Assembly (NCBI RefSeq): GCF_013466605.1
Contig: NZ_CP059162.1
Location: forward strand, 1,054,001 to 1,118,000
Reading direction: 5' to 3'
Length of the DNA: 64,000 nt
DNA from: Pseudomonas chlororaphis subsp. aurantiaca
GTDB lineage: Bacteria > Pseudomonadota > Gammaproteobacteria > Pseudomonadales > Pseudomonadaceae
Below the pieces are notes generated by a model. The model was not told where the DNA came from and did not search any database. It worked only from the letters and a program-made list of their open reading frames with translations. Made by a program: the position numbers and the translations under genes. Positions 1-64,000 of this stretch are shown in pieces. Each line of letters opens with the position of its first letter. Positions within the stretch are counted from its first letter, which is position 1.

Positions 1-1
1 G

Positions 2-346
2 AACAGCTTCAACTCCTACCCGCTGGATCGCCTGGCGATAGTCGGGGCCGCGGCGGCATTCGAGGATCGCGAGTACTTCGCCAAGACCTGCCAGCTGGTG
101 ATCGACAGCCGCGAGCAGGTGGTGGCGCAGTTGCGTGCCAAGGGCTTTGAAGTGCTGCCGTCGGCCGCCAACTTCATCTTCGCCCGTCATCCGCGACACG
201 ATGCGGCGGGCCTGGCGGCCAAGCTGCGGGAGCAGGGGGTGATTGTCCGGCACTTCAAGCAGGGGCGGATTGCCCAGTTCCTGCGGATCAGTATCGGTAC
301 GCCGGAGCAGAACCAGGCCCTGATCGACGGCCTGGGCGAGCTGTAA
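2..346 (+). CDS. hisC: Histidinol-phosphate aminotransferase, C-terminal part (5' cut by window)
   Basis: Reading frame is open from the first bases, so the gene begins left of the window. About 114 residues remain. The stretch [10 protein letters not shown] is the HisC signature following the PLP lysine segment, and the C-terminal part carries the fold-type I small domain with the GVIVRHF segment that precedes the substrate-binding arginine. The enzyme is a cytoplasmic PLP transaminase that forms histidinol phosphate in histidine synthesis. Its end is followed by a hairpin and then the convergent algW. I am confident of the family; assignment to HisC rather than another class I/II aminotransferase rests on the signature and on its position beside algW. 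Confidence 0.85.
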
Positions 347-356
347 GCCCTATCAC

Positions 357-389
357 GAGCCAGCTCCTCCTGTTGGAGCGAGCTGGCTC
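357..389. terminator. Inverted repeat between hisC and algW
   Basis: Perfect 10-base arms GAGCCAGCTC (357-366) and GAGCTGGCTC (380-389) around a 13-base loop, between two convergent genes. The T tract after it is poor (gatgctttta). It may be a weak terminator or a worn REP-like unit. Confidence 0.45.
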
Positions 390-398
390 ACGATGCTT

Positions 399-1553
<1,155 letters not shown>

Positions 1554-1655
1554 TGAGCAAGTCCTGAGAGGTTGCAGGCCGCCCGGGACGGCCCATAATG
1601 TCGCGCATTATACGAGGCCGCGCGCGCCTCTGAACGGGATATTTAGGAGTCTTTT

Positions 1656-2414
1656 ATGGCCGTTGCCCTGAGCACTCTGGTAGAGGAGGCTGACCGCTAC
1701 CTGGGCAGTTCGCGAATCGCTGATTACTGCCCCAATGGCCTGCAGGTCGAAGGCCGGCCACAGGTGCTGCGCATCGTCAGCGGCGTCACGGCCAGCCAGG
1801 CATTGCTCGATGCCGCGGTGGAGGCCAATGCCGATCTGGTGCTGGTGCATCACGGCTATTTCTGGAAAGGCGAGAATCCCTGTATCACGGGCATGAAGCA
1901 GCGTCGGCTAAAAACCCTGCTCAAGCACGATATCAGCCTGCTGGCCTATCACCTGCCGCTGGACCTGCATCCGGACGTCGGCAACAACGTGCAACTGGCG
2001 CGGCAACTGGATATTACTGTGGAAGGCCCGCTGGACCCGGACAACCTGAAGATCGTCGGGCTGGTCGGTTCCCTCGCCGAGCCCATGACCGCGCGGGACT
2101 TCGCGCGCAAGGTCCAGGAGGTAATAGGGCGCGAGCCGCTGGTGGTCGAAGGCAGCAAGATGATCCGGCGTGTCGGCTGGTGCACCGGCGGCGGCCAGGG
2201 CTACATCGACCAGGCGGTGCTAGCCGGCGTCGATCTGTACCTGAGCGGCGAGGCCTCGGAGCAGACCTTCCACAGCGCCCGGGAAAACGACATCAGTTTT
2301 ATCGCCGCCGGTCATCACGCCACCGAGCGTTACGGCGTGCAGGCGCTGGGGGATTACCTGGCCCGCCGCTTCGCCCTCGAGCACTTGTTCATCGACTGCC
2401 CGAACCCTATATAA
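1656..2414 (+). CDS. NIF3/YbgI-family dinuclear metal-centre protein
   Basis: 252 residues, typical of the YbgI/NIF3 family, which forms toroidal hexamers with a pair of metal ions in each subunit. Metal-binding histidines are visible in LVLVHHGYFW (H65, H66) and near the C-terminus in AGHHATERYG, and the AYHLPLDLHPDVGNN segment is a family hallmark. A good Shine-Dalgarno (TTTAGGAG) precedes the ATG. Databases often call this protein GTP cyclohydrolase 1 type 2 homologue, but a cyclohydrolase activity is not established for the family. It is divergent from algW and upstream of cysD, from which it is separated by a REP element. Confidence 0.9.
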   Translation: MAVALSTLVEEADRYLGSSRIADYCPNGLQVEGRPQVLRIVSGVTASQALLDAAVEANADLVLVHHGYFWKGENPCITGMKQRRLKTLLKHDISLLAYHLPLDLHPDVGNNVQLARQLDITVEGPLDPDNLKIVGLVGSLAEPMTARDFARKVQEVIGREPLVVEGSKMIRRVGWCTGGGQGYIDQAVLAGVDLYLSGEASEQTFHSARENDISFIAAGHHATERYGVQALGDYLARRFALEHLFIDCPNPI

Positions 2415-2425
2415 AGCCTTGCCCT

Positions 2426-2526
2426 GTAGCCGCTGCCGCAGGCGACGACAAGGCCCGAAGGGGCTTCCCATGACCTTCGAGAGCACGCTTGCCGCGCAGT
2501 CGATCGCAGCCTGCGGCAGCGGCTAC
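2426..2526. repeat. REP-like inverted repeat, family B
   Basis: Outer arms GTAGCCGCTGCCGCAGG and CCTGCGGCAGCGGCTAC face each other across about 65 bases. The same unit recurs at about 32528, 36793, 54040 and 62876 in this window, always between genes. This is the typical paired REP arrangement of Pseudomonas genomes. Confidence 0.85.
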
Positions 2527-2674
2527 AGAGAGGCGTAAACACAGCAAACAGGCGGGTATATTAATATACCGTTTCGATCTAGCTGGCGTCCTGATTAGAA
2601 GAGGTCGCTGTGCTAGCATGCCCCGCTCGAACACGGCCCGCAGGCCGTCCATAAGAAAGCTTTCGTGAGTAGCC

Positions 2675-3592
2675 ATGGTCGACAAACTGACGCATCTGAA
2701 ACAGCTGGAGGCGGAAAGCATCCACATCATCCGCGAGGTGGCCGCCGAGTTCGACAACCCGGTGATGCTGTACTCCATCGGTAAAGACTCCGCCGTGATG
2801 CTGCACCTGGCGCGCAAGGCGTTCTTCCCGGGCAAGCTGCCGTTTCCGGTGATGCACGTCGACACCCAGTGGAAATTCCAGGAGATGTACAAGTTCCGCG
2901 ATCGCATGGTCGAGGAGCTGGGCCTGGAGCTGATCACCCACGTCAACCCGGAAGGCGTTGCGCAGGGCATCAACCCCTTCACCCACGGCAGTGCCAAGCA
3001 CACCGACATCATGAAAACCGAGGGCCTCAAGCAGGCGCTGGACAAGTACGGTTTCGATGCGGCGTTCGGCGGTGCCCGGCGTGACGAAGAGAAATCCCGC
3101 GCCAAGGAGCGCGTGTACTCGTTCCGCGACAGCAAGCATCGCTGGGACCCGAAGAACCAGCGCCCCGAGCTGTGGAACGTCTACAACGGCAAGGTCAACA
3201 AGGGCGAGTCGATCCGCGTCTTCCCGCTGTCGAACTGGACCGAGCTGGACATCTGGCAATACATCTACCTCGAGGGCATCCCGATCGTGCCGCTGTACTT
3301 CGCTGCCGAGCGCGAAGTGATCGAGAAGAACGGCACCCTGATCATGATCGACGACGAGCGCATCCTCGAGCACCTCTCCGACGAGGAGAAGGCCCGCATC
3401 GTCAAGAAGAAGGTGCGTTTCCGTACCCTTGGCTGCTACCCGTTGACGGGCGCGGTGGAGTCCGAGGCCGAAAGCCTGACGGACATCATTCAGGAAATGC
3501 TCCTGACGCGGACTTCCGAGCGCCAGGGCCGGGTCATCGATCACGACGGCGCCGGTTCCATGGAAGACAAGAAACGTCAGGGCTATTTCTAA
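2675..3592 (+). CDS. cysD: Sulfate adenylyltransferase subunit 2 (ATP sulfurylase small subunit)
   Basis: 305 residues. Adenylylates sulfate to adenosine 5'-phosphosulfate using ATP, with the energy of GTP hydrolysis supplied by CysN. The PP-loop motif SIGKDS lies at residues 34-39, followed by the conserved DTQWKF and the [15 protein letters not shown] segment that form the ATP pyrophosphatase-type active site. It is 12 bases upstream of cysNC, so the two subunits are almost certainly co-transcribed. The first step of assimilatory sulfate reduction, in the cytoplasm. No clear CysB site was identified by eye in the upstream region, although CysB control is usual for this operon. Confidence 0.97.
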
Positions 3593-3604
3593 GTAGGGTC
3601 TAAC

Positions 3605-5503
3605 ATGTCGCATCAATCCGAATTGATCAGCGAGGACATCCTCGCCTACCTGGCCCAGCACGAACGCAAAGAACTGCTGCGCTTCCTGACCTGCGGTAAC
3701 GTCGACGACGGCAAGAGCACCCTGATCGGGCGCCTGCTGCACGACTCGAAGATGATCTACGAAGACCATCTGGAAGCCATTACCCGCGACTCGAAAAAAG
3801 TCGGCACCACCGGTGACGACATCGACCTGGCGCTGCTGGTCGACGGCCTGCAGGCCGAGCGTGAGCAGGGCATCACCATCGATGTCGCCTACCGCTATTT
3901 CTCCACCGCCAAGCGCAAATTCATCATTGCCGACACCCCCGGCCATGAGCAGTACACCCGCAACATGGCCACCGGTGCTTCCACCTGTGACCTGGCGATC
4001 ATCCTGGTGGACGCCCGCTATGGCGTGCAGACCCAGACCCGTCGCCACAGCTTCATCGCCTCCCTGCTGGGCATCAAGCACATAGTCGTGGCCATCAACA
4101 AGATGGACCTCAAGGACTTCGACCAGGGCGTGTTCGAGTCGATCAAGGCAGACTACCTGAAGTTCGCCGAAGGTCTGAAGATGAAGCCCGCCAGCCTGCA
4201 CTTCGTGCCGATGTCGGCCCTCAAGGGCGACAACGTGGTGAACAAGTCCGAGCGCTCGCCGTGGTACACCGGCCAGTCGCTGATGGAAATCCTCGAGACC
4301 GTGGAAGTGGCGGGCGATCGCAACTTCACCGACCTGCGCTTCCCGGTGCAGTACGTCAACCGTCCGAACCTGAACTTCCGTGGTTTCGCCGGGACCCTGG
4401 CCAGCGGCATCGTGCACAAGGGTGACGAAGTCGTGGTGCTGCCGTCGGGCAAGAGCAGCCGGGTGAAGTCCATCGTCACCTTCGAAGGCGAGCTGGAGCA
4501 TGCCGGCCCGGGCCAGGCCGTGACCCTGACCATGGAAGACGAGATCGATATCTCCCGTGGCGACCTGCTGGTGCATGCCGACAACGTACCGCCGGTGACC
4601 GACAGCTTCGAAGCCATGCTGGTATGGATGGCCGAAGAGCCGATGCTGCCGGGCAAGAAGTACGACATCAAGCGCGCCACCAGTTACGTGCCGGGTTCCA
4701 TCGCCAGCATCGTCAACAGGGTCGACGTGAACACCCTTGAAGAAGGTCCGGCCAGCGCTCTGCAGCTGAACGAGATCGGCAAGGTCAAGATCGCCCTCGA
4801 CGCACCGATCGCCCTCGACGGTTACGACAGCAACCGCACCACCGGTGCCTTCATCGTCATCGACCGCTTGACCAACGGCACCGTCGGCGCCGGCATGATC
4901 GTCGCTCAGACTGTGGTGCATGGCAGCGTCACGCACCATGGCAAGCTGGCCCATGTCGCCACCGAGGAGCGCGCCCAGCGCTTCGGCCAGCAACCGGCCA
5001 CCGTGCTGTTCAGCGGCCTGTCCGGCGCCGGCAAGAGCACCCTGGCCTACGCGGTCGAGCGCAAGCTGTTCGACATGGGCCGTGCGGTGTTCGTCCTCGA
5101 CGGCCAGAACCTGCGTCACGACCTGAATAAAGGTCTGCCTCAGGATCGCGCCGGGCGCACCGAGAACTGGCGGCGGGCCGCACACGTGGCGCGTCAGTTC
5201 AACGAAGCCGGCCTGCTGACCCTGGCGGCGTTCGTCGCGCCGAGTGCGGAAGGTCGTGAACAGGCCAGGGACCTGATCGGCAAGGAGCGTCTGCTGACGG
5301 TCTACGTCCAGGCCTCCCCGGCGGCCTGCGCCGAGCGTGACCCGCAGGGCCTGTACGCCGCGGGTGGGGATAATATCCCGGGCGAGTCCTTCCCGTACGA
5401 CGTGCCGCTGGATGCCGATCTGGTGATCGACACCCAGTCCGTGTCGCTGGAAGAGGGTGTCAAGCAAGTGCTGGAACTGCTGCGCAAGCGCGGCGCGATC
5501 TAA
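3605..5503 (+). CDS. cysNC: Bifunctional sulfate adenylyltransferase subunit 1 / adenylylsulfate kinase (CysN-CysC fusion)
   Basis: 632 residues with two enzymes in one chain. Residues 1 to about 450 are the CysN GTPase, of the EF-Tu type: P-loop GNVDDGKS (31-38), DTPGHEQYT and NKMD motifs, followed by beta-barrel domains. From about residue 463 the chain is an APS kinase: P-loop [23 protein letters not shown] and the RTENWRR segment. It therefore activates sulfate with CysD and then makes PAPS. The fusion is usual in Pseudomonas and some Rhizobium, whereas E. coli has separate cysN and cysC. A strong terminator follows directly. Confidence 0.97.
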
Positions 5504-5524
5504 GCCTTAGCGGCCGATAAAAAA

Positions 5525-5558
5525 GCCCGCCGTCGAGTGATCGACGGCGGGCTTTTTT
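5525..5558 (+). terminator. Rho-independent terminator of cysD-cysNC
   Basis: Perfect 12-base stem GCCCGCCGTCGA / TCGACGGCGGGC with a GTGA loop (5525-5552), then TTTTTT. An A tract on the left side could make it work for the opposite strand as well, which would serve the convergent acyltransferase. Confidence 0.95.
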
Positions 5559-5576
5559 GTGGCCTTGAGAAGGCTA

Positions 5577-5638
5577 GCGCGGGCAAGCCTCGCTCCTACA
5601 GAAGCAAGGAGTGTGGCTCCTGTGTTGCCCGCGATAAG
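5577..5638. repeat. REP-like inverted repeat, family A
   Basis: GCGGGCAAGCCTCGCTCCTACA followed after a short spacer by a degenerate opposite copy ending in TTGCCCGCGAT. Same family as the units at 11467, 14880, 17387, 45654, 51403, 59639 and 61723. Confidence 0.75.
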
Positions 5639-5656
5639 GCGCCTTGCAGGCGCCCG

Positions 5657-6562
5657 CTATTTGCCCGGATACTCCCGATGCATCTGCTCCAGCAGCGCGT
5701 CCTTGTCGTGCCACAGCTGGTTGATCCAGCCCTGGAACTCCAGGCGATACACGCCATCCTGGTCGTAGTTCTTGCCGATGAACTGCGGTGGAATCGGTAG
5801 CTCTTCGAAATGCACCACCACCTCATTGACCTTGCCGCACAACAGGTCCCAGTAACCCGGCTGCCCCGCCGGGTAGTGGATGGTCACGTTGACGATGGAT
5901 TCCAGTTGCTCGCCCATGGCGTCCAGCACGAAGGCGATGCCGCCGGCCTTGGGCTTGAGCAGGTAGCGGAACGGCGAGGCCTGTTGCGCATGCTTGGCCT
6001 TGGTGAAGCGTGTGCCTTCGACGAAGTTGAAGATGCCCACCGGGTTGTCGCGGAATTTCGCGCAGGTCTTGCGGGTGGTCTCCAGGTCCTTGCCCTTTTT
6101 CTCCGGGTATTTTTCCAGGTAGGCCTTGGAGTAGCGCTTCATGAACGGGAAACCCAGGGCCCACCAGGCGAGGCCAATCACCGGGACCCAGATCAGCTCC
6201 TGCTTGAGGAAGAACTTCAGCGGGCGGATGCGCCGGTTGAGCACGTATTGCAGGACCATGATGTCGACCCAGCTCTGGTGGTTGCTGGTGATCAGGTACG
6301 AGTGCCGGTAGTCCAGGCCGTCGAGCCCGCTGAGGTGCCAGCGGGTGTGCCCGAGCAGGCTCATCCAGGCCTTGTTGTTGCTGATCCAGGCTTCATGGAT
6401 GTGGCTCATCAGCCAGTCGGTGAAGCGCTGGGCCGCCGGGAAGGGCAGCAGCAACTTGAAGATCGCCACCACGAACAGCGGCGTGCAGCAGACGATGGTG
6501 TTGAGCGCCAACAACAGCGAGGCGATCACGCCTCGCAGCGGTGCAGGTAGAAAATCCAGCAT
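5657..6562 (-). CDS. PlsC-family acyltransferase (YihG-like)
   Basis: 301 residues. N-terminal hydrophobic segment at about 10-40, then the glycerolipid acyltransferase motifs: H95-x4-D100 in SNHQSWVD, and FVEGTR at 180-185. These place it in the 1-acyl-sn-glycerol-3-phosphate acyltransferase superfamily. The length and the RFTKAKHAQQASPF stretch fit the YihG-like group rather than the shorter housekeeping PlsC. Likely a membrane-bound lysophospholipid acyltransferase; the exact acyl donor and acceptor cannot be read from the sequence. It begins one base after the pta stop codon, so it is probably the second gene of a pta operon. Confidence 0.88.
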   Translation of the reverse strand: MLDFLPAPLRGVIASLLLALNTIVCCTPLFVVAIFKLLLPFPAAQRFTDWLMSHIHEAWISNNKAWMSLLGHTRWHLSGLDGLDYRHSYLITSNHQSWVDIMVLQYVLNRRIRPLKFFLKQELIWVPVIGLAWWALGFPFMKRYSKAYLEKYPEKKGKDLETTRKTCAKFRDNPVGIFNFVEGTRFTKAKHAQQASPFRYLLKPKAGGIAFVLDAMGEQLESIVNVTIHYPAGQPGYWDLLCGKVNEVVVHFEELPIPPQFIGKNYDQDGVYRLEFQGWINQLWHDKDALLEQMHREYPGK

Positions 6563-8662
6563 TTACACATCCAGAGGTCGGTTGGCGGCTTGAATCGCGG
6601 TCAGGGCGATGGTGTAGACGATGTCGTCGACTTGGGCGCCACGGGGCAGGTCGTTCACCGGCTTGCGCAGGCCTTGCAGCATCGGCCCGAGGCTGACGCA
6701 GTCGGCGCTGCGCTGCACGGCCTTGTGGGTGGTGTTACCGGTGTTCAGGTCGGGGAACACGAACACCGTGGCCTTGCCGGCGACCTGGCTGTTGGGCGCC
6801 AGTTGCTGGGCCACGGCTTCGTTGGCCGCGGCGTCGTATTGCAAGGGGCCATCGATCAGCAGCGAGTTCTGGGCTTCATGGGCCAGCAGGGTGGCTTCGC
6901 GGACTTTCTCCACTTCTTCGCCACTGGCCGACTCGCCGCTGGAATAGCTGATCATCGCCACCCGCGGGGTGATGCCGAACGCCGCTGCCGAGTCGGCGCT
7001 TTGCAGGGCGATCTCGGCCAGCTCGCTGGCGCTCGGGTGCGGGTTCATCACGCAGTCGCCGTAGACCAGCACCTGCTCGGGGAACAGCATGAAGAACACC
7101 GACGACACCAGGGTGCAGCCCGGTGCGGTTTTGATCAACTGCAAGGCCGGGCGGATGGTATTGGCAGTGGAGTGGATCAGGCCGGAGACCAGGCCATCGA
7201 CTTCGTCCAGGGCCAGCATCATGGTGCCGATCACTACCGGGTCTTCCAGTTGCTGTTCGGCCATCGGCGCGTTGAGACTCTTGCTCTTGCGCAGCGCCAC
7301 CATCGGCTCGACGTAGCGTTCGCGGATCTGGTCCGGGTCGATGACTTCCAGGCCTGGCGGCAACTCGATGCCCTGGGCCCGGGCGACCGCCTCGACATCC
7401 GCCGGCTTGGCCAGCAGCACGCAACGGGCGATGCCGCGCGCCTGGCAGATCGCCGCGGCCTGCACGGTCAGCGGCTCGCTGCCTTCGGGCAGGACGATGC
7501 GCTTGTTGGCTTCCTGGGCGCGCTGGATCAACTGGTAGCGGAACACCGCCGGCGACAGGCGCATTTCCCGCGGCGTGCCGCAACGCTGGTGCAGCCACTT
7601 GGCGTCCAGGTGGCTGGCGACGAAGTCGGTGATGATCTCTGCGCGCTCGCGATCATCGATGGGGATTTCCTTGTTCAGACTGTTCAGCTGGTTGGCGGTA
7701 TCGTAGGAGCCGGTGCTCACCGACAGCACCGGCAGGCCGGCATTCAAGGCGCCGCGGCACAGGTCCATGATCCGAGGGTCGGGCAGGGTGTCGCTGGTCA
7801 GCAGCAACCCGGCCAGGGGCACGCCGTTGATCGCCGCCAGGCTCACGGCGAGGATGATGTCATCGCGGTCGCCGGGCGTCACCACCAGCACGCCGGGCTT
7901 GAGCAGCTCCACGGTGTTACGCATGGTGCGCGCGCAGATGATGATCTTGGTCATGCGCCGGCTTTCGTAGTCGCCGGCGTTGAGCACCTGGGCGCCCATC
8001 AGGTCGGCGACGTCGCGGGTGCGCGGCGCGTTCAGTTCCGGCTGGAAAGGGATACAGCCGAGCAGGCGGAAGTCGCCGCTGCGCAGCAGGGGCGAGTGCT
8101 CTTTCAGACGGGCAGAAAAGGCCTCCATGCTTTCGTCGGTACGCACCTTGTTGAGGATCACCCCCAGCACTTTCGGGTCGCGCGGGCCGCCGAACAACTG
8201 CGCCTGCAACTCCACGCGACCGGACAGTTCGGTGAGCACTTCGTTTTCCGGGGCGGACACCAGGATCACCTCGGCATCCAGGCTTTTCGCCAGGTGCAGG
8301 TTGACCCGCGCGGCATAGCTGGCGCTACGGGTCGGCACCATGCCTTCGACCACCAGCACGTCCTTGCCGACGGCCGCCTGCTGGTAGAGGGTGATGATCT
8401 CTTCCAGCAACTCGTCCAACTGGCCGTCGCCGAGCATCCGTTCGACATGGGCCAGGCCCAGCGGCTGCGGCGGTTTAAGGCCATGGGTGCGGGCTACCAG
8501 TTCGGTCGAGCGCTCAGGACCGGTATCGCCTGGGTGAGGCTGGGCAATGGGTTTGAAGAAGCCGACCTTGAGGCCGGCCCGTTCCAGGGTACGCACCAGC
8601 CCGAGGCTGATGGAGGTCAGACCCACGCCAAAATCGGTGGGTGCGATAAAAAAAGTTTGCAT
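6563..8662 (-). CDS. pta: Phosphate acetyltransferase (long form)
   Basis: 699 residues from the ATG at 8662 (MQTFFIAPTD); an in-frame ATG seven codons upstream exists, but the chosen start matches the usual beginning of the family. N-terminal P-loop-type DRTGG/BioD-like domain, middle DRTGG region, and a C-terminal PTA_PTB catalytic domain from about residue 370 with the VLPEGSEPLTVQAA and MISYSSGESASGEEV signatures. It interconverts acetyl-CoA and acetyl phosphate in the cytoplasm. No ackA lies beside it. The acyltransferase gene follows without a gap. Confidence 0.95.
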   Translation of the reverse strand: MQTFFIAPTDFGVGLTSISLGLVRTLERAGLKVGFFKPIAQPHPGDTGPERSTELVARTHGLKPPQPLGLAHVERMLGDGQLDELLEEIITLYQQAAVGKDVLVVEGMVPTRSASYAARVNLHLAKSLDAEVILVSAPENEVLTELSGRVELQAQLFGGPRDPKVLGVILNKVRTDESMEAFSARLKEHSPLLRSGDFRLLGCIPFQPELNAPRTRDVADLMGAQVLNAGDYESRRMTKIIICARTMRNTVELLKPGVLVVTPGDRDDIILAVSLAAINGVPLAGLLLTSDTLPDPRIMDLCRGALNAGLPVLSVSTGSYDTANQLNSLNKEIPIDDRERAEIITDFVASHLDAKWLHQRCGTPREMRLSPAVFRYQLIQRAQEANKRIVLPEGSEPLTVQAAAICQARGIARCVLLAKPADVEAVARAQGIELPPGLEVIDPDQIRERYVEPMVALRKSKSLNAPMAEQQLEDPVVIGTMMLALDEVDGLVSGLIHSTANTIRPALQLIKTAPGCTLVSSVFFMLFPEQVLVYGDCVMNPHPSASELAEIALQSADSAAAFGITPRVAMISYSSGESASGEEVEKVREATLLAHEAQNSLLIDGPLQYDAAANEAVAQQLAPNSQVAGKATVFVFPDLNTGNTTHKAVQRSADCVSLGPMLQGLRKPVNDLPRGAQVDDIVYTIALTAIQAANRPLDV

Positions 8663-8724
8663 GCGGATTCTCGAAGGGTGCATGGCAACGGTGAGTCGCT
8701 TATGTGTACTGCTCTACCGGAAAT

Positions 8725-9033
8725 TCAGGCGCCAAGGTTAGCGCTAACCGAGCCTTGTGCGCACCAACCGCAGGCAAAGGGCTGGCCTATTTTTTCCATG
8801 CGTTTGTGCGGATCCAGGATCCAGGCCCGCGATTGCCAGGGCGGCTGGTGGCGCAGGTGCTGGGTATGGCCACAGGACAGCTCGACGACCCAGTGGCCGT
8901 CTTCATCCTGATGAAAGCCGACGATCGTCGAGCCTGGCGCCGCGTTCCGTTTGTCCGGGTTCCGTTCGCTTTCGGGCGATTGCTTCGCTAAACTTGGACG
9001 TTCTTCATTCTTATGCAAAAGGTCTCGCCCCAT
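8725..9033 (-). CDS. DUF3565 domain protein
   Basis: About 102 residues. The conserved part GFHQDEDGHWVVELSCGHTQHLRHQPP, and the closing FACGWC, match the DUF3565 family. Cys and His pairs (CGHxQHxRH and CGWC) suggest a small zinc- or metal-binding fold; no function is known to me. Start choice is uncertain: the ATG at 9033 overlaps the ATG of the divergent SlyD-like gene by two bases, and TTG at about 9018 is a fallback. Either choice gives a low-conservation N-terminal tail. Confidence 0.7.
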   Translation of the reverse strand: MGRDLLHKNEERPSLAKQSPESERNPDKRNAAPGSTIVGFHQDEDGHWVVELSCGHTQHLRHQPPWQSRAWILDPHKRMEKIGQPFACGWCAQGSVSANLGA

Positions 9034-9517
9034 GCTGATCGCCGCCAATAAGGCTGTCTCCATCGACTATACCCTCACCAATGACGCTGGTGAGGTCATC
9101 GACAGCTCTGCCGGCGGCGCCCCGCTGGTCTACCTGCATGGCGCAGGGAACATCATTCCAGGCCTGGAAAAGGCCCTGGAAGGCAAGAACGTCGGCGACG
9201 AGCTGAGCGTTGCCGTTGAGCCGGAAGATGCCTACGGCGAATACGCCGCCGAACTGGTCAGCACCCTGAGCCGCAGCATGTTCGAAGGCGTCGACGAACT
9301 GGAAGTGGGCATGCAGTTCCACGCTTCCGCTCCGGACGGCCAGATGCAGATCGTCACCATCCGCGACCTGGACGGCGACGACGTGACCGTCGACGGCAAC
9401 CACCCGCTGGCCGGCCAGCGCCTGAACTTCAAGGTCAAGGTTGTCGACATCCGCGACGCCAGCCAGGAAGAAATCGCCCATGGTCACGTCCATGGCGAAG
9501 GTGGCCATCACCACTGA
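9032..9517 (+). CDS. slyD: FKBP-type peptidyl-prolyl cis-trans isomerase, SlyD-like
   Basis: 161 residues starting MLIAANKAVS. FKBP domain split by an insert-in-flap chaperone region, as in SlyD: VYLHGAGNIIPGLEKALEG, then the VEPEDAYGEY segment. The C-terminus is histidine-rich (HGHVHGEGGHHH), a short version of the nickel-binding tail of E. coli SlyD. Role: prolyl isomerase and chaperone in the cytoplasm, with possible metal handling. An upstream in-frame ATG at 8951 gives a tail that looks non-coding and is rejected as start. A clear terminator follows. Confidence 0.92.
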   Translation: MLIAANKAVSIDYTLTNDAGEVIDSSAGGAPLVYLHGAGNIIPGLEKALEGKNVGDELSVAVEPEDAYGEYAAELVSTLSRSMFEGVDELEVGMQFHASAPDGQMQIVTIRDLDGDDVTVDGNHPLAGQRLNFKVKVVDIRDASQEEIAHGHVHGEGGHHH

Positions 9518-9547
9518 TTTCTGCGCTAAGCTCAAATCTGACTGGAG

Positions 9548-9569
9548 AGGCGCCCGAGGGCGCCTTTTT
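9548..9569 (+). terminator. Rho-independent terminator after slyD
   Basis: Stem AGGCGCC / GGCGCCT with a CGAG loop, followed by a T tract at 9565-9569. Confidence 0.9.
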
Positions 9570-9652
9570 AGTCCGCGGCTTTTATCGCCGGGCAACAGGC
9601 GGTACTGTCGAGTGGCTGTTTTCTGCAAGAACACGGGAATCTGGAGTTCGTC

Positions 9653-10135
9653 ATGAGTGCTTTTCACGACCTTAAATTGAAAGCCCTGGATGGTCAGGAG
9701 CTACCGCTCGCGCCTTTCAAGGGGCACGTCGTGCTGGTGGTCAACGTCGCCTCCAAGTGTGGTCTCACACCACAATACGCGGCGCTGGAGAACCTCTACC
9801 AGCAATACAAAGGCCAGGGGTTCAGCGTGCTGGGCCTGCCGTGCAATCAGTTCGCCGGGCAGGAGCCGGGCTCCGAACAGGAGATCCAGGAATTCTGCAG
9901 CCTCAACTACGGGGTGACCTTTCCGTTGAGCAGCAAGCTGGACGTCAACGGTCCGGAGCGCCATCAGTTGTACCGTCTGCTGGCGGGCGAAGGGGCGGAA
10001 TTCCCGGGCGATATCACCTGGAACTTCGAGAAGTTCCTGCTGGGCAAGGACGGCCGCGTCCTGGCGCGTTTCTCCCCGCGCACCGCACCGGATGATCCGG
10101 CCGTGGTCCAGGCCATCGAAAAAGCCTTGAGCTGA
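9653..10135 (+). CDS. Glutathione peroxidase family (BtuE-like)
   Basis: 160 residues. Reduces hydroperoxides; bacterial Cys-type enzymes often use thioredoxin as well as glutathione. The peroxidatic residue is C36 in NVASKCGLTPQY, where animal enzymes have selenocysteine. The other tetrad parts are present: the Gln in LPCNQFAGQEPG, and Trp/Asn in TWNFEKF. No signal peptide, so cytoplasmic. It stands alone between slyD and the old yellow enzyme gene. Confidence 0.93.
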   Translation: MSAFHDLKLKALDGQELPLAPFKGHVVLVVNVASKCGLTPQYAALENLYQQYKGQGFSVLGLPCNQFAGQEPGSEQEIQEFCSLNYGVTFPLSSKLDVNGPERHQLYRLLAGEGAEFPGDITWNFEKFLLGKDGRVLARFSPRTAPDDPAVVQAIEKALS

Positions 10136-10143
10136 ATCTGCAC

Positions 10144-10170
10144 GCCGGGCCCCGCTGCCCGGCCGGTTTT
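10144..10170 (+). terminator. Weak hairpin terminator after glutathione peroxidase gene
   Basis: Arms GCCGGGC (10144-10150) and GCCCGGC (10157-10163) with a 7-base loop, followed by CGGTTTT. The T tract is short. Confidence 0.55.
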
Positions 10171-10342
10171 ACCGCGCGTTCGCGCACCCTCCGCTTCTCT
10201 GCGCTTTGGCACCTTAATCACCCCGGTCAATAGTGCTGGGCGTTGTCTGGGGCACGGAATATTATCGCCATCATAAGGCCGTCGGCGCACTCGCCCGACC
10301 TGCCGCTTCCCGCGATTCAGACCTTCAGCACTGGAGTACAGC

Positions 10343-11446
10343 ATGCCCGTTCAAGCCTTGTTCAAACCCTTTCAGCTGGGTGCCCTGGAGCTGTCGAGCC
10401 GTGTGGTGATGGCGCCGATGACCCGGTCGTTTTCCCCCGGTGGCGTGCCGAACTCGAAAGTCATCGAGTATTACCGTCGTCGCGCCGCGGCCGGGGTCGG
10501 CCTGATCATCACCGAAGGCACCACGGTCGGGCACAAGGCTTCCAACGGTTATCCGAACGTGCCGCGCTTCTATGGCGAAGCGGCCCTGGCCGGCTGGAAG
10601 AAGGTGGTGGACGCGGTGCACGCCGAAGGCGGCAAGATCGTTCCGCAGCTGTGGCATGTGGGCAACGTGCGCCGCCTGGGTACCGAGCCGGATGCCAGCG
10701 TGCCGGGTTACGGCCCGTCGGAAAAACTCAAGGACGGCCAGGTGGTGGTCCACGGCATGACCCAGGACGATATCCGCGAAGTGATCGCCGCCTTCGCCCA
10801 GGCCGCCAAGGATGCCCAGAGCATCGGCATGGACGGCGTGGAGATCCATGGTGCCCACGGCTACCTGGTCGACCAGTTCTTCTGGGACGGCAGCAACCAG
10901 CGTACCGACGAGTACGGTGGCGACCTGGCCCAGCGCTCGCGTTTTGCCGTCGAGCTGATCCAGGCCGTGCGCGCCGCGGTGGGCCCCGACTTCCCGATCA
11001 TCTTCCGCTTCTCGCAGTGGAAGCAGCAGGACTACAGCGCCCGCCTGGTACAAACCCCCGAGGCCTTGGGTGAGTTCCTCAAGCCGCTGGCGGAGGCCGG
11101 TGTGGATATCTTCCACTGCTCCACCCGGCGTTTCTGGGAGCCGGAGTTCGAGGGTTCCAAACTGAACCTGGCCGGCTGGACCCGCCAGCTCACCGGCAAG
11201 CCGACCATCACCGTGGGCAGCGTCGGCCTCGATGGCGAGTTCCTGCAGTTCATGGTCAACACCGACAAGGTGGCGCAACCGGCGAGCCTGGAAAAACTCC
11301 TCGAGCGCCTGAACAACGATGAGTTCGATCTGGTGGCGGTAGGACGCGCATTGCTGGTGGACCCGGACTGGGCGCAGAAGGTGCGTGACGGTCGCGAGCA
11401 GGACATCCTGCCATTCAGCCGTGAGGCGTTGATGACGCTGGTCTGA
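10343..11446 (+). CDS. Old yellow enzyme family NADH:flavin oxidoreductase (ene-reductase)
   Basis: 367 residues, a full-length single-domain FMN TIM barrel of the OYE type. MAPMTRS near the N-terminus and EIHGAHGYLVDQFF in the middle are family signatures; the His pair and Tyr in HGAHGYL form the substrate-anchoring and proton-donor site. The C-terminal FDLVAVGRALLVDPDWAQK binds the FMN phosphate. Expected to reduce activated C=C bonds of enals, enones or nitro compounds. Monocistronic; the natural substrate is unknown. The upstream 207 bases hold a probable promoter but no recognised operator. Confidence 0.93.
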   Translation: MPVQALFKPFQLGALELSSRVVMAPMTRSFSPGGVPNSKVIEYYRRRAAAGVGLIITEGTTVGHKASNGYPNVPRFYGEAALAGWKKVVDAVHAEGGKIVPQLWHVGNVRRLGTEPDASVPGYGPSEKLKDGQVVVHGMTQDDIREVIAAFAQAAKDAQSIGMDGVEIHGAHGYLVDQFFWDGSNQRTDEYGGDLAQRSRFAVELIQAVRAAVGPDFPIIFRFSQWKQQDYSARLVQTPEALGEFLKPLAEAGVDIFHCSTRRFWEPEFEGSKLNLAGWTRQLTGKPTITVGSVGLDGEFLQFMVNTDKVAQPASLEKLLERLNNDEFDLVAVGRALLVDPDWAQKVRDGREQDILPFSREALMTLV

Positions 11447-11466
11447 GCGCAGCGCCTGGAAATACG

Positions 11467-11528
11467 ATCGCGGGCAGGCCTCGCTCCTACAGGATCAACG
11501 CTGTGTAGGAGCGAGGCTTGCCCGAGAT
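11467..11528. repeat. REP-like inverted repeat, family A
   Basis: CGCGGGCAGGCCTCGCTCCTACA and, after about 11 bases, TGTAGGAGCGAGGCTTGCCCG on the other strand orientation. Lies between the convergent OYE and glycosyltransferase genes. Confidence 0.85.
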
Positions 11529-11553
11529 GCTTTTGCAGCGGATGTTTTCAGCG

Positions 11554-12729
11554 CTAGGGCAACAACCGCCCCTCGGGCACCACCACTTCTTCCATGCAGG
11601 CGCCCCGCAGCTGGGTTTCAAACTGCTCGATGATCGCCGCCCAGCCCTGGCGGCTGGCGTGCTGGCGGGCATTGAGGCGTACCCGGCGCAAAGTCTCGCG
11701 CTCCTCCAGCAGCCAACTGGCCGCATCGCAGAACGCACATTCGTCCCCGGGCATCGCCAGCACACCGTTGTAGCCATGGCGAATATGCTGGGCCGCCGCG
11801 GCCTGGTCATAAGCCACCACGGCCAGCCCCGAGGCCAGAGCCTCGAGCACCACGTTGCCGAAGGTTTCGGTCAGGCTCGGGAACAGAAACAGATCCCCCG
11901 AGGCATAGTGACTGGCCAGCGCCTCGCCGCGTTGCGAGCCACAGAACACGGCGTCCGGCAGTTCCTTCTGCAGGATCGCGCGTTGCGGGCCATCGCCCAC
12001 CACGATCAATTTCATGGACTGCTGTGGATAAGTGCTCTGCAGCTGAGTGAAGCAGCGTTTGAGCAGGCCCAGGTTCTTCTCCGGCGCCAGGCGGCCGACA
12101 TGAATCACCGCGATATCGTCGCTGCCCAGGCCCCAGCTTTCGCGCAACTCGTTGAGCCGCTTGGCCGGGTGGAACAGCTGGCTGTCGACCCCGCGCGACA
12201 GCAGCGCCAGGCGTTCGAAGTTGCGTCGCTCCAGTTCCAGGCGCTGGCTGGCGCTGGGCACCAGGGTCAGCTTGGAGCGGTTGTGGAACCAGCGCAGATA
12301 GTGGGTCAGCAGGCGCGTCAGCAAACCCAGGCCGTACTGGCTGGAGTACTGCTGGAAGTTGGTGTGGAAACCGCTGACCACGGAAATCCCCAGGCGTCGC
12401 GCCGCCCGTAGCGCGGACAGGCCCAGCGGGCCCTCGGTGGCGATGTACAGCACATCCGGGCGATGGCGTTTCCAGCGCCGCAGCAGCTTGTGCATCGACG
12501 ACTGGCCCCATTGCAGCCCCGGATAACCCGGTAACGGCCAGCCGCGACACAGCAGCAGACCGTCGTCGCTGACCCGGCTCTGATCGCTGCCCTGGCGTGG
12601 GCGGATCAGTTCCACCTGGTGGCCGCGGGCGCGCAATCCATCGCACAGGCGGCCAAGGGTATTGGCCACGCCATTGATTTCCGGTGGGAAGGTTTCGGTG
12701 ATCAGAGTGATATGCAGAGCTGTCGTCAT
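11554..12729 (-). CDS. GT4-family glycosyltransferase
   Basis: 391 residues from the ATG at 12729, which has GAGG just upstream; the longer frame to 12753 starts with a less suitable codon context. GT-B fold: N-terminal ITETFPPEINGVANTLGRL acceptor domain as in MgtA/PimB/SqdX-like enzymes, and a C-terminal donor domain with GRLAPEKNLGLL and the E-x7-E motif in SLTETFGNVVLEALASG. It probably transfers a sugar from a nucleotide donor to a lipid or glycan at the inner face of the membrane. No sugar-synthesis genes are nearby, so the product cannot be named. Confidence 0.88.
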   Translation of the reverse strand: MTTALHITLITETFPPEINGVANTLGRLCDGLRARGHQVELIRPRQGSDQSRVSDDGLLLCRGWPLPGYPGLQWGQSSMHKLLRRWKRHRPDVLYIATEGPLGLSALRAARRLGISVVSGFHTNFQQYSSQYGLGLLTRLLTHYLRWFHNRSKLTLVPSASQRLELERRNFERLALLSRGVDSQLFHPAKRLNELRESWGLGSDDIAVIHVGRLAPEKNLGLLKRCFTQLQSTYPQQSMKLIVVGDGPQRAILQKELPDAVFCGSQRGEALASHYASGDLFLFPSLTETFGNVVLEALASGLAVVAYDQAAAAQHIRHGYNGVLAMPGDECAFCDAASWLLEERETLRRVRLNARQHASRQGWAAIIEQFETQLRGACMEEVVVPEGRLLP

Positions 12730-12793
12730 GACCTCAGTGTCAGCCGAGGCCATGTCGTCATTGTGACGTTACGATGATGGATTTGTGACCCGC

Positions 12794-13549
12794 TCAGCGT
12801 TGCTGGGCCACCAGGTTTTCCGCGCCGCGCTCACGCACCCAGAACAGCGTCGCACCGGCCACCGCCGCCGGCATCATCAGGATGTTGACCACCGGGATCA
12901 GCAGCACCAGGTAGACGATCCCGCCAAAGCTCATGCTCTGCCAGCGCTTTTCCCGCAGCCAGGCGAGCATCTCGTTCCAGCCCAGCTTGTGGTTGTCCGC
13001 CGGGTAGTCGATGTACTGGATCGCCATCATCCACACGCCGAACAGCAGCCACAGCGGCGCGGCCACCAGGTTCACCACCGGAATGAAGGACAGGATGAAC
13101 AGGCCGATGGCCCGTGGCAGGAAGTAACCCAGCTTGCGCATTTCCCGGGCCAGGGTGCGCGGGATCATGGCCAGCAGTTCGGCCCAGCTGAAGGGCGGGA
13201 AGTCGTCGGTGCCGCGGACCACCACTTCGACTTTCTCCGCGAGGAAACCGTTGAAGGGCGCGGCGATCACGTTGGCCAGCATGGTGAAGGTGAAAAACAC
13301 CATCAGCAGCACCAGCACCACGAACAGCGGCCAGAGGATGTAGCTGAGAAAGCTCAGCCAGTCCGGCAAAGAAGGCATCAGGGTGTCGACCCACAGGCTG
13401 AACTGGTGGCCGGCGAAATAGATCAATCCGACGAACAGCACCAGGTTGATGGCCAGGGGCAAAAGGACGAACAGACGCAGGCCGGGGCTGAGCACCAGCT
13501 TGAGGCCTTCGCGCAGGTATTGCGGGCCGGACAGAACGGGGGCGGGCAT
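12794..13549 (-). CDS. cysZ: Sulfate transporter CysZ
   Basis: 251 residues with the CysZ/EI24 layout: hydrophobic segments at about 24-48, 65-95, 140-175 and 205-235, with the conserved [17 protein letters not shown] and [18 protein letters not shown] segments. CysZ is an inner-membrane protein that imports sulfate for assimilation and would feed the CysD/CysNC pathway encoded about 8 kb away. It is 64 bases upstream of the glycosyltransferase gene on the same strand. Confidence 0.93.
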
Positions 13550-13648
13550 AGGGAGCTCCGTGCAAGGGGGAAAACGCGCCGACCTTACCGGCTTTGCCCC
13601 ACCGGCGAAAGCGCGGTCGCAAGGTCGACATCAACTGTAACAAAGGCG

Positions 13649-13670
13649 CCGGTAAATACACCGATACCGG
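13649..13670. promoter_or_regulatory. Inverted repeat CCGGTA-N10-TACCGG upstream of the mini-ORF
   Basis: Perfect 6-base arms at 13649-13654 and 13665-13670, 13 bases before the small ORF at 13684 and in the 311-base gap between cysZ and trxB. May be an operator or part of an RNA structure. The binding protein is unknown. Confidence 0.35.
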
Positions 13671-13683
13671 ATAGAGACCTCCT

Positions 13684-13767
13684 ATGAGCTGGATTGTTAA
13701 ACCGTATTTCCTTAATCTTCGCCCCCTCTATACGCTGCACCCATTATTTTCGGACGGGCGAACCTGA
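13684..13767 (+). CDS. Possible 27-residue small ORF in a terminated leader
   Basis: ATG at 13684 with a weak AGAG seven bases upstream, reading MSWIVKPYFLNLRPLYTLH and ending in a TGA that lies inside the terminator stem at 13752-13794. Rich in hydrophobic and aromatic residues. It sits alone between divergent cysZ and trxB and ends before trxB. It could be a true small protein, a leader peptide controlling read-through into trxB, or chance within a small RNA. Not recognised. Confidence 0.3.
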   Translation: MSWIVKPYFLNLRPLYTLHPLFSDGRT

Positions 13768-13800
13768 AGCCTTCCCCAAGTGCTTTCGCCGTCCTTTTTT
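13752..13800 (+). terminator. Rho-independent terminator upstream of trxB
   Basis: GGACGG-(G)-CGAA (13752-13762) pairs with TTCG-CCGTCC (13785-13794) with one bulged G, followed by TTTTTT. It lies before, not after, the trxB start at 13862, so it ends a separate short transcript or attenuates trxB. Confidence 0.75.
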
Positions 13801-13858
13801 ATTCCAGCCGGCAATCCGGCGTTCCGCGCCAGAGATCCGGGCCGGTCGATAGGAGTGA

Positions 13859-14824
<966 letters not shown>

Positions 14825-14840
14825 GACCGTTGAAATGAAA

Positions 14841-14864
14841 AAACCGGCCCAGGCCGGTTTTTTT
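14841..14864 (+). terminator. Rho-independent terminator of trxB
   Basis: AAACCGGCC / GGCCGGTTT stem followed by a run of T to 14864. The A tract on the left may also serve the minus strand. Confidence 0.93.
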
Positions 14865-14879
14865 GTATCTGTTGCTTCT

Positions 14880-14981
14880 GTAGGAGCGAGCGGGCGGCGA
14901 TCCGACTTGCCCGCGATCCAGACAACGCGGTGCTTCAGATAGACCGCATGGTGCCCATCGCGGGCAAGCCTCGCTCCTACA
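14880..14981. repeat. Paired REP-like repeat, family A
   Basis: GTAGGAGCGAGCGGGCGG...CTTGCCCGCGAT (14880-14917) faces CGCGGGCAAGCCTCGCTCCTAC (14959-14980) in the opposite orientation, the classic REP doublet. Between trxB and the HopJ gene, both converging on it. Confidence 0.9.
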
Positions 14982-14985
14982 GAGA

Positions 14986-15324
14986 TCAGCGGCGCTTGAG
15001 TGGCTGCTGAGCGAACTTCACACCCGCCAGGCCATGGGCGATCAACGCGCGGATATTGCCGTGGTCGCTGCCTTCAGGGGTGGCCAGCACCGAGCGGTAA
15101 TGCTCGCCGAACGCCAACAGCGCTTCTTCGTCGCTCAAGCCTTCCAGCAGGGCCAGGCCCAGGGTCTTGCACGAACCTTCGTTCTGCCCGGCGGCGTTCT
15201 CCACACCGCCGTTGTCGAAGGCCTGTGGCTGGTAGTCGTAGCCGGCGGTGATAAAGGCCAGGGTGTCGGCGAAGACGTGTTCGCCGCTCTTGAGGCTGGC
15301 GCGCAGGGTGTTCAGGTCAGTCAT
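14986..15324 (-). CDS. HopJ type III effector family protein
   Basis: 112 residues from the ATG at 15324 (MTDLNTLRASL), preceded by AAAGGA. The core FADTLAFITAGYDYQPQAFDNGGVENAAGQNEGSCK is characteristic of the HopJ (HopPmaJ) family. Although the name comes from a Pseudomonas syringae effector, close relatives occur widely in bacteria without any type III secretion genes, and none are in this window. Its start overlaps the end of the DUF1244 gene by 8 bases, so it is the last gene of the fol operon. The real function is unknown. Confidence 0.85.
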   Translation of the reverse strand: MTDLNTLRASLKSGEHVFADTLAFITAGYDYQPQAFDNGGVENAAGQNEGSCKTLGLALLEGLSDEEALLAFGEHYRSVLATPEGSDHGNIRALIAHGLAGVKFAQQPLKRR

Positions 15325-15613
15325 GGGGTTTTCCTTTGGCGAACGCCGCTTGCTGCTCGGCGTTGGCTTCTTTCTGGTAGAGAGTCTTCCACTCGGCGTA
15401 GGGCATGCCATACACCACTTCACGGGCGTCATCGAGGCTGACCTCGATCTGGCGCTCGTCGGCCTCGGCCTTGTACCACTTGGACAGGCAGTTGCGGCAG
15501 AAGCCGGCGAGGTTCATCAGGTCGATGTTCTGCACGTCCTTGCGGCTGTCCAGGTGCGCGACCAGGCGGCGGAAGGCGGCGGCTTCGAGTTCCAGGCGTT
15601 GTTGCTCGGTCAT
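15317..15613 (-). CDS. DUF1244 domain protein
   Basis: 98 residues: AAFRRLVAHLDSRKDVQNIDLMNLAGFCRNCLSKW is the DUF1244 signature, with conserved CxxC-like FCRNC and the YGMPYAEWK segment. Small, soluble, mostly helical and probably dimeric. No enzyme activity is known to me. It lies 37 bases downstream of folX and overlaps the HopJ gene, pointing to co-translation with it. Confidence 0.85.
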   Translation of the reverse strand: MTEQQRLELEAAAFRRLVAHLDSRKDVQNIDLMNLAGFCRNCLSKWYKAEADERQIEVSLDDAREVVYGMPYAEWKTLYQKEANAEQQAAFAKGKPHD

Positions 15614-15650
15614 GTTCGGCTCTGTGCAATCAAATGTGGCGCGGATGATA

Positions 15651-16022
15651 TCAGCGGCTGGCCGCGAGGGTGATCGACACCGACTCGGCGAAACGCAGGG
15701 CGTGGGGTTTGTCGACCTCGACCTCGGCGTACAGCACCGATTCGTTGGCCATGATCAGATCGAGGATTTCCTGGGTCAGGCGCTCGAGCAGGGCAAAGCG
15801 GTTGCCCTCCACATGGGCGATGATCGCCTTGGTGATGGTGCGGTAGTTCAGCGCATGGTCGATGTCGTTGTCGCGCACGGCTTCCTGCGCGGCATACAGG
15901 ATGGTCAGGTTGATCAGCACATCCTGCTTGTTGAGGATCTCGTCCTCGTTGATTCCGATGAAGGTCCGCAGGCACAGGTCCTTGACCCGGATGCGAGCCA
16001 TTCCTGGCTGAAGTTGTGGCAT
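15651..16022 (-). CDS. folX: Dihydroneopterin triphosphate 2'-epimerase
   Basis: 123 residues starting [17 protein letters not shown] tunnelling-fold protein of the FolB/FolX type; the [18 protein letters not shown] segment and the Glu in [19 protein letters not shown] form the pterin pocket. FolX converts dihydroneopterin triphosphate to the monapterin form. Its place directly after folE and folM indicates FolX rather than FolB (aldolase). Two bases separate its start from the folE stop codon. Confidence 0.9.
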
Positions 16023-16024
16023 TG

Positions 16025-16585
16025 CTACTTGCTCCGTCCGATCAATTGCAGGAATTCCTGGCGCGTGGTGCTCGACTCGCGAAAGGCGCCGAGCATCACC
16101 GAGGTGTGCATGGTCGAGTTCTGCTTCTCGACGCCGCGCATCATCATGCACATGTGCTGGGCTTCGATGACCACCGCGACGCCGGCGGCCTGGGTCACCC
16201 GCTGCACTGCGTCGGCGATTTCCCGCGTGAGGTTTTCCTGGATCTGCAGGCGGCGGGCGAACATGTCGACGATCCGGGCGATCTTCGACAGGCCCAGCAC
16301 CTTGCCGGTGGGAATATAAGCCACATGGGCCTTGCCGATGAAGGGCAGCAGGTGATGTTCGCACAGGGAATAGAGTTCGATGTCGGCGACTATGACCATT
16401 TCATCGTTATCGGAGGCGAACAGCGCGCCATTGACCACCTCGTCCACCGACTGGCTGTAGCCATGACACAGGTACTGCATGGCCTTGGCCGCGCGTTGTG
16501 GGGTGTCGAGCAGGCCTTCGCGCTCGGGGTCTTCGCCGAGACCCTTGAGGATCTCGCGGTAATGCTGGGGCAGGGAAAGCGTCAT
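16025..16585 (-). CDS. folE: GTP cyclohydrolase I (FolE)
   Basis: 186 residues, type IA enzyme. Zinc ligands are visible as C75 and H78 in LCEHHLLPF and C146 in [31 protein letters not shown] is the family signature. It forms dihydroneopterin triphosphate from GTP. GAGGACGTTGC precedes the ATG. Being between folM and folX, it probably supplies the tetrahydromonapterin branch; Pseudomonas usually has another folE copy for folate elsewhere. Confidence 0.94.
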
Positions 16586-16606
16586 GCAACGTCCTCGCGG
16601 GAAGCC

Positions 16607-17317
16607 TTACTTGAGGTGCCGCCCGCCGTTGACGGTCAGGGTAGTGCCGGTGACATAAGGGTTGTCGAGCAGATAACGCAGGCTCTGGTAGATCACTTCG
16701 CAACCGGGCTCGATGCCCAGGGCGGACTTGGCCAGGGCCTTGGCGCGGTAGGCCGCGTCGTCGTCGGGATTGAACATTAACAGAGCCGGGGCGATGCCGT
16801 TGACCTTGATCGTCGGGGCATATTTCGCCGCGAAGGACAGGGTCAGGCTGTCGAGGCCGGCCTTGGTGGCGCAATAGGCGATGTGCTTGCTGCTGCCGCG
16901 GCGGGTGACGTCGTCGCCGATGTGCACGATGTCGGCGGGGCTTGAGCATCTCAGCAGGTCGGCGCAATGCAGGTTGATCAGGTAGGGCGCGAGCATGTGC
17001 ACGCTGAACATGTCGACGAAGGCCGCGCTTTCCTGGCCGGGTGTTTCTTCCAGCCATTGCGAGGCGTTGTGCACGATCGCCCGCAGGCTGTCGGTGTGCT
17101 CGTGCAATTGGCTGATGAAGGCCTGGATCCCGGCCTCGCTGGAGAAGTCGGCGAACAGGGCAATCGCGCCACGCTCACGCAAGGCCTGCACGCCCGGGCG
17201 TTCGGTGCGGTAGCTGATGATCACCCGATGACCGTCTTCCAGCAGGCGCAACGCGCAATGCAGGCCGACACGCTGGCCGGCGCCGGTGATCAGGATCGGG
17301 GCAGGGGAAGTAGTCAT
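16607..17317 (-). CDS. folM: Dihydromonapterin reductase
   Basis: 236 residues from the ATG at 17317 (MTTSPAPILI). SDR fold: TGAGQRVG at 11-18 binds NADPH, HNAS follows, and the catalytic pair is Y148 and K152 in AYCATKAG. The TGAGQR (rather than TGAxxGIG) motif is typical of the FolM/pteridine reductase group. It reduces dihydromonapterin to tetrahydromonapterin, which in Pseudomonas is the cofactor of phenylalanine hydroxylase. First gene of the folM-folE-folX-DUF1244-HopJ operon. Confidence 0.92.
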   Translation of the reverse strand: MTTSPAPILITGAGQRVGLHCALRLLEDGHRVIISYRTERPGVQALRERGAIALFADFSSEAGIQAFISQLHEHTDSLRAIVHNASQWLEETPGQESAAFVDMFSVHMLAPYLINLHCADLLRCSSPADIVHIGDDVTRRGSSKHIAYCATKAGLDSLTLSFAAKYAPTIKVNGIAPALLMFNPDDDAAYRAKALAKSALGIEPGCEVIYQSLRYLLDNPYVTGTTLTVNGGRHLK

Positions 17318-17386
17318 GAACGGCTCGCGTCGCAGGTAGAGCAGAACTATACCAGCGCCGGGCGGGGTTCGCCCAAACCGCTGCCG

Positions 17387-17420
17387 AAGCGAGCGGGCGG
17401 CGATCCGAGTTGCCCGCGAT
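17387..17420. repeat. REP-like unit, family A (single)
   Basis: GAGCGGGCGGCGATCCGAG followed by TTGCCCGCGAT, one half of the doublet. The opposite half is degenerate. Between folM and the next minus-strand gene. Confidence 0.75.
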
Positions 17421-17479
17421 GATGGCGCCGCGGTCTGTCTGGCAGACCGCATTATCGCTCATCGCCGGCGAGCCGGTTG

Positions 17480-18052
17480 CTACACGTGGCTCTGTGGGGA
17501 AGGGGTTGTTGGCAGCGGACGGGCCGGCGTGCTGTGCAGCCACCCGGACAACAGGCGGGTGGACAGCGGAATGAACCAGTAGACCATCAGCGGCGTCAGG
17601 GCCAGGGTGCTGACGAGCACCCGCGGTACCAGGCCGAGTTCGCCCAGCAGCGGGCCGAGGATGAAGTTGAAGATCAGCGACACCGGGAAGAAGGCCAGCC
17701 AGATGGCCACCGCCTGCTTCCAGCGGGGTGGACGCTGGCCGGTCGCGCCGAACCAGCCGTCTATGCCGCTGACCCGGTGTTCATGGGGATGGGCGAACAG
17801 GTCGCTGCCGCGGGCCAGCCAGGCCGTGCGCGAGGCGGAGTGCTCCCAGACGTGCAGGGTCTGCTCGTCGGCGAAGCGGAAGATGATCTGGAATTCGTCA
17901 TCGTCGGGCGGCGGGGCGAGCACGCCGGAGCCGAGATAGCCGGGGAAGTCGGTGGCCAATTGTTCGCCTTCGCGCAGCCAGGCGATCAGGTCCTGGTAAC
18001 GGCCATCGGCGACACGCCGGGCGACCATCAGGGTAACGGGTGAGGTAGACAT
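17480..18052 (-). CDS. Antibiotic biosynthesis monooxygenase-like domain with two C-terminal membrane helices
   Basis: 190 residues from the ATG at 18052 (GGAG eight bases upstream). Residues about 5-100 are an ABM-type ferredoxin-like fold (VTLMVARRVADGRYQDLIAWL, then FQIIFRFADEQTLHVWEHS). Two hydrophobic segments follow at about 118-145 and 150-172. ABM domains occur in small oxygenases and in non-enzymatic stress proteins; the anchor suggests action at the inner membrane. It is divergent from the MerR/LitR-like gene across 213 bases, which makes it a candidate target of that regulator. Confidence 0.75.
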   Translation of the reverse strand: MSTSPVTLMVARRVADGRYQDLIAWLREGEQLATDFPGYLGSGVLAPPPDDDEFQIIFRFADEQTLHVWEHSASRTAWLARGSDLFAHPHEHRVSGIDGWFGATGQRPPRWKQAVAIWLAFFPVSLIFNFILGPLLGELGLVPRVLVSTLALTPLMVYWFIPLSTRLLSGWLHSTPARPLPTTPSPQSHV

Positions 18053-18199
18053 TATGTATCTCCGTAAAACCAATGCGTTGCCTGGGTAAGGCAGTACGCC
18101 GGACGCAGCTCCGGGGTGTTGGGCTGCGTCTTGGAAGCAAGCAAGGATTATTCCTGATTGTGACAAATACACCAGAGGCAGCGGTCGCTTTGCCCTGTG

Positions 18200-18253
18200 T
18201 TGAAGAACTGTCACCGATGGGGAGTAGAATGGCCGTCACTTTATCCATCGGTG
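18200..18253 (+). promoter_or_regulatory. Putative promoter and operator of the MerR/LitR-like gene
   Basis: TTGAAG (18200-18205) and TAGAAT (18225-18230) are separated by 19 bases, a spacing typical of MerR-family promoters. CACCGATGG (18212-18220) lies in the spacer and its exact inverse CCATCGGTG lies at 18245-18253. By-eye assignment. Confidence 0.4.
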
Positions 18254-18265
18254 TTTTCTACCCAG

Positions 18266-19225
18266 ATGCCCGTCATTACTGAACTTGCCCACCCGACACA
18301 GCCCCTCGACCAGCCCTCGCAGGACGATCTGTTTCCGATCCGGGAAGTTTCACGGCTCACGGGGATCAACCCGGTGACCCTGCGGGCCTGGGAGCGTCGT
18401 TATGGACTGATCCAGCCGACACGCACCGAAAGTGGGCATCGTCTGTATTCGATGCACGATGTCGAGACAGTCCGCGAGATCCTCGGCTGGATCGATCGTG
18501 GTGTCGCGGTCAGTAAGGTTGGCAAGATCCTCGCCAAGACCCGGGCCGCCCGCGAGGCGCCACGGGCCATGCCGGGCGACAGCGAATCGGGCGATTACCT
18601 GCAGTGGCAGGGGCAACTCAAGCGGGCGGTTGGCGAATTCGACGAGCCGTACCTGGAGCGATTGTACGGCCAGATCTTCTCCAGCTATTCGCTGTCGGTG
18701 GTGTTCCAGGACATCCTCATGCCGTTCTGGCGGCAGCTGGCGCAGCACCAGGAACCTTACGGCCACACCAGCGAATGGCTGTTCTTCGATCAATTCCTGC
18801 GTTCGCGGATCTCCCAGCGCCTGCTGTTGCAGCGCGGCAGCCAGCCGCGCCCGGTGCTGCTGGCGGCGCTTGCCGGGCAATGCCGGGAGCTGGAGTTGCT
18901 GGTGGCGGCGCTGATGCTGGGCAGTGCTGAAGTGGAAGTGCGGGTGCTGGCGCTGGGGCAGCCGTTCGACGAGTTGACCCTGGTCTGCGAGAAGATCAAA
19001 CCCCAGGCGCTGGTGCTGTTTTCCAATCACGCCCCGGTACCGGAACTGCCTCGGCGCTTGAACCGCCTGGCGCTGACCCTGGAGTGTCCGCTGATGCTGG
19101 CGGGGGATGTCGCCGAGCTGGCCCAGGACAGCCTGAGCGCTTCGCCGGTGGGCTGTCTGGGGAGTGACGGACGTTTGATGATGCAGCGCTTGCGGCAGTT
19201 TCTCAGCGGTACGCTCGATACCTGA
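18266..19225 (+). CDS. MerR-family regulator, LitR/CarH-like without cobalamin motif (class II)
   Basis: 319 residues from ATG 18266 (MPVITELAHP). MerR winged helix at about 22-90 (DLFPIREVSRLTGINPVTLRAWERRYGL), then a helical bundle (about 115-190) and a Rossmann-like domain (about 195-290) as in CarH/LitR light sensors. The cobalamin DxHxxG motif is absent: the matching stretch AGQCRELE (203-210) has no histidine. That fits class II LitR, which does not bind B12 and which in P. putida works with a LOV protein. A short LOV gene lies about 0.7 kb downstream. The start has no obvious Shine-Dalgarno; GTG/TTG alternatives nearby are possible. Confidence 0.85.
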   Translation: MPVITELAHPTQPLDQPSQDDLFPIREVSRLTGINPVTLRAWERRYGLIQPTRTESGHRLYSMHDVETVREILGWIDRGVAVSKVGKILAKTRAAREAPRAMPGDSESGDYLQWQGQLKRAVGEFDEPYLERLYGQIFSSYSLSVVFQDILMPFWRQLAQHQEPYGHTSEWLFFDQFLRSRISQRLLLQRGSQPRPVLLAALAGQCRELELLVAALMLGSAEVEVRVLALGQPFDELTLVCEKIKPQALVLFSNHAPVPELPRRLNRLALTLECPLMLAGDVAELAQDSLSASPVGCLGSDGRLMMQRLRQFLSGTLDT

Positions 19226-19255
19226 GCTCATGCCCAGGCCACAAAAAACGCGGCT

Positions 19256-19861
19256 TCAGACGTGCAGGTTGGGGTGTGCCAGGCGGTGCTGCTGCAGGAT
19301 GAACTGGCGCAGGCGCTCGGTTTCATCCTTGTCGCTCTGGTTCAACCGATAGGCATAGAAGCCGGCGTCGGTCTGGCGTTCGAGGCGGCCACGCAGGGCG
19401 ATGCGCTCGTAGCCCGACGGGCTGAACCACTGGGCGAACTGCTTTTGCGCTTTGGCCCGGTTGCGGATCTCCAGCAACACACTGTTGAACGACACCTCAT
19501 GCACCCACAGCGCAGTGGGCTGCCCCTTGGCGTTTTCCAAGGCCACCGGCTCGTCCAGCGTCAGGCGCCATGGGCGGACCCTCGGCCCGTCCTCGAAGAT
19601 GCTCGGCACGCCCAGGCGCAGATGCAGCGCATGGAATTCGTCTTCCACTAGGTGCAGGGGAAAGGTCATCTGCTGGTTTTCAAAGTGCGCCTGGATGGTC
19701 ACTTGCTCGTTGGCCGCCAGGCGGGTGAGCAGGTCGCGGATCTGTGAGCCCCCGTTGACCAGCAGGCTCGAGTTCGCATCCCGCACGTTGAGTTGCGGGT
19801 TGTGCTGCATGGTCTGAATGAAGTCCAGTTCATCCTGGGTGAGGAGAGCGTCACGGCGCAT
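19256..19861 (-). CDS. Uncharacterised protein, possibly a degenerate PilZ/YcgR-like protein
   Basis: 201 residues from the ATG at 19861; the frame continues upstream only to a TTG. The N-terminal half (NSSLLVNGGSQIRDLLTRLAANEQVTIQAHF) resembles a YcgR-N/PilZN-type beta domain, and RPWRLTL followed by VHEVSFNSVLLEI resembles the RxxxR and D/NxSxxG arrangement of PilZ, but the key residues are not all kept. If the resemblance is real, c-di-GMP binding is doubtful. It sits between the MerR/LitR-like gene (convergent) and the LOV gene (same strand, 55 bases upstream), so it may be co-transcribed with LOV. Confidence 0.6.
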   Translation of the reverse strand: MRRDALLTQDELDFIQTMQHNPQLNVRDANSSLLVNGGSQIRDLLTRLAANEQVTIQAHFENQQMTFPLHLVEDEFHALHLRLGVPSIFEDGPRVRPWRLTLDEPVALENAKGQPTALWVHEVSFNSVLLEIRNRAKAQKQFAQWFSPSGYERIALRGRLERQTDAGFYAYRLNQSDKDETERLRQFILQQHRLAHPNLHV

Positions 19862-19916
19862 GATGTTGCTCGAAGGAGAAAGTGACAGAGTCAATGGTGA
19901 TTAAGCGTACTGACAA

Positions 19917-20390
19917 CTAATTCGATATCTTGTTAGAGCCGCTCGTCGCCTGGAAAACGGCGAGTTTCGCGCGGGTTTCGGCCAGCTCCTTTTCCACCTG
20001 CGCCAGCCGTTGCTGGGCCTTGACCTGGACCGTTACATCTTTCTGCACACCGACATAATAGGTTAGCTGATCGCTTTCGTTGAACACCGGGGTGATCGAC
20101 AGTTCGTTCCAGAAGTGACTGCCGTCCTTGCGGTAGTTGCGCAGCACCTGGCGGCAGGGCTGGCCGCTTTCCAAGGCCTGGCGAATCAGTGGGATTCCCG
20201 GCTGGTTGCGGTCGCCCGACTGGAGAAAACGGCAGTCCTGATACAGCACCTCGTCGGCGCTGTAGCCGGTGAGGCGTTCAAACGCCGGGTTCACGTAGAT
20301 GATGATGTTGTCTTCGCCTTCCTGTTCGGCAACGACAATCCCGTCGTTGGAGGCGTTGATCACCAGTTGCAGCAGGTGGGCGTTGATCAT
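19917..20390 (-). CDS. Short LOV (light-oxygen-voltage) blue-light photoreceptor
   Basis: 157 residues from the ATG at 20390 (MINAHLLQL), with GGAAG upstream; a longer frame to 20426 exists, but known Pseudomonas LOV proteins begin at this Met. PAS core with the flavin-binding motif YQDCRFLQ; C53 is the cysteine that forms the photoadduct with FMN. The FMN-contacting Asn and Gln are in YVNPAFE, FWNELSITPV and YVGVQKD. A C-terminal helix (about 120-157, heptad-like) should form the dimer interface. It has no output domain, so it must signal through a partner; the nearby LitR-like MerR protein is the obvious candidate. Confidence 0.93.
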   Translation of the reverse strand: MINAHLLQLVINASNDGIVVAEQEGEDNIIIYVNPAFERLTGYSADEVLYQDCRFLQSGDRNQPGIPLIRQALESGQPCRQVLRNYRKDGSHFWNELSITPVFNESDQLTYYVGVQKDVTVQVKAQQRLAQVEKELAETRAKLAVFQATSGSNKISN

Positions 20391-20545
20391 CGGGAGCTTC
20401 CGCAAGCGATCGGCAAGTGGCGGCAATTCTAAGACATGGCGCGAAGCTGTCCACTGGCCATTATGGGTAAATCGCGCTACAAGGCTGGATTTTATCGCGC
20501 AGCTGCTAATATCCCAGCCTTTTACTCAGCTTCAGGATCAGATTG

Positions 20546-21001
20546 ATGAAAGTCGCCATCCTTTCCGGCTCGGTGTACGGCACGGCTGAAGAAGTCGCCC
20601 GGCACGCCGCCAAACTCCTCAATGCCGCAGGTTTCGAGGCCTGGCACAACCCGCGCGCGACCCTGGCGGACGTCCAGGCGTTCGGCCCCGAGGCTTTCCT
20701 GGCCGTGACCTCGACCACCGGCATGGGTGAGCTGCCGGACAACCTGTTGCCGCTGTATTCAGCCATTCGCGATCAACTGCCGGCGGCCTGGCGCGGTTTG
20801 CCCGGCGCGGTGATCGGCCTGGGCGATTCGAGCTATGGCGACACCTTCTGTGGCGGTGGCGAGCAGATGCGCGAGCTGTTCGCCGAGTTGGGCGTGCGGG
20901 AAGTGCTGGAAATGCTGCGCCTGGACGCCAGCGAAAGCGTGACCCCGGAAACCGACGCCGAGCCTTGGCTGGCCGAGCTGATCAGCGCTCTGCGCGGCTG
21001 A
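20546..21001 (+). CDS. MioC-like flavodoxin
   Basis: 151 residues from ATG 20546, with AGGA about ten bases before it. SGSVYGTAEEVARHAA binds the FMN phosphate, TSTTGMGELPDN and GLGDSSYGDTFCGGG contact the isoalloxazine ring. A short-chain flavodoxin of the MioC/CysJ-domain type, a one- or two-electron carrier. Divergent from the LOV gene across 155 bases that must hold both promoters. Its 3' end overlaps the convergent LysR gene by 20 bases. Confidence 0.9.
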   Translation: MKVAILSGSVYGTAEEVARHAAKLLNAAGFEAWHNPRATLADVQAFGPEAFLAVTSTTGMGELPDNLLPLYSAIRDQLPAAWRGLPGAVIGLGDSSYGDTFCGGGEQMRELFAELGVREVLEMLRLDASESVTPETDAEPWLAELISALRG

Positions 21002-21878
21002 CCGGACGCTCGCGCAGCAGCGCCAGCCAGGCTTGCGCGGCCTTGGACAGATAGGCGCCCTGACGCCAGATGAAGGCGATGTCCCAGCGCAGGTAGTCGG
21101 GCGCTTTCAGCGTCAGGCGCACTACGCCGGGCCGGACCAGGCCACGCGCCACCACGCTGGGCAACAGCACCACGCCTTGCCCGGCGGCCACCAGGGCGGC
21201 AAGAAAGTCCGCCTGGCCGCTGCGCCCACCCTCCTTCGGGGTGAACCCCACCTGCTGACAGGCCTGCAGCAGCCGGTCGTTGAGCACGAAACTGCGCTGA
21301 TAAAGCAGGAACGGCGTGTCCGCCAGTTCCTCCAGGCGCACCTGGGCCTTGATCGCCAACGGGTGATCGGCCGGTAGCAAGGCATCCAGCGGTTCGTCGC
21401 AGAAAGGCTGGTAGGCGAAGGTCGGATCCTTGGGCGTCAGGCTGCCGCCGATCTCCAGTTCCCCGTTGAGCACCGCCTGCTCGATATTCAGGCTGCCGCC
21501 TTCAAGCAGCTGCACGCTGATGTTCGGGTAGCGTCGGCGGTACTCGGCGAACAGGCTGGCGAACAGTGCGTCGCTGCCCAGCAGGGGCAGGCCCAGGCGC
21601 AATTCCCCTCGGGCCAACAGGCTCAGGTCGTCAAGCTCGCTGAGCAGCTCATTGCGTAGGCGCAGCATGCCTTCGGCGCGTTGCAGCACCACGCTGCCGG
21701 CGGCAGTGAGGTGAATGTGCGAGCCCTGGCGATCCAGCAATGGCGTGCCCAGGCTCTGTTCCAGCTGGGCGATCTGCTTGCTCACCGCTGACTGGCTGAT
21801 GTGCAGGGTCTTGGCGGCCTGGGTGAAGCCGCCCTGGTGAATCACTTCGACAAAGCTGCGCAGCTGTTTGAAGTCCAT
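20982..21878 (-). CDS. LysR-family regulator next to lrgA/lrgB (CidR-like)
   Basis: 298 residues from ATG 21878 (MDFKQLRSFVEV). N-terminal winged helix with GGFTQAAKTLHISQSAVSKQIAQLEQSLG, followed by a LysR substrate domain from about residue 90. Divergently placed, 111 bases from the lrgA gene, the same layout as cidR/cidABC, so it most likely controls that pair. In Gram-positive CidR the signal is acetate or pyruvate metabolism; whether that holds here is unknown. Confidence 0.9.
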   Translation of the reverse strand: MDFKQLRSFVEVIHQGGFTQAAKTLHISQSAVSKQIAQLEQSLGTPLLDRQGSHIHLTAAGSVVLQRAEGMLRLRNELLSELDDLSLLARGELRLGLPLLGSDALFASLFAEYRRRYPNISVQLLEGGSLNIEQAVLNGELEIGGSLTPKDPTFAYQPFCDEPLDALLPADHPLAIKAQVRLEELADTPFLLYQRSFVLNDRLLQACQQVGFTPKEGGRSGQADFLAALVAAGQGVVLLPSVVARGLVRPGVVRLTLKAPDYLRWDIAFIWRQGAYLSKAAQAWLALLRERPVSRAER

Positions 21879-21989
21879 GGGTTTGAGTCCGTGTTCTGAA
21901 TTCCATTCTGGAATGGCTTCCAGTCTAACAATTCGCTTCGGTGATGGCAGGCGCTTGCCTAAAATGCAGGCTTGCGAGGACCGAATTCC

Positions 21990-22376
21990 ATGAACGCTTC
22001 CACCTTGAAACACCTGGGTCGCCTGTTATCCGAACTGGCGGTGTTGCTGGCTATTTATCTGTTCGGCTGCCAGCTGGCTGGGTGGCTGGCGTGGCCGATT
22101 CCTGGCGGGGTGGTCGGGCTGGCCCTGCTGTTGCTGGCGTTCGCCCTGGGCTGGATCAAGCCGGCGGCATTGCAGATGGGCGCAGGCCTGCTGATGGCCG
22201 AGATGCTGTTGTTCTTCATTCCGGCGCTGATGAGCCTGCTGGACTATGGCGGCCTGCTGCGCCAGGACGGCTGGCGGATCCTGCTGGTAATCGGCGTCAG
22301 TACGCTGATGGTGATGCTGGTCACCGCGTTCACGGTGGAATGGGTGTGCCGCTGGAGAATGCGCCATGACGCTTGA
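21990..22376 (+). CDS. lrgA: LrgA/CidA holin-like membrane protein
   Basis: 128 residues, GAGGA before the ATG at 21990. Four hydrophobic segments and the conserved PIPGGVVGLALLLLAF and FFIPALMSLLDY motifs of the CidA/LrgA family. These small membrane proteins are linked to murein hydrolase export, programmed lysis and pyruvate or metabolite transport. It overlaps the lrgB gene by 11 bases. Confidence 0.92.
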   Translation: MNASTLKHLGRLLSELAVLLAIYLFGCQLAGWLAWPIPGGVVGLALLLLAFALGWIKPAALQMGAGLLMAEMLLFFIPALMSLLDYGGLLRQDGWRILLVIGVSTLMVMLVTAFTVEWVCRWRMRHDA

Positions 22377-23052
22377 GCCCATGCCAATGTTCTGGCTGCT
22401 GCTGACACTCGCGGCCTACCTGTTCAGTCGCTGGATCTACCGACGCACCGGGCGCTACCTGCTGTCGCCGCTGATCCTGGTGCCGGCCCTGTTGCTGGCG
22501 ATCGCTGTACCGCTGCACACCGCCTATGCCGAATACTCCGCCAACACCCACTGGCTGATGCTGGTGCTGGGACCGGTCACCGTGGCCTTCGCGGTGCCGA
22601 TCTGGCAGCAGCGGCAGCTGTTGATGCGCCATTGGCCGGCATTGCTCCTGGGCATGCTGGCGGGCAGCGCGGCGTCCATCGCCAGCTCCTTCGGACTGGC
22701 GCGGGTGCTGGCCCTGGACAGCTCGGTGACGATGTCCCTGGTGCCGCGTTCGATCACCACCCCCTTCGCCATGCCGCTGGCCCATGACCTGGGCGGCGTA
22801 CCCGAATTGACGGCGGTGTTCGTGATGTTCACCGGGGTGTTCGGCGCCATGCTCGGCGGTGTCCTGCTCAAGTGGCTGCCGCTGCGCAGCGCCCTGGCTC
22901 GCGGTGCGTTGTTCGGGGTCGGCGCCCACGGCGCCGGGGTCAGCCGCGCCCATGAAGTGGGCGGTGAAGAGGGCTCGGTGGCGGGGCTGGTGATGGTTCT
23001 CACCGGCCTGCTGAACCTGTTCGCCGCCCCTTTATTGGCGTCGTTGCTTTGA
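22366..23052 (+). CDS. lrgB: LrgB/CidB family membrane protein
   Basis: 228 residues with about six or seven membrane segments. VTMSLVPRSITTPFAMPLAHDLGG and LFGVGAHGAGVSRAHEVGGEEGSVAGL are the LrgB signatures. Acts with LrgA at the inner membrane. Translationally coupled to lrgA by overlap. Confidence 0.93.
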   Translation: MTLEPMPMFWLLLTLAAYLFSRWIYRRTGRYLLSPLILVPALLLAIAVPLHTAYAEYSANTHWLMLVLGPVTVAFAVPIWQQRQLLMRHWPALLLGMLAGSAASIASSFGLARVLALDSSVTMSLVPRSITTPFAMPLAHDLGGVPELTAVFVMFTGVFGAMLGGVLLKWLPLRSALARGALFGVGAHGAGVSRAHEVGGEEGSVAGLVMVLTGLLNLFAAPLLASLL

Positions 23053-23086
23053 CGTTTGACCTGTGCCGACTGGAACTAAAATGGCC

Positions 23087-23105
23087 ACTGACTCGCTCGG
23101 TCAGT
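23087..23105. promoter_or_regulatory. TetR-type inverted repeat upstream of the aldolase gene
   Basis: ACTGAC-N7-GTCAGT, a 19-base symmetric site 104 bases before the start at 23209. The size and sequence are like operators of TetR-family regulators. No TetR gene is in the window. Confidence 0.4.
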
Positions 23106-23208
23106 AAGCTGGCTGCCAAGGCAACTACCCGAACCCGGGTGGCTGACTAGACTGACTCCACGTCTGAAAAAACATAATAAAAAAACTGCCGTCACTGAGG
23201 TCCTTGCC

Positions 23209-23991
23209 GTGAGCTTATCCTCCGTTCCGTCGACATCGAGTGTGAAAGACCAGGTCAGCGCCGCCGAATGGCAGACCCGCGTCGATCTGGCCGCCTGCTA
23301 TCGCCTGGTGGCGATGCATGGCTGGGACGATCTGATCTTCACCCATATCTCCGCCAAGGTCCCAGGCACCGAAGATTTCCTGATCAACCCGTTCGGCCTG
23401 ATGTTCCATGAAATCACCGCTTCCAGTCTGGTGAAGGTCGACCAGGCCGGCAACAAGCTGATGGACAGCCCCTACGAGATCAACCCCGCCGGCTACACCA
23501 TCCACAGCGCCGTGCACGAAGTGCGGCACGATGTGGCCTGCGTGCTGCACACCCACACCGCGGCCGGGGTCGCGGTGTCCGCGCAGCAGCAGGGGGTGTT
23601 GCCCATCAGCCAGCAGTCGCTGTTCGTGCTGTCGAGCCTGGCCTGTCACGCCTATGAGGGCGTGGCCCTGAACCACGAGGAAAAGGCTCGGCTGCAGGCC
23701 GACCTCGGCGACAGCAATTTCCTGATGCTGCACAACCACGGTCTGCTGACCTGTGGCGGCACCATCGCCGACACCTTCCTGATGATGTTCACCTTCCAGC
23801 GCGCCTGCGAGATCCAGGTGCTGGCGCAGAACGGTGCGGCGCAACTGATCGCCATCGAGCCGCAGATTCTGGCCGGGGCCAAGGCGATGATCGCCGGGGT
23901 CACCAAAAGCGCTCAAGGCATGGGCGGCGCTCTGGCATGGCCGGCATTGCTGCGCAAACTCGATAAACAAGACGCGGGTTATAAACTCTGA
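23209..23991 (+). CDS. Class II aldolase/adducin family protein
   Basis: 260 residues. The zinc site is visible: HTHTAAG (His pair) and the LHNHGLLTCGG histidine, with the FLINPFGLMFHEI segment near the N-terminus. The family covers fuculose phosphate aldolase-like enzymes, epimerases and many catabolic proteins of unknown substrate; the bacterial adducin-like branch is mostly uncharacterised. The stop codon overlaps the start of the hydrolase gene by one base, so both are made together. Confidence 0.88.
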   Translation: MSLSSVPSTSSVKDQVSAAEWQTRVDLAACYRLVAMHGWDDLIFTHISAKVPGTEDFLINPFGLMFHEITASSLVKVDQAGNKLMDSPYEINPAGYTIHSAVHEVRHDVACVLHTHTAAGVAVSAQQQGVLPISQQSLFVLSSLACHAYEGVALNHEEKARLQADLGDSNFLMLHNHGLLTCGGTIADTFLMMFTFQRACEIQVLAQNGAAQLIAIEPQILAGAKAMIAGVTKSAQGMGGALAWPALLRKLDKQDAGYKL

Positions 23992-24893
23992 TGCCTATGG
24001 CCGAGATTCCTCTGTGTGTGTGGCGCAAGCGCGGACATAGTTTCGTGTTTCGCGGCCATGCCATTCGCTACTGGACCGCGGGGCAGGGCGAGCCACTGCT
24101 GCTGATCCATGGTTTCCCCACCGCCGCCTGGGACTGGCACTACCTGTGGCAACCCCTGGCCCAGCGCTATCGAGTGATCGCCTGCGACATGCTGGGGTTT
24201 GGCGATTCGGCCAAGCCGCGGGACCACGAGTACAGCCTGCTGGAGCAGGCGGACCTGCAACAGGCCTTGCTCGAGCACCTGGGTGTCGATACCCCCGTGC
24301 ACCTGCTGGCCCACGATTATGGCGACAGCGTGGCCCAGGAAATGCTTGCCCGGCACTACGAAGAGCGCTGCGACATTGCCAGCTGTGTGTTCCTCAATGG
24401 CGGCCTGTTCCCGGAAACCCATCGTCCGGTGCTGACGCAGAAGCTGCTGCTCAGCCCGCTGGGCTGGATGCTCGGCCGCGCCTTCAGCCGTGAGGGCCTG
24501 GCCAGGAGCTTCACCCAGATCTTCGGCCCACAGACCCGGCCCAGCGAAAGTGTGCTGGATGACTTCTGGAGCCTGGTGGATGCCAATAAAGGTCCGCGGA
24601 TCCTGCACAAGCTGATCGGCTACATTCCCGAGCGCCGGGTGCAGCGCGACCGCTGGGTGAGTGCGATGCAGCGCGGTGACGTGCCGCTGCGGGTGATCGA
24701 CGGCGCGGTGGATCCGATTTCCGGGGCGCACATGGTCGAGCGCTACTGCGAACTGATTCCCACCCCGGATACCGTGCTGCTGGCCGGTATCGGTCACTAC
24801 CCGCAGACCGAAGCCCCGGTCCAGGTGCTCAAGCACTATCTGGCCTTTCGCGACAGCCTGGAGTTTCCACCGCGCAAACTGGCCTGCTCCTGA
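23991..24893 (+). CDS. Alpha/beta hydrolase, haloalkane dehalogenase / epoxide hydrolase-like
   Basis: 300 residues. HGFPTAAWDWHYLW is the oxyanion-hole HG motif, ACDMLGFGDSAKP precedes the nucleophile elbow LLAHDYGDSVAQE where D replaces Ser, as in haloalkane dehalogenases and epoxide hydrolases. The acid is likely in VIDGAVDPISG and the base His in GIGHYPQTEAP. Substrate unknown. Translationally coupled with the aldolase-like protein; an ATG six bases further in (MAEIP) is an alternative start. Confidence 0.88.
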   Translation: MPMAEIPLCVWRKRGHSFVFRGHAIRYWTAGQGEPLLLIHGFPTAAWDWHYLWQPLAQRYRVIACDMLGFGDSAKPRDHEYSLLEQADLQQALLEHLGVDTPVHLLAHDYGDSVAQEMLARHYEERCDIASCVFLNGGLFPETHRPVLTQKLLLSPLGWMLGRAFSREGLARSFTQIFGPQTRPSESVLDDFWSLVDANKGPRILHKLIGYIPERRVQRDRWVSAMQRGDVPLRVIDGAVDPISGAHMVERYCELIPTPDTVLLAGIGHYPQTEAPVQVLKHYLAFRDSLEFPPRKLACS

Positions 24894-25107
24894 GACACCC
24901 GAGCTGTCCATAGCGACCGCCGTTCTGCGACCTTGGCCTGTGCGCGCCAGGCGCTGGTGCATCCCTCCACATCGTTACCCCTCGATCATCCCCCTGCCTT
25001 ATTGCGCACCATTCAGCTCCAGCCCTGTTTATTGTGACCGCCAGCCGCGTGCCTGAGACTCGAAGTCGTTGTCCGTCTGTTGTCCATCTGGCCTGTGGGA
25101 GTTCGGT

Positions 25108-26019
25108 ATGAGTGAGTCTGTACGCTTCGAGAATAAAGTCGTGATCGTCACCGGTGCCGGCGGCGGTCTGGGGCAGGCTCATGCATTGCTGTTCGCCAGA
25201 CACGGGGCGAAGGTCCTGGTCAACGACCTGGGCGGCTCGACCCAGGGCGAGGGCGCCAATGCCTCGGCGGCGGACCGGGTGGTGGCGCAGATCCGCGAAG
25301 CCGGCGGCATCGCCGAGGCCAACCATGACTCGGTGACCGACGGCGACAAGATCGTACAGAACGCCCTGGATGCCTTCGGCCGGGTGGATGTGGTGGTGAA
25401 CAACGCCGGCATCCTGCGCGACAAGACCTTCCACAAGATGGAAGACGCCGATTGGGACCTGGTGTACCGCGTCCACGTCGAAGGCGCCTACAAGGTGACT
25501 CGCGCCGCCTGGCCGCACATGCGCGAGCAGGGTTATGGCCGGGTGATCTTCACCGCGTCCACCTCCGGCATCTACGGCAACTTCGGCCAGTCCAACTACG
25601 GCATGGCCAAGCTCGGCCTCTACGGCCTGACCCGCACCCTGGCCATCGAAGGCCGCAAGAACAACATCCTGGTCAACGCCATCGCCCCGACCGGCGGCAC
25701 GCGGATGACCGAAGGACTGATCCCGCCGCAGGTGTTCGAGCAACTCAAGCCGGAGCTGGTCAGCCCGCTGGTGGTGTACCTGGGTAGCGAGAACTGCCAG
25801 GAGACCTCCGGCCTGTTCGAGGTCGGCGGCGGCTGGATGGGCAAGGTGCGCTGGGAGCGCAGCCTGGGCCTGGGCTTCGATCCGCGCGAAGGCTTCTCCC
25901 CGGAAGATGTCGCCGCACACTGGCAGCAGATCTGCGACTTCGAAGGCGCGGCGCACCCCAAGGACAATATCGAAGCCTTGAGAGAGATGATGCAGAACCT
26001 GCAGAAATACACGATCTGA
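25108..26019 (+). CDS. Short-chain dehydrogenase (hydroxyacyl-CoA dehydrogenase-like SDR)
   Basis: 303 residues from ATG 25108, with GGGAG upstream. TGAGGGLGQAH binds NAD(P), NNAGI follows, and the active pair is in SNYGMAKLG. The C-terminal GSENCQETSGLFEVGGGWMGKVRWERS is like the dehydrogenase part of peroxisomal multifunctional enzyme 2, so a 3-hydroxyacyl-CoA substrate is likely. It follows the hydrolase gene by 214 bases in which I see no clear promoter or terminator. Confidence 0.88.
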   Translation: MSESVRFENKVVIVTGAGGGLGQAHALLFARHGAKVLVNDLGGSTQGEGANASAADRVVAQIREAGGIAEANHDSVTDGDKIVQNALDAFGRVDVVVNNAGILRDKTFHKMEDADWDLVYRVHVEGAYKVTRAAWPHMREQGYGRVIFTASTSGIYGNFGQSNYGMAKLGLYGLTRTLAIEGRKNNILVNAIAPTGGTRMTEGLIPPQVFEQLKPELVSPLVVYLGSENCQETSGLFEVGGGWMGKVRWERSLGLGFDPREGFSPEDVAAHWQQICDFEGAAHPKDNIEALREMMQNLQKYTI

Positions 26020-26037
26020 AGCAGCCCCCGCCAACCC

Positions 26038-26064
26038 GAACAGCCGCGGCCTGCGCGGCTGTTC
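26038..26064 (+). terminator. Hairpin after the SDR gene
   Basis: GAACAGCCGCG (26038-26048) pairs with CGCGGCTGTTC (26054-26064) around a 5-base loop, but only GCCTTA follows, so the T tract is weak. Confidence 0.5.
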
Positions 26065-26185
26065 GCCTTATGCCTTCATCACTGCCTTCGGCCTGATCCT
26101 GGCGCCGTCAGTCCATCGCCTGTTGCAGCGTTTCCATTGCCACGGCGAGCAGGCATCTTGAGCATCGACCTGACTTTCTACCGGG

Positions 26186-26400
26186 CATAAAAAAGGCCGC
26201 TGCAAGGCAGCGGCCGAAGGAAGACGTTAGATCAAGGAGCAACAAATCAACGTCAGTGAACACCCGGTGAAGATCTGAATATCGTTGCTTCAAACCTTCT
26301 GAATCCTCTTGCCCCAAGGTGGCGTGATCACACCTCTGGGCGACTCTGCGTGGCTGTTTGCCGTGAGAGCGAGGCCAGGATAAGGGCTGGCTGCTCAATG
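26186..26400 (-). ncRNA. Candidate minus-strand small RNA ending in a strong terminator
   Basis: The 634-base gap 26020-26653 has no convincing gene. On the minus strand it holds a full intrinsic terminator: GGCCGCTGC / GCAGCGGCC around CTT (26193-26213), followed by TTTTTT. No protein gene on that strand lies upstream within reach, since the nearest minus-strand frame (26108-26524) runs through the hairpin and has no coding character. This is what an independent small RNA looks like; the 5' end near 26400 is a guess. Not recognised as a named RNA. Confidence 0.4.
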
Positions 26401-26653
26401 AAAAATAGCGATTGTGGACAAGGACTGTTACAGCCTGGGCAATAGTAGTGCGCGCGGCGCGGACATGCCCTGCAAGTGCGCAATCCATCCACCTGATACC
26501 CGCCCATCCAGCCCGTCGATACACCGCGCAAAGGCCCGGCTGGAGGGGACATTCATCCTTTCGAGCGACAGCGCGAATACCTCCTTGGTGCGCTTATCGC
26601 TCCTGTGCGCCGGCAGTAGGGTGAGGCCTTCTGTCACTCACCGGGGAAGACGC

Positions 26654-28447
26654 ATGACAAAAACAACAATGCGCGCCATCTTCATACCGCGGGCGCTGGC
26701 CGTCGCGGTGGCCTTGGGGGGCTGCGCCCAGGCGCAGGCCGTTTCATTCAACATCGGGGAGATCGAGGGGCAGTTCGATTCTTCGCTGTCCATCGGCGCC
26801 AGCTGGGGCATGCGCGATGCCGACAAGGACCTGGTGGGTGTCTCCAACGGCGGTCGCGGACAGTCCTCCACCGGCGACGACGGGCGCCTGAACTTCAAGA
26901 AGGGCGAGACCTTCTCGAAGATCTTCAAGGGCATCCACGACCTGGAACTGAAGTACGGCGACACCGGCGTCTTCGTCCGGGGCAAATACTGGTACGACTT
27001 CGAGCTCAAGGACGAAGACCGCGAGTTCAAGCCCATCAGCGACCACAACCGCAAGGAGGGCGCCAAGTCGTCCGGCGGGCAGATCCTCGACGCCTTCATC
27101 TATCACAACTATTCCATCGCCGACCTGCCGGGCACCGTGCGCGCCGGCAAGCAGGTGGTCAGCTGGGGCGAGAGCACCTTCATCGGCAACTCGATCAACA
27201 GCATCAACCCGATCGACGTGTCCGCTTTCCGTCGTCCTGGCGCGGAGATCAAGGAAGGCCTGATCCCGGTGAACATGCTGTTCGCTTCCCAGGGCCTGAC
27301 CGACCAGCTGACCGTGGAAGGTTTCTATCAGCTGGAGTGGGACCAGACCGTGGTCGACAACTGCGGCACCTTCTTCGGCAACGACGTGGTGGCGGACGGC
27401 TGCACCACTGGCTACACCGTCGGCAGCCCGGCGATCCGGCCGCTGCAACCGATTGCCGCGGCGTTCGGCCAGGGCTTTACCGTGGCCCCCGAAGGCGTGG
27501 TGATCGGCCGTGCCGGCGACCGCGATGCCCGCGACTCCGGGCAGTGGGGCACCGCCCTGCGCTGGCTGGGCGACGACACCGAGTACGGCCTGTACTTCAT
27601 GAACTACCACGCGCGCACCCCGACGGTCGGCACCATCACCGCCGGGAGCAGCACCCTGGCGAGCATCCCGGGGATCGTCAGCACCGCCAACAGGATCGCT
27701 CCGGGCACCGGTTCGGCTCTGGCCCAGAGCGTGATGCTCGGTCGCGGCCAGTACTACCTCGAATACCCGGAAGATATCCGCCTGTACGGCGCCAGCTTCT
27801 CCACCACGCTGCCCACCGGCACCGCCTGGACCGGCGAGATCAGCTACCGGCCCAACGCCCCGGTGCAGGTCAACACCAACGACCTGACCCTGGCCCTGGT
27901 CAACCCGATCGCCGGTGGCCTGGCGTCGCCGGTGCGGACTTCGGCGGGGGCCGACAATACCGGTTACCGGCGCAAGGAAATCACCCAGGTGCAGAGCACC
28001 CTGACCCAGTTCTTCGATCAGGTGCTGGGCGCCGACCGCCTGACCCTGGTGGGCGAGGCGGCGATCGTGCATGTCGGTGGCCTGGAGTCGAAAAGCCAGC
28101 TGCGCTACGGCCGCGACTCGGTCTACGGCCAGTACGGTTTCGGCGGCGATACCGACGGTTTCGTCACGGCCACCTCCTGGGGTTATCGCGCCCGGGCGAT
28201 CCTCGATTACAACAACCTGATCGCCGGGATCAACCTCAAGCCCAACCTGTCCTGGTCCCACGACGTCAACGGCTACGGGCCCAACGGCCTGTTCAACGAA
28301 GGCGCCAAGGCGGTGAGCCTCGGGGTCGATGCCGACTACCGCAACACCTACACCGCCAGCCTCAGCTACACCGACTTTTTCGGCGGCGACTACAACACCC
28401 TCAAAGACCGCGACTTCCTCGCGTTGAGCTTTGGCGTGAACTTCTGA
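26654..28447 (+). CDS. DUF1302 outer-membrane beta-barrel protein
   Basis: 597 residues from ATG 26654, with GGGGAAGA upstream; earlier in-frame starts give a tail lacking a signal peptide. Signal peptide at about 1-34 with cleavage near AQA. The rest is a DUF1302 barrel: VSFNIGEIEGQFDSSLSIGASWGMRD at the start, the RAGKQVVSWGESTFIGNSINSINP segment, many alternating beta strands, and a final FLALSFGVNF ending in Phe as outer-membrane proteins do. 23 bases upstream of the DUF1329 gene. Possibly a channel or a lipid-handling porin; the substrate is unknown. Confidence 0.88.
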   Translation: MTKTTMRAIFIPRALAVAVALGGCAQAQAVSFNIGEIEGQFDSSLSIGASWGMRDADKDLVGVSNGGRGQSSTGDDGRLNFKKGETFSKIFKGIHDLELKYGDTGVFVRGKYWYDFELKDEDREFKPISDHNRKEGAKSSGGQILDAFIYHNYSIADLPGTVRAGKQVVSWGESTFIGNSINSINPIDVSAFRRPGAEIKEGLIPVNMLFASQGLTDQLTVEGFYQLEWDQTVVDNCGTFFGNDVVADGCTTGYTVGSPAIRPLQPIAAAFGQGFTVAPEGVVIGRAGDRDARDSGQWGTALRWLGDDTEYGLYFMNYHARTPTVGTITAGSSTLASIPGIVSTANRIAPGTGSALAQSVMLGRGQYYLEYPEDIRLYGASFSTTLPTGTAWTGEISYRPNAPVQVNTNDLTLALVNPIAGGLASPVRTSAGADNTGYRRKEITQVQSTLTQFFDQVLGADRLTLVGEAAIVHVGGLESKSQLRYGRDSVYGQYGFGGDTDGFVTATSWGYRARAILDYNNLIAGINLKPNLSWSHDVNGYGPNGLFNEGAKAVSLGVDADYRNTYTASLSYTDFFGGDYNTLKDRDFLALSFGVNF

Positions 28448-28470
28448 CCCGACCCAGGAAGGACAACTTT

Positions 28471-29838
28471 ATGCGCAAGACGATTTTGCAATGCGGTGCC
28501 CTGGCCTTGACCCTGCTGGCGGCCAACGTGATGGCGGCGGTCACCCCGCAGGAAGCGGACAAGCTCGGCACCAGCCTGACCCCGCTCGGTGCCCAGAAGG
28601 CCGGCAATGCCGACGGCTCGATCCCGGCCTGGACCGGCGGCATCGGCAAGAACGCCGGGGCGGTGGACGCCAAGGGCTTCCTCGCCGACCCGTTCGCCAG
28701 CGAGAAACCGCTGTTCACCATCACCGCGGCCACTGTCGACAAGTACAAGGACAAGCTGTCCGATGGCCAGGTGGCGATGTTCAAGCGCTACCCGCAAACC
28801 TACAAGATCCCGGTCTACCCGACCCATCGCACTGTCGGTCTGCCGGCGGACATCTACGAGTCGGCCAAGCGCAGCGCGCTGAATGTTACCTCGATCAACG
28901 AAGGCAACGGCCTGGCCAACTTCACCGGCAACCGCTACTACGCCTTCCCTATTCCGAAGAACGGCGTGGAAGTGCTGTGGAACCACACCACCCGTTATCG
29001 CGGCGGCAACCTGCGCCGGATCATCACCCAGGCCACGCCGCAGACCAACGGCAGCTACACGCCGATCCGCTTCGAGGAGGAGGTGGCGGTGCCGCAGCAG
29101 ATCCCGGACCTGGACCCGGAAAAAGGCGCCAACGTGCTGACCTTCTTCAAGCAGGCGGTGACCGCTCCGGCGCGCCTGGCCGGCAACGTGCTGCTGGTGC
29201 ACGAAACCCTCGACCAGGTGAAGGAGCCGCGCCTGGCGTGGATCTACAACGCCGGCCAGCGCCGGGTGCGCCGTGCCCCGCAAGTGGCCTACGACGGGCC
29301 GGGCACTGCCGCCGACGGCCTGCGCACTTCGGACAACTTCGACATGTTCTCCGGCGCGCCGGACCGCTACGACTGGAAGCTGGTGGGCAAGAAGGAGATG
29401 TACATCCCCTACAACAGCTACAAGCTGGATTCGCCGAGCCTCAAGTACGACGACATCATCAAGGCCGGGCATATCAACCAGGACCTGACCCGCTACGAGC
29501 TGCACCGGGTCTGGGAGGTGATCGGCACGGTCAAGCCGAGCGAGCGGCATATCTACGCCAAGCGCCACATGTACATAGACGAAGACAGCTGGCAGGTGGC
29601 GCTGGTGGATCACTACGACGGTCGCGGCCAGCTGTGGCGGGTGGCCGAAGGGCATGCGCAGTTCTATTACAACGCCCAGGTGCCGGCCTACACCCTCGAA
29701 GCGTTGTACGACATCATCGCCGGGCGCTACATCGCCCTGGGGATGAAGAACGAAGAGAAGCACAGCTTCGAGTTCGGCTTCGCCGCCAAGGCCGCCGACT
29801 ACACGCCGGCCGCCCTGCGCGCAACCGGCGTGCGGTAA
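28471..29838 (+). CDS. DUF1329 family exported protein
   Basis: 455 residues from ATG 28471, AGGAAGG upstream. Signal peptide at about 1-22 (ending VMA). The N-terminal part (LGTSLTPLGAQKAGNADGSIPAWTGG) and the C-terminal outer-membrane lipoprotein-sorting-like region (YIPYNSYKLDSP, RHMYIDEDSWQVALVDHYDGRGQLWR) define DUF1329. It resembles the LolA/LolB-like convex fold, so binding of a lipid or hydrophobic compound in the periplasm is likely. Always paired with DUF1302 genes in Pseudomonas as far as I know. Terminator follows. Confidence 0.88.
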   Translation: MRKTILQCGALALTLLAANVMAAVTPQEADKLGTSLTPLGAQKAGNADGSIPAWTGGIGKNAGAVDAKGFLADPFASEKPLFTITAATVDKYKDKLSDGQVAMFKRYPQTYKIPVYPTHRTVGLPADIYESAKRSALNVTSINEGNGLANFTGNRYYAFPIPKNGVEVLWNHTTRYRGGNLRRIITQATPQTNGSYTPIRFEEEVAVPQQIPDLDPEKGANVLTFFKQAVTAPARLAGNVLLVHETLDQVKEPRLAWIYNAGQRRVRRAPQVAYDGPGTAADGLRTSDNFDMFSGAPDRYDWKLVGKKEMYIPYNSYKLDSPSLKYDDIIKAGHINQDLTRYELHRVWEVIGTVKPSERHIYAKRHMYIDEDSWQVALVDHYDGRGQLWRVAEGHAQFYYNAQVPAYTLEALYDIIAGRYIALGMKNEEKHSFEFGFAAKAADYTPAALRATGVR

Positions 29839-29862
29839 GGCCCGGGATACAAACGATGGCAA

Positions 29863-29888
29863 AAGGCGACCGATCGGTCGCCTTTTTT
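29863..29888 (+). terminator. Rho-independent terminator of the DUF1302-DUF1329 operon
   Basis: AAGGCGACC-GATC-GGTCGCCTT stem followed by a run of T to 29888. Confidence 0.92.
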
Positions 29889-29987
29889 ATGGGCGCGGAT
29901 CAGCGCGCTGAATACTTCTCAACAAGCACTGGCGACAAGGCTAGGGTGAGGGCACGCAGGCTAAAACTATAAAAAAGGCACGCCGCA

Positions 29988-32531
29988 ATGACCGCCATGA
30001 CCCCCTGTCCTGGATTCCTGCCCCGTTTGTCCTCCCACCACCTGTCCCGCAGCCGTCTGAGTGCCCCGCTCCTGGCATCGCCGGCGCGGGTGAAGCTGCT
30101 CTGTGCGCCGGCCGGCAGCGGCAAGACGGCCCTGCTCGCCGAGTGCCTGTTGCAGGCGCCGGCCGCATGCCGGGTGTGCTGGTTGCCCCAGGCCGGGGCG
30201 GCGCAGACACCGGCGCAACTGTGCGGCGAGCTGGCGCGGGCGCTGGGCCTGGCCGCGGCGGACGAGGCTGCGGTGCTGGAGCATCTGGCGCATGTGCAGA
30301 GCCCGACCTGGCTGTTCCTCGACGACTACTGCCGGGTCGCCGCGCCGCAGTTGGACCTGCTGCTCGACCGCCTGCTGGCGATCGGCAACCCGGCGCTGAC
30401 CTGGTGGCTGGGTGGACGCCGCCGGCCGCAATGCAACTGGCCGCGGCTGCTGCTCGACGACCAGCTCTACGAATACACGGGCCCCGAGCTGGCGTTCACC
30501 CAGGAGGACATCGAGCGACTGCTGCAACAATTGCCGCAACCCTTGTCGATCCACACCGCCAGCCGGATTTTCCAGCGCAGTGCCGGCTGGTGCGCCGGCG
30601 TGCGCATCGCCCTGCTCGAAGGCAGCGACCTGGCGGCCGCGCCGTGCCGGCAGGGGCGGCCCAATACCCTGCTGGAGTATCTGGAGCACGAGCTGTTCAG
30701 CGTGTTGCCGGCGGAACTGTCCGAGGTCTGGCATGTGCTGGCGCACCTGCCGCGCTTCAATGCCGCGTTGTGCGAGCACCTGTTCGGCGCCGGGGAGGGC
30801 GCCCAGTACCTGCGGGCGTTGCAGGAGCTGGGCTGTTTCATCGAACCCTGGGACCCTGCGCCGGAGTGGCTGCAAGTGTTCGCCCCCCTGGCCCGGCTGA
30901 TGCGCGACGAGCCCTGGCCGGCGGGACGTTCCTGGCATCGCCGCGCCTGCCAGTGGTTCGCCGCGCAGGAGGACTGGCAGGCGGCGTTCGAGCAGGCGTT
31001 GCTGGCGCAGGAATACGAAGTGGCGGTCAGCCTGTTGCAGCACTTCAGTTTCGAGCAATTGTTCGAGCAGCAGAACGTGGTGTTGCTGTTGCGTCTGCAT
31101 GAACAGCAGGGTGACGAACTGCTACTCGGCAGCCCGCAGTTGGTGGGGCTGTTGACGGCAGCCTTGCTGTTCGCCGGGCGTTTCGACCAGGCGCAACACT
31201 GCGTGGCGCAGATGGCGCGTTTCGCGCCGCAGCCGACGGCCTCCGGGCAGCGGCAACTGGTGGCGCGCTGGCAGGCGCAGCAAGGGTGGCTGTTGCATCT
31301 GCAAGGGTTGATGGAACCGGCGCAGATGCATTTTCTCGAGGCGCTGACCGAACTGCCGGCCCATGCCTGGCCGACCCGCCTGCTGTGCCTTTCGGGCCTG
31401 ACCCAGCAGGCCTTGCTCAGGGGCGAACTGGAGGTGGCGCAGATGCTCAACCGCGAGGCGCTGTGCCTGGCCCGGGCCCAGCATTCACTGGTGTTCGAAG
31501 CGCTGCTGGAGCTGGACCATGCGCAGTTGCTGGAGCAGCGTGGAGCGCCCCACAGGGCGCAGAGCCTGCTAGACGAGGTGCAGCAATTGTTGAGTCGCCA
31601 GGCTTATCGGCTCGGCCCGCTGCTGGGGCGGATCGCCTTGCGCCGTGGGCGCCTGGCCTTGCGTCAGGGCCAGGCGGAACAGGCCGCCGGGCATTTCCAG
31701 GACGGGCTTGAGCTCTGTCTGCTCAGCCATGACAAACGCGCCTTGTACGGATTTCTCGGCCAGGCATTTCTGGCCGCCAACCAGGGCGATTACGCCCATG
31801 CCTTTGTGCGCCTGCGCGATGCCGAGCGGCTGATGCAGCAACGGCAGATTCCCGACACCGTGTACCGCGCCGTGCTGCTGCAGGTCAGCAGCGTGTTCTG
31901 GTTGCAGCAGGGCCGGCCGGAACTGGCCCAGGAGGCCTTGAGCCGGGTGCTGCGTCACTACCGCGGGCCGCAGGCGCGCCAGGCGCCACCGGCCACTCTC
32001 GAACTGATTCCGCGTATCGAATACCTGCTGGTGCTGGCCGAGGTGTACCTGCAGCGCGCCGAGACCCCCGTGGCAAGTTTGCAGCGCCTGCTTGAACAGG
32101 CCCGGCAACGGGGCATGTTGTGCCTGCAGACCGAGTTGCAGCTGGCCCTGGCCGAGGTGGCTTTTTTGCTGGGGGATCGGGCGTTGTCCACCCGTGCCTT
32201 GCAGGAGGGGCTGGAGCTCGGTGCGCGCTGCAACCTGCACCAGGCACTGCATGAATTGCGTCTGCGTCAGCCGCGGATGTTTGAAGTCCAGCAAGTGGCT
32301 GAGCCCGAAGAAGTGCCGCTGCCGACGGCAGGGGAGAGCCCGCTGAGCCAGCGGGAACTGGAGGTGCTGCAATTGATTGCCCTGGGCAGTTCCAACCAGC
32401 AGATCGCCGAGCAGCTGTTCATTTCCCTGCACACAGTGAAAACCCACGCGCGGCGCATTCACAGCAAGCTCGGGGTGGAGCGCCGCACTCAGGCAGTGGC
32501 CAAGGCCAAGACGTTGGGGTTGATGCTGTAG
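29988..32531 (+). CDS. Large ATP-binding LuxR-family regulator (MalT/LAL type)
   Basis: 847 residues. Walker A APAGSGKT at about 40-47, Walker B-like WLFLDDY near 108, a long middle with helical TPR/SUPR repeats (about 330-770) rich in Leu and Gln, and a C-terminal LuxR helix-turn-helix ([44 protein letters not shown]). MalT-like proteins are ATP- and inducer-dependent activators. It follows the DUF1302-DUF1329 operon on the same strand, so it is likely to activate it. The stop codon TAG lies inside a REP element. Confidence 0.9.
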
Positions 32532-32554
32532 CCGCTGGCGTAGGCAGCGGCTAC
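32528..32554. repeat. Short REP-like hairpin, family B, overlapping the luxR stop
   Basis: GTAGCCGCTG (32528-32537) pairs with CAGCGGCTAC across a very short spacer. Its first GTAG supplies the stop codon of the LuxR gene. Between convergent genes. Confidence 0.8.
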
Positions 32555-32562
32555 AGGGGGCT

Positions 32563-33354
32563 TTAGGGCTGGTAACCCATGCGCCAGCTCACCGCCTGGG
32601 ATGCTGCCAGCAGGCACTGCGCCGCCGGGCCGTTTTCGTCGGCGTGGAACAGCGAGGTCGGGCCGACTACCGTCAGCACGGCGGCGACCTTACCGGTGGC
32701 GTCGAACACCGGCGCCGACAAGGCATCCACACCGGGCATCAGCAGGCCGTGCACATGGTGCAGGCCGCGCTGGCGAATCTGTTCGCACAGGGCGGCATAG
32801 ACCTGCTCGTCCGCCAGCGCGTGAGGTGCGTGGGCCTTGAGTTCCTGCTCGCGCAAATCGACGGTTTCGCGATTCGGCAGATAGGCACCGAATACCAGCC
32901 CGGTGGACGAGCTGAGCAGCGGCAGCACCGAACCCAGTTGCGTCACCACCGTCACCGCGCGCACGGCCGGTTCGATATGCACCACGGTCGCGCCCTGGTT
33001 GCCCCATACCGCGAGAAAGCAGGTCTCGTTCAACTCATCCCGCAGCTCGGCCAGGGGCAGGGCGGCGACCTTCAACACGTCCATGCTGCCCAGTGCCGCC
33101 ATGCCGACCCGCAAGGCCTCGCGACCCAGGCCATAGTGGTTGGTGGCGGTGTTCTGCTCGGCGAAACCGCTGGCGATCAGCGCTTGCAGATAACGGTGGA
33201 CCTTGCTCGCCGGCATCTGCACGTGTTCGGCCAGGCGCGACAGCGAGGTGGCGGGCGACAGCTCGGCCAGCGCCTTGAGGATGTCGGTGCCGACCTCGGC
33301 CGAGCGGACTTTCTGTTTACCGTTGCTGTCGCTGGTACTGCGCGGCTTTTCCAT
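32563..33354 (-). CDS. hmgR: IclR-family repressor of homogentisate genes (HmgR)
   Basis: 263 residues. N-terminal IclR winged helix (DILKALAELSPATSLSRLAEHVQMPASKVHRYLQALIASGF) and a GAF-like effector domain (about 95-255) with VVHIEPAVRAVTVVTQLGSVLPLLSSSTG. Divergent from hmgA, 166 bases apart, as in P. putida, where HmgR represses hmgABC and homogentisate releases it. The assignment to HmgR rests on family and position. Confidence 0.88.
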   Translation of the reverse strand: MEKPRSTSDSNGKQKVRSAEVGTDILKALAELSPATSLSRLAEHVQMPASKVHRYLQALIASGFAEQNTATNHYGLGREALRVGMAALGSMDVLKVAALPLAELRDELNETCFLAVWGNQGATVVHIEPAVRAVTVVTQLGSVLPLLSSSTGLVFGAYLPNRETVDLREQELKAHAPHALADEQVYAALCEQIRQRGLHHVHGLLMPGVDALSAPVFDATGKVAAVLTVVGPTSLFHADENGPAAQCLLAASQAVSWRMGYQP

Positions 33355-33395
33355 GGAGGCGGTGTGATCCCGGGACGAATGGGCGTCTTTATAGC

Positions 33396-33442
33396 TTGAC
33401 GGTCAATACCAATCAAATTACGTTATCCGTAATTGGATTACG
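33396..33442 (+). promoter_or_regulatory. Probable hmgA promoter with HmgR-type operator
   Basis: TTGACG (33396-33401) lies 17 bases before a weak -10. The palindrome AATTACG-ttatc-CGTAATT (33416-33434) overlaps that -10, and a third ATTACG half-site lies at 33437-33442. The position fits repression by the divergent IclR protein. Confidence 0.55.
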
Positions 33443-33520
33443 ATAAAAATAACGCAGGCGTGCCGAGAGCTCTTCCCATGGAGTCGCTGGCCGCTGCCAA
33501 CTCCATTTCCAGGAGGCTCC

Positions 33521-34825
33521 ATGAACCTCGATTCCACGGCGTCCGGGCTTGCGTACCAGTCGGGCTTCGGCAACCAGTTTTCCAGCGAGGCCCTGCCAGG
33601 CGCCTTGCCCGTCGGCCAGAACTCCCCGCAAAAAGCCCCCTACGGCCTCTACACCGAACTCTTCTCCGGCACGGCCTTCACCATGGCCCGCAGCGAAGCG
33701 CGGCGCACCTGGATGTATCGCATCCAGCCGTCTGCCAACCACCCGGCCTTCGTCAAGCTGGACCGCCAGCTGGCGGGCGGGCCGCTGGGCGAGATCACGC
33801 CCAACCGGCTGCGCTGGAACCCGCTGGATATCCCCAGCGAGCCCACCGATTTCATCGACGGCCTGGTGAACATGGTCGCCAACTCGGTTGCGCAGAAACC
33901 GGCCGGGATCAGCATCTACACCTACCGCGCCAACCGCTCCATGGAACGGGTGTTCTTCAACGCCGACGGCGAGTTGCTGCTGGTGCCCGAACAGGGCCGC
34001 CTGCGTATCGCCTCCGAGCTTGGGGTACTGGAGGTCGAGCCGCTGGAGATCGCGGTACTGCCCCGCGGTCTGAAATTCCGCGTCGAACTGCTCGACCCAC
34101 AGGCGCGCGGCTATATGGCCGAAAACCACGGCGCGCCCCTGCGCCTGCCCGACCTGGGGCCGATCGGCAGCAACGGCCTGGCCAACCCGCGGGACTTCCT
34201 GACCCCGGTCGCCCACTACGAAGACCTCAAGCAGCCGACCACCCTGGTGCAGAAGTTCCTCGGCGAGCTGTGGGGCTGCGAGCTGGATCATTCGCCGCTG
34301 AACGTGGTGGCCTGGCACGGCAACAATGTGCCGTACAAATATGACCTGCGCCGTTTCAACACCATCGGCACCGTCAGCTTCGACCACCCGGACCCGTCGA
34401 TTTTCACCGTGCTGACCTCGCCTACCAGCGTGCACGGCCTGGCCAACCTCGACTTCGTGATCTTCCCGCCGCGCTGGATGGTGGCCGAGAACACCTTCCG
34501 TCCGCCGTGGTTCCACCGCAACCTGATGAACGAATACATGGGCCTGATCCAGGGTGCCTACGATGCCAAGGCCGAAGGTTTCGTGCCCGGCGGCGCTTCG
34601 CTGCACAGCTGCATGAGCGCCCACGGCCCGGATGGCGAAAGCTGCACCAAGGCCATCAACGCCGAGCTGCAACCGGCGAAGATCGACAACACCATGGCCT
34701 TCATGTTCGAGACCAGCCAGGTGCTGCGTCCGAGCCAGTTCGCCCTGGAGTGCCCGCAATTGCAGAATGACTACGATGCTTGTTGGGCCTCGCTGCCCGC
34801 CACCTTCAACCCGAATCGGAAATAA
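33521..34825 (+). CDS. hmgA: Homogentisate 1,2-dioxygenase
   Basis: 434 residues. Opens the homogentisate ring to maleylacetoacetate using Fe(II) and O2, in tyrosine and phenylalanine breakdown. [19 protein letters not shown] is the family N-terminus, and the iron ligands are in [14 protein letters not shown] (His and Glu) and [12 protein letters not shown] (His). AGGAGG stands before the ATG. First gene of hmgA-fahA-maiA; three bases separate it from fahA. Loss of this enzyme gives brown pyomelanin. Confidence 0.97.
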
Positions 34826-34828
34826 CCC

Positions 34829-36133
34829 ATGAATCAGCCAACCATCACCCGCAGCTGGGTTGCCTCCGCCAACGACCATGCCGACTTCCCGTTGCAGAAC
34901 CTGCCGCTGGGGGTGTTCAGCCACAAGGGGTCGGCGCCACGCAGCGGCGTAGCCATCGGCGAGCACATCTTCGACCTGGAAGCGGCACTCGACGCCGGGC
35001 TGTTCGAGGGCCCGGCCAAGGCCGCGGTGGAAGCCACCCGTGGCGGCCAGTTGAATGCCTTTTTCGAACTGGGCCGCCCGGCCCGCGTCGCCCTGCGCGA
35101 ACGCCTGCTGGAATTGCTCGGTGAAGGCAGCAGCCTGCGCGGCAAGGTCGAGGCCCTGGGGGCGAAACTACTGCCCCTGGCCGCCGATTGCCAGATGCAC
35201 CTGCCGGCGAAGATCACCGACTACACCGACTTCTACGTCGGCATCGAGCATGCGCAGAACGTCGGCAAGCTGTTCCGCCCGGACAACCCGCTGCTGCCGA
35301 ACTACAAGTACGTGCCGATCGGTTACCACGGTCGCGCGTCCACCATCCGTCCCTCCGGTGCCGACGTACGCCGGCCGAAAGGCCAGACCCTGCCCGCCGG
35401 CCAGAGCGAGCCGACTTTCGGCCCATGCGCGCGACTGGACTACGAGCTGGAACTGGGCATCTGGATCGGCCAGGGCAATGAAATAGGCGAGCCGATCGCC
35501 ATTGGCGACGCCGCCGAGCACATTGCCGGCTTCTGCCTGCTCAACGACTGGTCGGCGCGGGATATCCAGGCCTGGGAATACCAGCCGCTGGGCCCGTTCC
35601 TGTCGAAAAGCTTCATCACCAGCATCTCGCCGTGGGTGGTGACGGCCGAAGCGCTGGAGCCGTTCCGCCGCGCCCAGACGTCACGTCCCGAAGGCGACCC
35701 ACAGCCACTGCCGTACCTGCTGGACAAGCGCGACCAGGCCGCCGGTGGTTTCGACATCGAGCTGGAAGTGCTGCTGCTCACCGAAGCGATGCGCGAGCAA
35801 GGCCTGCCGGCCCACCGCCTGACCCTGAGCAACACCCAGTACATGTACTGGACCGTGGCGCAGATGGTCGCCCACCACAGCGTCAACGGCTGCCAGCTGC
35901 AGGCCGGCGACCTGTTCGGTTCGGGTACTCTCTCGGGCCCGGAAAGCAGCCAGTTCGGCAGCCTGCTGGAGATCACCGAAGGCGGCAAGAAGCCGATCGA
36001 GCTGGCCTCCGGCGAAGTGCGCAAGTTCCTCGAGGACGGCGACGAAATCATCCTGCGCGGCCGCTGCCGCCGAGAGGGTTTCGCCTCCATCGGTTTCGGC
36101 GAATGCCGCGGCAAAATCCTGCCTGCCCGTTAA
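34829..36133 (+). CDS. fahA: Fumarylacetoacetase
   Basis: 434 residues. Hydrolyses fumarylacetoacetate to fumarate and acetoacetate. N-terminal SH3-like domain and a C-terminal FAH barrel: DFYVGIEHAQNVGKLFRPDNPLLPNYKYVPIGYHGRAS holds the first metal Asp and catalytic His, with ELELGIWIG and LLNDWSARDIQAWEYQPLGPF giving further metal ligands. Also called hmgB. Second gene of the operon. Confidence 0.97.
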   Translation: MNQPTITRSWVASANDHADFPLQNLPLGVFSHKGSAPRSGVAIGEHIFDLEAALDAGLFEGPAKAAVEATRGGQLNAFFELGRPARVALRERLLELLGEGSSLRGKVEALGAKLLPLAADCQMHLPAKITDYTDFYVGIEHAQNVGKLFRPDNPLLPNYKYVPIGYHGRASTIRPSGADVRRPKGQTLPAGQSEPTFGPCARLDYELELGIWIGQGNEIGEPIAIGDAAEHIAGFCLLNDWSARDIQAWEYQPLGPFLSKSFITSISPWVVTAEALEPFRRAQTSRPEGDPQPLPYLLDKRDQAAGGFDIELEVLLLTEAMREQGLPAHRLTLSNTQYMYWTVAQMVAHHSVNGCQLQAGDLFGSGTLSGPESSQFGSLLEITEGGKKPIELASGEVRKFLEDGDEIILRGRCRREGFASIGFGECRGKILPAR

Positions 36134-36148
36134 GAAGAGGTGCGCGTC

Positions 36149-36787
36149 ATGGAGCTCTATACCTACTACCGCTCGACCGCTTCCTACCGGGTGCGCATCG
36201 CACTGGCGCTCAAGGGCCTGGATTACCAGGCGCTGCCGGTCAACCTGCTGGTCCCCGCCGGCGGTGCGAATCGCCAGCCGGAATACCTGCGGATCAACCC
36301 CCAAGGCCGTGTGCCGGCCTTGCGCACCGATGACGGCGAGTTGCTGATCCAGTCGCTGGCCATCATCGAGTACCTGGAGGAACGTTATCCACAAGTGCCG
36401 CTGCTCTCCCAGGAGCTGGCGGCCCGCGCCCACGAACGGGCGGTGGCGTTGCTGATCGGCTGCGATATCCATCCGCTGCACAACTCCAGCACCCAGAACC
36501 TGCTGCGCCAATGGGGCTACGACGAGGCCCGGGTGCTGGAGTGGATCGGCCACTGGATCAGCAACGGCCTGGCGGCGGTCGAGCAACTGATCGGCGAGCA
36601 GGGGTATTGCTTCAGCGAACAACCGGGGCTGGCCGACACCTTCCTGATTCCCCAGCTGTACGCGGCCGAGCGCTTCAAGGTGCCGCTGGACGCCTACCCG
36701 CGGATTCGCCGGGTCGCCGCCCTGGCCGCCGAACACCCGGCGTTCCAGAAGGCCCATCCGGCTAACCAGCCCGATACGCCTGCCTGA
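36149..36787 (+). CDS. maiA: Maleylacetoacetate isomerase
   Basis: 212 residues from ATG 36149, AAGAAGAGG upstream; an in-frame GTG three codons earlier is less likely. Zeta-class GST fold: YYRSTASYRVRIALALKGLDY is the glutathione-site signature, where the common Ser-Cys is here Thr-Ala. The C-terminal helical domain carries QPGLADTFLIPQLYAAERF. Isomerises maleylacetoacetate to fumarylacetoacetate with glutathione. Also called hmgC. Third gene of the operon, 15 bases after fahA. Confidence 0.95.
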   Translation: MELYTYYRSTASYRVRIALALKGLDYQALPVNLLVPAGGANRQPEYLRINPQGRVPALRTDDGELLIQSLAIIEYLEERYPQVPLLSQELAARAHERAVALLIGCDIHPLHNSSTQNLLRQWGYDEARVLEWIGHWISNGLAAVEQLIGEQGYCFSEQPGLADTFLIPQLYAAERFKVPLDAYPRIRRVAALAAEHPAFQKAHPANQPDTPA

Positions 36788-36792
36788 CCTCT

Positions 36793-36854
36793 GTAGCCGC
36801 TGCCGTAGGTGCGGGCCGCGTTGCGGTCGATCGCAGCCTGCGGCAGCGGCTACA
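36793..36854. repeat. REP-like inverted repeat, family B
   Basis: GTAGCCGCTGCCGTAGG and CCTGCGGCAGCGGCTAC around a short core, between maiA and the transporter gene. May lower expression of the distal gene. Confidence 0.85.
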
Positions 36855-36980
36855 GGAGACAGGCCCGTGGGAGCAGCTTGCTCCCGCGCCCGAAGATGTA
36901 CACAAGACCGATCATTGCCGCCCAAGAGCAATGACGGTCTGCCGGCTCCCATAACCATAAAAAACAGCAGGTACCTTGCG

Positions 36981-38351
36981 ATGCACAATCAGATTGCCAG
37001 CTTCCGGGCGGCGCTCGACGCCCGTCCCGTGTCGCGTTATCAGTGGTTGCTTCTTCTGCTTCTGGCCCTGTTGCTGGTCACCGACGGCTACGACGCCCAG
37101 GTGCTGGGTTATGTGGTGCCGGCCCTGGCCCAGGATTGGGGCCTGGAAAAGGCCGCGTTCGGTCCGGTGTTCAGTGCCAACCTGCTGGGCCTGACCCTGG
37201 GCTCGCTGGCGGTGACACCGCTGGCGGACCGTTTTGGCGTGCGGCGGATCCTGCTGGCCTGCGTGCTGATCTACGCCAGCCTCACGGTGATGATGGTGTT
37301 CGCCGATTCGCTGAACAGCCTGATGGTCGCGCGTTTTATCTGCGGCATCGGCATGGGCGGGGCGATGCCCAGCGCCATGGCGCTGATGTCGGAATATTCG
37401 CCGCCGCGCCTGCGTATCCTGATGGTGACCCTGGCCGCCTGCGGTTTCTCCTTCGGCGGCGCGGCCGGCGGTTTTGTCGCCGCGGGTTTTATCGACAGCT
37501 TCGGCTGGCAGGCGGTGTTCCTCGCCGGCGGCGTCACGCCGTTGCTGCTGTTCCCGTTCCTTGCCAGGTTCCTGCCTGAATCGCTGCCGCGCCTGCTGCG
37601 CGATCAACCGCCTTATGCACGCCTGCGCAAGGTCACCGCGCGCATATTGCCGGACTGGCAGCCACCGGCCGCCTCGGCCGCGCAGAACCAAGCCGAGCAG
37701 GGCAGCAAGCTCACGGTGATCGAGCTGTTCCGCCACGGTTATGCGCGTCCGACGCTGCTGATCTGGTCGACCTTTTTCGTCAGTCTGATCCTGCTGTATT
37801 TCATGATCAGCTGGTTGCCGTCGCTGTTGCTGGAAAGTGGCCTGGGCCTGAACGAGGCGAACCTGGTGACCTCGATGTTCCTGTTCGCCGGCACCCTGGG
37901 GGCGATCTGCATGGCCTGGTTCGCCGACCGCCTGCAACGCAAGGTGCGGCTGCTCTCGGCGGTGCTGGCCGGGGCGGCGCTGTGCACCCTTCTGTTGGGC
38001 CTGAACCACGACAACCCGCGTTACCTGGTGGCCTTCGTCTTCGCCGCCGGCTTCTGCATCATCGGTGGCCAACTGACCCTCAACGCCTTCGCCAGTAACT
38101 TCTACCCGGCCCATGTCCGCGCCACCGGCACCGGCTGGGCCCTGGGCGTCGGCCGCTTCGGCTCGATCCTCGGCCCGCTGTTCGGCAGCCTGCTGCTGGC
38201 GATGCACATCCCGGTGCAGCAGATCTTTTTCTTCTGCGCGATTCCGGCGGTGATTGCGGCGCTGCTGATCATCCAGGTGCGTTCGCCGTCCGAGGCGTCT
38301 TCGGCAGGCGCGGCGCCTGCCCCGGAACTGCAGGCGCCGCTCAAACCCTGA
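36981..38351 (+). CDS. Aromatic acid:H+ symporter (AAHS family, MFS)
   Basis: 456 residues from ATG 36981; an earlier in-frame start at 36867 would read through the repeat region. Twelve membrane segments. The first one holds LLLVTDGYDAQV, the DGxD motif of PcaK/MhpT-type aromatic acid carriers, and LADRFGVRR is the MFS loop 2-3 signature. It follows maiA after a REP element, so homogentisate, 4-hydroxyphenylacetate or a related acid is a fair guess at its substrate. Inner membrane. Confidence 0.88.
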   Translation: MHNQIASFRAALDARPVSRYQWLLLLLLALLLVTDGYDAQVLGYVVPALAQDWGLEKAAFGPVFSANLLGLTLGSLAVTPLADRFGVRRILLACVLIYASLTVMMVFADSLNSLMVARFICGIGMGGAMPSAMALMSEYSPPRLRILMVTLAACGFSFGGAAGGFVAAGFIDSFGWQAVFLAGGVTPLLLFPFLARFLPESLPRLLRDQPPYARLRKVTARILPDWQPPAASAAQNQAEQGSKLTVIELFRHGYARPTLLIWSTFFVSLILLYFMISWLPSLLLESGLGLNEANLVTSMFLFAGTLGAICMAWFADRLQRKVRLLSAVLAGAALCTLLLGLNHDNPRYLVAFVFAAGFCIIGGQLTLNAFASNFYPAHVRATGTGWALGVGRFGSILGPLFGSLLLAMHIPVQQIFFFCAIPAVIAALLIIQVRSPSEASSAGAAPAPELQAPLKP

Positions 38352-38363
38352 ACGAGCGCGGGC

Positions 38364-38831
38364 TCAGCGTGCCAGATGCTTGATCATCGGCACGCAGGCC
38401 AGGGTCAGGCCCCGGGGCGACTGGTACTGGGCAACCTGCTCGCCGACGAAGCCGCAGTGGCGATAGAAGTCCGCAGCGTTCAGGGTCGAGTCCAGGACCA
38501 GATGCGGCAGGCCGGCCTGCAGTGCCAGTTGTTCGAGGTAGTTCATCATCTGCCGGCCGATCCCGCGGCCCATGTACGCCGGATCGACAAACACCGCATC
38601 GATCTGCCCCGACTCGAGGTCGAGCATGCCGCTGGCTGTGACCTGGTTGTCGATGACGGCTACGTGCCCGGTCTTCTCCAGGACTTCGACGAAATAGTCC
38701 CCCAGGCTGCCGGCGGTCCAGACCTGTAGGTCGGCGGCGGGGTAATGGCCGCTGCACTGGTGGTTGATGGCTTGGTTGCGAATGACGAAGACGCGTTGCG
38801 CGTCGTCGCCATGAGCTTTTCTGATCAACAT
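38364..38831 (-). CDS. GNAT-family N-acetyltransferase
   Basis: 155 residues from ATG 38831 (MLIRKAHGDD). Acetyl-CoA pyrophosphate loop in VDPAYMGRGIGRQMMNYLEQLA and the C-terminal STLNAADFYRHCGF segment are standard GNAT signs. Substrate unknown. Convergent with the transporter gene, 56 bases downstream of the methyltransferase gene on the same strand. Confidence 0.85.
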   Translation of the reverse strand: MLIRKAHGDDAQRVFVIRNQAINHQCSGHYPAADLQVWTAGSLGDYFVEVLEKTGHVAVIDNQVTASGMLDLESGQIDAVFVDPAYMGRGIGRQMMNYLEQLALQAGLPHLVLDSTLNAADFYRHCGFVGEQVAQYQSPRGLTLACVPMIKHLAR

Positions 38832-38887
38832 GTTGTGCCCATTCCCTGGTGTGAGCCGAACATCCTGCCAGAGCCCGGACGGGGCTG

Positions 38888-39700
38888 TCATGCCGCCCTG
38901 GCCTGGATCAGCAACAGCCCCCAGCCGGTCAGCAGCGTGCCGTCCGCCCGTAGCAAGGATTGTGTGGCCGTGCGCAGTTCGCTCTTCATCAAGGCGCGAT
39001 TGGCGGGTGTCAGGCGATCCAGGTCGTAGGTTTCTCCCAACGAGTCCCAGAGCTCCTCGAAGGTGGGCGTCCACTCAAGGTCCAGTTCCTCGAATTGCAG
39101 TGAGGTGAAGCGGTGGTCCAACAGCGCCCGCCATCCACTCTGTGACTGAGTACGGGGATCCACCAGAGGCAGGGGACGGAGCTGGTCGCGCCGTGCGGCG
39201 GCGCGCAAGGCCTGCAAGTAGCGCTGGCCCGGCTCGCCCAACAGAAAGGCCCGGCCGACGATGGCCGAGAGTTGCCCGCCCTTGGCCAGGATCCGATGGA
39301 TCTCCTCCAGCACCTGTTCGATATTGCTCATCAGCATCAGGGCCAGGTGCGAGACCACGGCATCGACACTGCCGGTGGCCATCGACAGGCACTGGGCCCG
39401 CTCATTGAGCAGCACGCTGCGGTTCGCGAGGCGGGCGTGTGCCGCCTGCAGTTCGGTGGCGCTCATGTCCACGCCGATCAACCGCGCTTCGGGATATTCC
39501 CTGGCCAGCAGATCCAGGAGAAAACCGTCGCCGCAGCCCAAGTCCAGCACCCGTGCGCGAGGCTGAGCGGTGGCGAGCGTGGCCGCCAGCATCTCGTAGG
39601 ATGAACCGCGCCCTGGCAGGCTCAGTCCGGAAAAGGCCGGCGGTGTGGTGCCGGGGCGACGCTGGTGAAAGTCCTGAAGAAAGCGTTCGGCGCTGTTCAT
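38888..39700 (-). CDS. Class I SAM-dependent methyltransferase
   Basis: 270 residues from ATG 39700, chosen because AAGG lies nine bases upstream; ATGs at 39709 and 39742 are alternatives. SAM motif I is VLDLGCGDGFLLDLLAREYP, motif II acid is in LIGVDMSATEL, and motif IV-like SVDAVVSHLALML follows. Substrate not predictable; the shape is like small-molecule methyltransferases of the UbiE/COQ5 group. Confidence 0.83.
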   Translation of the reverse strand: MNSAERFLQDFHQRRPGTTPPAFSGLSLPGRGSSYEMLAATLATAQPRARVLDLGCGDGFLLDLLAREYPEARLIGVDMSATELQAAHARLANRSVLLNERAQCLSMATGSVDAVVSHLALMLMSNIEQVLEEIHRILAKGGQLSAIVGRAFLLGEPGQRYLQALRAAARRDQLRPLPLVDPRTQSQSGWRALLDHRFTSLQFEELDLEWTPTFEELWDSLGETYDLDRLTPANRALMKSELRTATQSLLRADGTLLTGWGLLLIQARAA

Positions 39701-39767
39701 GCTGTTCATCCTTGAAGCAAACGGAGAGTCGTTGCCGGGCATTGTGGCATGGAGGCAGAGCGCCCCA

Positions 39768-40571
39768 TCAGTGCACGATGGTATTGGGCGGCAGATGGCC
39801 CAGGCGTTCGGTCAGGCGCAGGCGCTGGATCGGGTCTTCGCTGAGCAGCAGGGCGTGCTCCAGGTCGAAGCGTTCGGCGTTGGGGCAGTCCAGGTGCTGG
39901 TAGAGGCTGGCGCGGGCCAGGTAGTCGGAGGCGCTGCCATTGCCCAGTTCCAGGACCCGCTCGGCATCGATCAGCGCATTGAGGTGGTCGTCGTGGCTCA
40001 GGTGCAACTGGCGCAGGTTGCGCGACAGGCGCTGGAGCATCTGCTGCGGGCTGGCGGTGGCCAGGTGCTCGGCGGCCAGCTTGATGTTCGGCCCGTACTG
40101 GCGCTCCAGCAGCTCACGGCAGTCGTTGGGGTACAGGCGGCGCCCGCCGCAGGGATCGAGCAGGTGATCGGCGCCGGGCACGCGCAATAAAAAGTGCCCG
40201 GGGAAGTTGACCCCGACCATGGGGATTTCCAGGCGGCGCGCCAGCTCCAGGGCGATCAGCCCCAGCGCCAGCGGTTGCCCGCGCCGGGTGTGCAGCACCT
40301 TGTCCAGCAGCGCCGCCTGCGGGCGCAGCGGCAGGAACTCGTCCTGCTGGAAGCCCAGGTCGTTCATGCGCCGCAGCAGGGGCTGGCCCAGTTCGCTGAC
40401 CGGCAGCAGCGGCAAGCCGGAGCTGACCCGCTGTTGCAGCTCCTTGAAATCCTCCAGCAACTGTTCGGGCGACACCTCTTTATCGTGCTCGGCAGCGATC
40501 CACAGCGCCGCCTCGAAAAGGGCGGGCGGGGACTGTTGCAGGCAGGCGAAAAAAGCTTGACGCGGGTTCAT
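39768..40571 (-). CDS. SirB1 family protein (transglutaminase-like, TPR)
   Basis: 267 residues from ATG 40571 (MNPRQAFFAC). Transglutaminase-like domain in the middle: GQPLALGLIALELARRLEIPMVGVNFPGHFLLR, ending in the DPCGGRRLYPNDC segment; the usual catalytic Cys is not evident, so it may not be an enzyme. C-terminal TPR-like helices at about 185-260. Relatives occur next to prmC/hemK and in sirB loci; function unknown. Confidence 0.85.
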   Translation of the reverse strand: MNPRQAFFACLQQSPPALFEAALWIAAEHDKEVSPEQLLEDFKELQQRVSSGLPLLPVSELGQPLLRRMNDLGFQQDEFLPLRPQAALLDKVLHTRRGQPLALGLIALELARRLEIPMVGVNFPGHFLLRVPGADHLLDPCGGRRLYPNDCRELLERQYGPNIKLAAEHLATASPQQMLQRLSRNLRQLHLSHDDHLNALIDAERVLELGNGSASDYLARASLYQHLDCPNAERFDLEHALLLSEDPIQRLRLTERLGHLPPNTIVH

Positions 40572-40754
40572 CGAAATCTCCGGCGAATGCCTCGTTTTAG
40601 CCCCGTCGCGGGCGTTCGTCCAGTGCCGCACACATGTCGTAGCAGGTTATTTCCTAAAGCCTGAAAAGGTGTCCGGCTTATTCCCGCGCGCTCCAGCAAT
40701 TTTCATGCACAAGCCTATACTGGCGACTACAAGAAGTGATTCGGGAGCCCGACG

Positions 40755-41774
40755 ATGTTCGCTCTCATGCAAAGCACTCGCCTTGAATCGCTACACCTGA
40801 GCGTCGACCCAACCACCGGGTTGAAGGCGGTGATTGCCATTCATAGCAGCCGCCTGGGGCCTGCCTTGGGAGGCTGTCGTTACCTTGCCTACCCCGACGA
40901 CGAAAGTGCCGTGGTCGATGCCGTGCGCCTGGCCCAGGGCATGAGCTACAAGGCCGCCCTGGCCGGCTTGCCCCACGGTGGCGGCAAGGCCGTCATCATC
41001 CGTCCGCCACACGTCGAAAGCCGCGCCGCGCTGTTCGAAGCCTTCGGTCGCTGCGTCGAGCAACTCGATGGCCGCTACATCACCGCCATCGACAGCGGCA
41101 CCTCGGTCGCCGACATGGACTGCATCGCCCAAACCACCCAGCACGTCACCAGCACCACCGCCTCCGGCGACCCGGCACCGCATGCCGCCATGGGCGTGTT
41201 CGCCGGCATCCGCGCCACCGCCATGGCTCGCCTGGGCAGCGACAACCTCGAAGGCCTGCGGGTGGCGATCCAAGGCCTGGGCAATGTCGGCTTCGCCCTC
41301 GCCGAACAGCTGCATGCCGCGGGCGCCGAACTGCTGGTCAGCGATATCGATTCCGGCAAGGTGCAACTGGCCATGGAGCAACTGGGCGCCCATCCGATCG
41401 CCAACGAAGCCTTGCTCAGCACCCCGTGCGACATCCTTGCGCCCTGCGGGCTGGGCGGCGTGCTCAACAGCCACAGCGTGGCGCAACTGCGCTGCTCGGC
41501 GGTGGCCGGCTCGGCCAACAACCAGTTGACCAACCTGCAGGTCGCCGACCAGCTGGAAAACCGCGGCATCCTCTACGCGCCGGATTACGTGATCAATGCC
41601 GGCGGGCTGATCTACGTTTCGCTCAAGCATCGCGGTGAGGACCTGGCGACCATCACCGCCCACCTGTCGAAGATCAGCCAGCGGCTCACCGAAGTCTTCG
41701 CCCATGCCCAGGCTGAAAAGCGCTCCCCGGCGCGGGTGGCCGACGACTTGGCTGAGCGCGTGCTGTACCGCTAG
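40755..41774 (+). CDS. ldh: Leucine dehydrogenase (Glu/Leu/Phe/Val dehydrogenase family)
   Basis: 339 residues. Converts branched-chain amino acids to 2-oxoacids with NAD. Substrate-binding Lys and catalytic Lys lie in YKAALAGLPHGGGKAVI (K66, K78), and the catalytic Asp in the DSGTSVADMD region. The dinucleotide fold is GLRVAIQGLGNVGFALAEQL. Length and motifs match leucine rather than glutamate dehydrogenase. The oxoacid dehydrogenase genes start 98 bases downstream, which suggests that its product feeds them. Confidence 0.92.
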   Translation: MFALMQSTRLESLHLSVDPTTGLKAVIAIHSSRLGPALGGCRYLAYPDDESAVVDAVRLAQGMSYKAALAGLPHGGGKAVIIRPPHVESRAALFEAFGRCVEQLDGRYITAIDSGTSVADMDCIAQTTQHVTSTTASGDPAPHAAMGVFAGIRATAMARLGSDNLEGLRVAIQGLGNVGFALAEQLHAAGAELLVSDIDSGKVQLAMEQLGAHPIANEALLSTPCDILAPCGLGGVLNSHSVAQLRCSAVAGSANNQLTNLQVADQLENRGILYAPDYVINAGGLIYVSLKHRGEDLATITAHLSKISQRLTEVFAHAQAEKRSPARVADDLAERVLYR

Positions 41775-41872
41775 GCGCGAAGGTCTTACCCGGCATTTCG
41801 CCCTGTAGGCCCCGCGCCACAAGCACGGGGCGCAACAACTGCACGCTGACCCGGCGTGCCAGGAGCCATGTG

Positions 41873-42967
41873 ATGCCTCACAAGGTTGCACTTCCCTATA
41901 CCCGCTATTTGTCCCCGGACGGCCAGTTGCTCGGCGACCTGCCGGCCTGGGCCGACGACTTCAATCTGCTGACCCGACTCTACCGGCAGATGGTCCTTAC
42001 CCGGCTGTTCGACCAGAAAGCCGTGGCCCTGCAACGCACCGGACGCATCGGCACCTACGCGCCGACCCTCGGCCAGGAAGCCATTGGCGTGGCCATCGGC
42101 AGCCTGATGCGGCCCGAGGACGTGCTGGTGCCCTATTACCGCGACACCGCCGTGCAGCTGATGCGCGGGGTGCGCATGGAGGAGATCCTGCTGTACTGGG
42201 GCGGCGACGAGCGCGGCAGCGATTTCGCCGACCCGGCGGTGGCCGAGGACTTCCCGATCTGTGTGCCGATCGCCACCCAGGCCCTGCATGCCTGCGGCGT
42301 GGCCAGCGCGTTCAAGATCCGTGGCGAGCACCGGGTGGTGGTGACCACCTGTGGCGATGGCGCCACCAGCAAGGGCGACTTCCTCGAAGCCCTCAACGTG
42401 GCGGGTACCTGGCAGTTGCCGGTGGTGTTCGTGGTCAACAACAACCAATGGGCGATCTCGGTGCCACGGCGCATCCAGTGCGGCGCGCCGACCCTGGCAC
42501 AGAAAGCCATCGGCGCCGGCTTCCACGGCGAACAGGTCGATGGCAACGACATGCTTGCGGTGTACGACCGGGTGCAGGCGGCCCTGGAGCGTGCCCGGCA
42601 TGGCAAGGGACCGGTGCTGCTGGAATGCCTGAGCTATCGCCTGGGCGACCACACCACCGCCGACGATGCCACGCGCTATCGGGCCGCGGATGAGGTCAAG
42701 CAGGCCTGGCTGGAAGAACCGATCAAACGCCTGCAACGCTTCATGGTCGGGCAGGGCGTCTGGGAGGGAAACCGCGAGATGGCGCTGATGGTGGAATGCC
42801 AGGCGCTGGTGCAGCGCGCTGTGGATAACTTCGAGGCGGCGGGCACCCAAGCCCCCGAGTCGGTACTGGACTACGTCTACGCGCAGTGGCCGGCGGCCCT
42901 GGCCGAGCAGCGCGAGATGTTCCTCGAACGGCTGGCGCGGCGGGCGGGAGGTACGGACTATGAGTAA
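41873..42967 (+). CDS. pdhA: 2-oxoacid (pyruvate-type) dehydrogenase E1 component, alpha subunit
   Basis: 364 residues from ATG 41873, AGGAG seven bases upstream. Thiamine diphosphate motif TCGDGATSKGDF...VVNNNQWAIS (GDG-x(n)-NN), and YAPTLGQEAIGVAIGSLM near the N-terminus. E1alpha of the heterotetrameric alpha2beta2 type. Heterotetrameric enzymes use pyruvate, branched-chain oxoacids or acetoin; pyruvate is the usual annotation, but the leucine dehydrogenase next door keeps branched-chain oxoacids open. Overlaps the beta gene by 8 bases. Confidence 0.9.
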   Translation: MPHKVALPYTRYLSPDGQLLGDLPAWADDFNLLTRLYRQMVLTRLFDQKAVALQRTGRIGTYAPTLGQEAIGVAIGSLMRPEDVLVPYYRDTAVQLMRGVRMEEILLYWGGDERGSDFADPAVAEDFPICVPIATQALHACGVASAFKIRGEHRVVVTTCGDGATSKGDFLEALNVAGTWQLPVVFVVNNNQWAISVPRRIQCGAPTLAQKAIGAGFHGEQVDGNDMLAVYDRVQAALERARHGKGPVLLECLSYRLGDHTTADDATRYRAADEVKQAWLEEPIKRLQRFMVGQGVWEGNREMALMVECQALVQRAVDNFEAAGTQAPESVLDYVYAQWPAALAEQREMFLERLARRAGGTDYE

Positions 42968-43946
42968 CGGCACATTCAGCCTGCTGGAAGCGGTGAACCT
43001 GGCGCTGCACCGGGCCATGGCCGAGGACGAGAACGTGATTGTCCTGGGTGAGGACGTGGGGGTGAACGGCGGGGTGTTCCGCGCCACCCTGGGGCTGCGC
43101 GACAGTTTCGGTTTCAAGCGGGTGATCGACTCGCCACTGGCGGAAACCATGCTCGGCGGTCTGGTGATCGGCATGGCCGCGCAGGGCTTGAAGCCGGTGG
43201 TGGAAATCCAGTTCATGGGTTTTATCTACGCGACCATGGAGCACCTGGTGTCCCATGCCAGCCGCATGCGCAACCGCACCCGCGGGCGCATCACCTGTCC
43301 GATGGTACTGCGCACGCCCATGGGCGCGGGCATTCGCGCACCGGAGCATCACAGCGAAAGCACCGAGGCGCTGTTCGCCCATATCCCGGGGTTGCGGGTG
43401 CTAGTGCCGTCCTCGCCGGCGCGGGCCTACGGCCTGCTGCTGGCGGCCATCGACGATCCCGACCCGGTGCTGTTCCTCGAGCCGACCCGCCTTTACCGCA
43501 TGAACCCGCAACCGCTGGTGGACGACGGCAAGCGCCTGCCGCTGGACAGTTGCTTCACCCTGCGCGAAGGCAGCGACATCACCCTGGTCAGCTGGGGCGC
43601 GAGCATCGTCGAGACTTTGCAGGCCGCCGCCGCGCTGGCCGAGCAGGGCGTGTCGGCGGAGGTGATCGACGTCGCCTGCATCAAGCCGCTGGACCTCGAC
43701 ACCCTGGAAGCCTCGGTGCGCAAGACCGGGCGCTGCGTGATCGTGCACGAGGCGCCACGCACCTGCGGCGTCGGCGCGGAAATCGCCGCCAGCCTCTACG
43801 AGCGGGCGTTGCTGGAATTGCAGGCGCCGATCCTGCGGGTCACCGCGCCGGACATTCCACCGCCGCTGTATCGCCTGGAGTCGCTGTACATCCCCGGCGT
43901 CGAAGACATTCTTCACGCCTGCGACAGCACCCTGAACTTCGCCTGA
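42960..43946 (+). CDS. pdhB: 2-oxoacid (pyruvate-type) dehydrogenase E1 component, beta subunit
   Basis: 328 residues. Pyrimidine-binding transketolase domain with VIVLGEDVGVNGGVFRATLGL and FGFKRVIDSPLAETMLGG, and a C-terminal transketolase domain with TLVSWGASIVETLQAAAAL and HEAPRTCGVGAEIAA. Forms alpha2beta2 with the upstream protein. Ten bases separate it from the E2 gene. Confidence 0.92.
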   Translation: MSNGTFSLLEAVNLALHRAMAEDENVIVLGEDVGVNGGVFRATLGLRDSFGFKRVIDSPLAETMLGGLVIGMAAQGLKPVVEIQFMGFIYATMEHLVSHASRMRNRTRGRITCPMVLRTPMGAGIRAPEHHSESTEALFAHIPGLRVLVPSSPARAYGLLLAAIDDPDPVLFLEPTRLYRMNPQPLVDDGKRLPLDSCFTLREGSDITLVSWGASIVETLQAAAALAEQGVSAEVIDVACIKPLDLDTLEASVRKTGRCVIVHEAPRTCGVGAEIAASLYERALLELQAPILRVTAPDIPPPLYRLESLYIPGVEDILHACDSTLNFA

Positions 43947-43956
43947 GGAGGCTGCG

Positions 43957-45066
43957 ATGAAATATTTCAAACTGCCCGATCTGGGCGAAGGCCTGCAGGA
44001 AGCGGAAATCGTCGAGTGGCACGTCAGGGCCGGCGATACGGTCAAGGCCGATCAGTTGCTGGTGTCGGTGGAAACCGCCAAGGCCCTGGTGGACATTCCC
44101 GCGCCCTATGACGGGGTGGTGGCGAAAACCTACGGCGCGCCGGGCGACATCCTGCATGTCGGCGAACCCTTGCTCGGCTACGAAGGCGAGGCGGATGCCG
44201 GCACCGTGGTCGGGCGCCTCGAGGGTGGCGGGGCCAGTCAGGAAGACCGGTTTTTTGTCGGTGCCGCGCCCTCGACCCGCGAACACATGGCGGCCCGCGC
44301 CACGCCAGCGGTGCGCCAACTGGCCCGGCAACTGGGCGTGGATGTGAATGCCTTGAGCGGTTCGGCCAAGGACGGGCTGGTCACCCGCGGCGATGTGGAA
44401 AACGCCGCGCAACTGGAACGCGAGCGGTTCGGCGGTGACCGGCTGCGCGGGGTACGTCGGAGCATGGCGCTGAACATGGCCCGCTCCCATGCCGAGGTGG
44501 TGCCGGTGACGATTTACGGCGATGCCGACCTGCACCGTTGGGGCCAGGCCCGCGATCCGCTGATCCGCCTGGCCAAGGCGCTGGCGGCGGCCTGTGCGGT
44601 GGAGCCGGTGCTCAACAGCGCGTTCGACGGCAAGACCCTGTCGATAAAGCAGCACCAGCACCTCGACCTGGGCATTGCCGTGGACACCCCCGATGGCCTG
44701 TTCGTGCCGGTGCTGCGCAATGTCGGCCAGCGCGACGCGGCGGACCTCAAGGCCGGGGTGACGCGCTTGCGCGCCGATGTGCAGGCGCGTTCGATCCCGC
44801 CCAAGGAGATGATGGGCGCGACCCTGACCCTGTCCAACTTCGGTACCCTGTTCGGCCGTTATGCCAACCCGGTGGTGGTGCCGCCGCAAGTGGCGATCCT
44901 CGCCGCCGGGGTGATCCGCGACGAGCCGGTGGCCCTGAACGGCGCGGTGGCGGTGCATCCGCTGCTGCCGCTGTCGTTGACCTTCGATCATCGGGTGGTG
45001 ACCGGCGGCGAGGCGGCGCGCTTCTTCAAGGCGCTGGTCGAAGCGCTGGAGCAACCTGAGCTTTAG
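43957..45066 (+). CDS. Dihydrolipoamide acyltransferase (E2) of the oxoacid dehydrogenase
   Basis: 369 residues. One lipoyl domain (1-80; lipoyl lysine K42 in VETAKALVDIPAP), a peripheral subunit-binding domain at about 105-140 (ATPAVRQLARQLGVDVNALSGSAKDGLVTRGDV), and a catalytic domain from about 155. The catalytic histidine is in TFDHRVVTGGEAARF; the usual DHRxxDG Asp is Thr here. The linker is short. No E3 gene follows, so lipoamide dehydrogenase must come from another locus. Confidence 0.92.
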   Translation: MKYFKLPDLGEGLQEAEIVEWHVRAGDTVKADQLLVSVETAKALVDIPAPYDGVVAKTYGAPGDILHVGEPLLGYEGEADAGTVVGRLEGGGASQEDRFFVGAAPSTREHMAARATPAVRQLARQLGVDVNALSGSAKDGLVTRGDVENAAQLERERFGGDRLRGVRRSMALNMARSHAEVVPVTIYGDADLHRWGQARDPLIRLAKALAAACAVEPVLNSAFDGKTLSIKQHQHLDLGIAVDTPDGLFVPVLRNVGQRDAADLKAGVTRLRADVQARSIPPKEMMGATLTLSNFGTLFGRYANPVVVPPQVAILAAGVIRDEPVALNGAVAVHPLLPLSLTFDHRVVTGGEAARFFKALVEALEQPEL

Positions 45067-45086
45067 TTTTCCACAGGCATGAAAAA

Positions 45087-45112
45087 GGCCCTGGGCGCAA
45101 ACCCAGGGCCTG
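45087..45112. terminator. Bidirectional terminator between the E2 gene and yebG
   Basis: GGCCCTGGG (45087-45095) pairs with CCCAGGGCC (45102-45110) around a 6-base loop. AAAAA on the left gives a U tract for the minus-strand yebG transcript; the plus-strand tail is weaker. Confidence 0.85.
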
Positions 45113-45128
45113 TTCAATTCGAGCCTGC

Positions 45129-45479
45129 TTACTTGGCGGCCTTGCTCGCCTTGGCGGGCTTGGCCGGTGCTGCGGGTTCCGCGGCTTCGGGGGCTGCCAG
45201 CGGAGCCTCTGGCTCGGCCGCCGCAACCGGCGCGCTGAGCAGTTCGGACAGGGCGTCCGGCTGGCTCTTGAAGGCCTTGGCGAACACGTCGCGGTTCTTC
45301 GCCATGTAGATCCCGGCTTCTTCCACCTGCTGCTCGCTCAGGGACGGCACAGCTTTTTGCAACACTTGCGCCAGCAATTCAGCCAGTTCGAGCATTTTGT
45401 CATGACGGTCAGCTTCGGCTTTATCCATGAACAAGCGCTCCAGATCTCGGCTGCTGCGGTATACCACTTCGACGGCCAT
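45129..45479 (-). CDS. yebG: YebG family SOS-inducible protein
   Basis: 116 residues. The N-terminal part MAVEVVYRSSRD, with EADRHDKMLELAELLAQVL, matches YebG; the C-terminal 35 residues are an Ala/Pro/Lys-rich low-complexity tail longer than in E. coli. YebG is a DNA-damage-inducible protein of unclear function. A near-perfect LexA box lies 44 bases upstream, which supports SOS control. The tail (PAAPAKPAKASKAAK) is basic and could contact nucleic acid. Confidence 0.9.
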   Translation of the reverse strand: MAVEVVYRSSRDLERLFMDKAEADRHDKMLELAELLAQVLQKAVPSLSEQQVEEAGIYMAKNRDVFAKAFKSQPDALSELLSAPVAAAEPEAPLAAPEAAEPAAPAKPAKASKAAK

Positions 45480-45522
45480 TCACCACCTCACATGCCTTCA
45501 CGATAATGGGTCTTTGCTACTA

Positions 45523-45538
45523 CTGTATTTATATACAG
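45523..45538 (-). promoter_or_regulatory. LexA (SOS) box upstream of yebG
   Basis: CTGTATTTATATACAG fits CTG-N10-CAG, and the flanks (TA and CT) nearly match the extended SOS consensus. Position -44 from the yebG start codon is right for repression. Confidence 0.92.
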
Positions 45539-45653
45539 CTGGCAGGATAAGCGAATCCTGCTGCTTTGAATAGTGGCTTTTTAATCTAGCCGGGTTTCAG
45601 GGTTTGTCAGGTGATCCGTGTCGATCCCATTGTGGGCGAGCGCGCCTGTTTCT

Positions 45654-45690
45654 GTAGGCGCGAGCGGGCGGCGATCCGACTTGCCCGCGA
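45654..45690. repeat. REP-like unit, family A (single)
   Basis: GTAGGCGCGAGCGGGCGG...TTGCCCGCGA in the 356-base gap between yebG and psiE. Apart from this unit and the LexA box, nothing else is recognisable in that gap. Confidence 0.8.
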
Positions 45691-45835
45691 AGACGCCCTT
45701 GAGAGCACCGCAGAAGTGTCCAGCCGGCCCCGGCCGCCATCTCATTCCCCAGACGCTGGCCTTTTTTCTGCATGCAGAACAACCGTCACGTCCAACCCGC
45801 ATCATCCGGTCGAGTCGACCTAAGGAAAAACCATC

Positions 45836-46336
45836 GTGAAAATCAATTGGGCCGAGAAACTGCGGCAGAACGTCCATCAGCTGGCCGAGTCCCTGGGCAA
45901 CCTGTTCGTGGAGACCTTTCACTACCTGGCGCTGTTTGCCATCGGCGCGGTGACGGCCTGGGCGGCGGTGATGGAATTTCTCGGGATGCTCGAAGCAGGG
46001 CATATCAAGATCGATGACATTCTCCTGCTGTTCATCTACCTCGAACTGGGCGCCATGGTCGGCATCTACTTCAAGACCAACCACATGCCGGTGCGCTTCC
46101 TGATCTACGTGGCGATCACCGCGCTGACCCGCCTGCTGATCTCCAATGTGTCGCACCACAACCCGCCGGACCTGGGGATCATCTACCTGTGTGGTGGCAT
46201 CCTGCTGCTGGCCTTCTCCATCCTGGTGGTGCGCTACGCCTCGTCGCAGTTCCCGTCGGTGAAGATCGAACACCCGCAACGCAAGGTCGGCGCGGGTTCC
46301 AGCGAGCATCCGGAAGTCGAGAAGGGCGAGCTTTAA
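45836..46336 (+). CDS. psiE: PsiE family membrane protein
   Basis: 166 residues from a GTG start at 45836 (AAGGAAAAACC upstream). Four hydrophobic segments at about 28-50, 60-80, 85-108 and 115-135, with the LFIYLELGAMVGIYFKTNHMPVRFLIYVAITALTRLL core of PsiE. Known only as a phosphate-starvation-inducible inner-membrane protein in E. coli; no Pho box was identified here by eye. The C-terminal 30 residues are a charged tail. Confidence 0.88.
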   Translation: MKINWAEKLRQNVHQLAESLGNLFVETFHYLALFAIGAVTAWAAVMEFLGMLEAGHIKIDDILLLFIYLELGAMVGIYFKTNHMPVRFLIYVAITALTRLLISNVSHHNPPDLGIIYLCGGILLLAFSILVVRYASSQFPSVKIEHPQRKVGAGSSEHPEVEKGEL

Positions 46337-46662
46337 ATCGCCACGATCAAGGGCGGCCGGTTAGCGGGCCGGCCCTTGGCGGCCGGCAGCGGCAGCTTGA
46401 AGCTGTCGCTGTTGGTCATGGCTTCGAGGATGGCCATGGCGCTGTGGCCCTGCTCGATGGCGATGCCGAACTGAATGCTTTGCACCAGGCGTTTGAGCCG
46501 CTGCGGATCGTTGCGCTGCTCGGCGCTGATCATGCGCTTGGCCACGACCCGGCCGGCCTTGGACAGGGTCAGCATGATGCTGCCGTCCAGGCCCTGGATG
46601 CTCAGGTTGACCCGGTATTCCGGGGCGAAGGCATCGGTAATCAGCTGAAAGGGGTTATCCAT
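46333..46662 (-). CDS. DUF3509 domain protein
   Basis: 109 residues from ATG 46662 (MDNPFQLITD). A Pseudomonas-specific small protein family with LSIQGLDGSIMLTLS followed by KRMISAEQRNDPQRLKRLVQSIQFGIA. Function unknown; some members are stress or stationary-phase induced. Its end overlaps the stop of the convergent psiE by four bases. Confidence 0.8.
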   Translation of the reverse strand: MDNPFQLITDAFAPEYRVNLSIQGLDGSIMLTLSKAGRVVAKRMISAEQRNDPQRLKRLVQSIQFGIAIEQGHSAMAILEAMTNSDSFKLPLPAAKGRPANRPPLIVAI

Positions 46663-46840
46663 GTGCGTCACCGCCTGATTGTATCGTGCAGTCATTGACC
46701 GGCTGTGGTCGGGATTAGTTCGCATCTCCAGACCACTGGCAGGCCGTTCGCTGAGGTTTGTTAACGTCCGTATTCCTCAGCTCTTGCAAAGCAAAGGGCA
46801 TGCCGGGAAAACCGCCGGCCAATAAACCCGGGGGCGAAAA

Positions 46841-46866
46841 AAAACGGACCAAAAGGTCCGTTTTTC
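46841..46866 (-). terminator. Rho-independent terminator of the serine transporter / sdaA operon
   Basis: ACGGACC / GGTCCGT stem with an AAAA loop, flanked by AAAAAAAA on the left, giving a strong U tract on the minus strand. Confidence 0.92.
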
Positions 46867-46880
46867 TTTGGCTACCCGTT

Positions 46881-48182
46881 TCAGGGCATGAACGAATAAA
46901 TGATCGCTGACAGTGCGATCAGACCGATCAGCACCACGAACAGATTCGACAGCTGGCCCGAATACTGGCGCAGCGATGGCACCCGGCGGATCGCGTACAT
47001 CGGCATCAGGAACAGCAGGCAGGCGATCACCGGCCCGCCCAGGGTTTCGATCATGCCGAGGATGCTCGGATTGAAGGTAGCCACGGCCCAGCAGGTCAGG
47101 ACCATGAACAGCGCGGTGCAACGCTCCAGCCGGCGCAACGACAAGGTCCGGCCACGGCTGCGCAGGCTTTTCACGATCAGCCCCTGGAAACCTTCGCTGG
47201 CGCCGATGTAGTGGCCGAGGAAGGATTTGGTGATGGCCACCAATGCGATCAGCGGCGCGGCATAGGCGATCACCGGGGTCTGGAAGTGGTTGGCCAGGTA
47301 CGACAGGATCGAGATGTTCTGCGCCTTGGCCGCGGCCAGGTCGGCCGGCGACAGGGCCAGCACGCAGCTGAAGCAGAAGAACATCACCGTCAGCACCATC
47401 ATGCCGTGGGCCACGGCGAGGATGCCGCTGCTCTTGCGTTCGGCCTGGGCGCCGTAGTGGCGCTTCTGGTCGACGGCGAAGGCGGAGATGATCGGCGAAT
47501 GGTTGAACGAGAACACCATTACCGGGATCGCCAGCCACAGGGTCTTGAGGAACAGCGGCATGGACATGCCGTCATTGGCCGAAGCGAAGAAGGCACCGTT
47601 CCAGTTCGGAATCAGGCTGAGGGCCAGCAGCAACAGCGCGGCGACAAAGGGATAGACCAGCACGCTCATGGCCCGCACGATCACGCCCTGGCCGCAGCGC
47701 ACGATGGCCATCAGGCCGAGGATCAGCACCAGCGACAGGACTGCCCGCGGCGGTGGCGTCATGTGCAACTGGTGTTCCATGAAGCTGCCCAGGGTGTTGG
47801 TCAGCGCCACGCTGTACACCAGCAGGATCGGGAAGATGGCGAAGAAGTAGAGCAGGGTGATCAGCTTGCCGGCGCCGATGCCGAAGTGTTCTTCCACCAC
47901 CTCGGTGATGTCGCCGGAGCGCCCGGACAGCACGAAGCGGGTCAGCCCGCGGTGGGCGAAGAAGGTCATCGGGAAGGCCAGCAGCGCCAGCACGATCAGC
48001 GGCCAGAAGCCGCCGACCCCGGCGTTGATCGGCAGGAACAGGGTACCGGCGCCGATGGCGGTGCCGTACAGGCCGAGCATCCAGGTGGTGTCGTGTTTGC
48101 TCCAGCCCTGGCTGGTGGTCGTGGTGCCGCGGGCAGTCTCTACGGCAGGGTTTTCGGCAGCGGGTGTTCGTACATCGGTCAT
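46881..48182 (-). CDS. sdaC: Amino acid permease of the HAAAP/SdaC type (probable serine transporter)
   Basis: 433 residues from ATG 48182 (MTDVRTPAAE). Eleven membrane segments. GLYGTAIGAGTLFLPINAGVGGFWPLI is the HAAAP N-terminal signature, shared by SdaC, TdcC and YhaO; FSFNHSPIISAFA is also typical. Located 63 bases downstream of the serine deaminase gene on the same strand, so serine:H+ symport is the likely role. Inner membrane. Confidence 0.9.
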   Translation of the reverse strand: MTDVRTPAAENPAVETARGTTTTSQGWSKHDTTWMLGLYGTAIGAGTLFLPINAGVGGFWPLIVLALLAFPMTFFAHRGLTRFVLSGRSGDITEVVEEHFGIGAGKLITLLYFFAIFPILLVYSVALTNTLGSFMEHQLHMTPPPRAVLSLVLILGLMAIVRCGQGVIVRAMSVLVYPFVAALLLLALSLIPNWNGAFFASANDGMSMPLFLKTLWLAIPVMVFSFNHSPIISAFAVDQKRHYGAQAERKSSGILAVAHGMMVLTVMFFCFSCVLALSPADLAAAKAQNISILSYLANHFQTPVIAYAAPLIALVAITKSFLGHYIGASEGFQGLIVKSLRSRGRTLSLRRLERCTALFMVLTCWAVATFNPSILGMIETLGGPVIACLLFLMPMYAIRRVPSLRQYSGQLSNLFVVLIGLIALSAIIYSFMP

Positions 48183-48245
48183 CGGTATCGCCTCGTTATT
48201 ATTTTTGCTCGGGCTCACGTGGGGCGGACGGTCAGGGAATGCTCC

Positions 48246-49622
48246 TCAGCACTCCACCCAGCTCACGGCCAGGCCGCCCCGTGAAGTTTCTTTGTATTTG
48301 TCGTGCATGTCGGCGCCGGTATCGCGCATGGTGCGGATCACCCGGTCCAGGGAAATGAAGTGTTTGCCGTCGCCGCGCAGGGCCATCTGGGTGGCGTTGA
48401 TCGCCTTCACCGCGGCGATCGCGTTGCGCTCGATGCAAGGCACCTGCACCAGGCCGCCGACCGGGTCGCAGGTCAGGCCGAGGTTATGTTCCAGGCCGAT
48501 TTCCGCGGCGTTTTCCAGTTGCTCCGGCGTCGCCCCGAGCACCTCGGCAAGGCCCGCGGCGGCCATCGCGCAGGCGGAACCCACCTCGCCCTGGCAGCCG
48601 ACTTCGGCGCCGGAGATCGAGGCGTTTTTCTTGCAGAGGATGCCCACCGCAGCGGCGCCGAGGAAGAAGTCGACTACGTCGTCGTCCGACGCTTCGGGGT
48701 TGAACTTCATGTAGTAATGCAGCACCGCCGGGATGATCCCGGCCGCGCCGTTGGTCGGTGCGGTGACCATGCGCCCGCCGGCGGCGTTTTCCTCGTTCAC
48801 CGCCAGGGCGAACAGGTTGACCCACTCCATGGCCGACAGGGTCGAGCTGATGACGTTGGGCTTGCCGATTTCCAGCAGGTTGCGATGCAGCTTGGCCGCG
48901 CGGCGCGGCACATCCAGGCCGCCGGGCAGGGTGCCTTCGTGGCGCAGGCCCTGTTCGACGCATTCGCGCATCACCGCCCAGATGTGCAGCAGGCCGCTGC
49001 GGATTTCGGCATCGCTGCGCCAGGTGCGTTCGTTGGCCATCATCAGTTCCGAGACTCGCAGCTGATGCCGTTGGCACAGGGCCAGGAGTTCCACCGCGCT
49101 GTTGAAGTCGTAGGGCAGCTCGACGCTGTTGGCCGCCGGCGCGCCTTCGGTCACTTCGGCTTCCTCGACGATAAAACCGCCACCCACCGAGTAGTAGGTC
49201 TGCCGCCACAGCAAGCCGTCCGCGCCGAAGGCCGACAGCGACATGGCATTGGGGTGGTAGGGCAGGCTCTCGTCGAGCAGCAACAGGTCGCGGTGCCAGT
49301 CGAAGGCGATGGTCGAGCGACCGCCGAGGCTCAGCTCGCCGCTTTCGCGCAGTTGCTGGATGCACGGGCCGATGCTGCGCGGGTCAATGCTGTCGGGCCA
49401 TTCGCCCATCAGGCCCATGACGCAGGCGCGGTCGGTGGCGTGGCCGACGCCGGTGGCGGACAGCGAGCCGTACAGGCGGATTTCCACCCGCCGCACCTGC
49501 TCCTGCAAACCTTGCTCGAACAGCCCCTGGGCGAAGGTCGCGGCGGCGCGCATCGGGCCGACGGTGTGGGAACTGGACGGGCCGATACCGACTTTGAAGA
49601 GATCGAAAACACTGATAGCCAT
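48246..49622 (-). CDS. sdaA: L-serine ammonia-lyase (iron-sulfur serine deaminase)
   Basis: 458 residues, single-chain type. N-terminal beta domain ([23 protein letters not shown]) and a C-terminal catalytic domain carrying the [4Fe-4S] cysteines in [15 protein letters not shown] and [18 protein letters not shown]. Turns serine into pyruvate and ammonia. Followed by the transporter gene and divergent from a DsdC-like regulator 135 bases away. The choice between sdaA and sdaB names is arbitrary; P. aeruginosa has two paralogues. Confidence 0.94.
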
Positions 49623-49757
49623 GCTAAAGCCTTACAAGCAATGGAAGAGGAATCGCTGCCATTTTTTGTAGGCCGAGCGTCAGGTCGGCGATACTGCCTA
49701 GCTCGGTCAAGACTGACCAACGAATTTTCCTAAGACAGCCTTTAGCAGGACTAAACG

Positions 49758-50705
49758 ATGAGTCGTCAGTTTCATGCCCAGACCTATGTCTGGCTGCATG
49801 TGTTTTCCTGTGCCGCGCGGCACTTGTCGTTCACCCGTTGCGCGGAAGAACTGCACATCACCCCGGGGGCGGTCAGCCAGCAGATCCGCCTGCTGGAAGA
49901 ACGGCTTGGGTTTCGCCTGTTTCATCGGCGCGCCCGTGGGGTGGAACTGAGCGCCGAGGGGCAGCGGCTGGCGATCACGGTGAACGAGGCCTATGGCAGC
50001 ATCGACGCCGAACTGCGCCGGCTGGATGCCGGGATGATCAGCGGCACCTTGCGCCTGCGCTCGATCCCGTCGTTTCTCGGCAAATGGCTGACCCCGCGCC
50101 TGCCCCGGTTGCAGCAGCGTTTTCCGGACATTCAATTGCGGCTGGTGGCCGAGGACAGCAGCGTCGCCCTGTATGAGGGTGATTTTGACCTGGCCATCGA
50201 CCTCAACGACGGCAGCTATCCGGGACTGTTATCCACAGCCCTGCTGGACGAGCAGATCTTCCCAGTCTGTGCCCCGGGCCTGTTGCGCGGACGGCCGCCG
50301 CTGCACGGTCCGGCAGACCTGGTGCATTTCCCGTTGCTGCACGACATCACCGCCTGGCGCGGCAGCTACGAGTACGCGGAGTGGGAGTTCTATCTCAATG
50401 CCATCGGCTTTGAGGGCGCGGATGTGCGGCGCGGGCACACCTTCAATCGCAACCACCTGACCATCGAGGCGGCGATCGCCGGGATGGGGGTGGCGATTGC
50501 CCGGCGCACCCTGCTCAACGACGAACTGGAGCGCGGCACCCTGATCGTGCCGTTCGGCCTCGCGGTGCCCAATCACAAACGTTATGTGCTGCTGTATGCG
50601 CCGGGTGCGCTGAGCCATCCGGGTGTGCGCGCGGTGCACGACTGGCTGGTGGAGGAGGCGGGGATTTTTCGCAGCCAGCACCCTCTGGGAGAAGGGCAGT
50701 TGTGA
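49758..50705 (+). CDS. LysR-family regulator, DsdC/GcvA-like
   Basis: 315 residues. Helix-turn-helix in RHLSFTRCAEELHITPGAVSQQIRLLEERLG, then a LysR effector domain. FDLAIDLNDGSYPGL, PVCAPGLL and LLHDITAWRGSYEYAEWEFYL align with DsdC/GcvA-type regulators of D-serine and glycine. Divergent from sdaA, so probably the serine-responsive activator of sdaA and its transporter. The true ligand is not known. Confidence 0.88.
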   Translation: MSRQFHAQTYVWLHVFSCAARHLSFTRCAEELHITPGAVSQQIRLLEERLGFRLFHRRARGVELSAEGQRLAITVNEAYGSIDAELRRLDAGMISGTLRLRSIPSFLGKWLTPRLPRLQQRFPDIQLRLVAEDSSVALYEGDFDLAIDLNDGSYPGLLSTALLDEQIFPVCAPGLLRGRPPLHGPADLVHFPLLHDITAWRGSYEYAEWEFYLNAIGFEGADVRRGHTFNRNHLTIEAAIAGMGVAIARRTLLNDELERGTLIVPFGLAVPNHKRYVLLYAPGALSHPGVRAVHDWLVEEAGIFRSQHPLGEGQL

Positions 50706-50917
50706 GTGGAAAAGGCCAGGGGCAGGGGTGACCCAACTCCCGACATTAACAGCGCTTTTGCTCCTTGTCCGGCTTTATTTGCGAATAGATATTTATCTTT
50801 TTTAAGGGGTTGAATTGTTCCGCGCTCTGCCCAACTCTGTAACCAAGAGGCCGCAAAAAGTACGCCCTCAGGGGCACGCGGTTCCTCTCGCGAGCTAGCT
50901 GAAATAAGGGAAGAACT

Positions 50918-51325
50918 ATGCAAATCCAGGTCAATAGCGATAACCATATTCAAAGCAGCATCCGACTGGAGGAGTGGGTACGTACTACCATTGAGAGCAC
51001 GCTCGAACGCTACGAGGAGGACCTGACCCGAGTCGAGGTTCATCTGCGGGACGAGAACGGCGACAAGCCCGGTCCCCACGATTTGCGCTGCCAACTGGAG
51101 GCGCGGCCAAAAGGCCATCAACCGATTTCCGTGACCCACAAAGCCGAATCCCTGGAACTGGCCATCGAAGGAGCGGCCACCAAGCTGGAGAGTTCCCTGG
51201 AACACCTGTTCGGCCGGTTGCGCAACAAGCGCGCCGCGGCAGCGCCAAGCGCCCGCGCCGGTCAGACCGACGCCTTGCTTGAAGAGGAATTCCTGGAAAA
51301 CGAACAGGCCGCGCTCAATAGCTGA
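50918..51325 (+). CDS. HPF/RaiA family ribosome-associated protein with extended tail
   Basis: 135 residues; RBS AGGGAAGAA before the ATG. HPF/YfiA-type fold at 1-100 (MQIQVNSDNHIQSSIRLEEWVRTTIESTLERY, VEVHLRDENGDKPGPHDLRCQLEARP). Unlike short HPF it has a 35-residue tail ending LLEEEFLENEQAALNS, which is acidic, and it lacks the dimerisation domain of long HPF. Pseudomonas has a standard HPF next to rpoN, so this is a paralogue, probably for stationary-phase ribosomes. The upstream 212 bases hold a promoter region I cannot assign. Terminator follows. Confidence 0.82.
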   Translation: MQIQVNSDNHIQSSIRLEEWVRTTIESTLERYEEDLTRVEVHLRDENGDKPGPHDLRCQLEARPKGHQPISVTHKAESLELAIEGAATKLESSLEHLFGRLRNKRAAAAPSARAGQTDALLEEEFLENEQAALNS

Positions 51326-51360
51326 CGGCGCAAGTACCCAACCAAGAAGCACCTAGCAAA

Positions 51361-51389
51361 AAGGGCCTGCACATGCAGGCCCTTTTTTT
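51361..51389 (+). terminator. Rho-independent terminator after the HPF-like gene
   Basis: AAGGGCCTGC / GCAGGCCCTT stem with an ACAT loop (51361-51384), followed by a run of T to 51389. Confidence 0.93.
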
Positions 51390-51402
51390 GCGTCGCGTTT
51401 CT

Positions 51403-51496
51403 GTAGAGCGAGCGGGCGGCGATCCGACTTGCCCGTGATGGCGTCCGGCCCGATACACCGCGCCATCTTCATCGCCGGCAAGCCTGGTTCCTACAG
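51403..51496. repeat. Paired REP-like repeat, family A
   Basis: GTAGAGCGAGCGGGCGG...TTGCCCGTGAT (51403-51439) and CGCCGGCAAGCCTGGTTCCTAC (about 51473-51494) in the opposite orientation, between the HPF-like and fecA genes. Confidence 0.85.
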
Positions 51497-51550
51497 AAAC
51501 GGGGAAATGTGCTGTTCCGTAGGAGCTTGGCTGCTGGCGATGGCCGTGGA

Positions 51551-53911
51551 TCAGAACGCCACAGAGGTCTGTACATACAGTGTCCGTGGTTCGCCCACGT
51601 ATTTGCCTTTGTTGTTGTCGTCGAACGAGCGGGTGAAGTATTGGTGGTTGAAGATGTTCTTCACCCCGACCGCTACGTTGAGGTCCGACAGTTGCGGGCC
51701 GAAGTCGTAGGCGGCGCGGCTGCTGAACAGCATGTAGCCGGGAATCCGTCCGGTGCTGCCGTCGGCGCTTTCGGCGGAGGTGTTGGCGTTGTCGGCGAAC
51801 TGGCTGCTCTGGTAGCTGCTGTCGAAGTTCAGTTTCCATGGGCCTTCGGTGTAACCGATGCCGAGGGTGCCCTTGTGCTTGGAGGAGAACGGCACGCGGT
51901 TGCCCTTGTTCGGCCCGTCTTCACGAATGGTGGCGTCGACGTAGGCGTAGGTGGCGTACAGATCGAAACCGGCCAGCGCCGGGCTCAGGCCGTCCAGTGC
52001 GTAATTGACGCTGGCCTCGATGCCTTGGTGGCGGGTTTCGCCACGGGCGATCACCGAGTCGTTGGTCTGGTTGCTGTCGTACTGGTTGTCGAAGTTGATC
52101 AGGAACGCGCCGATCTCCGCCCGCAGGCTGCCGTCGTCATAGCGGGTGCCCAATTCCCAGGTGCGGGCCTTCTCCGGTTTCACTTCGCCGCTGCTCACGC
52201 GGTTGGGCATCTGGCTGTATTGCACGCTGCCGAACGAACCTTCGGTGTTGGCGTAGAGGTTCCAGCTGTCGGTCAGGTGGTACATCACGTTCAGCGCCGG
52301 TAGCGCGGTGTTGTAGTCGCCCTTGTATTTGACGTTGGTCAGGTTGTTGGTCTGCTGGGACTCGATCATCTCGTAGCGAATGCCCGGGGTGAGGGTCCAC
52401 TTGCCGATGTCGATGCGGTCGTCGACGAAGAACGCATTGGCCTCGGTGCCGCCGCGGGTATCGCGGTCGTTGCGGCTGCTGGTGCTGGGCAGTTGCTGGT
52501 TGGCGCTGATCGGCGTGCGGTAGCGCAACTCGTGCCCGGCCTCGTTGATGTAGCGGTAACCGATGCCCAGCTCATGGCGGGTCGGCCCGAGGTCGAAGCC
52601 CTGGGCGAAGCGGGTTTCGATGCCGCGCACCCAGTATTCGCGTGGCGACAGCGACAGGAAGCTGCCCTGGTCCAGGTAGCCGCTGCGCAGGGTCTTGGTG
52701 AAGAAGCTGTTGACGGTGAATTCGCGGCGATCTTCCTGGTAGCGGTAGCCGAAGTTGATCAGCGTACGGCGGCCCCAGAACTTGTCGTACGGGCGGGTCG
52801 ACTGATACGGATCGGCCTTGTAGTCGGCAATGTTCAGGCCGCCGGGCATGTCGGCCTCGCCCTCGTAGTACTGGGCCATGGCGTTGAAGCTGTTGGCGTC
52901 GTCGAGCTGGTAGTGGCCCTTGAGGATCAGGTCGTCGATTTGCGTGTCGCTGTGTTCACGCCAGTCGCCGCCACGGGTGCCGGAGTACAGCAGGGCGCCG
53001 CCCAGGCCGTTGTCGGCGGTGCCGCCGGCCAGCAGGTTGCCGGTGGTCTTGAAGCCGTCGTGGCTGGAGGATGGGCTGGTCTCGGTCTGGAAGCCACCCT
53101 TGACCGTGGGCGCATCGGGGATGGCGCGGGTCACGAAGTTGACGATGCCGCCGACGTTCTGCGGCCCGTAACGCACGGCGCCGCCGCCACGCACCACGTC
53201 CACGGCGTCCATGTTGCCCATGCTGACCGGGGCGAAGGACAGCTGCGGCTGGCCATAGGGCGCGAAGGGCACCGGAATGCCGTCCATCAGGACCGTGGAG
53301 CGCGAGGCCAGGCGCGGGTTGAGCCCGCGAATGCCGAAGTTCAGCGCCATGTCGTGGCTGCCGGTGCCGTTGTTTTCCGGGGCGTTGACCCCGGGGATGC
53401 GGTTGAGCACATCGCGTGCCTGGGTGGCGCCCTGGCGTTCGAATGCTTCGCGGCGGATCACGTCACGGGCACCCGGGTGCTCGAAGACGTTGCTCTGCGC
53501 CGCATCGCCCAGCCAGTCGCCGACCACGCTGGACGCCCCCAACTCCAGGGCCGCCGGTGCGCCCTCGGCGCTCACCGGTTGCAGGCTGAAGGCATTGCCG
53601 CCTTCGGCGCGGGCTTGCAGGCCGCTGCCCTTGAGCAAGGCATTCAGACCTTCCTCGGCGGTGTAGCGGCCTTCCAGGCCCCGGCTCTGCACGCCGCTGG
53701 CGACCTGGGAGCCGAAGGAAATCAGCACCCCGGCCTCACGGCCGAACTGGTTCAGGGCGTTTTCCAGCGACGACGCGGCGATGTGGTAGTCGCGCGCCGG
53801 GCCGTCGGCGGCCATGGCCAGCGGCAGGGCGGCCAAGCTCAGGCTGGCGCCCAGCAGCAACTGGCGCACGGGGCGGGCAAGGGGCGTGAGGCGAGTGGGT
53901 TGCTGGGGCAT
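51551..53911 (-). CDS. fecA: TonB-dependent siderophore receptor with signalling domain (FecA-like)
   Basis: 786 residues from ATG 53911 (AGGA nine bases upstream); ATG 53917 and TTG 53941 are in frame too. Signal peptide to about LAMAA. STN signalling domain (ARDYHIAASSLENALNQFGREAGVLISFGS...), then the plug (RDVLNRIPGVNAPENNGTGSHDMALNFGIRGLNPR, VRGGGAVRYGPQNVGGIVNF) and a 22-strand barrel ending VQTSVAF. The STN domain contacts FecR, so ligand binding outside switches on the sigma factor. The ferric citrate assignment is by similarity of the set; the ligand could be another siderophore. Confidence 0.9.
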   Translation of the reverse strand: MPQQPTRLTPLARPVRQLLLGASLSLAALPLAMAADGPARDYHIAASSLENALNQFGREAGVLISFGSQVASGVQSRGLEGRYTAEEGLNALLKGSGLQARAEGGNAFSLQPVSAEGAPAALELGASSVVGDWLGDAAQSNVFEHPGARDVIRREAFERQGATQARDVLNRIPGVNAPENNGTGSHDMALNFGIRGLNPRLASRSTVLMDGIPVPFAPYGQPQLSFAPVSMGNMDAVDVVRGGGAVRYGPQNVGGIVNFVTRAIPDAPTVKGGFQTETSPSSSHDGFKTTGNLLAGGTADNGLGGALLYSGTRGGDWREHSDTQIDDLILKGHYQLDDANSFNAMAQYYEGEADMPGGLNIADYKADPYQSTRPYDKFWGRRTLINFGYRYQEDRREFTVNSFFTKTLRSGYLDQGSFLSLSPREYWVRGIETRFAQGFDLGPTRHELGIGYRYINEAGHELRYRTPISANQQLPSTSSRNDRDTRGGTEANAFFVDDRIDIGKWTLTPGIRYEMIESQQTNNLTNVKYKGDYNTALPALNVMYHLTDSWNLYANTEGSFGSVQYSQMPNRVSSGEVKPEKARTWELGTRYDDGSLRAEIGAFLINFDNQYDSNQTNDSVIARGETRHQGIEASVNYALDGLSPALAGFDLYATYAYVDATIREDGPNKGNRVPFSSKHKGTLGIGYTEGPWKLNFDSSYQSSQFADNANTSAESADGSTGRIPGYMLFSSRAAYDFGPQLSDLNVAVGVKNIFNHQYFTRSFDDNNKGKYVGEPRTLYVQTSVAF

Positions 53912-54039
53912 GGACATCGATCCTGAGAAGGTTGCAGTCAAGGGGGCTTTCCTTCTCTGTCACGCGAGTGCTGGAAAACGGCTCACACAAAATGAAAAAA
54001 ATCTGGCGTTGGAGAAAAACATTCGATCGGCGTCAACCT

Positions 54040-54138
54040 GTAGCCGCTGCCGCAGGCTGCGATCGGCCCCGAAGGGGACGTGCTCTTGAGACCCTCGAAG
54101 GCCCTTCGGGCCTTGTCGCAGCCTGCGGCAGCGGCTAC
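54040..54138. repeat. REP-like inverted repeat, family B
   Basis: GTAGCCGCTGCCGCAGGCTGCG at the left and CGCAGCCTGCGGCAGCGGCTAC at the right, about 55 bases apart, between fecR and fecA. May separate the expression levels of regulator and receptor. Confidence 0.9.
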
Positions 54139-54142
54139 ACAG

Positions 54143-55108
54143 TCATGCCCGGGCTTCGACCGTCACCCAATAACGGGTAAAACGCCGGACCTTCACCGGC
54201 AGGCTGATTTCCAGCAGGTCGAGGATCCGTTCGCTGTCGTCCAGTGGATAACTGCCGGAGATCAGCAGGTCGGCGACCCGTGGATCGCAGTTGAGCTGGC
54301 CGCGACGGTAGCGGCCCAACTCGTCGAGGAAGTCCGCCAGGCGCATATGGGCGGCCACCAGCATGCCCTCGCTCCAGGCGCCGCTGCCGGCGTCCAGCGG
54401 CCGTGGGGTGTCCCAGGCGCTGCGGGTGAAGCTCAATTGTTGCCCCTTGCTTACCAGTAACGGCGCTCCCGAATGATCCGACGGGCTGAGGCTGACGTTG
54501 CCCTCGAACACCGCCAGCTGGGGGCGCTGGCTGAACTGGCGCAGGTTCAACCGGGCGCCTTGTGGGCGCAGCAGGCCCTGGGCGCTCTGTATCAACAGCG
54601 GACGGCTGTCGGCCGCGGCGGTCAGCAGAATCTCCCCGGCCAACAGCCGGATCAGCCGTTGCTGGCCGTCGAAACTCACGTCCACCGCGCTGTCGGTATT
54701 GAGCTGCAGCTGGCTGCCATCGCTCAGTTGCAGTTTGCGCCGCTGGCCCACCGGGCTGCGGTAGTCGGCCATCAGCGGGGGCAGCGGATTGTGTTCGCGC
54801 AAGCCCCAGGCCGCGGCGGAACCGGCGCCGAGGATCAGCAGCAGTTTCAGCGCCTGGCGCCGGCTGGAGGACTTCGGCGTAGTGAGCGCGGCATGGGCCA
54901 GGGGCGAAGACAGGCCACGCAGCCGCGAATTGACCCGTTGGATATGTTCCCAGGCCCGTTGATGTTCGCTGTGGGCGTCGTGCCATTGCTGCCAGGCCCG
55001 TTGCTGGCGTGGGCTGAGCGGGCCCGCCTGCATTTCGAGCAGCCAGTGCACGGCCTGTTCGGCGACCTGGGCGCCGATGTCCGGCGGGCGGGGGAGGGCT
55101 GCGTTCAC
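54143..55108 (-). CDS. fecR: FecR family anti-sigma/activator protein
   Basis: 321 residues from a GTG at 55108 that shares bases with the fecI stop (GTGA overlap). N-terminal cytoplasmic FecR_N (AEQAVHWLLEMQAGPLSPRQQRAWQQWHDAHSEHQRAWEHI), one membrane segment at about 105-122 (ALKLLLILGAGSAAAWGL), then the periplasmic FecR domain (GQRRKLQLSDGSQLQLNTDSAVDVSF) and a C-terminal secretin/STN-like region. It transmits the receptor signal to FecI. The long frame upstream to 55393 is only out-of-frame fecI sequence. Confidence 0.9.
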   Translation of the reverse strand: MNAALPRPPDIGAQVAEQAVHWLLEMQAGPLSPRQQRAWQQWHDAHSEHQRAWEHIQRVNSRLRGLSSPLAHAALTTPKSSSRRQALKLLLILGAGSAAAWGLREHNPLPPLMADYRSPVGQRRKLQLSDGSQLQLNTDSAVDVSFDGQQRLIRLLAGEILLTAAADSRPLLIQSAQGLLRPQGARLNLRQFSQRPQLAVFEGNVSLSPSDHSGAPLLVSKGQQLSFTRSAWDTPRPLDAGSGAWSEGMLVAAHMRLADFLDELGRYRRGQLNCDPRVADLLISGSYPLDDSERILDLLEISLPVKVRRFTRYWVTVEARA

Positions 55109-55593
55109 AGGGCGAAATAGCAGCGCAGGGCTGCCTTGTGCAGGTGGCGCTTGACCGTGGCGATGGAGATCCCCAGTTCGCGGGCGATCTCGCCGTGTTT
55201 CAGGCCATCGACCTGGGCCAGCAGGAACGCGCGTTTCACCAGGCGCGGCAAACCGTCGAGCAATTGGTCCAGCTCCAGCAGGGTCTGCAGGATGATCGCC
55301 TTGTCCTCCTCGGATGGCGCCAGCAGTTCCGGCATCTGCGCCAGCGTCTCGAGGTAGGCCCGTTCCAGGTCCTGGCGCCGGTAATGGTTGCACAGCACCC
55401 GCTTGGCGATGGTGGTGAGGAACGCCCGTGGCTCGACGATCGATGGCGTTTCCCGGGCGCTGAGCACCCGCATGAAGGTGTCCTGGGCCAGGTCGGCGGC
55501 GCTGTCGGGGCAGCCGAGCCGACGCCGCAACCAGCCGTTCAGCCAGCTGTGATGGGCGTGATAGAGGACTTCGACGGTAGAGGAGTGAGCCAA
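55105..55593 (-). CDS. fecI: ECF sigma factor FecI
   Basis: 162 residues from a TTG at 55593 (GGAG eight bases upstream). I chose it because family members begin just before the STVEVLYHAHHSWLNGWL stretch; the ATG at 55668 would add residues that include the likely promoter. Sigma region 2 is ADLAQDTFMRVLSARE, region 4 is GLKHGEIARELGISIATVKRHLHKA. Transcribes fecA on signal. The Fur-like site upstream suggests iron repression. Confidence 0.88.
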   Translation of the reverse strand: MAHSSTVEVLYHAHHSWLNGWLRRRLGCPDSAADLAQDTFMRVLSARETPSIVEPRAFLTTIAKRVLCNHYRRQDLERAYLETLAQMPELLAPSEEDKAIILQTLLELDQLLDGLPRLVKRAFLLAQVDGLKHGEIARELGISIATVKRHLHKAALRCYFAL

Positions 55594-55625
55594 GCCGAAC
55601 GCTCCGGCAGCATGAAAATGCTTAA

Positions 55626-55644
55626 GATAACAAGAATTGTTCGC
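55626..55644 (-). promoter_or_regulatory. Possible Fur box of fecI
   Basis: GATAACAAGAATTGTTCGC, with AACAA-gaa-TTGTT symmetry, 32 bases upstream of the TTG start. Partial match to the Fur consensus only. Confidence 0.4.
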
Positions 55645-55727
55645 AATTGTAGTGGCCTGACATGGCATTCGGCAATCAACCCGGACCGGCGGAAGATCCC
55701 GTGACTGATCGGTGTTTTTTTGCGCAT

Positions 55728-55749
55728 GAGAATATTTATCATTAATATT
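55728..55749 (+). promoter_or_regulatory. Probable Fur box upstream of the DUF3649-PepSY operon
   Basis: GAGAATATTTATCATTAAT resembles GATAATGATAATCATTATC (about 13 of 19 by eye) and contains AATATT inverted arms. It lies 66 bases before the start at 55815. Confidence 0.55.
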
Positions 55750-55814
55750 GCGCCGACTTGAGTTCGGGTGGGGGAATTCCCTGCGCCGGGCGGTCCTGGT
55801 TTCAAGGTCGAAAC

Positions 55815-56120
55815 ATGAAAAGCAAAGTTGCCACGATCCCCTCTTCCTACCGTCTGGCCGTGATGTCGCGGGTGCTGGCTGCGGTATTCGGCGGTTACCT
55901 GCTGGCGGCGTTGTCCAGCGTCTGCATGACCCTACTGCTCCCCGTCTCCCGCGCCGATGCGGTGGTCAGCGGCATGATGACTTCCTTCCTGTTCTATCTG
56001 GTGGCGGTGCTCTGGTGCTTTGCCTGTCGCACGGCCTGGCAGGCCTGGCTCGGTTTGCTGCTGCCGGCGCTGGTGTTGGCGGCGATTTCTGCGTGGGCGC
56101 ACTGGATGAATCTTTCATGA
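55815..56120 (+). CDS. DUF3649 small membrane protein
   Basis: 101 residues from ATG 55815 (AAGGTCGAAAC upstream). Three hydrophobic segments. SSYRLAVMSRVLAAVFGGYLLAALSSVCMTLLLPVSRADAV is the DUF3649 pattern, often labelled iron uptake protein because of its gene context. The stop overlaps the next start (ATGA), so it is co-translated with the PepSY protein. Confidence 0.85.
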   Translation: MKSKVATIPSSYRLAVMSRVLAAVFGGYLLAALSSVCMTLLLPVSRADAVVSGMMTSFLFYLVAVLWCFACRTAWQAWLGLLLPALVLAAISAWAHWMNLS

Positions 56121-57691
56121 AGGAGGGACTTCGTCAGTCCATGGCCTGGCTGCACACCTGGGCCGGGTTGGTATTCGGCTGGCTGCTGCTGGCGATTTTC
56201 CTGACCGGCACCCTGGCCTACTTCAAGGACGAAATCAGCCACTGGATGCAGCCCGAAGTGCCGTCGCGCTCGGTCAGCAACGAAACCAGCCTGATCCTCG
56301 CCCAGAGTTATCTGCAACAGCACGCCCAGGGCGCCTCGCGCTGGTTCATCAATCTGCCTGATGCCCGTGAGCCGGGGCTGTCGGTGATGTGGCAGTTCCC
56401 GGGCAAGCCCGGCGAGCGCGGCGCCTTCACCCAGAAACTGCTGGACCCGGCCACCGGCGCCGAGCTGCAGGCCCGCGATACCCGCGGCGGCGAGTTCTTC
56501 TACCGCTTCCATTTCCAGTTGCAGGTGCCTCATCCGTGGGGCCGCTGGCTGTCCACCGCGGCGGCCATGCTGATGTTCGTCGCCTTGATCAGCGGCATCA
56601 TCACCCACAAGAAAATCTTCAAGGACTTCTTCACCTTCCGCCCCCGCAAGGGCCAGCGCTCCTGGCTCGACGGGCACAACGCGGTGGGCGTGCTGGTGCT
56701 GCCGTTCCACCTGATGATCACCTACAGCAGCCTGGTGATCTTCATGTCGATGGTCATGCCGGCGAGCATCCTGGCCACCTACGGCAACGACACCCGGGCG
56801 TATTTCAACGAGGTGTTCCCCGCCAGCAAAACCGCCCCGGCCGCTGGCAAGCCGGCGCACCTGGTACAACTCGAACCGCTGCTGGAGCAGGCCCGCGAAC
56901 AGTGGCCGGGCGGCCGCGTGGGGCGCATCACGGTGAACAATCCGGGGGACGCCAATGCCTCGGTGAATGTCCTGCGTCATGGTGGCGACCAGGTGGTCCG
57001 CGACTTTGGCAACGTGCTCACGTTCGACGGGGTCAGCGGCAAGCTGTTGCAGGTGTCGCCGCCGCAGTCGACGGCCCTGGCCATCAACGGCAGTTTTTAC
57101 GGGCTGCACATGGGCCTCTTCGCCGGGCCGCTGCTGCGCTGGCTGTACTTTATCTGCGGCCTGGCCGCCACCGCGATGATCGGCACCGGGCTGGTGATCT
57201 GGCTGGGCAAGCGCCAGCTCAAGCATGCCAAGAGTGGAGTGACACCCTTCGAACTGCGCCTGGTGGAAGTGCTGAACATCGCCAGCATGTCCGGCCTGGT
57301 GCTGGCCGTCGCCGCCTTCTTCTGGGCCAATCGCCTGTTGCCGGTGAGCCTTGCCGGGCGGGCGGACTGGGAAGTGAACAGCTTCTTTATCGTCTGGGGC
57401 CTGAGCCTGCTGCACGCCGCGCTGCGTCGCGGGCGCAAGGCCTGGGTCGAGCAGTTGGGCCTGGCGGCGCTGCTGCTGGCCAGCGTGCCGTTGCTGGATG
57501 CGTTGACGATGCCCGATGTGCTGGATGGTTTCCTGGTGCACGGCGACTGGGTCCGCGCCGGCTTCGACCTGACCTGCCTGGCGGCGGGGCTGTTCCTGGC
57601 CTGGGGGGCCTGGAAGATGTCGCGTCCTGTCGCCCAGCCTGCCGTTGCCGCTCGCTCGCGACGGGCCGCCCTTGAAACCGAGGTGAACTGA
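56117..57691 (+). CDS. PepSY-associated membrane protein (putative ferric-siderophore reductase)
   Basis: 524 residues from ATG 56117. Typical layout: first membrane helix (WLHTWAGLVFGWLLLAIFLTGTLAYFKDEI), a periplasmic PepSY region, a second helix (LSTAAAMLMFVALISGIITHKKIF), DGHNAVGVLVLPFHLMITYSSL with conserved His residues, another PepSY region, then four helices at the end. The family includes FpvG of P. aeruginosa, which releases iron from pyoverdine by reduction; intramembrane His residues may bind haem. One base separates it from the DUF3325 gene. Confidence 0.88.
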   Translation: MKEGLRQSMAWLHTWAGLVFGWLLLAIFLTGTLAYFKDEISHWMQPEVPSRSVSNETSLILAQSYLQQHAQGASRWFINLPDAREPGLSVMWQFPGKPGERGAFTQKLLDPATGAELQARDTRGGEFFYRFHFQLQVPHPWGRWLSTAAAMLMFVALISGIITHKKIFKDFFTFRPRKGQRSWLDGHNAVGVLVLPFHLMITYSSLVIFMSMVMPASILATYGNDTRAYFNEVFPASKTAPAAGKPAHLVQLEPLLEQAREQWPGGRVGRITVNNPGDANASVNVLRHGGDQVVRDFGNVLTFDGVSGKLLQVSPPQSTALAINGSFYGLHMGLFAGPLLRWLYFICGLAATAMIGTGLVIWLGKRQLKHAKSGVTPFELRLVEVLNIASMSGLVLAVAAFFWANRLLPVSLAGRADWEVNSFFIVWGLSLLHAALRRGRKAWVEQLGLAALLLASVPLLDALTMPDVLDGFLVHGDWVRAGFDLTCLAAGLFLAWGAWKMSRPVAQPAVAARSRRAALETEVN

Positions 57692-58015
57692 ATGCTCCTG
57701 GCGCTGCTGCTGTGTTACCCCGGTTTTGCCGGCTTGTGCCTGTCGATGGACCGTCATCATGCCGAACTCCTGGGCTACAAACCCACGACCCGTCGCCGCT
57801 CTGGCTTGCGCATTGGCGGCTGGCTGCTGCTGGGTGGCTCGTTGTGGGCGGCGATCGCGGCGGCCGGCTGGGGGCTGGGCCTGGTGCAATGGTGCGCGGC
57901 CTTGATGCTCAGCGCCTTGTCGCTGGTGCTGTTGCTGCCGTATCAACCGCGCCTGGCGTTGCTGGCGGCCGGGCTGGGGCTGCTGGTCAGCCCACTGGCC
58001 GCGCTGGCGCAATGA
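57692..58015 (+). CDS. DUF3325 small membrane protein
   Basis: 107 residues, three or four hydrophobic segments (about 2-17, 44-63, 68-83, 87-105). LCLSMDRHHAELLG is the DUF3325 mark. Found together with DUF3649 and PepSY proteins in iron uptake loci. Third gene of the operon; function unknown, perhaps a helper subunit of the reductase. Confidence 0.83.
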   Translation: MLLALLLCYPGFAGLCLSMDRHHAELLGYKPTTRRRSGLRIGGWLLLGGSLWAAIAAAGWGLGLVQWCAALMLSALSLVLLLPYQPRLALLAAGLGLLVSPLAALAQ

Positions 58016-58157
58016 GCGCTCTGCAGAGCCCGGCCTGAGGGGGCCGGCTCGATTGTTCGTTGACACAAGCCCCTCGCCAATCGTTATCTGGGCGCCCGTC
58101 GCAGCGGCTGCAGGGTTGTCGGCGCAGGTTCGAGGTCATCAAGGAAATACGTTTTTC

Positions 58158-59606
58158 ATGGGTTCAACACATCGTTTCTACACTCGCGGGCTGGGGTTGT
58201 TCCTGGCCCTGTCACTGGCGGCTTGCGCCAGCCATCCCGGCGCTCGCTACGCGGCCAACCTGGATCAGGTCCTGGCCGACCCGGCGCTCCAGGGCGCCAC
58301 GGTGTCGTTGACGGTGCGCGATGCCGAGAGCGGCGCGGCCTTGTATCAGCACAACCCCGACAGCCGCCTGATCCCGGCTTCGAGCCTCAAGCTGCTGACC
58401 ACCGCCACCGCGCTGGACGTCCTCGGCCCCGACTACCGTTTCGCCACCGAGGTGCTGGGCGACGGCGCGCAGCAGGGCCAGCGCCTGCAGGGCAATCTCT
58501 ATCTGCGCGGTTCCGGCGATCCGAGCATGCAGGTCGCGGACTACCGGGAGCTGGCAGCGGCGGTGGCACGCACCGGCATTCGTCAGGTCGCGGGCGACCT
58601 GGTGCTCGACGACACCGCCTTCGATGACCAGCGGCTCGGCGTCGACTGGGCCAGCGACGATGAAAGCCTGTATTACGCGGCGCAGATTTCCGCCCTCAAT
58701 ATTTCCCCCAACGACGACTTCGATGCCGGCAGCGTGCTGGTGTCGGTCACGGCGCCGACGATGCCGGGAGCACCGCTGGCAGTGCGCGTCAGCCCGGAAA
58801 ACCGGTTGATGAGCCTGCGCAATCAGGGGCGGGTCGGAACGACGGACAGCCTGCAGGTCGGCCGTGAGCATGGCAGCAACCTGCTGCTGGTCAGCGGCGC
58901 CTTGCCGCCGGGGCAGTCGCGGCGCAATTGGGTCAGTGTGTGGGAGCCGACCCGCCTGGTGGCGGATGTGTTCCAACAAGTGCTGGCCGAGCAGGGCGTG
59001 ACGGTGCAGGGCCAGGTGCGCATCGGCCAGCCCACGGCGCCCGCCGCCCGGGTGCTGGCCAGCCACTCGTCGATGCCGCTGGCGGGCTTGATCACGCCGC
59101 TGCTCAAGCTGTCGAACAACAACATGTCGGAAGTGCTGCTCAAGGCCATGGGCCGCAAGACCGCCAATGCCGGCACCGCCGCTGCCGGGGTGGCGGCCAT
59201 CGAGGGCTTCCTGCGGCGCCAGGGCCTGAGCCCGCAAGGGCTGGTGCAGGTGGACGGCTCGGGGCTATCGCGGCGCAACCAGATTTCCAGCCAGAGCCTC
59301 AGCGACCTGTTGCTGGTGGCGCGCAAGCAGCCCTGGTTCGCCACCTGGTACGCAGCGCTGCCGGTGGCCGGCGATGCCCAGCGCATGACCGGCGGTACCC
59401 TGCGTTATCGCCTGCAAGGCACCGCGGCTGTGGATAACCTGCATGCCAAGACCGGCTCGATGCAGGGCGTGTCGTCGCTGTCCGGGTATCTGCGCGCGGC
59501 CGATGGCCGTCGGCTGGTGCTGGTGATGCTGTCGAACAACTACCGGGCCGACGGCGCGCCCATCAAGGCCCTGGAAGACCGGGTGACGCAGGCGCTGTTG
59601 CAATAA
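58158..59606 (+). CDS. dacB: D-alanyl-D-alanine carboxypeptidase/endopeptidase (PBP4 family lipoprotein)
   Basis: 482 residues from ATG 58158; an earlier in-frame start at 58053 is not credible as it lacks a signal. Lipobox LAAC at 20-23 marks a lipoprotein. Penicillin-binding motifs: SSLK (S75-x-x-K78), LSNNNMSEVLLK (SxN) and HAKTGSMQG (KTG). Large insertion between SxxK and SxN as in S13 peptidases. Trims peptidoglycan side chains or crosslinks in the periplasm. Confidence 0.9.
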   Translation: MGSTHRFYTRGLGLFLALSLAACASHPGARYAANLDQVLADPALQGATVSLTVRDAESGAALYQHNPDSRLIPASSLKLLTTATALDVLGPDYRFATEVLGDGAQQGQRLQGNLYLRGSGDPSMQVADYRELAAAVARTGIRQVAGDLVLDDTAFDDQRLGVDWASDDESLYYAAQISALNISPNDDFDAGSVLVSVTAPTMPGAPLAVRVSPENRLMSLRNQGRVGTTDSLQVGREHGSNLLLVSGALPPGQSRRNWVSVWEPTRLVADVFQQVLAEQGVTVQGQVRIGQPTAPAARVLASHSSMPLAGLITPLLKLSNNNMSEVLLKAMGRKTANAGTAAAGVAAIEGFLRRQGLSPQGLVQVDGSGLSRRNQISSQSLSDLLLVARKQPWFATWYAALPVAGDAQRMTGGTLRYRLQGTAAVDNLHAKTGSMQGVSSLSGYLRAADGRRLVLVMLSNNYRADGAPIKALEDRVTQALLQ

Positions 59607-59638
59607 GGCTGGGGATCGGGTTTGCCTGACACATTGCT

Positions 59639-59720
59639 ATCACGGGCAAGCCTCGCTCTTACTGAAAACCCGGCCATCTTCTGTAGGAGCGAGCGGGCGG
59701 CGATCCGACTTGCCCGCGAT
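59639..59720. repeat. Paired REP-like repeat, family A
   Basis: CACGGGCAAGCCTCGCTCTTAC (about 59641-59662) and GTAGGAGCGAGCGGGCGG...CTTGCCCGCGAT (59683-59720), facing each other between dacB and the convergent araC-type gene. Confidence 0.88.
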
Positions 59721-59751
59721 GAAGGCGACGCGCTGTAGCTGACGGCCGTGC

Positions 59752-60636
59752 TCAGCCAAGAAATGCCTGGCGATATTCCCCGGGCGTGCCGCCCAGGGCC
59801 TGGCGAAAGCGATTGGTGAAGTGGCTGGCGCTGGCGAAGCCGCAGGCCAGGGCGATCTCGCCCAGGGGCAGGCGGGTGCTGCGCAGCAGGTCGCGAGCGT
59901 GTTTCAGGCGTCGCGCCAGCAGGTATTGGTGGGGCGGCAGGCCGAAGCTTGCGCGGAACATCCGCGCGAAGTGGTATTCCGACAAGGCGCAGCGCGCGGC
60001 CAGCTGCCCGAGGCTGAGCGGTTCGGCCAGTTGGCTGTCGATGTATTCCACCAGTTGCCGGCGCTGGTGCGCCGCCAGCCCGCCCTTGAGGCGCAAGCCC
60101 TGGCGTTGGCCGACCTGGGTCAGCAGGGCATGGCTGAGCATCTCGTGGGCCAGGCTGCTGGTCAGCAGGCGCTCGCCGGGTTCGTCCCAGTTCATCCGGA
60201 TCAGTTGCCGAAAACGTTGGGCCTGCTGCGGATCGTCGAGGAAGGTGGTTTCCTGCAATTGCAGTTCGCGGGGTTCGCGGTCCAGCAGGGTCACGCAGCC
60301 CAGGGCAAATTGTTCCGGGCTGAAATACAGGTGGGCCAGGCGGATCTCGCCGTTGATCACCCAGGCCGAACGGTGCTCGGCGGGCAGGATGCACAGCTTG
60401 TCCGGGCCGCCCTTGGTCCCCGGCTGGCCACGGCGAAAGGTCCCGGTGCCGCCGGCGATGTAGCACGACAGGGTGTGATGGCTCGGCGCTTCGTAGTCCT
60501 GGGCGTCGTGATGGTTGCTCCACAAGGCCGCGGCCAGGCCGTCACCGAGCTCGGCGCTGTGCTCCAGGCGAGCATTGGGCGAGCGGTTCAGGGCTTGAAA
60601 GACTTGCAGGGTTTCCAGTGCGGGCATGGCGGTCAT
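59752..60636 (-). CDS. AraC-family transcriptional regulator
   Basis: 294 residues. N-terminal cupin-like effector domain (SHHTLSCYIAGGTGTFRRG, KLCILPAEHRSAWVINGEIRLAHLYF) and C-terminal double helix-turn-helix (EPLSLGQLAARCALSEYHFARMFRASFGLPPHQYLLARRLKHARDLL..., IALACGFASASHFTNRFRQALGGTPGEYRQ). Divergent from an EamA transporter gene across 151 bases, so a likely regulator of it. Inducer unknown. Confidence 0.9.
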   Translation of the reverse strand: MTAMPALETLQVFQALNRSPNARLEHSAELGDGLAAALWSNHHDAQDYEAPSHHTLSCYIAGGTGTFRRGQPGTKGGPDKLCILPAEHRSAWVINGEIRLAHLYFSPEQFALGCVTLLDREPRELQLQETTFLDDPQQAQRFRQLIRMNWDEPGERLLTSSLAHEMLSHALLTQVGQRQGLRLKGGLAAHQRRQLVEYIDSQLAEPLSLGQLAARCALSEYHFARMFRASFGLPPHQYLLARRLKHARDLLRSTRLPLGEIALACGFASASHFTNRFRQALGGTPGEYRQAFLG

Positions 60637-60787
60637 GTCTGAAATTGAACGGCGTTCCGTAGCCGCTGCATCCTACTCCGTAGGCCGCGCGCTGCCAGCC
60701 CGGCAACCGACAAAAGCGCAAGTTTATGCAAGCGCCCCGGCACGCAATGGCCTGAGACTGGGTTGCCCTGCACAGGAGTCCCACGCC

Positions 60788-61687
60788 ATGAACCTCTCGC
60801 TTTATCTGCTCACCGTCCTGATCTGGGGCACCACCTGGATCGCCCTCAAGCTGCAGCTGGGGGTGGTGGCGATTCCGGTGTCCATCGTCTATCGCTTCGC
60901 CCTGGCGGCCCTGGTGCTGTTCGTCATGCTGCTGCTCAGCCGCAAGCTGCAGGTGATGAACCGGCGCGGGCACCTGATCTGCCTGGCCCAGGGGCTGTGC
61001 CTGTTCTGTATCAACTTTATGTGTTTCCTGCACGCCAGCCAATGGATTCCCAGTGGCCTGGTGGCGGTGGTGTTTTCCACGGCGACCCTGTGGAACGCCC
61101 TGAATGCCCGGGTGTTCTTCGCCCAGAAGATCGCCCGCAACGTACTGCTGGGCGGGGCGCTGGGGCTGCTGGGGCTGGGCCTGCTGTTCTGGCCAGAACT
61201 GGCCGGTCATAGCGCCAGCCCGCAAACCCTGCTCGGCCTGGGGTTGGCGTTGTTGGGGACCCTGTGTTTCTCGGCGGGCAACATGCTGTCCAGCCTGCAA
61301 CAGAAAGCCGGCCTCAAGCCCCTGACCACCAACGCCTGGGGCATGGCCTATGGCGCGGCGATGCTGGCGGCTTATTGCCTGGTCAAGGGCATCCCTTTCG
61401 ACATGGAGTGGAACGCGCGCTACCTCGGCTCCTTGCTGTATCTGGTGATCCCGGGTTCGGTGATCGGCTTCACCGCCTACCTGACCCTGGTCGGCCGCAT
61501 GGGCCCGGAGCGGGCGGCCTACTGCACCGTGCTGTTCCCGGTGGTAGCGCTGAATGTCTCGGCCTTCGCCGAAGGTTACCAATGGACCGCCCCGGCGCTG
61601 GCCGGGCTAGTCCTGGTGATGCTGGGCAACGTGCTGGTGTTCCGCAAGCCCAAGCCGCTGGCCGTCCGCGATCCCCGGCTCGCCTGA
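60788..61687 (+). CDS. EamA/DMT superfamily transporter
   Basis: 299 residues from ATG 60788 (CAGGAGTCCC upstream). Ten membrane segments in two EamA repeats. LTVLIWGTTWIALKLQLG is the opening motif. Proteins of this family usually export amino acids or other small metabolites; the substrate cannot be read from sequence. Monocistronic, beside its likely AraC regulator. Confidence 0.9.
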   Translation: MNLSLYLLTVLIWGTTWIALKLQLGVVAIPVSIVYRFALAALVLFVMLLLSRKLQVMNRRGHLICLAQGLCLFCINFMCFLHASQWIPSGLVAVVFSTATLWNALNARVFFAQKIARNVLLGGALGLLGLGLLFWPELAGHSASPQTLLGLGLALLGTLCFSAGNMLSSLQQKAGLKPLTTNAWGMAYGAAMLAAYCLVKGIPFDMEWNARYLGSLLYLVIPGSVIGFTAYLTLVGRMGPERAAYCTVLFPVVALNVSAFAEGYQWTAPALAGLVLVMLGNVLVFRKPKPLAVRDPRLA

Positions 61688-61722
61688 TGGGTAGCGCGGC
61701 GGCTGCAGGGTTTGCCGCGCTT

Positions 61723-61816
61723 CTGTAGGAGCGAGGCTTGCTCGCGATAGCAGTGCCTCAGGTACACCGTGTCGTGCCTATCGCGGGCAATCGAGCGTCG
61801 ACCGGCCGCTCCTACA
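61723..61816. repeat. Paired REP-like repeat, family A (altered core)
   Basis: TGTAGGAGCGAGGCTTGCTCGCGAT at the left and ATCGCGGGCAATCGAGCG...CGCTCCTACA at the right. The right copy has a different inner sequence. Confidence 0.75.
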
Positions 61817-61837
61817 GAAGACGGCTGCTGGCAGGTT

Positions 61838-62812
61838 TCAGCCCTTCCACACCTGCGGGTTGACCAGGTCCTGCGGGCGTTCGCCGAGCAGGGCGCTGCG
61901 CAGGTTGGCCAGGGCACGGTTGGCCATGGCGTCGCGGGTTTCATGGGTGGCCGAGCCGATGTGCGGCAGGGTCACGGCGTTTTTCAGTTGGAACAGCGGC
62001 GACTCGGCCAGCGGTTCCTTCTCGTAGACGTCCAGGCCGGCACCGCGAATCGTACCGTTCTGCAGGGCCTCGATCAGCGCCGGCTCATCCACCACCGGAC
62101 CGCGGGAGATGTTCACCAGGATCGCGCTCGGCTTCATCAGCGCCAGTTCGCGGTGGCTGATCAGGTGCCTGGTCTTTTCGCTCAACGGCACCACCAGGCA
62201 GACGAAATCCGCTTCGGCCAGCAACTGCTCGAGGCTACGGAACTGCGCGCCCAGCTCCTGTTCCAGCGCGGTCTTGCGGCTGTTGCCGCTGTAGATCACC
62301 GGCATGTTGAAGCCCAGGCGACCGCGTCGGGCGATGGCCGCGCCGATATTGCCCATGCCGACGATGCCCAGGGTCTTGCCATGCACATCGCAACCGAACA
62401 GCGGCGCGCCGACGCTGGCCTGCCATTGCCCGGCCTTGGTCCAGGCGTCCAGTTCGGCGACGCGCCGGGCACTGCTCATCAGCAGGGCGAAGGCCAGGTC
62501 GGCGGTGCTTTCGGTGAGCACGTCCGGGGTGTTGGTGAGCATGATCCCGCGTTCGTTGAAGTAGGCCAGGTCATAGTTGTCGTAACCCACCGAGACACTG
62601 GAGACCACTTCCAGCTGGCTGGCGTTTTCCAGCTGCGCGCGGCCCAGCTTGCGACCGACGCCGATCAGGCCGTGGGCGTGGGGCAGGGCTTCGTTGAATT
62701 GCGCGCCGATATCGCCCAGCTTGGGGTTGGGCACTATCACCTCGAAGTCCTGGCGCAGGCGCTCGATCATGTCCGGAGTGATGCGGCTGAAGGCAAGTAC
62801 GGTCTTTTTCAT
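61838..62812 (-). CDS. D-2-hydroxyacid dehydrogenase (GhrB / 2-ketogluconate reductase group)
   Basis: 324 residues from ATG 62812 (MKKTVLAFSR). NAD(P) fold GKTLGIVGMGNIGAAIARR at about 147-165; catalytic Arg in VNISRGPVVDE, Glu in LDVYEKEPL and His in LPHIGSATHET. Resembles glyoxylate/hydroxypyruvate reductase B and the Pseudomonas 2-ketogluconate reductase; no kgu genes are adjacent, so glyoxylate or hydroxypyruvate is as likely a substrate. Same strand as, and downstream of, the cut LysR gene. Confidence 0.9.
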   Translation of the reverse strand: MKKTVLAFSRITPDMIERLRQDFEVIVPNPKLGDIGAQFNEALPHAHGLIGVGRKLGRAQLENASQLEVVSSVSVGYDNYDLAYFNERGIMLTNTPDVLTESTADLAFALLMSSARRVAELDAWTKAGQWQASVGAPLFGCDVHGKTLGIVGMGNIGAAIARRGRLGFNMPVIYSGNSRKTALEQELGAQFRSLEQLLAEADFVCLVVPLSEKTRHLISHRELALMKPSAILVNISRGPVVDEPALIEALQNGTIRGAGLDVYEKEPLAESPLFQLKNAVTLPHIGSATHETRDAMANRALANLRSALLGERPQDLVNPQVWKG

Positions 62813-62875
62813 CGCGGGAAAGCTCGTCAGGCGGAGGAGAATGCCAAGCAAGCTAACATTCCCCACGGGCTTTTT

Positions 62876-62993
62876 GTAGCGGCTGCGGCAGGCTGTGAGG
62901 GCAAGAAGGTTCTGCGACTGTAACCGCTGCCGAAGGCTGCGATCGGCTCCGCAGGAGACGTGCTCTTGGGATCGCAGGGCGGCAGCGGCTACA
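62876..62993. repeat. Degenerate REP-like repeat cluster, family B
   Basis: GTAGCGGCTGCGGCAGGCTGTGAG, GTAACCGCTGCCGAAGGCTGCGATCG and GGCGGCAGCGGCTACAG: three related half units in the 220-base gap between the dehydrogenase and LysR genes. Confidence 0.75.
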
Positions 62994-63013
62994 GGGATGG
63001 GGGACGCATGACA

Positions 63014-63029
63014 AAGCCCCGAGGGGCTT
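63014..63029 (-). terminator. Short hairpin after the LysR gene
   Basis: AAGCCCC / GGGGCTT, read on the minus strand as a hairpin followed by TTTGT. Weak T tract; next to the stop codon at 63033. Confidence 0.5.
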
Positions 63030-63032
63030 GGC

Positions 63033-64000
63033 TCAAGTGGTCATGCGCACGCCGCTGAGACCGCCACTCAGTTCATAGGCCGCCAATTCCGCCTGATGGG
63101 CGGCGAGAATCTCCGGCAGGGTGTTGCGCAGGTACTCGACCCAGGTCTTGATCTTGGCGTCCAGGTACTGGCGCGACGGGTAGATGGCGTACAGGTTCAG
63201 CTCCTGGGAGCGGTACTTGGGCATGACCCGCACCAGGGTGCCGTTGCGCAGGCCCTCGATGGCCGCGTACACCGGCAGCACGCCCAGGCCCATGCCGCTG
63301 GTGATCGCGGTTTTCAGCGCGTCGGCGGAGTTCACCAGGAACGGCGAGCCGTTGAGGGTGACCCCTTCCTGGCCCTCGGGGCCGTCGAACAGCCATTTGT
63401 CCAGGGCGATCACCGGGCTCACCAGGCGCAGGCAGGCATGGTTCGACAGGTCGCTGGGGCTGCTCGGGCAGCCATTGGCTTTCACGTAGGCCGGCGAGGC
63501 GCAGACGATGCTGTAGGTGATGCCCAGGCGCTGGGAGACGAAACCCGAGTCCGGCAGTTCGCTGGCCAGCACGATGGACACGTCGTAACCCTCGTCCAGC
63601 AGGTCCGGCACGCGGTTGGCCAGGGTCAGGTCGAAGGTCACGTCCGGGTGCGACTTGCGGTACCGGGCGATGGCGTCGATCACATAGTGCTGGCCGATGC
63701 CGGTCATGGTGTGGACTTTCAACTGCCCGGACGGGCGCGCGTGGGCGTCGCTGGCCTCGGCCTCGGCTTCTTCGACGTAGGCCAGGATCTGCTCGCAGCG
63801 CAGCAAGTAGCGCTTGCCGGCTTCCGTGAGCGCGATGCGGCGAGTGGTGCGGTTGAGCAGGCGGGTTTGCAGATGGGCCTCCAGATTGGAGACCGCGCGC
63901 GAGACGTTGGCCGTGGTGGTGTCGAGCTGGACGGCGGCGGCGGTGAAGCTGCCGGCTTCGGCGACACAGCTGAAGGCGCGCATGTTTTGCAAAGTGTCCA
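63033..64000 (-). CDS. LysR-family transcriptional regulator (5' cut by one base)
   Basis: About 322 residues. The frame runs to the window edge as xTG-GAC-ACT-TTG-CAA-AAC-ATG, so the protein almost surely starts MDTLQNMRAF, with the first base of its start codon just outside. Helix-turn-helix GSFTAAAVQLDTTTANVSRAVSNLEAHLQTRLLNRTTRRI, then a CrgA-like effector domain (SGQLKVHTMTGIGQHYVIDAIARYRKSHPDV). It may control the 2-hydroxyacid dehydrogenase gene downstream, but regulators of this branch mostly act on divergent genes beyond this edge. Confidence 0.9.
   Translation of the reverse strand, partial: DTLQNMRAFSCVAEAGSFTAAAVQLDTTTANVSRAVSNLEAHLQTRLLNRTTRRIALTEAGKRYLLRCEQILAYVEEAEAEASDAHARPSGQLKVHTMTGIGQHYVIDAIARYRKSHPDVTFDLTLANRVPDLLDEGYDVSIVLASELPDSGFVSQRLGITYSIVCASPAYVKANGCPSSPSDLSNHACLRLVSPVIALDKWLFDGPEGQEGVTLNGSPFLVNSADALKTAITSGMGLGVLPVYAAIEGLRNGTLVRVMPKYRSQELNLYAIYPSRQYLDAKIKTWVEYLRNTLPEILAAHQAELAAYELSGGLSGVRMTT

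Follow-up and report, generated by a model that had tools for sequence, protein, structure and literature searches.

Two neighbouring genes of Pseudomonas chlororaphis subsp. aurantiaca encode a LitR-like MerR regulator and a short LOV photoreceptor, which raises the question of whether the two proteins work together and which genes they would control. We addressed this question in the window, i.e. the whole stretch of 64,000 nucleotides of contig NZ_CP059162.1 that was analysed, and in other genomes. Very probably, the locus represents the class II LitR/short LOV light switch as carried by the chlororaphis group, a system that is already known.

Gene content of the locus

The following features were assigned in and around the LitR-LOV block:

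15651..16019, minus strand: folX-like, 122 aa (name from synteny; same gene order in P. mendocina)
16025..16585, minus strand: folE, GTP cyclohydrolase I (Pfam, 256.7 bits)
16607..17317, minus strand: folM, dihydromonapterin reductase-type SDR, first gene of folM-folE-folX (Pfam adh_short, 87.3 bits; name from synteny)
17348..17371, minus strand: putative remnant of a LitR operator at the folM promoter, with the GGTATA half kept and CGAACC in place of the TGTACA half
17480..18052, minus strand: ABM-domain protein, 190 aa, probably in the position of PME15555 (Pfam PF03992, 24.2 bits against a cut-off of 23.1)
18266..19225, plus strand: class II LitR (PmlR2 type), predicted MerR-family repressor, 319 aa (Pfam MerR_1, 54.8 bits; likeness to Thermus CarH; at the locus in 101 of 119 genomes)
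19256..19861, minus strand: PilZ-fold protein (predicted fold), in the PME15565 position between LitR and LOV
19917..20390, minus strand: short LOV blue-light photoreceptor, 157 aa, Cys53, no output domain (Pfam PAS_9, 81.1 bits; PDB 7r5n, 282.9 bits, and 3sw1, 193.4 bits)
20426..20453, minus strand: candidate sigma-70-like promoter before the LOV gene, TGGACA-16-TAGAAT (consensus match only)
20546..21001, plus strand: MioC-like flavodoxin, conserved flank of the cluster (NCBIfam PRK05723, 304.9 bits)

Scans of the window against Rfam (gathering threshold) and for tRNAs gave no match. The order LitR, hypothetical gene, LOV of the class II LitR/short LOV switch is conserved in the window. As far as it is described in the accessible text of PMC9758184, the characterised pmlR2-PME15565-pmSB-LOV cluster of P. 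mendocina is the window cluster, with the same gene order around the pair; a genome search found one short LOV and two class II LitR genes in the window genome, matching the P. mendocina complement given there.

The window LitR is a MerR HTH regulator of ∼320 aa with the LitR/CarH layout, as judged from Pfam and a comparison with Thermus CarH, and its HTH spans residues 24-90. An alternative GTG start at 18197 in the list of open reading frames would give a protein of 342 aa; we took the ATG at 18266 as start because the best relatives align from it. The first 95 residues share 44 identities with LitR1, the paralogue encoded elsewhere in the genome. When the protein is aligned with Thermus CarH/LitR (PDB 3whp), the stretch PPGERHEIG falls on LAGQCRELE, with His replaced by Arg, and the E-E-H of a second motif reads S-E-W. 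We take these positions to be the cobalamin-ligand sites of CarH, and the predicted ligands are lost in the window LitR. Judged by its residues, this protein would not be a class I LitR, i.e. one that binds AdoCbl via conserved His ligands. Pfam showed no match to the B12-binding domain in the window LitR or in LitR1; B12-binding_2 scored 16.2 bits in the former, below the cut-off of 23, and 26.1 bits in the latter. The NCBIfam CarH profile gave 86.1 bits with the window LitR, the cut-off being 400.

These data bear on the idea that the window LitR is itself a cobalamin photoreceptor and that the LOV protein belongs to a separate system. Its CarH-like layout and weak B12-binding_2 match are what such a receptor might retain, but both cobalamin-ligand motifs are replaced, the gene is present or absent jointly with LOV (see later in the text) and, according to the accessible part of PMC9758184, earlier work indicated that light induction in P. 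putida needs no B12. We consider this idea hardly credible, and the LOV protein of the class II switch as the light sensor.

The LOV protein carries the cysteine at residue 53, in QDCRFLQ, and no second domain was found in it, so that it is a short LOV with the photoactive Cys53 and without effector domain, as in class II switches. Its best solved relatives include 7r5n, 7yx0, 7a6p, 5luv and 3sw1, and the photoactive Cys is present in all 102 LOV proteins found at the locus (99 by pattern, 3 by reading). The nearest named relatives are those of Pseudomonas sp. NFIX28 (93%) and P. chlororaphis PCL1601 (92%), near-identical records possibly being left out. Sites of the sigma-70-like type TGGACA-16-TAGAAT occur twice in the scanned stretch, where 0.6 are expected.

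The initial annotation, made from the letters of the window alone, had described a MerR protein with the CarH/LitR layout but a lost cobalamin motif (AGQCRELE) and, within 0.7 kb, a LOV protein with the photoactive C53 and no output domain. All of this was borne out: the PPGERHEIG stretch does read LAGQCRELE, so that the call on the cobalamin His was right; Cys53, the missing second domain and the matched short-LOV structures agree with the description of the photoreceptor; and the LitR stop lies 692 bp from the LOV stop.

The gene between them follows LOV after 55 bp, on the LOV strand. Pfam and NCBIfam gave no match for its product itself, and a profile of its family found no PDB chain by sequence; two of the six divergent family members scanned reached the Pfam PilZ cut-off of 22.5 bits. 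Comparison of the predicted model with known folds points to a PilZ fold. Up to residue ∼97 the model has mostly low confidence, and for this reason we state no fold for this N-terminal part. RxxxR and [D/N]xSxxG are the c-di-GMP motifs of PilZ proteins; the window protein differs from YcgR, MrkH and other PilZ proteins in that neither motif is complete in the alignment (RPWR, VSFNS). The ABM protein probably has two membrane helices, judged by eye.

Joint presence and absence of LitR and LOV

Does the closeness of the two genes reflect more than chance? We searched 119 Pseudomonas genomes (window included) with six proteins of the block and compared the locus content in 120 stretches from the other 118 genomes. 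LitR and LOV were both at the locus in 101 of the 119 genomes and both missing from it in 17; one genome had LOV alone and none had LitR alone. The 101 paired genomes include one in which LitR is broken into two frames, and the two genes lie in one stretch in 99 of them and in separate stretches in two. Among the 17 genomes without the pair at the locus, four have LOV elsewhere, each time within 0.3 kb of another LitR, and in the other 13 LOV was not found at E up to 1e-35. This joint presence and absence across 119 genomes indicates that the proximity of LitR and LOV exceeds chance.

The neighbouring genes mostly persist without the pair. In the 17 pair-less genomes, the PilZ-like gene was found in 16, the flavodoxin and folM in 17 each and the ABM gene in 15. 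Conversely, the PilZ-like gene is missing in three and the ABM gene in 11 of the 101 paired genomes. Overall, the ABM gene is at the locus in 105 of 119 genomes; a flavodoxin match was obtained in all 119, in one of them split into two pieces.

On a quick tree built from the flavodoxin and PilZ-like proteins, we counted 10 changes for LitR, 10 for LOV and two for the PilZ-like gene; such counts do not separate gain from loss. In eight independent pairs of genomes differing in LitR, LOV follows in 7.9 on average (200 pairings; sign test, median p 0.008), and the PilZ-like gene is unchanged in 7.3 on average of the same eight. LitR and LOV are not adjacent: the PilZ-like gene sits between them and stays where both are gone. 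In the 12 pair-less loci with all three genes in the usual order, it lies 156-225 bp from the ABM gene and 165-378 bp from the flavodoxin gene, and in two further pair-less loci the ABM gene is located elsewhere. Since the gene between LitR and LOV remains, a single deletion cannot explain their joint absence, which can result from two deletions or from exchange of the whole block by recombination. This repeated joint change around a retained gene indicates that LitR and LOV form a working unit.

The same data weigh on the proposal that LitR, the PilZ protein and LOV make up a three-part module tying light to c-di-GMP signalling or motility. The three genes do share one stretch in 96 of 119 genomes, the middle protein has a predicted PilZ fold and its gene follows LOV closely on one strand. 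However, this gene stays in 16 of the 17 genomes without the pair, the pair occurs without it in three of 119 genomes, it changes far less often on the tree (2 versus 10 for each partner) and the c-di-GMP motif is incomplete, all of which makes a three-part module very improbable and leaves LitR and LOV as the two components of the switch. Moreover, a search of named species gave 62 LOV loci, 52 of them in Pseudomonas; in this sample, which shares some species with the 119-genome set and is not independent of it, the stretch beside LOV contains a LitR in 52 of 52 Pseudomonas loci, and the PilZ-like gene is absent from nine.

The initial annotation had viewed the two proteins as a sensor-regulator pair and had proposed a check of synteny across Pseudomonas, random co-occurrence counting against the pair. 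The co-occurrence is not random: in 118 of 119 genomes the locus has either both LitR and LOV or neither, and the eight tree contrasts agree. Together with the P. mendocina cluster, as characterised in the accessible text of PMC9758184, this strongly supports the pair. Conservation of the cluster within Pseudomonas is already stated in the accessible text; what the present analysis adds is the joint presence and absence across 119 genomes.

Across the order (293 genomes), a LOV match was found in 38 genomes. Outside the genus, LitR was within the 1.5-kb flank in 12 of 23 LOV loci and absent from that flank in 11; these 11 include all nine loci examined of one family. Thus, the partner of LOV need not be local.

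Operators and candidate outputs

According to the accessible part of PMC9758184, PmlR2 represses its targets until PmSB-LOV, once lit, attaches to the N-terminal HTH part of PmlR2 and relieves the repression, for which Cys53 is needed. The published operator is TRTACA-N12-TGTAYA. Gene identities, synteny, joint presence and absence and operator positions come from the genomes compared here, and we infer by analogy that the biochemistry published for the P. mendocina proteins would apply to the P. chlororaphis strain. In the dark, LitR would occupy TGTACA-N12-TGTACA operators over sigma-70 promoters and repress transcription. Under blue light, a flavin-Cys53 adduct would form in LOV, and the lit LOV would bind the HTH domain of LitR, which would leave the DNA.

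The LitR-LOV block contains no match to TRTACA-N12-TGTAYA with up to two mismatches. The whole window has four such matches (0.69 expected; equalled in one of 100 shuffles), which were set aside, none of them lying in the block. We then considered at most 500 bp before each gene in all loci. When up to one mismatch was allowed, the 105 loci with the ABM gene, the 115 with the PilZ-like gene and the 102 with LOV gave no operator before the respective gene; when up to two were allowed, there were three, one and none, versus 1.6, 0.8 and 1.8 in shuffles. Upstream of folM, operators were found in 22 of 118 loci with up to one mismatch and in 31 with up to two, against none and none for the reversed pattern and 0.0 and 1.0 for shuffles. 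The form TGTACA-N12-GGTATA is exact in 22 of the 118 loci. TGTACA-N12-TGTACA was not found at folM of the window, where the site departs at three of 12 positions from the folM form and at four of 12 from the consensus for PplR1 (a hand count). The kept GGTATA half is also part of the likely folM -10 element, TGGTATAGT, and the predicted folM operator is half lost.

These results argue mostly against the neighbouring genes as outputs. The initial annotation had named the ABM protein (as a membrane monooxygenase-like protein), the PilZ-like protein and the flavodoxin as candidate targets or partners; this found little support, as no operator with up to one mismatch precedes the ABM and PilZ-like genes and the neighbours mostly persist without the pair. 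A wider version, in which the pair is a light switch with the adjacent genes, folM-folE-folX included, as its main targets, can draw on P. mendocina: the accessible text of PMC9758184 describes TGTACA-N12-GGTATA 95 bp before folM, binding of PmlR2 to the folM promoter and light-raised expression of folM (2.4-2.5 fold) and folE (1.6-3.3 fold). The exact folM sites in 22 loci are in line with this. Still, the window folM site keeps one half only, no site with up to one mismatch precedes the ABM gene, the PilZ-like gene or LOV, and most neighbours outlast the pair, so that adjacent main targets appear unlikely in the window genome.

We rather place the likely outputs of the LitR-LOV switch at the separate litR1 locus (rudS-litR1-phrB and an FAD-oxidoreductase/epimerase promoter). 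On the 6.95-Mb contig, the rudS-litR1-phrB genes are found at 5.70 Mb and the window LitR at 1.07 Mb. Before them, TGTACA-N12-TGTACA is found as one exact and one 1-mismatch predicted operator, with starts 50 bp apart (5704256-5704329), surrounding TTGACT-N16-TATGAT, which has the same -35 and -10 elements as the P6650 promoter of P. mendocina, as far as that promoter is described in the accessible text. A further 1-mismatch operator lies between the FAD-oxidoreductase gene and the divergent epimerase gene. Among the matches listed, 38 relatives are of the LitR1 type, i.e. those nearest to the window LitR, and in 37 of these 38 rudS-litR1 is preceded by at least one operator with up to one mismatch, the match being exact in 36; the reversed pattern gave 0 of 38. 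This conservation among the listed matches suggests that the photolyase/tRNA s4U-desulfidase operon rudS-litR1-phrB is likely to be the conserved output. The accessible part of PMC11417400, on RudS, describes the same mode of control for an operon comprising PhrB, LitR and RudS; it also calls class II LitR adenosyl-B12-dependent, contrary to PMC9758184. In three genomes with the pair, no second LitR was found at E up to 1e-20.

Genome-wide, with up to one mismatch, the operator gave 38 rows (19 places on both strands) versus 26 for the reversed pattern, so that single sites outside promoters mean little. An exact site at 3344436, ∼0.1 kb before a gene for a CHASE3-GAF hybrid histidine kinase, was considered as a new target and dropped, because a site within one mismatch was found in one of 29 relatives and shifted 2-mismatch sites in two.

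LitR1 without LOV and comparison with known systems

If LOV relieves repression by LitR, what acts on LitR1 in genomes without LOV? Twelve of the 13 LOV-less Pseudomonas genomes have exactly one LitR match and one has none; all eight examined of these 12 keep rudS-litR1 with an exact operator. A His at the CarH cobalamin position was found in none of the 39 LitR1 proteins aligned; many have a His three residues beyond it, where the alignment is not sure. BLUF proteins were found in none of 26 Pseudomonas genomes, 13 of them LOV-less, whereas among 14 control genomes E. coli was found. LitR1 of the LOV-less genomes may either be relieved by another input or be a plain autorepressor. We tentatively suggest, as a possibility on the weaker side, that something other than LOV provides the input to LitR1-type class II LitR proteins, be it their own sensing or a further photoreceptor or stress signal; if so, the LOV-LitR2 pair of the window would be an add-on that makes an older circuit respond to blue light. 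B12 may still play some part in LitR1, given the B12-binding_2 score above cut-off in the window genome and the displaced His, and the LOV-less genomes may have a more distant LOV that fell below the E 1e-35 threshold. In the literature searched, mostly papers outside subscription, we noticed neither the joint loss nor this question, which the present comparison makes testable. It also carries the published biochemical model over to the chlororaphis group and shifts the search for outputs from the adjacent genes to the distant photolyase/tRNA-desulfidase operon.

With class I CarH/LitR (Thermus, PDB 3whp and 5c8d), the window LitR shares the MerR HTH and helical-bundle layout; it differs by the absence of the cobalamin-ligand residues and by a light input that would come from a second protein. 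In P. putida KT2440, said to have been studied by Sumi et al. in 2020, PplR1-3 reportedly occur with PpSB1-LOV and PpSB2-LOV, together with TGTACA-type operators, and the genes reported to be induced by light include phrB. Both strains have class II LitR paralogues together with short LOV proteins and TGTACA-type operators; the counts differ, at three LitR and two LOV proteins in P. putida and two and one in the window genome. The closest system is PmlR2/PmSB-LOV of P. mendocina NBRC 14162, for which the accessible text of PMC9758184 gives the same region content (folX, folE, folM, hypothetical, LitR, hypothetical, LOV), a PmlR2 that is also of ∼320 aa and judged unable to bind B12, and a PmSB-LOV that also has Cys53. 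The two differ in the length of LOV (157 aa in the window, 148 in P. mendocina) and in the predicted folM operator, half of which is lost in the window, unlike that of P. mendocina.

Predicted LitR operators in the source genome

Sites of the TGTACA-N12-TGTACA type, a pattern published for related systems, lie before two transcription units of the source genome, G000:
G000:C1:5704256-5704329 (L031 9257-9330): two predicted LitR operators, beginning 50 bp from one another, in front of rudS-litR1-phrB, which encodes the second class II LitR
G000:C1:3344436-3344459 (L032 5437-5460): exact LitR operator match, ∼0.1 kb upstream of a hybrid histidine kinase gene

Among the LitR1-type matches listed, which come from 38 relatives, 37 carry at least one site within one mismatch upstream of rudS-litR1-phrB; the eight LOV-less genomes in this set all do. 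The predicted operator of the kinase gene, whose product has the domain order CHASE3-GAF-kinase-3xREC, is weakly conserved (within one mismatch in 1 of 29 relatives).

Short LOV genes without an adjacent litR

In a different genus of the same family (G386, L191), folX and folE directly adjoin the short LOV gene, and its 1.5 kb flank contains no LitR. Close short LOV proteins are also encoded at nine loci of family f36 (L202, L204, L207-L209, L211-L214) and in Halomonas rhizosphaerae (L266); LitR was not found in the fetched flanks, of 1.5 kb and 5 kb, respectively.

Exceptions at the locus

In G108, the flavodoxin gene adjoining the pair is split into two pieces (G108:C1:1091434-1091887).

Of the 119 genomes surveyed, G091 (L096) alone has LOV at the locus but lacks LitR there. 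The one LitR match in this genome (E 4e-32) is positioned elsewhere, and its LOV protein may therefore serve a LitR1-type partner.
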